Origin: a virus
DNA length: 30,872 nt
Virus record (IMG/VR): IMGVR_UViG_3300042673_001314
Span: 1-30,872 of that record
Reading direction: 5' to 3' (one strand)
In this document: piece after piece, positions 1 to 30,872 of the stretch
Numbering within the stretch: the first letter of the stretch is position 1
How the letters are laid out: the number at the start of each line of letters is the position of its first letter
Position numbers and translations under genes: made by a program
The notes under the pieces: model-generated
Told to the model about the DNA's origin: nothing
Seen by the model: only the letters and a program-made list of their open reading frames with translations
The model's database searches: none

Positions 1-1
1 T

Positions 2-175
2 CGAGACCGAGAAGAACCCAGGGGCAACTACAGCCATGTTTCGCTACGGCCGTACATCGCCAGGGTTCTTGAATCGGGCGAACAATGCAAGATTGGCAAG
101 ATTACCCGCGAGGAACACTACGCGACGCGAGACCAAGTCTTAGCGGATTTGGCAGCGGCTCAGGTGCGACGATGA
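2..175 (+). CDS. Partial hypothetical protein (C-terminal 57 residues)
   Basis: An open frame enters from the left edge and ends at TGA 173-175. The end of the product is basic and helical-looking, with the segment CKIGKITREEHYATRDQVLADL near its C-terminus. Its stop overlaps the ATG of the next gene (ATGA at 172-175), the same coupling used by most genes here, which supports it being real. The start lies outside the window. I do not recognise a family and assign no function. Confidence 0.55.
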   Translation, partial: RDREEPRGNYSHVSLRPYIARVLESGEQCKIGKITREEHYATRDQVLADLAAAQVRR

Positions 176-324
176 CCGACGACGAAAAGACCCGCAAGCT
201 CCAGGACAAAGTGTACTGGTTGGAAATGCGGGTGAAACTACTACAGGAACGAAACAAGGAGCTTAGGCAATGGATCACGAAACTGACGAACAAAACCCAC
301 GAAGCAAGGAGGGCAGGGAAATGA
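172..324 (+). CDS. Small coiled-coil protein, 50 aa
   Basis: The start is ATG 172, which overlaps the upstream stop; a more upstream ATG in this frame (85) would run over the preceding gene and is less likely. The product is charged and helical with heptad-like spacing (KLQDKVYWLEMRVKLLQERNK), so a short coiled coil or dimerisation helix is likely. It ends with ATGA overlap into the following gene. No family is recognised. It could be an accessory DNA-metabolism protein given the neighbours (DUF3310, RuvC-like), but this is only context. Confidence 0.6.
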   Translation: MTDDEKTRKLQDKVYWLEMRVKLLQERNKELRQWITKLTNKTHEARRAGK

Positions 325-515
325 AGGCAGGCGATTTTGTCTGGGTTAAGTGCAAGGTGCTTGAGCCATGCGAGAGCCTGATAAAGGTCACGCCGAGCGG
401 CAACGATAACTGGTTTTGGGCTGGCAGAAGGCAGTGCCGACCCGAAGCGGAAGTGATCGACGGAAATGAATTGGTATCGAAACACAACAAAGAAATCGAG
501 GTGCAAGGTGAGTGA
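321..515 (+). CDS. Small SH3-like single-domain protein, 64 aa
   Basis: The start at ATG 321 overlaps the upstream stop. The N-terminus MKAGDFVWVKCKVLEP matches the pattern K-x-G-D/E-x-V-x-V seen at the start of both N-terminal modules of the downstream DUF3310 protein, and it shares a CRP-E motif (CRPEAEV versus CRPVEPS) with module 1. This suggests a beta-barrel SH3-like or KOW-like fold. The gene overlaps the start of the next by 8 bases. Probable role: nucleic-acid or protein binding adaptor of the early region. The fold is an inference from the short motif. Confidence 0.6.
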   Translation: MKAGDFVWVKCKVLEPCESLIKVTPSGNDNWFWAGRRQCRPEAEVIDGNELVSKHNKEIEVQGE

Positions 516-1062
516 GCTCAAAGTAGGCGATAAGGTTTGGGTGAGGGCTACGGCTGGAAATACGGAAGGGGATAGGATTCAGTTTTGGTTCAGCGGCAAT
601 GTGGCGTTGTATCTTCCCGCAAGCGACTGTCGACCCGTCGAGCCGTCCAACTCTTCGGAAATTCCGAATAGTTCGAGCAAGCCCTGGACGCCAAAGGTGG
701 GCGAGAGAGTTCGCTTAATTGAGACAGGCCACATTTACGAAATAGAATCGTACAGCGAAACTTACGCGCAGTACTCGATGCAAGGCTGGCCAGGGTCTTG
801 CGTAAACCTGGAAGACATCGAACCCGTCAACTCTCCAAAAATCCTGGATAGTTCGATCGACCCCATCAACCCTTCGCACTACAAGCAAGGCGGCATCGAG
901 TGTATCGAGGCTATCAAGGCGGCTCTTGGCGAGGGCTTTCCTGATTACCTTCGAGGCAACGTCATGAAGTACCTTTGGCGGTACAAGGAAAAAGGCGGCG
1001 CAGATGACTTGCGTAAGTCGGCATGGTATTTGGATCGATTGATTCAGGAGGTGGGCGAATGA
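508..1062 (+). CDS. DUF3310-family protein with two N-terminal SH3-like modules
   Basis: GTG 508 is chosen as start because it overlaps the upstream TGA (513-515) and begins right at the conserved module (SELKVGDKVWV); ATG 466 would overlap the previous gene by 50 bases. Residues about 4-47 and 63-108 are two SH3-like modules joined by repeated Ser/Pro/Asn-rich linkers. The C-terminal third (from NPSHYKQGGIECIEAI through VMKYLWRYKEKGG to AWYLDRLI) is a good DUF3310 match, a small helical phage domain (often annotated as nucleotide kinase-like) that is common beside replication genes; its biochemical role is not settled. It ends with an ATGA overlap. Confidence 0.85.
   Translation: MSELKVGDKVWVRATAGNTEGDRIQFWFSGNVALYLPASDCRPVEPSNSSEIPNSSSKPWTPKVGERVRLIETGHIYEIESYSETYAQYSMQGWPGSCVNLEDIEPVNSPKILDSSIDPINPSHYKQGGIECIEAIKAALGEGFPDYLRGNVMKYLWRYKEKGGADDLRKSAWYLDRLIQEVGE
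640..684 (+). repeat. Internal 45-bp repeat, copy 1 (linker of DUF3310 protein)
   Basis: Encodes EPSNSSEIPNSSSKP. It aligns without gaps to 820-864 with 32 of 45 bases identical, exactly 180 bases (60 codons) apart and in the same frame, so the SH3-like module plus linker appears to have been tandemly duplicated. Confidence 0.65.
820..864 (+). repeat. Internal 45-bp repeat, copy 2 (linker of DUF3310 protein)
   Basis: Encodes EPVNSPKILDSSIDP. It is the partner of 640-684 with a 180-base period. The segment AACTCT and the stretch ATAGTTCGA are shared exactly. Confidence 0.65.
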
Positions 1063-1256
1063 AAATTGCAAACATGCGGCAGTTGAGCGGGGTGGATGTT
1101 ATTGAAAAGGGCGACTTTTTTGCCATCTGCGAAGATCCGTTTCTTTACGCTTGCGTCCTCTCGGTAGGAAATACTGTTGAAGATGCGATAGGATGCAATC
1201 CAGAAATGGCAGATGTGTTTAAGTTCTATCGACCAGTTAAGGAGGTGGGCGAATGA
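1059..1256 (+). CDS. Hypothetical protein, 65 aa
   Basis: ATG 1059 overlaps the stop of the DUF3310 gene and follows GGAGGTGGGCGA, a strong ribosome-binding site; ATG 1023 in the same frame lacks both. The product is acidic with a beta-strand-like centre (FFAICEDPFLYACVLSVGNTVEDA). It ends in KEVGE, and the DNA before its stop (AGGAGGTGGGCGAATGA) repeats the sequence that precedes the 1059 start. No family recognised. It sits between DUF3310 and the resolvase in one coupled transcript. Confidence 0.65.
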   Translation: MKIANMRQLSGVDVIEKGDFFAICEDPFLYACVLSVGNTVEDAIGCNPEMADVFKFYRPVKEVGE

Positions 1257-1759
1257 TCTATCTAGGCATTGACCCAGGGCCGGTTGAAAGTGCGTTTGTG
1301 TGGTGGGATGCGGAAGCGGAAAGAGTTATTAGACTCGAATCGATTCCGGCGTTTCGGATTACGGCATTCACAATTAAAGGATTGCTTCGCGAAGTCGATC
1401 ACGTTTCGATGGAGTGGATCGAATGTTTTGGGATGGCGGTAGGTCAAGAGACGTTTCGCACTGTGGCGGGCATCGGCTGGTTTGCGTCGTTGCTTTCGGA
1501 CTTCGAGAAGCCCTTGCGACTTGTCCCGCGGCGATCGGTTAAGATGCACCTATGCAATTCGATGCGGGCCAAAGATGCCAACGTCCGGCAGGCTCTTATC
1601 GATCGCTTCGGAAAGGTTGGGACCAAGAAACAACCGGGCAAGCTCTACGGCGTTGCGACTCACTATTGGGCGGCTCTTGGCGTGGCGGTGTACTCGGCGG
1701 ATGTTTTCGACCCCGGGCAGTTTTGGATTGAGGATCTACGGAACAAGGCAGGCAAATGA
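1253..1759 (+). CDS. RuvC-like Holliday junction resolvase, phage type
   Basis: 168 aa, ATG overlapping the upstream stop. The N-terminus IYLGIDPGPVESAFVWW is a RuvC/RNase H-fold motif I with Asp7. SMEWIECFGM (Glu54 or Glu57) fits motif II, and the C-terminal part DANVRQALIDRFG, KKQPGKLYGV, THYWAALGVAV fits the phage RuvC-like resolvase end. It likely cuts branched DNA after recombination or before packaging in the cytoplasm. Oddity: where many phage relatives have Asp in the last motif this protein has His137 (THYWAAL); some bacterial RuvC enzymes also use a His here. Family call is good, activity inferred. Confidence 0.8.
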   Translation: MIYLGIDPGPVESAFVWWDAEAERVIRLESIPAFRITAFTIKGLLREVDHVSMEWIECFGMAVGQETFRTVAGIGWFASLLSDFEKPLRLVPRRSVKMHLCNSMRAKDANVRQALIDRFGKVGTKKQPGKLYGVATHYWAALGVAVYSADVFDPGQFWIEDLRNKAGK

Positions 1760-1956
1760 CCCAACGCAAAAACATAATCCAGCCCCCCGAAGTATGGGCG
1801 GCTTGGTCCAAGATTGCCGAGGCGAAAGGCTGGACAATGGCCCACCTAATTTTTGAGGCCGTCAACCATCGCCACAGGCTCCACCAAGAGCGACCCGGGC
1901 GAGGGCGGCCAAAGTCCAAGCCGGTGGCTCGGAAGCGCAGGAGGGGCAAGGGATGA
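1756..1956 (+). CDS. Small basic AT-hook-like DNA-binding protein, 66 aa
   Basis: Starts with ATGA overlap on the resolvase stop. Residues about 8-40 form a short helical region (PPEVWAAWSKIAEAKGW, MAHLIFEAVN) resembling a ribbon-helix-helix-type helix pair. The C-terminus is strongly basic and contains RPGRGRPKSKP, a classic AT-hook core (GRP flanked by Arg/Lys), followed by ARKRRRGKG. It probably binds AT-rich minor grooves. It could be a regulator or a DNA-compaction protein. Function inferred from composition and motif. Confidence 0.65.
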   Translation: MTQRKNIIQPPEVWAAWSKIAEAKGWTMAHLIFEAVNHRHRLHQERPGRGRPKSKPVARKRRRGKG

Positions 1957-2180
1957 CCAAACTCTACCAATCCTGCCTTTGGGCCCTGCGATCCGTCGCG
2001 GTGCTTTTCTTTTGGGGTGACCTAGCGTCGGTCCGTTTCGAGTGGATTGTCTTGGACGCGTTGCACGAACTGGCCCTAATGTCCTGCCCGGCGGCGTTTT
2101 TGTTTTGCCTTATGGCAATTTTGTGTAACTGGAGTCCACCGGCTCCGCATCCTGGAGATTTGAAAAATGTCGAAAATTAG
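1953..2180 (+). CDS. Small membrane protein, two hydrophobic segments
   Basis: 75 aa, starting with ATGA overlap. Hydrophobic segments are near residues 8-22 (CLWALRSVAVLFFWG) and 42-59 (LMSCPAAFLFCLMAILCNW), suggesting two membrane passes. The tail is Pro-rich. It overlaps the next gene by 14 bases. It could be a holin-like or accessory inner-membrane protein, but it belongs to the first operon rather than the suspected lysis block. No family recognised. Confidence 0.55.
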   Translation: MTKLYQSCLWALRSVAVLFFWGDLASVRFEWIVLDALHELALMSCPAAFLFCLMAILCNWSPPAPHPGDLKNVEN

Positions 2181-2493
2181 GATTTTGCAAGAGGCGTTGC
2201 AGCAGTGTCTTACTCACATCGAAGCAGATGAAACCATCCACGGGAGGAAGTTCGGCGCGGGCAATGTCGCGAGACGGGCGTTGCGATTGACAAGGCAAGC
2301 CAAACTAAGCAAGGCGGCGCAATTTGCCATGCTATTAAGTCTGCCTGAAATCGTTCGGCACATGGACACCATAGGGCTTGCGGCTTACGCGGAGCATTTT
2401 ACCTTTGATGAAATCCGCAAGCACGCTCAGGCGCACGGGCTGGACCTTGATAACGTCAATGCCTTGATCGACAACCTAGAGACGGGGCCGTGA
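2167..2493 (+). CDS. Hypothetical helical protein, 108 aa
   Basis: ATG 2167 lies inside the end of the preceding gene; a GGAG at 2154-2157 is well placed for it. The protein appears all-helical, with a basic middle (ARRALRLTRQAKLSKAAQFAM) and acidic ends. It is the last gene before the 66-base intergenic region that holds a promoter-like element, so it probably closes the upstream operon. No family recognised. Confidence 0.6.
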   Translation: MSKIRILQEALQQCLTHIEADETIHGRKFGAGNVARRALRLTRQAKLSKAAQFAMLLSLPEIVRHMDTIGLAAYAEHFTFDEIRKHAQAHGLDLDNVNALIDNLETGP

Positions 2494-2512
2494 CGAAAAT
2501 TCCGTCCGGTGA

Positions 2513-2541
2513 TTGTCAAGCCCCTTGACTGTGGATAAGAT
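2513..2541 (+). promoter_or_regulatory. Sigma70-like promoter ahead of the lysis/late block
   Basis: TTGTCA (2513-2518, five of six bases of the consensus -35) and TAAGAT (2536-2541, four of six of the -10) are separated by 17 bases, the ideal spacing. It lies in the only real gap between the upstream operon and the gene at 2560, which has a strong AAGGAG ribosome-binding site at 2548-2553. It would drive the block starting at 2560. Transcription start not shown. Confidence 0.5.
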
Positions 2542-2559
2542 GTTGGAAAGGAGAAAACC

Positions 2560-2748
2560 ATGAACTTAGGCGAACTTGTCAAAAGCAAGCGATTTTGGGC
2601 GGCGGCGGCTACGATTGCCGTTGTCGTTTTGAAGGATCGCGTACCACTCAGCGAAGACCAGATTCAGCAATTGGTTTGGGTTATCGGGGCTTGGATCGTA
2701 GGCGATTCGGTCCGACCCCTGCCCAAGCCCGACGAGGTGGCATCGTGA
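2560..2748 (+). CDS. Small holin-like membrane protein, 62 aa
   Basis: Starts at ATG 2560, six bases after AAGGAG. One clear hydrophobic segment near residues 12-24 (FWAAAATIAVVVL) and a second at 38-49 (LVWVIGAWIVGD) are separated by a short polar helix (KDRVPLSEDQIQQ). Size, topology and first position in a new transcript resemble phage holins, which form membrane holes at lysis. The holin call is by topology and position only; the sequence has no diagnostic motif I can confirm. Confidence 0.5.
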   Translation: MNLGELVKSKRFWAAAATIAVVVLKDRVPLSEDQIQQLVWVIGAWIVGDSVRPLPKPDEVAS

Positions 2749-3044
2749 GCCGATTGAAACTATCAGACCGATTTGCAGCACGCCGAGCGGCCAGGGAAAT
2801 CTGGATTGCCAGCAAGACCGACGCCGAAGTGGCCAAGCTTGTTAAGCAGGCGGTTGACGGCGATGAGGACGCGCAAAAGCTTCTCTTTGCGTCGCATCCT
2901 GAAATGCCAGTGGGTATCGATCCGGCTACGTTGTTTTTGCTTATCCAGATCGCTCTCAAGCTTTGGATTTGGTGGCAGCAAAACAAGGTTGAAAGCCCTT
3001 CGGAGTCGATCGATTTGGGCGAACCGTTTGACGACGACGAATAA
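2745..3044 (+). CDS. Hypothetical protein with C-terminal hydrophobic segment, 99 aa
   Basis: GTG 2745 overlaps the TGA of the previous gene (GTGA); the longer upstream frame lies inside that gene and is rejected. The first half is a charged helical region (DRFAARRAAREIWIASKTDAEVAKLVKQA). The segment PATLFLLIQIALKLWIWW near residues 65-82 is a probable transmembrane helix, followed by an acidic tail ending in DDDE. It is probably a membrane partner of the holin-like protein. Function unknown. Confidence 0.55.
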   Translation: MSRLKLSDRFAARRAAREIWIASKTDAEVAKLVKQAVDGDEDAQKLLFASHPEMPVGIDPATLFLLIQIALKLWIWWQQNKVESPSESIDLGEPFDDDE

Positions 3045-3100
3045 CCCCTAGCCAACCCGAACTTTACCAAGCGAATAGGGGCTCGGTGAGTTGGCAGGGG
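3045..3100 (+). promoter_or_regulatory. Long RNA hairpin with possible pseudoknot alternative
   Basis: Directly after the stop at 3044, CCCCT (3045-3049), GCCAAC (3051-3056) and CCGA (3057-3060) pair with AGGGG (3096-3100), GTTGGC (3090-3095) and TCGG (3083-3086): 15 base pairs with one single-base and one three-base bulge and a 22-base loop. The loop holds TAGGGG (3076-3081), which can instead pair with CCCCTA (3045-3050), giving an H-type pseudoknot with the inner stem. No T-run follows, so a simple terminator is unlikely. It sits just before the ribosome-binding site of the next gene. Confidence 0.5.
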
Positions 3101-3116
3101 GCGAACTGGAGAGACG

Positions 3117-3494
3117 ATGGCAGCGAAAAAAGACAATTGGATTCCTTGGGTGATCGTCGCGGGGCTTGTCCTCTACGTGGTCAACCAACAGCCAAAGGGA
3201 GGGGGTGATCCATCTAAGCCGGCCGGAGTTACGGCGGTTGTCCGGTCGACGATTCCAAGCATTCGAGCGGCGTACAAGCAGGCCTTCCTCGATGCGGCAG
3301 CGAAGATCGAGGACGGGACGATTACCAATCAAGAGCAATGGACCAAGTTCATTGAGGAGAATGCCGGAGCTAAGCGAATCGAGGCAATGAACAAAGTCTA
3401 CACGGCGATCGATCAATTGAATTTACCCGTGACGTTTGCGGGCAAGGAAAAAGAGCTGGCGGAAATCAATCGGCAAATAGCGGGGGCGTGGTAA
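3117..3494 (+). CDS. Membrane-anchored hypothetical protein, 125 aa
   Basis: ATG 3117 follows GGAGAGACG. A short basic N-terminus leads into one hydrophobic segment at about residues 9-21 (IPWVIVAGLVLYV), then a soluble helical domain of about 95 residues. The soluble part is charged (AAKIEDGTITNQEQW, GKEKELAEINRQIAGAW). This N-in anchor plus periplasm-facing or cytoplasmic domain would suit a lysis accessory or membrane scaffold protein. No family recognised. Its translation may be affected by the hairpin immediately upstream. Confidence 0.6.
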   Translation: MAAKKDNWIPWVIVAGLVLYVVNQQPKGGGDPSKPAGVTAVVRSTIPSIRAAYKQAFLDAAAKIEDGTITNQEQWTKFIEENAGAKRIEAMNKVYTAIDQLNLPVTFAGKEKELAEINRQIAGAW

Positions 3495-3739
3495 TGACTG
3501 AAATCGGACTAATCACTTGGTACATCGTTCAATTGGTCCTATGGGCAGGGCCTTTTGGCGTGGGGGCGTTCTTAGTATTGCTTTCGACAGGCAGTGTTTA
3601 CGTAGGCTATTTGATCGGTACGCGCGGTGGGCTTGGTAACAAGGTCGAAAAAATATTGGAGCGGCTTTTTTTTTCGTTTATGTGTTTTGTCTGCGTTCTC
3701 ATGATGATATGCGCGGCCACACTAGAAAGGGATTGGTAG
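3494..3739 (+). CDS. Small membrane protein, copy A of a duplicated pair
   Basis: ATG 3494 overlaps the upstream TAA; GTG 3488 is a possible but less likely start. The N-terminus after MT is nearly identical to the next gene (EIGLITWYIVQLVLW then AGPFGVGA). Hydrophobic segments cover about residues 5-38 and 55-73, the latter rich in Phe, Cys and Met (FFSFMCFVCVLMMICAAT), so two or three membrane passes are likely. The C-terminal half is unrelated to the paralogue. Holin-like by topology. Confidence 0.6.
   Translation: MTEIGLITWYIVQLVLWAGPFGVGAFLVLLSTGSVYVGYLIGTRGGLGNKVEKILERLFFSFMCFVCVLMMICAATLERDW
3500..3567 (+). repeat. Perfect 68-bp direct repeat, copy 1
   Basis: Identical base for base to 3747-3814, offset 247 bases. 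It covers the first transmembrane segment of the membrane protein starting at 3494. The identity ends abruptly at both borders, which indicates a recent duplication or gene conversion. Confidence 0.95.
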
Positions 3740-3740
3740 C

Positions 3741-3983
3741 ATGGACGAAATCGGACTAATCACTTGGTACATCGTTCAATTGGTCCTATGGGCAGGGCCT
3801 TTTGGCGTGGGGGCATTGCTGGCGGCGATCGCGGGGGCGGCGTTCTTCGCGGGCTACTCGATGCGAACCAAGCGAACCGATAAGCCGATGGGCGCGGCAA
3901 AGCTCGACCATATCAAATACGATATACTGCCCGATGGCACGCTAGGCCCTGGCGACCCAAGAGGGCTGGAGGGGCCAGAATGA
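3741..3983 (+). CDS. Small membrane protein, copy B of a duplicated pair
   Basis: 80 aa. Begins MDEIGLITWYIVQLVLW, matching its upstream neighbour over 23 residues with no silent change in DNA, then diverges: a second Ala/Gly-rich hydrophobic stretch (ALLAAIAGAAFFAGYS, about residues 26-41) and a soluble tail (DHIKYDILPDGTLGPGDPRG). One or two membrane passes are likely. The tandem copy with a different C-terminus resembles dual holin/antiholin-type arrangements, but that role is not shown. Confidence 0.6.
   Translation: MDEIGLITWYIVQLVLWAGPFGVGALLAAIAGAAFFAGYSMRTKRTDKPMGAAKLDHIKYDILPDGTLGPGDPRGLEGPE
3747..3814 (+). repeat. Perfect 68-bp direct repeat, copy 2
   Basis: Partner of 3500-3567. 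It covers the first transmembrane segment of the membrane protein starting at 3741. Confidence 0.95.
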
Positions 3984-4138
3984 AGCGGGCAAGGCGGTAC
4001 GCGGCTAGGACGGTTTTGTTTGTGTTGCTTGTTGCAGCGTCTCCGTTTGCGATAACCAAAATCCTTGCCGATGCGCTCTTTGATTTTGTCGTTTGCCCGA
4101 TGCTTGAAAGCCTGGAGGTAATCGCCAATGACGACTGA
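3980..4138 (+). CDS. Small single-pass membrane protein, 52 aa
   Basis: ATG 3980 overlaps the preceding TGA (ATGA) and its own stop overlaps the start of the next gene by 11 bases. The product begins MKRARRYAARTVLFVLLVAA: a basic N-terminus followed by a hydrophobic stretch to about residue 27, like a signal anchor. A weaker hydrophobic region follows (LFDFVVCPML). It precedes a gene encoding the EFTGYDPTI tag, as does the small membrane protein at 4373, so a duplicated two-gene unit is possible. Confidence 0.6.
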   Translation: MKRARRYAARTVLFVLLVAASPFAITKILADALFDFVVCPMLESLEVIANDD

Positions 4139-4376
4139 GTTTACCGGCTACGACCCAACAATTGACAGGCAAACTAATCCCGAATGCCGCGACAAAGATT
4201 TCCGGCTAAACAAACGCAATCGGAAAAGGCTAGAAGCCTTGCAGCGAATGCACGACCGTCTTTACGCGAAGGTGAATTCTGATCGAGCGTCGACACATGA
4301 ACGAGCCGAATGCACTGCTTTGTTTTGGGCGATGAGGGTACTTGAAAGCACCCTTGAAAGCGAGTGCGAGCTATGA
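4128..4376 (+). CDS. Small helical protein sharing the N-terminal tag of the protease
   Basis: 82 aa. Residues 4-12 are EFTGYDPTI, identical to residues 4-12 of the papain-like protease at 4464; beyond that the two proteins are unrelated. The rest is charged and helical (RLNKRNRKRLEALQRMHDRLYAKV, then ECTALFWAMRVLESTLESE). No family recognised. Because stand-alone proteins resembling protease propeptides can inhibit papain-type enzymes, a regulator of the neighbouring protease is one possibility; a shared localisation or packaging signal is another. Both are inference. Confidence 0.65.
   Translation: MTTEFTGYDPTIDRQTNPECRDKDFRLNKRNRKRLEALQRMHDRLYAKVNSDRASTHERAECTALFWAMRVLESTLESECEL
4135..4156 (+). 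repeat. 22-bp direct repeat encoding the tag, copy 1
   Basis: Identical to 4471-4492; encodes the EFTGYDP core of the shared N-terminal tag. Confidence 0.85.
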
Positions 4377-4474
4377 AAAACGAGGGAAAGAAAAAACTGG
4401 TTTTCGTCTTGGCCTACATGCTTTTTTGGCCCTTGTTTTTTTACGCAATCGAGGTCTTGTATAATGCAAGCTGA
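4373..4474 (+). CDS. Tiny single-pass membrane protein, 33 aa
   Basis: ATG 4373 overlaps the upstream TGA (ATGA) and the stop overlaps the protease start by 11 bases, the same overlap length as in the 3980/4128 pair. Sequence begins MKNEGKKKLVFVLAYMLFWP: lysine-rich N-terminus, then a hydrophobic helix of about 18-20 residues. Topologically like tiny phage holins or membrane regulators. Coupled position supports translation. Confidence 0.55.
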   Translation: MKNEGKKKLVFVLAYMLFWPLFFYAIEVLYNAS

Positions 4475-5294
4475 GTTTACCGGCTACGACCCTACCATCG
4501 AGAACCGCGATGAGATCGCCAACACAGCGACCCCGGTATTGTTTGCGCTCAGCGACGTTGAGGCTCCCGAAGAGATCGACCCAAGGCCACTGGTAAGGCA
4601 CGACGATCAAGCCAATATGGGCTCTTGCGGTGGGTTTGGCAACACAAACAATGGCGAGGGCCTTTGGGGACTTGTGACAGGTTCAATGAGCAACGAACGG
4701 CAGTTTAGCCAGCTATATGCTTACCTTGAGGCCCAAAGGCTTGACGGGCTACTAGGAAGCGATAAAGGCTCGACGATTAGCAGCGGGCTAAAGGTGGCAA
4801 AAGCAGGCTACCTAGAGCTAAAGCATCTGCCGTATCAGACTCCGTACCCCCGCAACGCGCGAACTTTGGTGACGGATGAAATGCGGGCTATTGCCAACAG
4901 ACCCCAGGGCTTTCGGATTCGTTCCCATGCTTGGCTCGAATCCTACGACGACATTTTCAAATACTTGGCATCGCAGGCGGGAACGGTTTACCCTGGTACC
5001 CCCTGGAACGACTCGTTCTATGGGAGAAACGGGGTTCTGGAGTCGGTAAGTTTTACGAATCGCGATGGCGGCCATGCTTATGCCTTTTTGGGCTACTCGA
5101 AACGCAAAGACCGAAGGGGCAGGAATTACCTTTGGAGGCTCAATAGTCACAGGCAAGACTCCTGGACCGAAGTTTCCCCCGAGGTTATCGACGTTCTTTG
5201 CCGGCATCAATGGAGCTCCATCGTGGGGATGAGCGATTTGCTGACCCCTGGCCCGAATCGGGTTCTCTGGAAGGAAGCGAAGCCACTAGGATGA
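4464..5294 (+). CDS. Papain-like (C1-type) cysteine protease
   Basis: 276 aa. After the tag EFTGYDPTI (residues 4-12), the motif DDQANMGSCGGFGN (about 48-61) matches the papain oxyanion-hole Gln and catalytic Cys region (Q-x-x-x-G-S-C-G). GGHAYAFLGYSK (about 202-213) supplies the catalytic His in the G-H-A context, and YLWRLNSH (about 223-230) the Asn motif (W-x-x-x-N-S in classical members). Order and spacing fit the C1 fold. No pro-domain or clear signal peptide is visible. A papain-like enzyme in this position of a phage is uncommon; it may digest host envelope proteins at lysis or process virion proteins. Confidence 0.8.
   Translation: MQAEFTGYDPTIENRDEIANTATPVLFALSDVEAPEEIDPRPLVRHDDQANMGSCGGFGNTNNGEGLWGLVTGSMSNERQFSQLYAYLEAQRLDGLLGSDKGSTISSGLKVAKAGYLELKHLPYQTPYPRNARTLVTDEMRAIANRPQGFRIRSHAWLESYDDIFKYLASQAGTVYPGTPWNDSFYGRNGVLESVSFTNRDGGHAYAFLGYSKRKDRRGRNYLWRLNSHRQDSWTEVSPEVIDVLCRHQWSSIVGMSDLLTPGPNRVLWKEAKPLG
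4471..4492 (+). repeat. 22-bp direct repeat encoding the tag, copy 2
   Basis: Partner of 4135-4156, at the 5 prime end of the cysteine protease gene. Confidence 0.85.
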
Positions 5295-5791
5295 ACGAAA
5301 AAGGAGGGCCGGTAATCATGGTTGCTTTGTTGTTTGGGTTGTTTTGGCTTTGTAGTGAACCGGCTAAAGATCCGACGCAATGCGATTTGACGGACTCGAA
5401 GCCGTTGATTGAGGAGGTGGCGAAGGCTAAAGACTCAATGATTCTTGACGCAGCAAAAGACGCGGCGGTTTCCATTTCGCTTGCTCTATCGCTCACAGAA
5501 AACCATATTGCCGACGCCAACAAAATGGTCGATCCCATGCCAAGCCCCTCGGACAAGCCCCACGAAAAGATGAAACGCGAGGTGCTGATTTTCGTCTCTG
5601 CGAATTGCCCCCCGTGCGATCGATGGAAGCGGTGCGAAATGAATCGATTCCTCGATGCAGGCTGGGCGGTTGGCATCGTCGAGGTTCATTCCTACGGGAT
5701 CACGCCGACATTTGAAATCGAATCGGGCGATAAGAAAGCAACGATTAAAGGCTACACGACCCTAGAGCAAGCAGCGGAGGCGTTGCGATGA
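5291..5791 (+). CDS. Membrane-associated thioredoxin-like protein with CPPC
   Basis: ATG 5291 overlaps the protease stop; the longer frame from 5198 lies within the protease gene. 166 aa. Residues 8-21 are hydrophobic (VIMVALLFGLFWLC), an anchor or a non-canonical lipoprotein-like signal ending at Cys21. A helical linker (about 40-90) follows, then a thioredoxin-like domain: EVLIFVSANCPPCDRW with the redox pair Cys106/Cys109, a proline in GITPTFEI at the usual cis-Pro position, and the C-terminal GYTTLEQAAEALR. It probably exchanges disulfides on the outer side of the inner membrane. It could be a reductant or an oxidant; the sequence alone does not decide. Confidence 0.75.
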   Translation: MNEKGGPVIMVALLFGLFWLCSEPAKDPTQCDLTDSKPLIEEVAKAKDSMILDAAKDAAVSISLALSLTENHIADANKMVDPMPSPSDKPHEKMKREVLIFVSANCPPCDRWKRCEMNRFLDAGWAVGIVEVHSYGITPTFEIESGDKKATIKGYTTLEQAAEALR

Positions 5792-6042
5792 ATCTATTGG
5801 CTCAACTGTCGCAAGAGGCTCAATTAGGCGTTACGACCGCACTGCTAACCACGATGGCGGGAGTAATCACAACGCTGTTTTTGTGGCTTATGAAGTCGAA
5901 TGCAAAGACGCAAGACAACCTTGAAAAGCTTGCGATAGAAACAAAGGCAGACCTAAAAGAGTGCCGAGAGGATCGAGACGTTTTGCACAGCAAGTTCCAT
6001 GAGTTGGCGATGCAAGTTGCTCAGGTGAAAAGGAATCAGTAA
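5788..6042 (+). CDS. Membrane protein with C-terminal coiled coil (holin/XhlA-like topology)
   Basis: 84 aa, starting with ATGA overlap on the thioredoxin-like gene. One hydrophobic segment at about residues 15-35 (TTALLTTMAGVITTLFLWLM) is followed by a long charged helix (LEKLAIETKADLKECREDRDVLHSKF) likely to be a coiled coil. This resembles haemolysin XhlA-like or other small lysis-cassette proteins, and also i-spanins in outline. It closes the membrane-protein block. Role inferred from topology. Confidence 0.55.
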   Translation: MNLLAQLSQEAQLGVTTALLTTMAGVITTLFLWLMKSNAKTQDNLEKLAIETKADLKECREDRDVLHSKFHELAMQVAQVKRNQ

Positions 6043-6585
6043 ATGCAAGCACTAATCGACGAGCTTTCAAAGCCCGAATACGCTTCTATGAGCGACCAAG
6101 CGGCAGCGGACGCTATCAACGCCAAAACGGTGACGGTGCGCGTCTTGGTTGACCTTTGGCAGATCGAAGAATACGCTCGGCGGCATGGTATTCGAGCGTT
6201 ACTTAAAAAGGCTGAAAGCAACACTCAACATGCTTGCCAAGACATCGCAATCGACATTTTGGCGTACATTACATCGCCTCGCGGGAAAATGATCGATCTA
6301 GATTTGGCCGAGACCCAAGGCATGTTCGGAGCAATGGTCTCTTGCGGCTTCGCGACGGCTACGCACGTTTCGGAAATGACAGCCTTAGCGGATCAGGTCT
6401 TACGATGGGTCGATCACGTTTTAGCGGGCACTCAGTCGGCTCATTCGGTTCGGGTTATCCGCGACGTAATGAACGGCGCGACAGCCAAGCGGGCTGGATG
6501 GACGCAGCAAAACATTGACCGATACAACTCGACTCAAGCGGCGATCGATCTTTGGAGAGACGGCGATCAGGACTTGGTGATTTAG
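6043..6585 (+). CDS. Phage protein of the MSDQAAAD-type family, function unknown
   Basis: 180 aa, ATG immediately after the upstream TAA. The N-terminus (ALIDELSKPEYASMSDQAAADAIN) resembles a family of helical phage proteins that begin with L-x-x-E-L-x-x-D-P-x-x-x-x-Y-x-x-M-S/T-D-x-x-A-A-x-x-L/I-N, found among virion or lysis-adjacent genes of many siphophages. The C-terminal part is helical too. The family function is not established to my knowledge. It is the first gene after the membrane block and overlaps the fibre gene start by one base. Confidence 0.65.
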   Translation: MQALIDELSKPEYASMSDQAAADAINAKTVTVRVLVDLWQIEEYARRHGIRALLKKAESNTQHACQDIAIDILAYITSPRGKMIDLDLAETQGMFGAMVSCGFATATHVSEMTALADQVLRWVDHVLAGTQSAHSVRVIRDVMNGATAKRAGWTQQNIDRYNSTQAAIDLWRDGDQDLVI

Positions 6586-7631
6586 TGTCAATCGTCACCT
6601 GTGACCGAATGTTGGTCAACTACCTCGCGACAACGACAACGGGCGTCGTTTCCTCTGCTGCGCTCGTCGCGTCCGGTAAAATCGGATTCAATTTCCAGGC
6701 CCCAAAAACCGGGACGATCGACCGCATTCTTTGGCAATCCGGAACGGCTAGTGGCTCGCCGACAGTTGATGTTCGGCTTGAAACAGTTGGGACCGGAAGC
6801 CCGAGCGGTACGCTGTTCGGGACCAATACCAATATCGTGACAGGCACGGTTGCAAGTAATACGGCCTACGAGTCGACGCTAACAACGGGAGCATCGGTTA
6901 CACAAGGAGAAGATTTCCTTTCGCTTGTGTGGGCTTACAATTCCGGCACATCGATTCAAATAGCCCTTGCGTCATCAACGGCTGGTTCGATGCAGCTAAA
7001 CTTGCCACAGATCAGCACAGCCGGAACTTATTCGCTGATTTCCGGTCGGTTGCCTTATGCGGCTCTTCGCTACTCGGACGGGACTTACTGCCCGATTGCT
7101 CCCGGCGGCGTGGCTTACGGAGTGGGCTCGACGACAAGTCAATACACCAGCGGCGAAGAGGGCGTTCGGTTTCGATTTGCGCATCCGGTTAGAATCTCAG
7201 GGTTTTGGAGCACACACGACCCTGATGTTGATGTTACCTACAATTTGTACGCAGACGCAACGGCTCCAGGCGGAACGGCGATACGGAGCTTGACTGTTTC
7301 TGCCAATCGTTTTATTCAAAAAAATGCGGTCGTAAGCCAGTATAATTTTTCAAGCGCGGTGACACTTTCGGCGAACACATGGTACAGGCTTGTGGGGGCT
7401 TCATCGGGCAGTCCAGGGACGCGTTTTAGTATCAACACAATCCCATCGGCTAGTTACGCGGCGGCAGTTGCTACTGACCACCACCAAACGAAATCTAGCG
7501 GCGGTTCTTGGACTGACACAACGACGATACTACCTCAAATTGGCGTTATCGCGGACGGGTTCGATGATGGGGTTGGCGGCGGCGGTGGCTTGATTTTGCC
7601 TAGAGCAATGAATGGAGGCTATTCAGCGTGA
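6585..7631 (+). CDS. Beta-rich fibre-like structural protein
   Basis: GTG 6585 shares one base with the upstream TAG and is preferred over ATG 6552, which would overlap the previous gene; ATG 6609 is also possible. 348 aa. The composition (Ser, Thr, Gly, Ala) and alternating strands point to beta-sandwich domains: residues about 20-130 (KTGTIDRILWQSGTASGSP) and about 185-285 (GVRFRFAHPVRISGFWSTH, TYNLYADATAPGG, LSANTWYRLV), the second like a carbohydrate-binding or DUF4082-type jelly roll. A Gly-rich hinge (DDGVGGGGGL) precedes the end. Likely an exposed virion appendage binding host glycans; inferred. Confidence 0.65.
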   Translation: MSIVTCDRMLVNYLATTTTGVVSSAALVASGKIGFNFQAPKTGTIDRILWQSGTASGSPTVDVRLETVGTGSPSGTLFGTNTNIVTGTVASNTAYESTLTTGASVTQGEDFLSLVWAYNSGTSIQIALASSTAGSMQLNLPQISTAGTYSLISGRLPYAALRYSDGTYCPIAPGGVAYGVGSTTSQYTSGEEGVRFRFAHPVRISGFWSTHDPDVDVTYNLYADATAPGGTAIRSLTVSANRFIQKNAVVSQYNFSSAVTLSANTWYRLVGASSGSPGTRFSINTIPSASYAAAVATDHHQTKSSGGSWTDTTTILPQIGVIADGFDDGVGGGGGLILPRAMNGGYSA

Positions 7632-9073
7632 GCAAGCAAAAGACAACCAGGGCAAAAACCAGTCGATCGCTTGTGGTATTTATCGCCGACACAAGCAGCA
7701 CAACGGGCGGCGGGCTCAGCGGGGTGACGCACTCATCTAGCGGGCTCGTGCTTGAGTACAGGCGGCAGAACCAATCGACCTGGACGAGCGTAACGGCGGT
7801 ATCCAAGACGCTCGGTACTTACGTCTCAGGTGGTATTGTCGCGGATGGATCGCTTGCTGGGGCTTACGAGGTCGATTTCCCTGACGCGGCTTTTGCGTCG
7901 GCAGCGGGCGTGGAGTGGGTCGCTTTGCGTATTCGCGGCGTTGCGAATATGCTCCCAGTGCTTATCGAAATCGAGCTTGATGCGGTTGACTACCAGGATG
8001 CGGCCGCGTTTGGGTTAAGTCGGATTGATGCAATCAAGGCCAAGACCGATTTGATTGTGGCGTTTCCCGATAACTTCGGCAGTCTTGATATCACGGTGGG
8101 CGGGGCAATTGCAGAGCTTGGGGCTGGTGCTCTTACGGCTAACGGCGCAGGCGATTCGATCGAGACTTACGTTTGGGGCGCATTGCTTGCGAACCACACA
8201 ACAGCCAATAGCTTTGGGGCTCGGATCATCCGCTCGGCCAACTCGAATAACACAGTCCAGATAACCGGCGGCGGCAGTAATCATATCTTCGCAGTGCTTC
8301 ACGATGCCGAACCGAATTCGATTCCCGAGGATGCTTTCGTTGATGGTGCGTTGTCGGCTCGGGTAATTGCGACTGACGCTATCGACTCTGATGCAATGGC
8401 GGCAAGTGCGAATACTGAGATTGCCAACGCGGTTGCAGCTACCCAAGCCCTTAGTAGGCTCGATAGCATGATCGAGAGCGATGGCGCGGGGCAATTCCGC
8501 TTCGATACGATCGCACTAGAGCAAGCCCCTGCCGGTGGCGGTGGCGGCGGGACGGATTGGACAGCCAACGAACGGACAGCTATTAGGGCTATCCTTGGAG
8601 TGCCTACCAGCGGAACCACGCCGACAGATCCGTCGAGCGGGATTCTGGATGAGATTCGCGACAAGACGGCATTGATTACGGCAGGCGGTACGGTCTACGT
8701 CACCAGCCCAGTAACAGCAACGGGTCAATTGGCAAGCCCATTAATTATTGGCGACGATTACCTAGCGGCCAACGGAAGGCGGTTTAGGTGGACCGTGGAG
8801 CTGCCTAGCGGGTATGTTATCGCGACATCGACGGCTCGATTCGGGATGAGATACGAAGACGACGAGGGGGTTAATGAATTCATCGCTACTGGGACTGTGG
8901 CCGATGCAACGGGCGGGAACGTCCACCTGGATTTTGACGTTGCCAAGACGGTGACGGGATTGCTTCGACCCGGTTGGTATCAATGGTCGGTCGAAATTGT
9001 TAGTGCTACAGGCACGGAGATTACGCGAGTCAAGAGCGGTAAAAATGTTGAGTGGCAGGAGAAGCAAACGTGA
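7628..9073 (+). CDS. Tail fibre / baseplate-like structural protein
   Basis: 481 aa, GTG 7628 overlapping the upstream TGA. Residues about 15-115 form a beta domain resembling the N-terminal part of upper-baseplate (BppU-type) proteins (VVFIADTSS, AGAYEVDFPDAAF, VEWVALRIRG). The centre has the motif SIETYVWGALLANHTTANSFG, typical of phage fibre-like proteins with A-V-W-x-x-L-L-x-x-H-T-T-A-x-S-F-G. A Gly hinge (PAGGGGGGTDW) leads to a C-terminal Ig-like domain (RRFRWTVELPSGY to GWYQWSVEIVSA). It is probably an adhesion or capsid-associated fibre. It closes a transcript with a possible terminator. Confidence 0.7.
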   Translation: MSKQKTTRAKTSRSLVVFIADTSSTTGGGLSGVTHSSSGLVLEYRRQNQSTWTSVTAVSKTLGTYVSGGIVADGSLAGAYEVDFPDAAFASAAGVEWVALRIRGVANMLPVLIEIELDAVDYQDAAAFGLSRIDAIKAKTDLIVAFPDNFGSLDITVGGAIAELGAGALTANGAGDSIETYVWGALLANHTTANSFGARIIRSANSNNTVQITGGGSNHIFAVLHDAEPNSIPEDAFVDGALSARVIATDAIDSDAMAASANTEIANAVAATQALSRLDSMIESDGAGQFRFDTIALEQAPAGGGGGGTDWTANERTAIRAILGVPTSGTTPTDPSSGILDEIRDKTALITAGGTVYVTSPVTATGQLASPLIIGDDYLAANGRRFRWTVELPSGYVIATSTARFGMRYEDDEGVNEFIATGTVADATGGNVHLDFDVAKTVTGLLRPGWYQWSVEIVSATGTEITRVKSGKNVEWQEKQT

Positions 9074-9082
9074 TAACAGCCT

Positions 9083-9107
9083 ACCCCCCCTCTTTTGGGG
9101 TCCTTTT
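9083..9107 (+). terminator. Weak rho-independent terminator after the fibre gene
   Basis: Ten bases after the fibre stop, ACCCC (9083-9087) can pair with GGGGT (9097-9101), followed by CCTTTT. The stem is only five pairs, so read-through into the packaging genes is likely. The remaining 97 bases to the next gene contain no convincing promoter. Confidence 0.4.
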
Positions 9108-9159
9108 AGCGTCACGGGCGAACCACACGCAGATTATTAGCCCAGGATTTCAGATGAAA

Positions 9160-9174
9160 GTTAGCACGTTAGCA
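9160..9174 (+). repeat. Tandem GTTAGCA repeat upstream of the TerS-like gene
   Basis: GTTAGCA occurs at 9160-9166 and 9168-9174, one base apart. It lies in the noncoding gap directly before the terminase genes, where lambda-type phages carry the terminase recognition site; the short repeat could be a protein-binding site or chance. Confidence 0.3.
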
Positions 9175-9204
9175 AGCGGTTTCGCGGGGTAGGGGGCGGC
9201 TTGT

Positions 9205-9513
9205 TTGGAGATCAAGACATCGAAGGATTTACGCTTGGTCAATCGAGCTCTCAAGGAAAAATGGAACGTCGACAAAGAGGCGATCAAAGCGGCGTTGATG
9301 GAATGCTTAACCGATCCAGATTTGGCGATCGATGCGGCGAAGGTGCTACTCGCAGCGGACGCCATAGATTGCAAGCGAGAAGAGCTCGACGCGAAGCGGG
9401 AGGTAAAAGAGAATGAGCAACGACTCCGACTTCTTGAGCTCGCTCAGTCTGTCCCAATTGCAGAACTTGCTAAGCTTGCATCCGAAAACGGCATCGCAAG
9501 CCGACCCGATTAA
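9205..9513 (+). CDS. Putative terminase small subunit (TerS-like)
   Basis: 102 aa. The frame opens after a TAG at 9190-9192 and the first usable start is TTG 9205, six to eight bases after AGGGGGCGG. The product is all-helical: VNRALKEKWNVDKEAIKAALMECL, DPDLAIDAAKVLLAADAIDCKREEL, then a coiled-coil-like stretch. Small helical proteins of this pattern often sit just before the large terminase in siphophages and are thought to recognise viral DNA. It overlaps TerL by 101 bases, an unusually long overlap. The assignment rests mainly on position; no HTH motif is obvious. Confidence 0.55.
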   Translation: MEIKTSKDLRLVNRALKEKWNVDKEAIKAALMECLTDPDLAIDAAKVLLAADAIDCKREELDAKREVKENEQRLRLLELAQSVPIAELAKLASENGIASRPD

Positions 9514-11623
9514 AGGTGACCGTCGAGCATACCAGCGCGATTTGATGGCTAAAAAACGGGCTAGCCAACGGGATATTTTCATCCTGCCCCCTCTCGACCC
9601 CTCTAGGCGTCTTGAGGCTGAGTCTGATTGCTCCCTTTGGCTATCCACCTACTTTGGATCCCAGTTCTTCGAGGCGTGGACTAGCGACCGGCTAGCCATG
9701 ATCGAGTCGATTATCGACGCGGCCAAGTACGGCGGGGACCAAGGCATCGCAGGGCCTCGGGGCGAAGGTAAAACGACGTTAGCTATTCGCGTTGCCTTGT
9801 TCCTTATGGTCAAAGGTTTATCGACGTTTCCCGTCGTTATCGGGAAAAACGCAGACAAGGCGAAAAAGGAAGTGCGCGACCTAGTTGAGCAATTACAGCA
9901 AAACGACCTTTTCATCGCGGATTATCCCGAAATCGGCATCCCGTTCCAGGCCGTCGGCGGTTGGTCAAGCCGGGGCCGTATGCAAACATGCCAAGGGCAA
10001 TCGACCAATATCGTTATCGGGCCGGAATTCTTTGTCTTTCCTACGATCAACCGAACGCAGATTCCCGATTGGCCCAAAGAGATCGATCCATGCAGCAGGG
10101 GTCAAGTGTTCTACAGCCTGGGAATCGACGGGGCGATCCGTGGGACCAAGTTCCGATCGGCGCGGCCAACTCTCGCGATCCTCGACGACATCGAAGACCG
10201 GGAAGCGGCGGCCAGCGAAACGATGATAGCCAAGAACGAGGAAATCATCGAACAAGACATCGGCGGGCTCGGGCAGTCCTCTGAGCGGATCCCTCGGGTG
10301 ATGCTTTGCACGATCCAGAATCGCAAGTGTATCGCCTTCAAATACACAGACCCCAAGCAGAAACCATCTTGGAGGGGCAAGCGATACCGCAAGCTCGTGA
10401 CCAAGCCGGATCGAATGGATTTGATCGAGCAGTACATCGACCTCCGCAAGGGACGAAAAGCCGACGACCCAGACGCCCGGGAAGCATTCCAATTCTACCG
10501 CGACAATCAAGCCGAGATCGAACGCGGGGCGGTAGTAAGCAACCAGGCCAGCTATTCCAAAAAGACTCACCTAGACGGCGAGCCGATGGAGCTTTCGGCG
10601 GTTCACAGCTACTTCAATCGCGTTGCCGACCGTGGCCAAAAAGCGGTTTCGACCGAAGACGACAACGACCCGCCAGAGGAAGCCGGGCCAATGGGACTGG
10701 GCATTACTCCGGCTCTTGTCGAGTCGAGGATAAGCGGCTTGGTCCGAAGGCAACTGCCAGCCAATACCGTGGCCCTGACAGCGGCGATCGACTTGGGCAA
10801 GTATTACCTCCATTGGGTTGTCACGGCGTGGTGGCATGGGGCTGGGGGCATCGTAGCGGACTATGGAATCCAGCAAGTCTACGGGACCGACAAAAGCATG
10901 GATCACGAGGCTAGCGAGCCGATGATTTATCAGGCCTTGCTAACGCTTCGGGATGAGCTTCTGCAGAAGGAATTCATCGACACAACTGGAACGCGCAGGG
11001 CAATCGACTTTTGCCTAGTTGACTCAGGGGCGTTTACCAATGCGGCTTACTCATTCTGCCGTGAAGTCGGCGGCATCTTCCACCCATCGAAGGGGCAAGA
11101 CCCATACCATCGAAAAGCCAAGTCTAGTTCGGTGACAATCGCAGGGGCTAACCTTCACGCTCAAAAGCTTCCGTCGTCGAATGTTTGGCTCTACGAGCTA
11201 GATACCAGCTACTGGAAGCAATTCATCCATGAGCGATTCCTAACGCCGACTTTTGACGATGCGAACATGCTTCGGCGCGGGTCGCTTTCGGTGTTTAGCC
11301 TCGAAGACGAAAAGCGGCATTCGCAGTACGCTCAGCATATTGCAGCCGAAGAACTAGTAACCAAGTTCACTGAGGGCAAAGGAGCTAAAACCTATTGGAA
11401 TGTCCGGGACAGCAATAATCACTGGCTCGATGCAACTTACATGGCAGCGGCGGGCTCCGAAGCTTGCGGCGTAAAGTTGATAGCCCCAAGCGAAATCGAG
11501 GTAGCCCCAAAGCATATCGGCGATGAGCCGAAACAAGCCAAGCCTGTCCAGCAAGCCTACAGGCACGGGCAGCAACGATTTAGGCGGCGTGAAGGCGGAT
11601 GGATTCCCAAGAGAAGAGGATGA
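9413..11623 (+). CDS. terL: Terminase large subunit (GpA-type)
   Basis: 736 aa. ATPase domain: Walker A GPRGEGKT at residues 114-121, Walker B LAILDDIED at 254-262 with the acidic pair before Glu261. Nuclease domain: TAAIDLGKYYLHW with Asp460, LVDSGAFTNAAY near 535, and NHWLDATYMAAAG near the C-terminus, the last strongly resembling lambda gpA-family enzymes. It translocates and cuts the genome at the portal. The N-terminal 90 residues precede the ATPase core and may contact TerS. The start ATG 9413 lies inside the TerS-like gene; an in-frame later start would still leave the core intact. Confidence 0.92.
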   Translation: MSNDSDFLSSLSLSQLQNLLSLHPKTASQADPIKGDRRAYQRDLMAKKRASQRDIFILPPLDPSRRLEAESDCSLWLSTYFGSQFFEAWTSDRLAMIESIIDAAKYGGDQGIAGPRGEGKTTLAIRVALFLMVKGLSTFPVVIGKNADKAKKEVRDLVEQLQQNDLFIADYPEIGIPFQAVGGWSSRGRMQTCQGQSTNIVIGPEFFVFPTINRTQIPDWPKEIDPCSRGQVFYSLGIDGAIRGTKFRSARPTLAILDDIEDREAAASETMIAKNEEIIEQDIGGLGQSSERIPRVMLCTIQNRKCIAFKYTDPKQKPSWRGKRYRKLVTKPDRMDLIEQYIDLRKGRKADDPDAREAFQFYRDNQAEIERGAVVSNQASYSKKTHLDGEPMELSAVHSYFNRVADRGQKAVSTEDDNDPPEEAGPMGLGITPALVESRISGLVRRQLPANTVALTAAIDLGKYYLHWVVTAWWHGAGGIVADYGIQQVYGTDKSMDHEASEPMIYQALLTLRDELLQKEFIDTTGTRRAIDFCLVDSGAFTNAAYSFCREVGGIFHPSKGQDPYHRKAKSSSVTIAGANLHAQKLPSSNVWLYELDTSYWKQFIHERFLTPTFDDANMLRRGSLSVFSLEDEKRHSQYAQHIAAEELVTKFTEGKGAKTYWNVRDSNNHWLDATYMAAAGSEACGVKLIAPSEIEVAPKHIGDEPKQAKPVQQAYRHGQQRFRRREGGWIPKRRG

Positions 11624-11624
11624 T

Positions 11625-11936
11625 ATGAGCAAGAAAACCAGCAAGCTAAAAACCAATTTGACCTGGGAAGAGCGACACGGGCCAGCGGTGGCGGTTCGTG
11701 TAACTCACGATCCATCGACGGATATTGTGTCCAGGGTTGAAACGATCAACGAAAACGGAAAGATTATTGAGCAGTGCTACCCCATCCCCCGCGAAGATGA
11801 AGCAAGGCCCTGCACGCTATGCGAATCACGCCGACCGATCGGGACAAGCTACAGCCGGGTCTATTGCACCAAGAGCAATGCCCGATATTGCAAATGCTCC
11901 TATTGCGGGCACACCTGGACCCAGGAGCGTAAATAA
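11625..11936 (+). CDS. Zinc-ribbon protein, 103 aa
   Basis: ATG 11625 follows the terL stop and a GAGGATGAT ribosome-binding region. The N-terminal half is charged (KLKTNLTWEERHG, ENGKIIEQCY). The C-terminal half has the pattern C-x2-C ... C ... C-x-C-x2-C (CTLCESRRP, YCTKSNARYCKCSYCGHTW), a zinc ribbon. Small zinc proteins in phage head regions include Mu Com, a translational activator, and Ogr-type activators; similarity here is limited to the zinc ligands. It could bind nucleic acid or be a terminase/portal accessory. Confidence 0.65.
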   Translation: MSKKTSKLKTNLTWEERHGPAVAVRVTHDPSTDIVSRVETINENGKIIEQCYPIPREDEARPCTLCESRRPIGTSYSRVYCTKSNARYCKCSYCGHTWTQERK

Positions 11937-11946
11937 TTTAGCCCAG

Positions 11947-11966
11947 TGTACTAATGGAATAGTACA
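11947..11966 (+). promoter_or_regulatory. 7-bp inverted repeat hairpin before the gpW-like gene
   Basis: TGTACTA (11947-11953) and TAGTACA (11960-11966) are perfectly complementary with a six-base loop ATGGAA. It is in the 71-base gap between the zinc-ribbon gene and the gpW-like gene, 42 bases before its start. It may be an RNA hairpin or operator; no T-run follows. Confidence 0.45.
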
Positions 11967-12007
11967 GGCATCTACCAAGGGCCAGCAAGCCATGCAACGA
12001 TTGACGC

Positions 12008-12223
12008 ATGGCATCAGCGGCATCTCTGTTGGCACTAATCGACGCAGCTATAGAGGCCCTTCTAACCGGGGGGGCGTCTCAGTATTCCATTGGCTCTCGC
12101 ACAGTCACTAAGCTCGACCTAGCGGCGTTGATGGCCGAGCGAAAAGCATTACTCCACCAAGTCCAGCGTGAAAGCGGATCGGGCGGTATCTCCCTCGGGC
12201 GAATCGTGGGGGGCCGTCGATGA
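12008..12223 (+). CDS. gpW-like head-tail joining protein
   Basis: 71 aa, the size of lambda gpW (68 aa), and in the same place: between the large terminase and the portal. The pattern LIDAAIEALLTGGASQYSIG then RTVTKLDLAALMAERKALLHQV corresponds to a helix, a short beta hairpin around the SYSIG-like segment, and a second helix, as in the gpW family. It would complete filled heads and allow tail attachment. It ends with ATGA overlap into the portal gene. Confidence 0.75.
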   Translation: MASAASLLALIDAAIEALLTGGASQYSIGSRTVTKLDLAALMAERKALLHQVQRESGSGGISLGRIVGGRR

Positions 12224-14001
12224 TTACTCGATTTATCGATTCGGTTGTCTCGGCAGTTAGCCCCATCGCGGGATTGCGACGGCAGGCAGCACGCAAGGCC
12301 CTTGCTAGGTCCTACCAAGGGGCCGAACCATCCCGGGTATCGAGCAACAGGCACCCAAAGAATCTACCAGCCGACCAAGAATTGATGGGGCCATTCGGCG
12401 CCGACCGTCTCAGGGCAGAGGCTAGGCGGCTGGTTCGCGATAATTCCTACGCTTGGGGCGTCGTCGATACCATCGTCTCTTCCGTGATCGGCGCAGGCAT
12501 CCAAGCCCAATCGACCTTTGAGACTCCTGAAGGCGATGACATTGAAGACATCAACGACCTACGCGATAAGGCTTGGTCCGAGTGGTCCGAAGTCGCGGAT
12601 ATCAACGGGCGTTTGACCCTTGAAGAGATCCAGATTATTGCCCTTCGTGAAATGGTCGAAGCGGGCGAAGTGCTTATCCGCATCGTCAATTTACCATCGA
12701 CGGAATATCGTGGAATCAGCCGACCGATTCCGATGGCACTTGAGATCATCGAAGCCGACAGGCTAGCGACCGATCGCGACACGTACACGATGGGCATCGA
12801 TCGCGGCGATGGTACTCGGGTAATTCGCGGCATCAAAGTCGATGAATCGGGCAAGCCTCTTGCCTACATGATCTATGACGATCATCCCTTGCAACCCTAC
12901 GCAGTAAGCCGAACGCCGAAGGAAATTCCGGCCCGGGAGATCATCCACCTTTTCAGGCAAGATCGAGTCGGACAGACGCGGGGCGTTACTTGGTTTGCTC
13001 CAGCGTTGGCATCGATTCGCGACCTTGGAACGTACCTTGACAACGAGCTACAAGCCTCGGCTATCGCGTCTTGCTTCACGGCGGCAATCAAGACCGAAAC
13101 GCCGATGGGCAGACTTAGCGACCCAGACGCGGGCGATGGGATCGACCGAAGAGGCAATCAAGAGCGATACCTAGAGCCGGGGCTAGTCTTCGAGCTTAAC
13201 CCCAACGAATCGGTCGAGGTAATCAACCCAACGCGGCCAAACACTTCGGCGGGCGAATGGACCAAGGTTATCCTTCGCGGTATCGCGGTAGGGACCGGGC
13301 TATCCTACGAGGTTGTAGCACGCGACTATTCGCAGACCTCCTACAGTTCAAGCCGGACCAGCCAGCTTGAAGACCGAAGGCGGTTTCGGATCATCCAGAA
13401 ATACCTTATTAGGCACCTCCTGCAGCCCGTCTGGGATCGCTTTTGCGATGCAGCGACCAGAACCAGCCTTGACGGCTTCCCTTCGCCTATCGACCTGCTA
13501 AGCGACCGCAGACGGTTTACCCCTGTTGAATGGCAAACGCCAAAATGGGAATGGGTCGATCCAGGCGTCGAGCAGCAAACCAGCGAATCTGGCATTAACT
13601 CATTCACAGCGACCTACAGCGAAGTGCTTGGGGCTCAGGGGCTCAACTTCCGCACGGTGTTCTACCAACGGGCCAAGGAAAATCGGCTCCTTCAAAAGCT
13701 TGGCTTGCAGACGCCAGAGCAAACGCAGCTAGCCATTTCAGCGGCTCAAACCCAAGGGGCGGCAGAAACACAACCAGCGACCGGCAGCGGCGAAATGATG
13801 GGGCTATCAACACTTCAATTCAATCGCAACCGCAAAGCCATTGCCAAGACGCTCGACGAGCTTTCCAGCGGGGCCATTAGCGAAGCGGCGGCCAGGGTGT
13901 TCCTATCGTCGGTCGGCATGAGCGAAGCAAGCGTACAGGCCTTAATCGACGACGCAAAAGACGGATCGGTAGACACGCTACCGGCTGAGGTGACGGCATG
14001 A
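12220..14001 (+). CDS. Portal protein (lambda gpB family)
   Basis: 593 aa. Family-typical segments: RLRAEARRLVRDNSYAWGVV near residues 64-83, IGAGIQAQ near 89-96, IIHLFRQDRVGQTRGVTWFA near 240-259, ELQASAIASCFTAAIKTETP near 274-293, and the GLSYEVVARDYSQTSYSSSR segment near 360-379. The dodecameric portal forms the DNA entry vertex and the tail docking site. The C-terminal 90 residues after about 500 are Gln/Ala-rich and then helical, probably flexible. It overlaps gpW-like and capsid genes by ATGA, so stoichiometry may be set by coupling. Confidence 0.92.
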   Translation: MITRFIDSVVSAVSPIAGLRRQAARKALARSYQGAEPSRVSSNRHPKNLPADQELMGPFGADRLRAEARRLVRDNSYAWGVVDTIVSSVIGAGIQAQSTFETPEGDDIEDINDLRDKAWSEWSEVADINGRLTLEEIQIIALREMVEAGEVLIRIVNLPSTEYRGISRPIPMALEIIEADRLATDRDTYTMGIDRGDGTRVIRGIKVDESGKPLAYMIYDDHPLQPYAVSRTPKEIPAREIIHLFRQDRVGQTRGVTWFAPALASIRDLGTYLDNELQASAIASCFTAAIKTETPMGRLSDPDAGDGIDRRGNQERYLEPGLVFELNPNESVEVINPTRPNTSAGEWTKVILRGIAVGTGLSYEVVARDYSQTSYSSSRTSQLEDRRRFRIIQKYLIRHLLQPVWDRFCDAATRTSLDGFPSPIDLLSDRRRFTPVEWQTPKWEWVDPGVEQQTSESGINSFTATYSEVLGAQGLNFRTVFYQRAKENRLLQKLGLQTPEQTQLAISAAQTQGAAETQPATGSGEMMGLSTLQFNRNRKAIAKTLDELSSGAISEAAARVFLSSVGMSEASVQALIDDAKDGSVDTLPAEVTA

Positions 14002-16178
14002 ACAAGAGCGACCTAATCAAGCGACGAAAAGAACTTGACGCAAGACACCAAGCCAAGCCTATCGAGGGCGGTTCGATCGTTCGCCAATTTGGGACCGTGA
14101 AAGATGGCCGGGCGGTGATTGCGACAGAAACGCCGGTTATGGTTTATCGAGAGGATCGAGGATGGGTAAGCCAAGTCCTCCTAATGGAAGGCGTCCGGTT
14201 TCGCAATGACAAACGCAAGCTTCCGATTGTGGACAGCCACAGGCCGGATTCTGTAGGCAACGTCTTCGGCTCAATTCGCAATATCGTTATCGAAGGCGAT
14301 CAGCTAATCGGCATTCCTGAGTTTGCCAGCGACGAGCAGGCCCAGGTTATCGCGACAAGATACAACGAAGGCCACCTTAACGACTTCTCGATTGAAGCCG
14401 TGCCAATAGAAAGGCAAATCGTTCGAGAGGGCCAAACTTACACTACCCCAAGGGGTCAAGTGATTGAGGGTCCAGCGGAAATCGTACTCCAATGGGAACC
14501 CCATAACGCTTCGATTTGCGTAACGGGCGCAGATCCGAATTCTACTGTTCGCAGGTCTTATGACCATGAAAGGGTTGAACGTATGGACGAGTCGCTTTTG
14601 GCAACTCTCAAGGGGCTCGGGTTGCCAGAAGGCATGACCGATCCTACTCAGATTATCGTTTTCCTCGCAGGCAAAGCAGCGGGGCAATCCGGTTCTGACG
14701 CGGCTCCGATGGAGCAAGTCGAATCGATGGCCGAGGACAAGCCCGAAGAGGCGATGCGGGCCGAGCATGTCGAGCCAACCGGAGACACCGAAAAGAAAGT
14801 CGAAGCCGAAGTTGCAAGGCAACTCAAGGCCGCCGACGACCGACGCAAAACAATCGTTGCCCATTGTACGTTGGCAAAGCTTGAGCGTAGCTTTGCAGAC
14901 GCTTTGGTTGACGATCCATCCGTTACCGTTGAAATCGCTCAAGAAAGGATCATCCGAAAGATGGCCAGTCAACCACTAGGCGGGGCCGTCGAGGGCTCGC
15001 ACATCGGCTTTGGTGAATCGGAGCAAGACAAGTTTGAAAACGCGGCAAAGGCTGGTTTTACTCAGCGATGCTTTCAAGGCACGGTAAAGCGAACAGCGGC
15101 ACCAAAGGCAGAAGGGGCTAGCCATTTCGCTAACCTCGGCGTCTATCGGCTTGCCGAAGCTTGCGTGCGTCGAATGGGTGTTGACCCTGAGAAGCACACC
15201 AAGAAAGATATCGCACGAATGGCGATGGGACACGCGCCGACCCTCAACATGGTCAAGCGCGGCTTGGCCGATGCGTACCATACAACCGGAAGTTTTCAAA
15301 ACATCCTGTTCGATGGGCTGAACAACACGCTTCGAGCGGCTTACGAAGAGGCCCCTTACACTTGGTCCTCTTGGGTCCGGCAGCGTCAGAGCGTCGAGGA
15401 CTTCAAAGATATTCACGCTACCCAGTTGAGCGAATTCCAAAACCTGGAAGTCGTTCCTGAGGGCAAAGAATACCCTGAGAAGAAACTCAGCGATCGACGC
15501 AAGACCTACAACATTGACAAGTTCGGTGCGAATTTCTCAGTGACCTGGGAAACGATCATCAACGATAACCTTGACGCGTTGTCGCGCATCCCCTCGATGC
15601 AGGGCGTTGCGGCTCGGCGTACTCAAGAGCAACTTGTCTATGATACGTTCCTCTCGAACCCGCTAATGCCCGATGGCGTTGTCTTGTTCTCCGCTTCTCA
15701 CGCAAGCGGGCGAAACATTACCGCCACCACGGCAGCGGCTCCAAGCGAAACGACGCTTGACGAAGCCTTTGAACTGATGGCCAAGCAGAAGGGATTGAAC
15801 GGCTCGGTGCTTAACTTGGTCCCTTCGGTGTTGCTCGTACCTCAGCGGTACGCATCGACGGCTCTACGGATTACCAACAGCCTTTCGTTCGCGCAGACCA
15901 ACGGCAACGAGGGAATCTCTAGCCTCTACGGGGTCAATGGCGTTCGACCGTTGCAAGTTGTCGCTACGGCGTTGCTTGACAACAACAACGCGACGAACTG
16001 GTATCTGATCGCGTCGAATTCGGTAGTTGACACCGCCGAAATCGTCTTCTTGCAAGGCGAAGAATCGCCAGTGCTTGAAAACGAATGGACGATGCTCAGC
16101 GACAAGTACGACTTCAAGATCCGTCAATCGATGGGTTGTGCGATGATCGATCACGTAGGGTTCTACTCGAACCGCTAA
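13998..16178 (+). CDS. Head maturation protease fused to major capsid protein
   Basis: 726 aa. Residues about 25-145 resemble a prohead protease of the HK97/S78-like class: LPIVDSHRPDSVGNVFGSI with putative catalytic His81 and LNDFSIEAVPI with putative Ser131. A Glu/Lys-rich linker and coiled-coil region (about 225-300) looks like a scaffold (delta) domain. From about 385 the protein resembles Mu gpT-type capsid subunits: LFDGLNNTLRAAYEEAPYTW, SVTWETIINDNLDALSRIP, QEQLVYDTFLSNPLMPDGVVLF, and a C-terminal MGCAMIDHVGFYS. Protease, scaffold and capsid would thus be made as one polyprotein and cut apart. No separate capsid gene is present. Confidence 0.85.
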   Translation: MNKSDLIKRRKELDARHQAKPIEGGSIVRQFGTVKDGRAVIATETPVMVYREDRGWVSQVLLMEGVRFRNDKRKLPIVDSHRPDSVGNVFGSIRNIVIEGDQLIGIPEFASDEQAQVIATRYNEGHLNDFSIEAVPIERQIVREGQTYTTPRGQVIEGPAEIVLQWEPHNASICVTGADPNSTVRRSYDHERVERMDESLLATLKGLGLPEGMTDPTQIIVFLAGKAAGQSGSDAAPMEQVESMAEDKPEEAMRAEHVEPTGDTEKKVEAEVARQLKAADDRRKTIVAHCTLAKLERSFADALVDDPSVTVEIAQERIIRKMASQPLGGAVEGSHIGFGESEQDKFENAAKAGFTQRCFQGTVKRTAAPKAEGASHFANLGVYRLAEACVRRMGVDPEKHTKKDIARMAMGHAPTLNMVKRGLADAYHTTGSFQNILFDGLNNTLRAAYEEAPYTWSSWVRQRQSVEDFKDIHATQLSEFQNLEVVPEGKEYPEKKLSDRRKTYNIDKFGANFSVTWETIINDNLDALSRIPSMQGVAARRTQEQLVYDTFLSNPLMPDGVVLFSASHASGRNITATTAAAPSETTLDEAFELMAKQKGLNGSVLNLVPSVLLVPQRYASTALRITNSLSFAQTNGNEGISSLYGVNGVRPLQVVATALLDNNNATNWYLIASNSVVDTAEIVFLQGEESPVLENEWTMLSDKYDFKIRQSMGCAMIDHVGFYSNR

Positions 16179-16195
16179 GCGATCGGATGATTTAT

Positions 16196-16225
16196 AGCCC
16201 CTGGGCGATTGCTTGGGGGCTTTTT
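16196..16225 (+). terminator. Rho-independent terminator after the capsid gene
   Basis: AGCCCC (16196-16201) pairs with GGGGCT (16216-16221) across a 14-base loop and is followed by TTTT at 16222-16225. It is 18 bases after the capsid stop. Partial termination here would lower expression of tail genes relative to capsid. Confidence 0.7.
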
Positions 16226-16264
16226 GGGACGGAAACAAAATTCACAAAACAGGAACATAAGAAC

Positions 16265-16930
16265 ATGGCAGGCATGAAAGATTTCAAACCGTACTTCGAT
16301 GACTTCATCGGACCAGCGGTATCCTTTCCGACTTCGGCAAACATCGCTTCTCCTTGGGTCTATACGATCACTGGGGCGGCTCCTCCGACAGCACAGCGGA
16401 ACAACGATCGAAAGGTCTTGACCCTTACGAGTGCGAGTCAGATTCAGATCCTCGGCGGCGGCCACGGCGACGCCTTGGCGTTCGACGTCGACGACGTTCA
16501 GCGGGTTGTTATGCGGGCTCGAATCGGGGCGTCGACCTTTACGAGCGGATCCATCCTGGTATTCGGATTGGGCTCGGCTCGAAACGATACCGCCGACGAC
16601 GTAGCGGCTAGCGCTTGGTTCCGCATGGAAGGGGCCAACAGCACGACGCTTGTTTATGTCGAGACCGATGACGCGGTTCGAGACAATAACGACGTTTCGA
16701 CGGGCGTGACCCTTGGCACGACCTACAAGGAATTCGTGATCGACTTCACGGGCGGCAAGCAGGACGTAAAGTTCTACATTGACGGCCAGCGAGTCGCAGC
16801 CTCGACGACCTTCGATATGTCGGGTTACACGGCAGGCCTCCAGCCGATTGTTCAACTCCAAAAAGCGGCAAACACAAACGCCGATGTTTTCGAGATGGAC
16901 TACATCGAGATCGACGGCAAGCGGGTCTAA
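16265..16930 (+). CDS. Putative capsid decoration / jelly-roll structural protein
   Basis: ATG 16265 is preceded by AGGAACATAAGAAC; the longer frame runs over the capsid gene and terminator and is rejected. 221 aa. The layout looks like a concanavalin/LamG-like jelly roll: start MAGMKDFKPYFDDFIGP, strands in RVVMRARIGASTF, SAWFRMEGANSTTLVYVET, KEFVIDFTGGKQDVKFYIDGQRVAAS, then PIVQLQKAANTNADVFEMDYIEI. The position right after the major capsid gene fits a decoration or minor head protein that may bind host surface sugars. Confidence 0.6.
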   Translation: MAGMKDFKPYFDDFIGPAVSFPTSANIASPWVYTITGAAPPTAQRNNDRKVLTLTSASQIQILGGGHGDALAFDVDDVQRVVMRARIGASTFTSGSILVFGLGSARNDTADDVAASAWFRMEGANSTTLVYVETDDAVRDNNDVSTGVTLGTTYKEFVIDFTGGKQDVKFYIDGQRVAASTTFDMSGYTAGLQPIVQLQKAANTNADVFEMDYIEIDGKRV

Positions 16931-16933
16931 TCC

Positions 16934-17281
16934 GTGAGCCTTCACGATACCATCATCGAGGATGCCAAGAAGGTATTCGCCAACCCGCAAGACTTCGCAG
17001 AGCCGATCGTTTACTACAAAAGAAACGGTCGGTCGAGGAAGATCAACGCGGTAGTCATTCGCGAGGCCCTTGGCATCCTGCCAGAAGATGGTGACGTTGT
17101 TTATCCTATGTTTGAAATCCACGTTGCTAACGACCCATCCGAGGGCATCGCAAGCGACGAACTCAACTTGGGCGGCGATCAATTGGAATTTGCCGATCGA
17201 GTCGGCCAGCCACCAAAGCGGCATTCGATCCTAAAGCTACTCAGTCACGATGAAGGGATGTTGGTTCTCGAATGCCGCTAG
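16934..17281 (+). CDS. Head-tail joining protein (stopper-like)
   Basis: 115 aa, GTG 16934 three bases after the previous stop. The N-terminal helix (LHDTIIEDAKKVFANPQDF) and beta-strands (EPIVYYKRNG, RKINAVVIREAL, DVVYPMFEIHVAND) followed by a barrel-like end (PKRHSILKLLSHDEGMLVLEC) resemble lambda gpFII-like connector proteins. It would close the portal channel and dock the tail. It overlaps the next gene by 10 bases. Confidence 0.65.
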   Translation: MSLHDTIIEDAKKVFANPQDFAEPIVYYKRNGRSRKINAVVIREALGILPEDGDVVYPMFEIHVANDPSEGIASDELNLGGDQLEFADRVGQPPKRHSILKLLSHDEGMLVLECR

Positions 17282-17760
17282 CAGTTGTCGAAGAAATCGC
17301 AGTCGTCTTGAAATCGCGTCTCGATGCGATGATCGACGATGCTACGTACTCAACGGCAGTTAGCGAAGTACAGCGACCGAATCGATTTGCCAACTTTACG
17401 CCAGTCCATAATCAGATCGTTCTTACGCAAGGGCCAGCCGAGCGAGTCCCTGACTTGGACCGACCCGGCAATCCTCCTGCCAACGCGATGCGGCAGACGT
17501 TCAATATCCACTGCCATATCATGCAGGATGAACGCGGGACCGAGACCATCGACGAGCTACTAAACGCTTTCCATGCCGACGTTATCAAGGCCGTTTGCAA
17601 TGGGTCCAGCACTTGGCACACGTTCGGCGGCAATGCGATCGATGCAACCTGGGGCTCCATTCAATTCATCGCGGCAGACGGCGGTGTAGATGGCTTGACG
17701 ATCCCGCTACAGATCACTTGCCGTTACTCGGAAGACGACCCAACGGAGCTACGCAACTAA
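17272..17760 (+). CDS. Tail terminator-like protein (gpU-type position)
   Basis: 162 aa. A helical N-terminus (VEEIAVVLKSRLDAMI) and beta strands ending in DGGVDGLTIPLQITCRYSEDDP match the layout of tail-terminator proteins, whose C-terminal strand often reads as I-P-x-x-I-x-Y-R-x. It would form the ring that ends tail tube growth and joins the head. It precedes the gpZ-like gene. Confidence 0.65.
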   Translation: MPLAVVEEIAVVLKSRLDAMIDDATYSTAVSEVQRPNRFANFTPVHNQIVLTQGPAERVPDLDRPGNPPANAMRQTFNIHCHIMQDERGTETIDELLNAFHADVIKAVCNGSSTWHTFGGNAIDATWGSIQFIAADGGVDGLTIPLQITCRYSEDDPTELRN

Positions 17761-18416
17761 TGATAAATGTCACAGTCGATCAAGAATCGTTGCGGCAAAT
17801 GCGAGCCAATTTAGGGGCCTTCGGTGACCATTTGCCGAGGCATCTAGCGACAGCGGTAAACAGGGCGGCTAGGTCCGTTCGGGTCGAATGCGCTCAAGCC
17901 TTGGGGCCTTTGGTAAACCTCAAGGTGAGCAGCGAGAATAAAGGCATCGTCAAGCAGTTCAGCAAGGCCAAGACGCTAAAGAAAACTATTAAGCAGAAGA
18001 ACAAAGCGACCCCAGGCAATGCGGGCGTCACGATCGGACTTTGGGAAGGGCATAACTTCCCGGTCAAGTATTTTGAGGGCAAGAGCTACAGCCGAATGAA
18101 ACGCGGCAAGCGTAAGAGCCTTGGGGCTCAATACAAGTCGAGCGTGGGCGGCGGTTGGACAGTGGTTCAAGATGGATTCGTTGCGTCGCGATGGCGGGGT
18201 GATATTTATCGACCGGCTTCCGATGGCTCTCGCAAGCTTCTCAGGGTACTTGGAAAGCGTCCCGGCGATTTCTTCCGAGAGGGCAATATCGGAGAGGTTG
18301 CAGGGGCCAAGGCACGCGAACGACTACCCATTGAAATCAATCGACGGCTACGCGAAATCACACTGGCGGCAAGCGGCAAAATCAAACTCAGGGCATCAAG
18401 GGAGCTAGGGCAATGA
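17760..18416 (+). CDS. Minor tail protein Z-like (tail completion)
   Basis: 218 aa, ATG 17760 sharing a base with the upstream TAA; the longer upstream frame lies in the previous gene. The start INVTVDQESLRQMRANLGAF and the conserved segment HLPRHLATAVNRAARSVRVECAQ followed by LKVSSENKGIVKQFSKAKTL match the gpZ family, with a Lys/Arg-rich middle (SRMKRGKRKSLG). gpZ-type proteins act in tail completion and DNA positioning. The C-terminus is basic and helical. Confidence 0.75.
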   Translation: MINVTVDQESLRQMRANLGAFGDHLPRHLATAVNRAARSVRVECAQALGPLVNLKVSSENKGIVKQFSKAKTLKKTIKQKNKATPGNAGVTIGLWEGHNFPVKYFEGKSYSRMKRGKRKSLGAQYKSSVGGGWTVVQDGFVASRWRGDIYRPASDGSRKLLRVLGKRPGDFFREGNIGEVAGAKARERLPIEINRRLREITLAASGKIKLRASRELGQ

Positions 18417-19348
18417 CACTACTAAAACGCAAGCGGGTATTGGCAGCGAAGATTGAGACGACCCCAGGCACCGCCGAAGCATTGACGGCAGCGGAAGCCT
18501 CTTTTAACTGCTATGAGATTGCCATTCAACACGAGATCGAGACCGAAGCCCGAGAGGGCCAAGGATCGTTCGGGATGCGGGCATCGACCCCAGGCGGCTA
18601 CAAGGGTAAGGTGACGTTCAAGCACGACGCATCGTGGGACGGGACAGCAACCGAGCCATCTTGGGCCGATACGTTTCTTCCGGCTTGCGGATGGGTCAAG
18701 GCCGGTCAAGTATTCACGCCTCGCACAGAGGCCCCAGGAACCAACGTCAAGACCCTGACGATCGCGGTGTACATCGACGGCAAACGCAAGACCTTGCGGG
18801 GATGCGTTGGCACGTTCAAGGCCAATTGCATGAGCGGCAAGACTGTCGTTTTTGAGTTTGAGTTTATCGGTATCTGGGATTCGCCTACCGACGTTGCAAT
18901 CCTCGCACCGACTTACCCAACGGCTAGCCCATTGCGGTTTGCGTCAAGCGTGACGACCTGGAACAGCGTTGACCTTGCCGTGGAATCGATGGTGCTCGAT
19001 TCGGGTAACTCGATGTTGCTCCGAGAGGACTCAAGCGATGTTTCCGGATTCAAAGCGGGCTTGATTTCCAACCGCATCGTCAAGATCACTGGCAACCCCG
19101 AAGCCAAGCTAGTTGCTGCTCAAGATCGCTACGGCAAGTATCTTGACCTGAGCGAACATGCTTTGACGTTCGACATCGACGGACCAACCAACAGCAAGAT
19201 CACAATCGCGGCTCCAAAGGCTCAGATTGTGGCGATCAGCGAAGCCGACCGGGAGAATATGGTTGTCGATGAAATCGAATGGCAAGCCAACCGCAACGGA
19301 TCGACAGCAGACCAAGAATGCTCGATCACCTTTACCGCAGCGACCTAA
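18413..19348 (+). CDS. Major tail tube protein
   Basis: 311 aa, ATGA overlap with the gpZ-like gene. Begins LLKRKRVLAAKIETTPGTAEALTA, a typical start of long tail-tube subunits (L-A-A-K-I-E-T-x-x-G-T). Beta-rich body, including YKGKVTFKHDASWDG, KTVVFEFEFIGIWDSP and LRFASSVTTWNSVDLAVES. The last residues (DQECSITFTAAT) end in a strand. It is longer than minimal tube proteins, so an extra Ig-like or decoration domain is possible. Position between gpZ-like and chaperone genes fits lambda order. Confidence 0.8.
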   Translation: MTLLKRKRVLAAKIETTPGTAEALTAAEASFNCYEIAIQHEIETEAREGQGSFGMRASTPGGYKGKVTFKHDASWDGTATEPSWADTFLPACGWVKAGQVFTPRTEAPGTNVKTLTIAVYIDGKRKTLRGCVGTFKANCMSGKTVVFEFEFIGIWDSPTDVAILAPTYPTASPLRFASSVTTWNSVDLAVESMVLDSGNSMLLREDSSDVSGFKAGLISNRIVKITGNPEAKLVAAQDRYGKYLDLSEHALTFDIDGPTNSKITIAAPKAQIVAISEADRENMVVDEIEWQANRNGSTADQECSITFTAAT

Positions 19349-19360
19349 CACGGAGAGACC

Positions 19361-19711
19361 ATGCCAATTTTTCTAGAGCCAGATCAGAGCTTCCCGGTCT
19401 GGCTGGAATCCGACAAGGACAAGCCTGAAGAGTCGAGGCCTACGTTTTTCGTGCGATCCCAGTCGATGCGAAACCAACGCAAGGTGCTCGAAGTGCTTGA
19501 CGTTATCCACAGGCCCGGCGTAACGGTCGAACAGATTTTCAATGAGACTGTCGAGCAACTTAAAAAGGTGCTTGCTGGTTGGTCGAACATGAGCGGCATC
19601 GCGTTTGGCCCCGAGGCTATCGAGGACGTTTTCACGCTCACAGAGGCTAGGGAATTGCTCAGGCTGGTTGCCTACAATCAGCGAATGGACACAACCGAAA
19701 AAAAAGGCTGA
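19361..19711 (+). CDS. Tail assembly chaperone, short form (gpG-like)
   Basis: 116 aa. ATG 19361 after CGGAGAGACC. An N-terminal beta part (FFVRSQSMRNQRKVLEVLD) and helices (VEQIFNETVEQLKKVLAGW, DVFTLTEARELLRLVAYNQ) fit the gpG role. The -LLRLVAYNQRM- end followed by Lys-rich codons and a run of eight A is characteristic of the frameshift point in these genes. The product coats the tape measure during assembly. A -1 shift extends it into the zinc-rich T domain. Confidence 0.78.
   Translation: MPIFLEPDQSFPVWLESDKDKPEESRPTFFVRSQSMRNQRKVLEVLDVIHRPGVTVEQIFNETVEQLKKVLAGWSNMSGIAFGPEAIEDVFTLTEARELLRLVAYNQRMDTTEKKG
19699..19705 (+). promoter_or_regulatory. Slippery heptamer A AAA AAA for -1 programmed frameshift
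   Basis: In the chaperone frame the codons are GAA AAA AAA GGC TGA; the heptamer 19699-19705 allows the -1 slip four bases before the stop. After the slip the frame reads AGG CTG AGA and continues to 20043. The eight-A run spans 19698-19705. Position and arrangement match lambda G/GT. Any downstream stimulatory structure was not identified. Confidence 0.75.
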
Positions 19712-20043
19712 GAGTCGCGGCGATGATACGGCAAGGAATGCTTTGCCTACATTGCAGCGACAAGGAATGTAAGGACAGGGGGACCGATGCAGAGCCAATT
19801 GAAATCGAGTGCGTTGCTTGCAACGGGACAGGATGCGACGAATGCAGCGAGGGCGTTTATCGCGTCGAGGGTTGCCCGAATCAGTATTGCAGCGGACTTA
19901 CTCAGTTTGTCGAGTTGGTCGATTTGTTCGATGAGGGCCTACCCCCGGTAGCAGGCGGTGCGTTGGATCAGTCGGCTAGTTTTATCGAGGCGTCACGGCG
20001 GTTTAAAATCGAAGAACAACGAGCGAAAGCGGAACGGAAATAA
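19705..20043 (+). CDS. T domain of the GT-like fusion; cysteine-rich zinc-binding extension
   Basis: This frame is -1 to the chaperone and is best read as its frameshift extension, giving a fusion of about 227 aa; an independent start at ATG 19723 is possible but has no clear ribosome-binding site. The first part is zinc-rich: MLCLHCSDKECK, then IECVACNGTGCDECSEGVY, then CPNQYC. The C-x2-C-x-G-x-G-C-x2-C piece resembles a DnaJ-type zinc centre. The C-terminus is a charged helix (ASRRFKIEEQRAKAERK) that likely contacts the tube or tape measure. Confidence 0.7.
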   Translation, partial: RLRVAAMIRQGMLCLHCSDKECKDRGTDAEPIEIECVACNGTGCDECSEGVYRVEGCPNQYCSGLTQFVELVDLFDEGLPPVAGGALDQSASFIEASRRFKIEEQRAKAERK

Positions 20044-20046
20044 GCG

Positions 20047-21435
20047 ATGGCCGGGGACGCAATCAAGATCGTTATCGAAGCCGAGGACAAGGCATCCGCG
20101 CAGGCGATCAACGCATCGAGGAACATCGAGAACGCGGTCAAGGGCGTTAAGGAAACGGGGCAGAAGGCCAAAGCATCGACTGAGTTTATCGGCGTACTAG
20201 CAGGGCAGCTAGGCGGCTCACAGTTGCAACAGGCAGCGGGTGGAGTCGCGGCGATCACGGAAAAGGTAGGGCAGTTCTCCGAGGTAATGAAAGCTGGTGG
20301 CGTTGGGGCGATGGCGTTTCAGGCCGGTATCACGCTTTTGGTGACAACGCTATCGTTTAATCTCGGCAAGTCGATTGGCGAAGCTATCTTTGGCGTTCGA
20401 GAGCTCAAAGACGAATTTGGCGAAGCTCAAACTCAGGTCGAAGCGTTTACGGCTCGAATGAATGAGGCGGCAAACAAGGGCTTCAAGGAAAAGCTTGAGG
20501 ATTTAAGCCTAATCAAAGACCCGGCCAAGCAACAGAATGAAGCCGTCGCAGCATTCGAGGAAATCCAAGCTTCGATCAACAAAGCATACGACAGTTTCCA
20601 TCATCGCCAACGTGAAATCGAAAAGCTTACGATGGAAAGCGGGTTGCTTGGAGACAATCAAGACGCAATCAACAATTTGATTCTTGAAAACAATCAATAC
20701 GTCGACACGATCGACAACCTTGAGAAGCAGAAGGTCGCTTTGGCCGACGTTTACGGCGAACGGGCCAACGGCATCAAGGCAATCAAGGCGCAGCAAAAGG
20801 CCGAGGATGAAGCAGCGGCCAAAGCCAAGCAGACGCAAGCGTCGATACAGTCACAGCTAAAGAAAAACTATTTCGCCTACCTTGAACTTACCGAGGGCGT
20901 TGACGCAGCTCGAATGGCTCAACTTGCCGATGAGGGCATCGACGAGACCAACGCAAAACGGATCGTATTTGCCGAAAAAGCGACAAGACTAGAAAAAGAA
21001 CGGGTCGACAAGAAGAAAAAAGACGACGACCAAGAGGCTCAAAGAATTCAACGGATCGCGGATTTACAGGCCAGCGAAATCGACCGAATCAAAGAGCAAA
21101 AAATACTGCTCGAAGAGGGCGAAGAGGCAGCGAACCGATTTCGGCTAGAGCAGCAGGGTCTAGGCAAAGAGGCAGCGGCTAGAATCGCCTCCGAGCAAGC
21201 AGCCCTAGACCGTCAAAAGAAACAGGGCGAACTAGCCAAAAAGCTTGCCGAGAAACCCCAGTTAATGAGCGTAGAACAGCGACTAGTATCGCGGGGCGTC
21301 AATGAAGACACCCAAAAGGATATTGCAGCCAACACGCTAAAAACCGTCGAACGGCTCGAAGACGTTGCGGCAGCGATCAGAGACCAATCCAAGCCCCAAG
21401 CGGCAGACGCCTTGCAAGTGGAGTTTGTTGGATGA
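20047..21435 (+). CDS. Tape measure protein
   Basis: 462 aa. Start MAGDAIKIVIEAEDKASAQA is typical for tape-measure proteins. A central hydrophobic, Gly/Ala-rich section (AGGVGAMAFQAGITLLVTTLSF, about residues 82-103) could form the membrane-active segment. The remainder is mostly coiled coil, with heptads in KAQQKAEDEAAAKAKQ and RLEKERVDKKKKDDDQEA. By the usual scaling of about 0.15 nm per residue it would measure a tail of roughly 70 nm, which is short for a siphophage. No lytic or peptidase domain was seen in it. Confidence 0.82.
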   Translation: MAGDAIKIVIEAEDKASAQAINASRNIENAVKGVKETGQKAKASTEFIGVLAGQLGGSQLQQAAGGVAAITEKVGQFSEVMKAGGVGAMAFQAGITLLVTTLSFNLGKSIGEAIFGVRELKDEFGEAQTQVEAFTARMNEAANKGFKEKLEDLSLIKDPAKQQNEAVAAFEEIQASINKAYDSFHHRQREIEKLTMESGLLGDNQDAINNLILENNQYVDTIDNLEKQKVALADVYGERANGIKAIKAQQKAEDEAAAKAKQTQASIQSQLKKNYFAYLELTEGVDAARMAQLADEGIDETNAKRIVFAEKATRLEKERVDKKKKDDDQEAQRIQRIADLQASEIDRIKEQKILLEEGEEAANRFRLEQQGLGKEAAARIASEQAALDRQKKQGELAKKLAEKPQLMSVEQRLVSRGVNEDTQKDIAANTLKTVERLEDVAAAIRDQSKPQAADALQVEFVG

Positions 21436-22316
21436 GCAACATAATCGAAGTCACTGAAATGTGGAGCAAGCCGACCTCATCGGTAAGCCTTTCGGACAAC
21501 TTCCGCAAGCGATCGATTAAGCTACAGCGGGCGTTTCAGATCCTAACGACGCCAACGGCTAACGAGTACGATTGCTATCGATCAACTGGCATCCTCGAAG
21601 GCGATCGATTCAGCGATCAGTTTCCTTATGCCTTTGCGGACAACTTCTCCCTGTCGCGCCAAAGCCTTATCCTATGGCAGCTAAACATCGACTACAGCGG
21701 CGAACTAGGGCCAAGCGACAACCAGGACAACCCGTTATTCACTCCTCCTAGAATCGACTGGGATGACGTTGAGACCGAAGAGGAAATAGATGAGGATTGG
21801 GACGGCAAGCCGATTCAGACTATCAACGGCGAACCGATCGAAGGCGTCAAGACGCTCTTGCCAGATCAGACCGTATCGATTAAACGGAACATGCTTTTGT
21901 TCAACCCGTTCATCCAGGCCCGATACAGGCGATCGGTCAACAGCGATTCCTATCTCGGATGGCCTCCTGGCACCGCGAAGCTAATGAAACTATCGGCGTC
22001 CAACGTCATTACCCCCGAGCTTGCCTACTGGGAGGTGACCGGCCAAATCAGATTCCGCTATCCATACCGCACGACCAATGAGCGGGCATGGTATCGACGG
22101 GTTCGGCATCAAGGTTATTATAAGCGGGTCGACGTAAGCAACAACGAAACGCAAATCATCCGAGCGATGAAGGGCGGCGAACCGACTAACAGGCCGGTCT
22201 TGCTCGATGCCGAAGGCTACGAAATCCCGCAGGGTGACGGCCAGCAGGTCGAGGCCCATTGGCTAGAATTTAAGATTTACGATTCCCTTCCCTATGGAGC
22301 ATTGGGCTTACTATGA
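21432..22316 (+). CDS. Distal tail-type protein, hypothetical
   Basis: 294 aa, ATGA overlap on the tape measure, so it is made next in tail assembly. Beta-rich with aromatic residues: SLSRQSLILWQLNIDYSGELG, MLLFNPFIQARYRRSVNSDSY, ELAYWEVTGQIRFRYPYRTTN, YYKRVDVSNN. An acidic insertion (DDVETEEEIDEDWDG) lies in the middle. Position suggests the distal tail (Dit-like) or tip attachment protein, but no Dit signature is certain. No family is named. Confidence 0.6.
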   Translation: MSNIIEVTEMWSKPTSSVSLSDNFRKRSIKLQRAFQILTTPTANEYDCYRSTGILEGDRFSDQFPYAFADNFSLSRQSLILWQLNIDYSGELGPSDNQDNPLFTPPRIDWDDVETEEEIDEDWDGKPIQTINGEPIEGVKTLLPDQTVSIKRNMLLFNPFIQARYRRSVNSDSYLGWPPGTAKLMKLSASNVITPELAYWEVTGQIRFRYPYRTTNERAWYRRVRHQGYYKRVDVSNNETQIIRAMKGGEPTNRPVLLDAEGYEIPQGDGQQVEAHWLEFKIYDSLPYGALGLL

Positions 22317-22942
22317 CAACCGTAACCGACGTAACAATGATTCTGCCCCCCGAGGTGATTACCAACTATACGATCGCGGGCAATGCCGACATCGCGACGA
22401 CCAAGCTAGCCCAAAGGGTGCTTGCTGAGTCGATTGTCCCATTGACTCAGGCGCGGACCTGGGATGCAGTTGCAAGCAATTTGCCCGCATCGGCATCGAG
22501 CGACGATCTAGGGCTAGTCTCAGGCACTTGGGGAACCAATCCAGCCAGAATCACGGCAGGCGATGTTAAGACCCTTGGAGCGACCACCAGACGCCTCTAT
22601 TTGGCGATCCCGATCCCGGCTAACTATGAGGACGGGCAGACGATCCAATTGCAGATTCGGGCCAAGATGGAGACGACCGTAGCGGATGTTTCTTGCACGA
22701 TCGACGCAGAGGCTTACGTCGGCTCGGATGGGTCGCTATCGAGCGACCTAGTGACAACGGCGGCGCAGTCGATGAACAGCCTTACGGCGGTGGCTTACAA
22801 CTTCACGGTCAACGCAACGGGCGTCGACCCGGGGGACTTGCTCGAATTGCGTTTGTCGATCAGCAGCAACGATGCAGCGACGGCTACGGCGGTGACCCCG
22901 GCGATCTATTCAATCGCCCTCCTCTGCGATACGAGGGGCTAA
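22313..22942 (+). CDS. Tail-tip structural protein, hypothetical
   Basis: 209 aa, ATGA overlap. An N-terminal segment with IAGNADIATTKLAQRVLAESIVP resembles the start of many trimeric fibre-like phage proteins (residues I-A-x-x-A-D-I-x-T-x-K-L). The remainder is beta-sandwich-like (TTRRLYLAIPIPANYED, VSCTIDAEAYVGSDG, YNFTVNATGVDPGDLLELRLSI). Probably a small fibre or tip protein. It precedes the next gene by one base. Confidence 0.6.
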   Translation: MTTVTDVTMILPPEVITNYTIAGNADIATTKLAQRVLAESIVPLTQARTWDAVASNLPASASSDDLGLVSGTWGTNPARITAGDVKTLGATTRRLYLAIPIPANYEDGQTIQLQIRAKMETTVADVSCTIDAEAYVGSDGSLSSDLVTTAAQSMNSLTAVAYNFTVNATGVDPGDLLELRLSISSNDAATATAVTPAIYSIALLCDTRG

Positions 22943-22943
22943 C

Positions 22944-23624
22944 GTGGCCAAAGAGATCGGAGCATACACGCCGAAACAGGCCAAGCGGATTTGGGAATCT
23001 GTTCAGGCCTTTGAGCGGATGGGGTCGACATCGGCAACGATGGCGATTCCCTACACGCCAACTCCGATCTATTTCGTTAACAAGTCGACCGCAACGATCC
23101 CGGCTTACGGTTGCATCCAGATGAACGGGGCAAGCGAGATCGACGGCACGACGTACATCGAGGTTACTAGGCCGTTCGACTACAGCAATTCCGTTATGGG
23201 GCCTTTCCTGTTGAATGGGCCGGGCGAATGCTTGCCGGATGAAATCGGCACGGCTCAATGGGGGCCAATCTTTCGAGCAAAAAAAGACTCAGCAACCTAC
23301 TCAACCGGTACGCGGATGGGGCCAGTAGAATCGTCGTTTGACCTGTCGAAAGGATGCCTGTTTACGTTCATCGGTGACGACGAGCAAGAGGACGACATTA
23401 TCAAGGTGATTGCTTGCGAGACGCCATTGCTGGCGGTGGCAGGATCCGGAATCGGTGCGAATACGAGCGGGACCGTGACAGCCAAACAACCAGCCAGCGG
23501 CAATTGGACAGCGGGGACGATAACCTATACGGCATGGAATCCAACGGGCGTGGCGATCGCTTCGGCGGCTAGCGTCTTGCTGTTTCCGGTGGATGCCAAA
23601 TGGCTTGCAGTGGAGTTGTGCTAA
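22944..23624 (+). CDS. Tail-tip structural protein, hypothetical
   Basis: 226 aa, GTG 22944 just after the previous TAA. N-terminal helix (PKQAKRIWESVQAFERM) then beta-rich domain (PIYFVNKSTATIPAYGCIQ, GPFLLNGPGECLPDE, ATYSTGTRMGPVESSF). The pattern suggests a carbohydrate- or protein-binding tip protein. Contains only a few cysteines (five by my count), unlike its downstream neighbour. No family recognised. Confidence 0.6.
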   Translation: MAKEIGAYTPKQAKRIWESVQAFERMGSTSATMAIPYTPTPIYFVNKSTATIPAYGCIQMNGASEIDGTTYIEVTRPFDYSNSVMGPFLLNGPGECLPDEIGTAQWGPIFRAKKDSATYSTGTRMGPVESSFDLSKGCLFTFIGDDEQEDDIIKVIACETPLLAVAGSGIGANTSGTVTAKQPASGNWTAGTITYTAWNPTGVAIASAASVLLFPVDAKWLAVELC

Positions 23625-25058
23625 ATGGGCGGGATAGGTCGATGCTGTTGCACTTGCGAATGCTTGCCGATCGAGGATTTGCCGACCGTTACGATCAGCG
23701 GCTATACCGGCGGCGGATGGAGCGGTACTTGCTGCTACGAGCAAACCTTCACGCCAAACGCTACGCCAAGCTGGTCGAAAAATTGCAGCTCTTTACTTTA
23801 CGAAGGCTCGGTACTTCAAGAATGCACAACGCTCCACACAAGGCAAACCAGGGGTAGCTATCGAGGGTTTGAGTATGGGCCTCTCGGCGGCGATTGTAGC
23901 GACGTTCCAGAGAATTATTGTTGCGGTGGCAGCTACTCTCCGATAGCAGAAACGCAAAGCACGGCGGCGTATACCGACAATGCTTTTATGGCGGTTTGGC
24001 GCAGACCTAAAAACATCATCGTTCGCATAAGCCAGGAAGAGGTTGACTGCGAAGGCGTGGAGGGGCAAACCGGCGGGTGCAAGATCGTTATCCGGTCACG
24101 GTTTAATTACGAATACGAAACGGCGATCTACCAAAACGGATTAACAAGCGGATCTCAAACGGTGACGATGCTTAACACCGATTGCTTCGAGGTAAATCCC
24201 GATTACGAAATTAGCATAAGCGCATCGGGTGCGATTGGTTGCAGCGAAGTACCAGCCGACCCACCGCCTTTTAGCGGGTCGAATTTATGCCGAAACTCAG
24301 GCGTGTTTGGCTTTGATCGAGTCCGATACTATGACGAAATGCCGACCGGGGCAATTCAATTTACAAACGCCGAAGTCCCCGGGTGCGAAGCTAGCTCTTG
24401 CAACTATGAACCGTACAACTACGCAAGCTCGGTTTGCATCAACTCACCATCTAGCCCATCTGCCCTCACGGGATGCTTTTTCAACGAGCCGTGCTACTGT
24501 ACCGATGAAGTCACATCGGGCGGGCCTATCATCGAATCCGAAGCGGAAAACTGTTTCAATGATGGGCTAGGGCAGACCCCAAACGTAACAGATATTGACG
24601 GGTGCTTTGACGATCCTTGCATCCCGGCGGTATCCTGCACGACGAATTTAACGATATGCGCGACCCCTGAATATGAATGCCCAGGCACGGCGTTTTCCGT
24701 CAACTGCCTAGACTTTGAAATCAACCCAGAGAATGAAGCGACTTGTTTTAGGCCGGGCGTAGGCTTTCCATTCGGAGATTTGTCCGCTTGCGGTTGCGGT
24801 ATCAGCGTAGGCGATGCGGGCGGAACTACACCGCCGTACTTCGACACATCGGACTGTTTCGTGGGCAACTGCAACGAGGCTTGCTGCGATTTCCTCGACG
24901 ATTGCGAATGCTGCTTACCAGATGGCCGATGTTTGCCTAAGTTCGCTCAAAAGTGGAATCAAACAGTTACCGCCCACACTCGAACCCAAACGTGTTCGGG
25001 TTTTTCAAGTCAATCAGTCTGTACAGGTGCTCCATCGTGGACAATCAATCTGTCGTAA
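23625..25058 (+). CDS. Extremely cysteine-rich putative tail adhesin
   Basis: 477 aa with about 43 Cys by my count (roughly 9 percent), including RCCCTCECLP near the N-terminus, ENYCCGG, GCFFNEPCYC, and a dense C-terminal block NCNEACCDFLDDCECC followed by LPDGRCLP. Other regions look beta-rich and Ser/Thr/Gly/Pro-rich. The CC-L-P-D-G-x-C motif resembles disulfide-rich motifs of extracellular planctomycete-type proteins. The density suggests disulfide or metal cross-linking rather than ordinary thiols. It is the last gene of the tail block, so a surface-exposed adhesin is likely. It overlaps the ERV-like oxidase gene by 22 bases. Confidence 0.65.
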   Translation: MGGIGRCCCTCECLPIEDLPTVTISGYTGGGWSGTCCYEQTFTPNATPSWSKNCSSLLYEGSVLQECTTLHTRQTRGSYRGFEYGPLGGDCSDVPENYCCGGSYSPIAETQSTAAYTDNAFMAVWRRPKNIIVRISQEEVDCEGVEGQTGGCKIVIRSRFNYEYETAIYQNGLTSGSQTVTMLNTDCFEVNPDYEISISASGAIGCSEVPADPPPFSGSNLCRNSGVFGFDRVRYYDEMPTGAIQFTNAEVPGCEASSCNYEPYNYASSVCINSPSSPSALTGCFFNEPCYCTDEVTSGGPIIESEAENCFNDGLGQTPNVTDIDGCFDDPCIPAVSCTTNLTICATPEYECPGTAFSVNCLDFEINPENEATCFRPGVGFPFGDLSACGCGISVGDAGGTTPPYFDTSDCFVGNCNEACCDFLDDCECCLPDGRCLPKFAQKWNQTVTAHTRTQTCSGFSSQSVCTGAPSWTINLS

Positions 25059-25498
25059 ACATAAACATGGACGGGACGCCATTCACCCCAGGCAAGCCAG
25101 CGCAGCCGCGATCCTTCACGATCACGATGGTAGGCGATCCACCGCCGACAATCAGCCAAGAGCAAGTCAACGCGAAGCGGATCGAGCGAACGATTAAGCA
25201 AGGCCAATTCGCTTGGGCCAAACTCCACAGCTATCGCGGTTGCGATCCTCAGTGGCTCGACATTTGGCAGTACCTAATCCCGCAGCGGTGCGACTGCAAG
25301 GAAGGCTACCAGCGAATCCTTGCCGAGATCCCCCCCGACTTCTCATCCCCTGAAGCATTCTTTGCCTGGGGCGTTCGACTGCACAACGCAGTCAACGCGA
25401 AGCTTGGCAAGCCTGAAATCACGATCGACGAAGCCTATAAAATCTGGAGGAAATCAGATGGCTTGGACCAGCAGGAAACTATCGAGAAACGTAGTTGA
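25037..25498 (+). CDS. ERV/ALR-like sulfhydryl oxidase
   Basis: 153 aa from GTG 25037; ATG 25067 is an alternative start that keeps all motifs. FAWAKLHSY (Trp60, His64) matches the W-x-x-L-H of ERV helix 1. QRCDC (Cys85, Cys87) stands where ERV enzymes have the redox C-x2-C. FFAWGVRLHNAVNAKLGKP (H116-N-x-V-N120) is the hallmark FAD-binding motif, followed by IDEAYKIW. The order matches the ERV fold. Oddities: C-x-C instead of C-x2-C, and no Cys before HN as in yeast Erv1. It would use FAD and oxygen to form disulfides. Its overlap with the 43-Cys gene suggests a dedicated partner. Confidence 0.7.
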   Translation: MDNQSVVNINMDGTPFTPGKPAQPRSFTITMVGDPPPTISQEQVNAKRIERTIKQGQFAWAKLHSYRGCDPQWLDIWQYLIPQRCDCKEGYQRILAEIPPDFSSPEAFFAWGVRLHNAVNAKLGKPEITIDEAYKIWRKSDGLDQQETIEKRS

Positions 25499-26333
25499 AA
25501 TAACGATCGATTTAACTCGGAACAAAGACTGGGAGCAATGGGTATTGCTTCGGTCGGATGTCCACCACGACAACCCAAAATGCGATCAAGCCTTGGAGCG
25601 GCGGCATTTAGAAGAGGCTCTTGAGTACGACGCTCCGATCATCGACAACGGCGATCTGTTCTGCGCAATGCAGGGCAAGTGGGACAAGCGAAGCGACAAG
25701 AACGCACTAAGGGAAGAACACAGGGGCAGCAACTACTTTGATTTGCTGGTTGAGACGGCAGCGGACTTCTACAGGCCTTTTGGCTCGCACTTTGTAGTGC
25801 TTGGAAAGGGCAACCATGAGACGGCGGTGACTGGTCGACATGAAACCGACTTAACCGATCGGCTAGCGTCTAGGATGCGGGCTCAGGGCTCCAAAGTCGA
25901 GGCCAGCGGGTACGGTGGCTACGTCTTGTTTCGGTTTAACGATACAAACCAAAAAGACAAACCCACCAAAGACACAAAGAAGCTTCACCACTTCCACGGA
26001 ACGGGCGGCGGCGGGCCAGTTACGCGGGGCGTAATCCAGACGAATCGGCTAGCGGTATTTCAACCTGACGCGGATATCGTGCTGTCCGGTCACACCCATG
26101 ACGAATGGAGCGTGACTATTCCGAGGGTCAGAATATCGAGTCACGGCGTAATCACTCAGGACGAACAGCTACACGTACGCGCCCCCGGCTACAAAGACGC
26201 TTGGGGCGATGGCGATCACGGCTGGGAAGTCGAGAAGATGCTAGGCCCAAAGGCCCTTGGGGCGGCGTGGCTACAGTTCCGATGGGACTGGGAAAAACAG
26301 CGGGTCATGGTCGATGCGTTGAGGGCGAAATAA
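25458..26333 (+). CDS. Calcineurin-like metallophosphoesterase
   Basis: 291 aa. ATG 25458 has GGAGGA at 25446-25451, an ideal spacing, and overlaps the previous gene by 41 bases. Metal-ligand motifs occur in order: SDVHH (Asp34-x-His36), NGDLF (Asp66), GKGNHE (118-121 for GNHE), HFHG near 178-181 and SGHTHDEW (GHTH 211-214). These define the two-metal phosphoesterase core. Substrate is unknown; phage members may act on nucleic acids, nucleotides or protein phosphates. It sits after the tail block, before a small metalloprotein. Family call is firm. Confidence 0.85.
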   Translation: MAWTSRKLSRNVVEITIDLTRNKDWEQWVLLRSDVHHDNPKCDQALERRHLEEALEYDAPIIDNGDLFCAMQGKWDKRSDKNALREEHRGSNYFDLLVETAADFYRPFGSHFVVLGKGNHETAVTGRHETDLTDRLASRMRAQGSKVEASGYGGYVLFRFNDTNQKDKPTKDTKKLHHFHGTGGGGPVTRGVIQTNRLAVFQPDADIVLSGHTHDEWSVTIPRVRISSHGVITQDEQLHVRAPGYKDAWGDGDHGWEVEKMLGPKALGAAWLQFRWDWEKQRVMVDALRAK

Positions 26334-26596
26334 TGAAAGCCATAATCCGCAAACAAACCTGGACAATCCGCGACGACACAAGGCCCGATGAATTCGGCTA
26401 TTGCGACCTAGAGGGCGACAGGGGCCAGCCTAGAGCGATCGGCATCCGCTCAGGGCTAGACGAGGGGCAAGACCTCGACACTACGCTTCACGAATGCTTG
26501 CACGCAGCATTGCCGGACCTGTCCGAAGAGGCGGTGACGGAAATCGCAAGCGACCTTGCCAGGGTGCTTTTGGCGCGTGGTTTCGGGCGTTCCTAG
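26333..26596 (+). CDS. Mini zinc metallopeptidase-like protein with HExxH
   Basis: 87 aa from ATG 26333, sharing one base with the upstream TAA. A beta-rich N-terminal part (IIRKQTWTIRD, AIGIRSGL) leads to LDTTLHECLHAALPDLSEE, with His53-Glu54-x-x-His57 on a helix and a downstream Glu (65, 66 or 70) as a possible third ligand. The layout is like a minimal zincin core (SprT/ImmA-type scale). It may be a metal-binding or peptidase-like protein; many short HExxH proteins have no proven activity. It is the last gene before the promoter region. Confidence 0.55.
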   Translation: MKAIIRKQTWTIRDDTRPDEFGYCDLEGDRGQPRAIGIRSGLDEGQDLDTTLHECLHAALPDLSEEAVTEIASDLARVLLARGFGRS

Positions 26597-26668
26597 CCAA
26601 CTAACCAAAAAAACCACAATCTTTTTTTCCTGCGTTTTCGTTGGCGAAACGAATATTTTGGGAAACTT

Positions 26669-26682
26669 CGATATCTTTATCG
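26669..26682 (+). promoter_or_regulatory. Operator-like inverted repeat CGATA-TCTT-TATCG
   Basis: Perfect 5-bp inverted repeat with a 4-base spacer, ending 9 bases before the -35-like TTGACC. A second imperfect repeat (GTTTTCG / CGAAAC) lies upstream near 26634-26650. Position fits a repressor or activator site for the early promoter. Confidence 0.35.
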
Positions 26683-26691
26683 GTAAAGGTG

Positions 26692-26721
26692 TTGACCTTT
26701 GTTTGGACGGTCGATTAATAT
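26692..26721 (+). promoter_or_regulatory. Sigma70-like promoter for the early/recombination operon
   Basis: TTGACC (26692-26697) and TAATAT (26716-26721) are 18 bases apart in an AT-rich 179-base intergenic region (26597-26775), the largest gap in the window. Downstream the first gene starts at 26776. A run of seven A and of seven T flanks the start of the gap (26608-26630) and may also serve as a weak terminator for the late transcript. Confidence 0.5.
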
Positions 26722-26775
26722 ACACACGTCGGTTAAACGACAGTGACGCAAACGGCAACCAGACGAGGCAGGCAA

Positions 26776-27000
26776 ATGACCTACGACCCAACCAGAGACG
26801 GACGAATCGTAATCGAGAACACGCTGGTTAAGCTTTACGGCTACGAGGCTTCGATTCCTTTGCGGGCCGTAGTGGCATCCTCCCCGCGATACGCAACACT
26901 GCTAGCGATTGCGGCCAATCCAGGCCCAGGCTTTGCTGAGCGACTTGCAGCGGCCTTGCCGAAATTTGTCAAGAACCCCAAGACCAAGGCTCAAGTGTGA
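26776..27000 (+). CDS. Hypothetical protein, 74 aa
   Basis: ATG 26776 follows GAGGCAGGCAA; ATG 26743 in frame is possible but lies closer to the promoter. Contains IVIENTLVKLYGYEASIPLRAVVASSPRYATLLAIAA and a basic C-terminus (LPKFVKNPKTKAQV). Mixed alpha/beta. No family recognised. First gene of the downstream operon. Confidence 0.55.
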   Translation: MTYDPTRDGRIVIENTLVKLYGYEASIPLRAVVASSPRYATLLAIAANPGPGFAERLAAALPKFVKNPKTKAQV

Positions 27001-27242
27001 TGGCGATCGAAATCCGATTCACAACGCGGCTCACTCCTCATGGATGCACGGTCACAATGACTACTCCAGTGCGAACGCGAACAAAGCGATTTCGCAACGG
27101 CTACGGATGCTCGGAGATTTCGGCTAGGCGATGGATTAAGGAGCAAATCGAGGGATACCGCGAACACGAAGAGTCTCGCAAGGCCGAAGGTCTTGACGCT
27201 CCAGCACGATTGTTTTTTGTCGACGGGCAGCTAACCCACTAA
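27000..27242 (+). CDS. Hypothetical small basic protein, 80 aa
   Basis: ATG 27000 shares a base with the upstream TGA (TGATG); GTG 26997 is an alternative. N-terminal strand pair (IEIRFTTRLTPHGCTVTMTTPVRTRTKRF) then a charged helix (SARRWIKEQIEGYREHEESRKAEG). It ends shortly before a UUCG-type terminator. No family recognised. Confidence 0.55.
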   Translation: MAIEIRFTTRLTPHGCTVTMTTPVRTRTKRFRNGYGCSEISARRWIKEQIEGYREHEESRKAEGLDAPARLFFVDGQLTH

Positions 27243-27260
27243 CCAGCCAGTAACGGCGAA

Positions 27261-27278
27261 ACCCTTCGGGGTCTTTTT
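27261..27278 (+). terminator. Rho-independent terminator with UUCG tetraloop
   Basis: ACCC (27261-27264), loop TTCG, GGGT (27269-27272), then CTTTTT. Short but stabilised by a UUCG-type loop; placed 18 bases after the stop at 27242. It may be an attenuator between two parts of the early operon, since the next gene starts at 27300. Confidence 0.6.
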
Positions 27279-27299
27279 ACTCACACTTTTTTGGAGACG

Positions 27300-27593
27300 A
27301 TGAAGATGCAATTCACGAAGACAGCAAGCGGCAATTGGGCAAGGCAAACGCAAACCAGGGGGAGCAAGTCTCTCGGGACCTACTTGACCGAATCGGAAGC
27401 CCGAGCGGTTCCAGGCGTCGACGAGGTTAGCCCGCTGGTCGCAAATGGCAAGGTGGCAAAGCGTCACGGCGTAGCAGTCGGTACGGTGGTCTATCTGGCG
27501 ATCAGATACGGCAAGACTCGGCGATACATGGTTCACGCATCGGCAGCGGATTGCTTGGCTCGCGGCGTGGCTCCAGGTGCTTGCAACGTCTAG
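27300..27593 (+). CDS. Hypothetical basic protein, 97 aa
   Basis: ATG 27300 (or 27306) follows TTTGGAGACG. Contains FTKTASGNWARQTQTRG and GKVAKRHGVAVGTVVYLAIRYGKTRRYMV, a basic fold that might bind nucleic acid; SLGTYLTESEARAVPGVDE in the middle is acidic. First gene after the terminator at 27261. No family recognised. Confidence 0.55.
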   Translation: MKMQFTKTASGNWARQTQTRGSKSLGTYLTESEARAVPGVDEVSPLVANGKVAKRHGVAVGTVVYLAIRYGKTRRYMVHASAADCLARGVAPGACNV

Positions 27594-27597
27594 CCCC

Positions 27598-27807
27598 ATG
27601 AAGCCTTGCACCAAATGCACCCTTACCAAGCCCCTCTCGGAGTTCCGCAAATCCAACCGGACCAAGGACGGGCTAGACACTCAATGCCGAGCCTGTCGAC
27701 AGGCCAAGGCCAAGACGGCAGAGGCACGAAACAACCCATCGACGCGATCCAATTGGGCTCGCGGGACGATGGCGAAATTACACCTAACCGAGAGGGATTA
27801 TTCGTGA
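27598..27807 (+). CDS. Stand-alone zinc finger of the endonuclease VII/HNH-associated type
   Basis: 69 aa, ATG 27598. CTKCTLTKPLSEFRKSNRT and CRACRQAKAKTAEARNN give C-x2-C ... C-x2-C, a pattern found at the N-terminus of phage HNH or recombination endonuclease VII proteins. Here no nuclease domain follows; the protein stops 30 residues later. It may be a DNA-binding regulator or a remnant. Overlaps the next gene by GTGA. Confidence 0.65.
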   Translation: MKPCTKCTLTKPLSEFRKSNRTKDGLDTQCRACRQAKAKTAEARNNPSTRSNWARGTMAKLHLTERDYS

Positions 27808-28037
27808 AGAAAACAAACATGGAATTGATCGACGATATCCGGCGATCCGGTCAGGCGATCGATGAGAATTGGGACGCGGCTTTTTATCTGGGCGGCAAAA
27901 TCGACCTTGAAGGACTGACAAAAATCGAGAGCCATGCCAACGCACTTGCGATCTTTTGCAAGCTCCTTCGGCAGCGGCTCGAAGCCCAAGACCCGGCAAT
28001 CCAACACTTGAGAGCAACACTAGCGGAGGGCGAATAA
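27804..28037 (+). CDS. Hypothetical helical protein, 77 aa
   Basis: GTG 27804 overlaps the preceding TGA. Helices IDDIRRSGQAIDENWDAAFYLG and LTKIESHANALAIFCKLLRQRLEAQ. Acidic to neutral, no family recognised. Ends TAATG into the next gene, sharing one base. Confidence 0.55.
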   Translation: MKKTNMELIDDIRRSGQAIDENWDAAFYLGGKIDLEGLTKIESHANALAIFCKLLRQRLEAQDPAIQHLRATLAEGE

Positions 28038-28258
28038 TGACGAAAAGAGGCGGCGGCGATGGTTGCTCAATATGCGGGGCAGCGATCAGCCTACAGGCGA
28101 TCAATTCGCATAAGTGCGATCCAAGGGTACTCAGAGCCATCGACGCGGCACACGCTCGCGGCGAGGACTGGACACCACCGGACAATCGCACAGAGTCAGA
28201 CAGGCTTGCAGAGGGATACAAGATGCTCAACATGGGAGGCGACGACAATGGCGAATAA
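28037..28258 (+). CDS. Small zinc-finger-like protein, 73 aa
   Basis: ATG 28037 shares a base with the upstream TAA. CSICGAAISLQAINSHKC gives C-x2-C plus H-x-C, a C2HC-type zinc knuckle. The rest is charged and acidic at the C-terminus (DRLAEGYKMLNMGGDDNG). A regulator or RNA-binding role is possible. Confidence 0.6.
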   Translation: MTKRGGGDGCSICGAAISLQAINSHKCDPRVLRAIDAAHARGEDWTPPDNRTESDRLAEGYKMLNMGGDDNGE

Positions 28259-28508
28259 CACTGTCAGCGTCAACACAACGCAACCATCCGACTGGGCCGA
28301 ATTCATTCGCAATGCGGCATCGGTCGAGGGCATTGAGGTCTCGGCGTTCTATGGTTTCGCGGCGGTCGATCGGGCCATTAGGGTGCTAGGAATGGATCCG
28401 GCCAAGGCATGGGCCAAACTCAGCGAACGAAAGCGAGGGCGGCCAGTCCACTACAACCCCAAAGACGCTCCAGCGGTCAAGCGAAAGCGAGGGCGGGCCA
28501 ATGGATGA
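28248..28508 (+). CDS. Small DNA-binding-like protein with AT-hook tail, 86 aa
   Basis: ATG 28248 lies inside the previous gene end. Helical body (QPSDWAEFIRNAASVEGIEV, VDRAIRVLGMDPAKAWAKL) and a basic tail with RKRGRPVHYNPKD and VKRKRGRANG: two AT-hook-like cores. It resembles small DNA-binding proteins; the other AT-hook protein is at 1756. It overlaps the next gene by 8 bases. Confidence 0.6.
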   Translation: MANNTVSVNTTQPSDWAEFIRNAASVEGIEVSAFYGFAAVDRAIRVLGMDPAKAWAKLSERKRGRPVHYNPKDAPAVKRKRGRANG

Positions 28509-28872
28509 GTTTTATTTGCTGGTTACGGCTTGGCATGAGTGGGGCAAAGGCTCGAAGCTACGCCAGACGCCGAAGAGAAAAACGCGGATAACGAGGGTGG
28601 CGAAATGCACGTTTGACAAGGACGCTGTTTATGATGGCGTTAAGACGGGCCAATGGTTTAAGATCGAGATTTACGATAGCCCCTTTCGAGGGATGCTTGA
28701 CGCGGTTTTTGTTGGCGTATCTTCCGACCCTGGCATCAGGGCAGCGGAAGCACTGGCCGAGCGGATGGTATCGGGCTTATCGATGGCCAGCGGCGTTAAA
28801 TGGGAGGCCAACTGCGGGCCGATTGATGCAGAGGATGCGGCGTTACTGCGGATTGAACTGGAAGTGGTTTAA
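28501..28872 (+). CDS. Hypothetical protein, 123 aa
   Basis: ATG 28501 overlaps the upstream gene. N-terminal basic part (KGSKLRQTPKRKTRITRVAKCTF) and an alpha/beta C-terminal part (RGMLDAVFVGVSSDPGI, AAEALAERMVSGLSMASG). No family recognised. Precedes two tiny membrane ORFs. Confidence 0.55.
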   Translation: MDEFYLLVTAWHEWGKGSKLRQTPKRKTRITRVAKCTFDKDAVYDGVKTGQWFKIEIYDSPFRGMLDAVFVGVSSDPGIRAAEALAERMVSGLSMASGVKWEANCGPIDAEDAALLRIELEVV

Positions 28873-28892
28873 CCTTTTTGGAGATTGGAACG

Positions 28893-29048
28893 ATGGAAAT
28901 CCTCCTACTCTGTTTTTTCGTCGGCGGCTTTACGCTTGGCTCTGCCTTCGGTTGCGGCGTCACTTTATGGGCGATGATGGACCGGGAAAACAAGGCCCGC
29001 AAGGCCTCCCCTGAGTCGATGGCGATGCAAGAGGCGTACCGTGATTGA
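28893..29048 (+). CDS. Small single-pass membrane protein, 51 aa
   Basis: ATG 28893 follows TTTTTGGAGATTGGAACG. Sequence starts MEILLLCFFVGGFTLGSAFG: a hydrophobic segment with Gly-zipper-like spacing through about residue 27, then a charged tail (MMDRENKARKASPESMAMQE). Overlaps the next ORF by 8 bases. No function assigned. Confidence 0.5.
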   Translation: MEILLLCFFVGGFTLGSAFGCGVTLWAMMDRENKARKASPESMAMQEAYRD

Positions 29049-29136
29049 TACCGTCGAAATCTGCCGAGCATTGTTTGCCGGTGGAGCTGTTGCGATTCTT
29101 TTACAGATTTTTGCTGAGGTGATTTATGGGGATTGA
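29041..29136 (+). CDS. Tiny membrane-type ORF, 31 aa
   Basis: GTG 29041 overlaps the previous gene and its stop overlaps the exonuclease start by 11 bases. Product starts MIDTVEICRALFAGGAVAIL and is largely hydrophobic. Coupled overlaps on both sides support it, but its size makes it uncertain. Confidence 0.4.
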   Translation: MIDTVEICRALFAGGAVAILLQIFAEVIYGD

Positions 29137-29932
29137 CTATTACCAGATCAAGGCCCTGTCGCATTCAATGCTATCCTGTCTGGCCCAAAACCCGATGGAA
29201 TGCAAAATGCGGTATGTCGACGATCCGCCAAGCCTACCGCCAAAAGACTCGGCAGCGTTTGCTATGGGGCACGCGGTTCATTGCTTGGCGTTGGAGCCTG
29301 AGCGGTTTGAGGAGCGGTTTGCGGTTGCTCCAAAGGTCGACAGGCGAACGACAGCGGGCAAGGTGGCATGGGCTGAATACCTAGCAGACTGCGAAGGGAA
29401 AACCATCCTCGACGAACAGGACCACGCCGACGCGGTGGCTTGCGTCCAGGCATTGAACAACCACCCTGAGTTTGCGACGATCATGGCACAGCCTCGACGG
29501 GTAGAAGTGCCTTTCGAGTTTGAGTTATTCTGGCATCGTTTCAAGGCCAAGCCCGATGCGATTATCGACTCAATGAAGCTCATCCTCGACATCAAGACGA
29601 CCGACGATGCAAGCCCGCATCGATGGCAATGGTCGGCGGTGGATTATGGGTATCATCGGCAGGCGTGGATCTATCGAGAGGCAGTGGCAGACAAGACCTA
29701 TCGATTCGTTTTCGCGGTGGTTGAAAAGCCCAAACCATCAACGCGGGGCATACCGCCAACTGTGGCTCTTTACGAACTTGACGATGCAACGATGGGGATG
29801 GGATACGAGGATACGCGGGATCTGGTCGCGCAGTACATGCGGCGAACGGAAGAAAACGACTGGCAGCAACCTTACAGCAGCGGGATTGTCCCCTTGCGGT
29901 TGCCAAAGCGAAGGGTTTACGAGGGAGAATAG
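29126..29932 (+). CDS. RecE-like exonuclease (PDDEXK family)
   Basis: 268 aa. FKAKPDAIIDSMKLILDIKTTDDASP carries the PD...(D/E)xK core (Pro-Asp, then Asp-x-Lys in LDIKTT), and RWQWSAVDYGYHRQAWIYREA the following conserved Gln/Tyr helix of RecE/YqaJ-like exonucleases. The N-terminal AFAMGHAVHCLALEPERFEERF is typical for phage exodeoxyribonuclease VIII proteins. It chews one DNA strand to give substrate to the annealing protein encoded next. Cytoplasmic; likely early expressed. Confidence 0.82.
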   Translation: MGIDYYQIKALSHSMLSCLAQNPMECKMRYVDDPPSLPPKDSAAFAMGHAVHCLALEPERFEERFAVAPKVDRRTTAGKVAWAEYLADCEGKTILDEQDHADAVACVQALNNHPEFATIMAQPRRVEVPFEFELFWHRFKAKPDAIIDSMKLILDIKTTDDASPHRWQWSAVDYGYHRQAWIYREAVADKTYRFVFAVVEKPKPSTRGIPPTVALYELDDATMGMGYEDTRDLVAQYMRRTEENDWQQPYSSGIVPLRLPKRRVYEGE

Positions 29933-29936
29933 AACG

Positions 29937-30635
29937 ATGACAAAAACGACAACAGATCAACCAGTGGCGGCGGTAGTTCAGCCGCCAAGCGAACAGGCAA
30001 GCACAGGGCTGATTGCAGCTCAACAGCAAGTAATCGAAGTGGGCTTTGGCAATTCCGAGTCCTACGCATTGGCCAAGCGGGTCGGAACGATGTATTCCGA
30101 AAGTACGATTGTCCCAGAGACGTACCGGAAGAATATCGCCAATTGCATGATCGCAGTGGAGATTGCAAACCGGGTCGGAATGCCGGTCATTATGGTGATG
30201 CAGAATCTCCATATCGTGATGGGTCGACCTAGTTGGTCAAGTCCATTCCTCATTGCGATGACGAACAATTCCAGGCGGTTTACACCGCTTCGGTTTGAGT
30301 GGATCGGAGAGGAAGGCAAAGACACCTTCGGTTGCCAATGCTACGCCAAAGACAAGGAAAGCGGCGAGGTGCTGACAGGCTCCCCGGTTACGATCGCGAT
30401 GGCAAAAGCCGAAGGTTGGTTTGGCAAGAACGGCTCGAAATGGCCGACAATGCCGAAGCAAATGTTGATGTACCGATCAGCGGCGTTCTTTGTTCGGATT
30501 TATGCTCCAGACCTTTCGGTAGGCTTGCATACCGTCGAGGAGCAGAGCGATATCATCGACGTTGAATCCCGGCCTTTGGATCGCGTCAAGCTCACCCGCA
30601 ACGAACTACCAGCGATCGAGGGGCCAACGGAATAG
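29937..30635 (+). CDS. RecT-like single-strand annealing protein
   Basis: ATG 29937 follows GAGGGAGAATAGAACG; 232 aa. IANCMIAVEIANRVGMPVIMVMQNLHIVMGRPSWSSP, KAEGWFGKNGSKWPTMPKQMLMYRSAAFFVRIYAPD and SVGLHTVEE are typical RecT-family segments. N-terminus is Thr/Gln-rich and disordered. It partners the RecE-like exonuclease just upstream to anneal homologous strands, aiding repair and recombination of phage genomes. Confidence 0.85.
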   Translation: MTKTTTDQPVAAVVQPPSEQASTGLIAAQQQVIEVGFGNSESYALAKRVGTMYSESTIVPETYRKNIANCMIAVEIANRVGMPVIMVMQNLHIVMGRPSWSSPFLIAMTNNSRRFTPLRFEWIGEEGKDTFGCQCYAKDKESGEVLTGSPVTIAMAKAEGWFGKNGSKWPTMPKQMLMYRSAAFFVRIYAPDLSVGLHTVEEQSDIIDVESRPLDRVKLTRNELPAIEGPTE

Positions 30636-30651
30636 CGAACCAGGATCGGCG

Positions 30652-30777
30652 GTGTGGCGCGACACACTGGAAAGCCGGAGGAAGCGGTTTCTAGAGCCGT
30701 TACAGAGCACGGCAGGTAGCCAATCCTGCCCGATCCTTTTGCCAAACCACTTCGGGGCGGCGTATGGAGGTGAATGA
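30652..30777 (+). CDS. Possible small ORF, 41 aa
   Basis: GTG 30652 after AGGATCGG; the stop TGA 30775-30777 overlaps the next start (ATGATGG). The product WRDTLESRRKRFLEPLQSTAG is basic. The longer frame from 30562 runs through recT and is rejected. Coupling supports it; the sequence gives no family. Confidence 0.4.
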   Translation: MWRDTLESRRKRFLEPLQSTAGSQSCPILLPNHFGAAYGGE

Positions 30778-30872
30778 TGGATATCAATAGGCTTGAAAGA
30801 AAACACGTTGAGTTTAGTGCTCTTGTCGGCGAGGTGCTTGACGCGGTCGATATCGACAGGGAAGAAAATCAG
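30777..30872 (+). CDS. Partial hypothetical protein, N-terminal 32 residues
   Basis: ATG 30777 has GGAGG six bases upstream; ATG 30774 is a close alternative. Helical start DINRLERKHVEFSALVGEV and acidic following residues. The gene runs off the right edge. Confidence 0.5.
   Translation, partial: MDINRLERKHVEFSALVGEVLDAVDIDREENQ

Follow-up and report, generated by a model that had tools for sequence, protein, structure and literature searches.

A putative dedicated disulfide-forming pair in uncultured tailed phages: an ERV-like C-x-C oxidase gene beside a cysteine-rich tail gene

Two overlapping genes of an uncultured tailed phage are proposed to encode a substrate and its enzyme, that is, a diversifying tail adhesin and a dedicated cytosolic flavin oxidase that would form disulfides in it. 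We put the probability of this reading at roughly three in four, with FAD binding, catalysis, the disulfides themselves, the tail location and docking all inferred. That the phages bring their own disulfide tool for the adhesin is suggested by the fact that about 80 related phages keep both genes together.

Disulfides do not normally form in the bacterial cytosol, and an oxidase would be needed. The Cys-rich protein, a late tail protein and most likely the distal adhesin, would be synthesised in the cytosol of the host, lacking a hydrophobic export signal, and translation of the oxidase would start within the 3′ end of the adhesin gene. The C-x-C pair of the oxidase would accept electrons from adhesin thiols and pass them via FAD to oxygen, the likely acceptor, or to another acceptor. 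As no shuttle Cys pair is present, the oxidase would act directly on its substrate. Folding of the adhesin with its many disulfides would precede or accompany tail assembly, and an adhesin-type-specific N-terminal extension of the oxidase is a possible docking segment.

Gene organisation

The DNA analysed here (the window) is an IMG/VR virus record of 30,872 bases. Its gene order is ordinary for a tailed phage, running from terminase over a lambda-type portal, capsid and tail tube to the tail genes. The best matches of the portal are Synechococcus phages (35%), which does not settle the host. NCBIfam assigned no name to the proteins of the window, and a comparison with the isolated phages of INPHARED gave no match to either protein of the pair or to three distant oxidases. 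The features of the pair are collected in Table 1. The GTG start of the oxidase gene is backed by an ATG at the equivalent place in relatives as well as by the AGGTG just upstream, and the two genes likewise overlap or abut in the relatives. A calcineurin-like phosphoesterase gene (25458–26333, + strand) overlaps the oxidase gene by 41 bases; relatives of this phosphoesterase occur in many phage contigs, some with neither an oxidase nor a Cys-rich gene nearby.

Table 1 Features of the gene pair (positions in the window; A1, alignment of 21 oxidases)
Feature	Position	Strand	Remarks
Cys-rich gene	23625..25058	+	final gene of the tail block; 477 aa, 43 Cys; N-terminus MGGIGRCCCTCECL; presumed tail adhesin and substrate
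ERV/ALR-like sulfhydryl-oxidase gene	25037..25498	+	153 aa; GTG start; C-x-C type
Overlap of Cys-rich gene and oxidase gene	25037..25058	+	22 bases
AGGTG, Shine–Dalgarno-like	25025..25029	+	seven bases 5′ of the oxidase GTG start
W60-A-K-L-H64, ERV helix-1 motif	25214..25228	+	W, L and H invariant in A1
C85-D-C87, presumed redox-active pair	25289..25297	+	start of helix 3; invariant in A1
H116-N-A-V-N120	25382..25396	+	helix 4; from the ALR phmmer alignment and A1
First recombination junction, at the Cys-rich start codon	23625..23629	+	88% DNA identity with L034 stops here
Second recombination junction, within the oxidase gene	25322..25334	+	between helix 3 and helix 4; blastn of the window against L044, L059 and L048
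Variable N-terminal extension of the oxidase (residues 1–58)	25037..25210	+	swaps with the Cys-rich gene; candidate substrate-docking segment

The cysteine-rich protein

The coordinates and the 43 Cys in 477 residues reported in an earlier note on this DNA, together with the overlap with the following gene, proved exact on recount. Cys thus makes up 9.0% of the product, as against 0–2.3% in the majority of the window's other genes. When this DNA is read in its two remaining forward frames, stops abound and the Cys counts are 5 and 8, so that the richness is attributed to coding composition; chance Cys content was ruled out on the basis of the Cys-poor neighbouring genes and forward frames.

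No family or sequence match was obtained for the protein from Pfam, PHROG, NCBIfam or a profile search of PDB sequences. Homologs could be gathered down to about 18% identity (about 13–15% outside Cys), and an alignment of 36 diverse members (A2) contains 29 columns conserved at ≥90%, 17 of them Cys where the composition would lead one to expect 2.4. An AF2 model is mostly beta (pLDDT 76.8, pTM 0.69) and found no convincing fold relative in the PDB or BFVD; the adhesin role consequently rests on position and exchange only. From these two (see below for the exchange) the product is inferred to be a tail protein, probably the receptor-binding tip, its presence in the virion being likewise an inference. 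Neither the Cys-rich protein nor the oxidase has a strongly hydrophobic stretch (KD19 maxima of 1.05 and 0.44), and both therefore look cytosolic.

A different use of the Cys is conceivable, namely that they bind metal (Zn or Fe–S) in the manner of lambda gpL while the ERV-like protein tunes their thiol state or the metal loading. Cys-held metal or Fe–S sites are known from phage tail tips, as in the putative site of the JBD30 upper baseplate, for which lambda gpL is cited (PMC11445458), and the near-invariant CCCxCxC cluster at the N-terminus could hold a metal. Conversely, merely two CxxC motifs are found among the 43 Cys of the window protein, no conserved His was detected in the alignment of 36 homologs, and an ERV-type oxidase that is always adjacent would be counterproductive beside a thiolate metal site. 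Moreover, the known metal sites of tail tips use about four Cys. Taken together, these points only argue against metal, including the zinc that the earlier note had named as a refuting outcome; we regard metal binding as unlikely, with a site in the N-terminal cluster not excluded.

Two minor observations concern Cys patterns. The first 14 residues of the homologs (e.g. L042 and L047) follow a near-invariant pattern such as MGxxGxCCCxCxCL, whose dense Cys cluster might represent either a disulfide knot or a metal site; the MGCxxxC form resembles eukaryotic lipidation signals. The exception to the low Cys content of other window genes is a small ORF of the tail region (19723–20043, + strand) with nine Cys in 106 residues, arranged in CxxC pairs (CVACNGTGCDEC); its product is zinc-ribbon or DnaJ-like, and the pattern does not resemble that of the 43-Cys protein.

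Fold and active site of the oxidase

The oxidase matches PF04777 (Evr1_Alr) with E = 1.2e-9 and 38.9 bits at a cut-off of 27.6. The cut-off is also passed by the relatives L174 (44.7), L093 (43.1), L252 (30.3) and L234 (30.2), and missed by L213 (22.9). Searching PDB sequences with phmmer returned human ALR at E = 3.5e-7, along with yeast Erv1, and a profile search was stronger than the single-sequence search (1.3e-9 vs. 3.5e-7). A structure model of low confidence (pLDDT 58.9) has five helices in ERV order, and the top 24 Foldseek matches to this model in the PDB are all ERV/ALR (probability 0.97–1.00), among them ALR (E 3e-4, probability 1.0), Erv1, Erv2 and ASFV pB119L. The distant relative L093 aligns with ALR over the whole domain, including W-x-x-L-H and HNxVN. 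No PHROG family covers the oxidase. The homology to ERV enzymes that the earlier note had read from motifs in 25037–25498 was upheld by Pfam, phmmer and Foldseek, and no placement outside the ERV fold was found. The full-length ALR alignment of L093 and a canonically spaced CSAC in L174, likewise a distant relative, give good support for descent of the predicted protein from an ERV fold, without demonstrating its chemistry.

The HNxVN sequence of helix 4 is the FAD-binding motif of ERV enzymes. Ten residues are invariant across the 21 oxidases of A1 (W60, L63, H64, C85, C87, H116, N117, V119, N120 and K125). The order of motifs given previously (W-x-x-L-H, a Cys pair, H-N-x-V-N) is present, with one difference in detail: the Cys pair is C-x-C and not the C-x-x-C of ERV enzymes. 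This spacing recurs in 80 of 81 distinct oxidase/Cys-rich pairs, the sole CxxC being that of L174. At both positions of the ALR structural Cys pair (WLCHLHN...FDC) the oxidase has no Cys in the alignment with ALR, and a second (shuttle) pair is absent from the window oxidase, which has three Cys in total, the third not conserved. The active-site CxxC forms part of the ERV/ALR signature (PMC10598087). Under a strict definition that includes it, the protein, as judged from its sequence, is an ERV-like variant and not a canonical ERV. With the C-x-C spacing and the structural and shuttle pairs absent, catalysis is not to be taken for granted.

It has accordingly to be considered that the ERV-like protein has lost catalysis and instead assists the Cys-rich protein, either as a structural subunit or as a chaperone for its folding; the missing canonical CxxC (80/81 pairs) and the missing structural pair could be invoked for this. 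A dead enzyme would be expected to lose its redox pair first; instead, relatives with as little as about 26% identity still have the two cysteines of the CxC as well as W, H and HNxVN, and CSAC is present in one relative. This possibility is judged quite unlikely, and an active oxidase remains the preferred reading.

As a side observation, ERV-like proteins with a Cys-rich C-terminal end (CCNGMESAKTGKKCCRDQD or similar) are encoded in L225 (5842–6333), L143 (4842–5348) and L363 (2011–4053). This end, a possible shuttle Cys pair, occurs in unfused as well as fused forms.

Pairing of the two genes

Conserved pairing of the oxidase with Cys-rich genes, the absence of which would have counted against the substrate pairing inferred in the earlier note, was borne out by the neighbourhood search: in 81 of 81 distinct viral ERV/Cys-rich pairs the genes are adjacent, with 25–55 Cys in the product of the upstream gene, and the flanking-gene controls described below agree. 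The pairs were gathered with the oxidase as first query and increasingly distant members as later ones, and wherever upstream DNA was available these oxidase-based searches found no oxidase without a Cys-rich neighbour. When the Cys-rich gene served as query, an oxidase was present at all 35 loci with at least 400 bases downstream (34 by script and L293 by reading).

The least biased test employs flanking genes as bait. Anchoring on the downstream phosphoesterase gave an oxidase in 52/52 loci with a long Cys-rich gene (50 by script; L338 and L363 recognised by reading) vs. 0/18 loci without one, and anchoring on an upstream tail gene gave 33/34 vs. 0/7. With the Cys-rich query and the flanking-gene baits, an artefact of oxidase-based searching was ruled out. 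The loci L338, L363 and L293 were dismissed as exceptions: they carry the ERV domain, which filters on motif or distance had overlooked. The one true exception among the 34 upstream-anchored loci is L474, in which an ORF of 229 residues and 18 Cys occupies the Cys-rich position without an oxidase; L467 and L468 encode moderately Cys-containing proteins, again without an oxidase. It should be noted that the relatedness of the loci makes formal p-values too optimistic, although the direction is uniform, and that inherited synteny accounts for part of the adjacency within a single phage lineage. The same pair is seen in the divergent L093, the single hit from a bacterial bin, which lies on a phage-like contig whose genes are ordered differently; PF04777 occurs in 1/296 genomes of the phylum of this bin.

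The oxidase might instead serve host proteins or a different protein of the phage, such as the thioredoxin-like CPPC protein whose gene is found in 12 of 20 related records tested, with adjacency being mere inherited gene order. This is very improbable, given that presence of the oxidase tracks the Cys-rich gene in the flank-anchored sets, that divergent L093 shows the same pair, that the thioredoxin-like protein has a hydrophobic N-terminus, and that L351 has a domain of this kind attached to a peptidase-like protein at a locus where no oxidase was found.

The thioredoxin-like protein itself (window 5291–5791, + strand) contains CPPCxxWKRCE, and its gene adjoins one (4464–5294) that by motif resembles a papain-type peptidase; the similar domain in L351 has CSWC. 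As a relay partner of the oxidase it was considered weak, on account of the hydrophobic N-terminus and the L351 arrangement.

Cassette exchange

The window and L034 share 88% DNA identity over 17133–23629. Beyond this point L034 carries a different Cys-rich gene, whose product is about 18% identical and contains 34 Cys, both values being those of the near-identical L031/L024 type. Similarity returns at 25211, in the ERV core, three bases 5′ of the W-x-x-L-H motif. Three further relatives (L044, L059 and L048) regain similarity to the window further downstream, at the second junction of Table 1. Cassette exchange of this kind is the behaviour of receptor-binding proteins, and from these comparisons the Cys-rich gene is read as the diversifying final tail gene. 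The extension types of the oxidase track the adhesin types with an adjusted Rand index of 0.85; for the CxC half the index drops to 0.47, and for the C-terminal half to 0.13. This gradient fits an extension that would dock the substrate, but physical linkage alone predicts the same pattern; the co-variation is thus suggestive only and no proof of specificity.

Relation to known systems

Most descriptions of ERV enzymes concern eukaryotes and their large DNA viruses, besides a few bacteria (PMC3509050, PMC10598087); PF04777 is listed from eukaryotes, some bacteria and some dsDNA viruses (PMC10598087). Among viral Ervs a compact form without shuttle disulfide is frequent, and the physiological targets are often unknown (PMC3509050). 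The phage oxidase shares with the Ervs of nucleocytoplasmic large DNA viruses (NCLDV; mimivirus R596, ASFV pB119L) and PF04777 the Pfam match, the five-helix order, the W..LH and HNxVN motifs and a compact core without shuttle pair, and it is likewise virus-encoded and presumably cytosolic. It differs from them in occurring in tailed phages, in having C-x-C for C-x-x-C and in lacking the ALR structural Cys pair; it is also fixed beside one Cys-rich gene, and some relatives are fused to a glycosyltransferase (see below). Within the open literature, of which coverage was partial, no report of ERV in tailed phages was found. The phage oxidase thus combines a known enzyme fold and an unusual spacing at the active site with a setting that is new and apparently dedicated.

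Poxviruses form disulfides in the cytosol by a three-protein relay (E10R–A2.5L–G4L) that acts on several membrane virion proteins. The phage pair, as proposed, would similarly provide virus-encoded cytosolic disulfide formation for virion proteins, with the difference that one oxidase stands beside one apparent substrate and no relay was found. A phage receptor-binding protein with a dedicated chaperone gene is also a known arrangement. It has in common with the present pair that an adhesin gene is followed by a helper gene and that the adhesin is exchanged as a cassette, whereas the helper here is a flavin oxidase homolog and not a chaperone. Sharing of a tail fibre and its cognate chaperone between phages has been reported (PMC10579305). 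Metal-binding tail-tip proteins (lambda gpL; JBD30 upper baseplate, PMC11445458) resemble the Cys-rich protein in having conserved Cys in a presumed tail-tip protein, and differ from it in that the latter has 25–55 Cys along the whole chain and an adjoining oxidase.

If the proposed pairing of oxidase and adhesin is correct, phages make disulfide-rich virion proteins in a reducing cytosol, a minimal CxC oxidase suggests itself for bacterial production of disulfide proteins, and a likely receptor-binding gene is pinpointed in a large group of uncultured phages. Since gene order indicates one substrate per enzyme in dozens of variants, the substrate specificity of ERV enzymes becomes directly testable.

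Fused forms of the oxidase

In L252 (5659–7122) the ERV domain continues into a family-1/4 glycosyltransferase (PF00534, 3.6e-20). A second domain with VDADC and LNSGV motifs follows the ERV domain in L138, L195, L213, L228 and L232–L234; it looks like a GT-A glycosyltransferase, and the two tested, L234 and L213, gave no Pfam match for it. A fused helper may modify the adhesin in two ways, which is an inference. More generally, many uncultured tailed phages may share a dedicated cytosolic maturation of their receptor-binding proteins. A CxC ERV flavoenzyme, with a docking extension specific to the adhesin and in some cases a fused glycosyltransferase, would oxidise, and in some phages also glycosylate, an adhesin clamped by disulfides, and this adhesin would be exchanged along with the docking part of its enzyme. 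This wider generalisation is tentative, and we rate it somewhat short of even odds.

Fused ERV-like proteins, each encoded after a Cys-rich gene, are found in L252 (5659–7122), L138 (4836–5900), L234 (5815–6858), L363 (2011–4053) and L338 (1942–3138), the fusion partners in this set being a glycosyltransferase, glycosyltransferase-like or unassigned. Some fused ERV-like proteins also carry a zinc-ribbon-like CxxC segment at the N-terminus.
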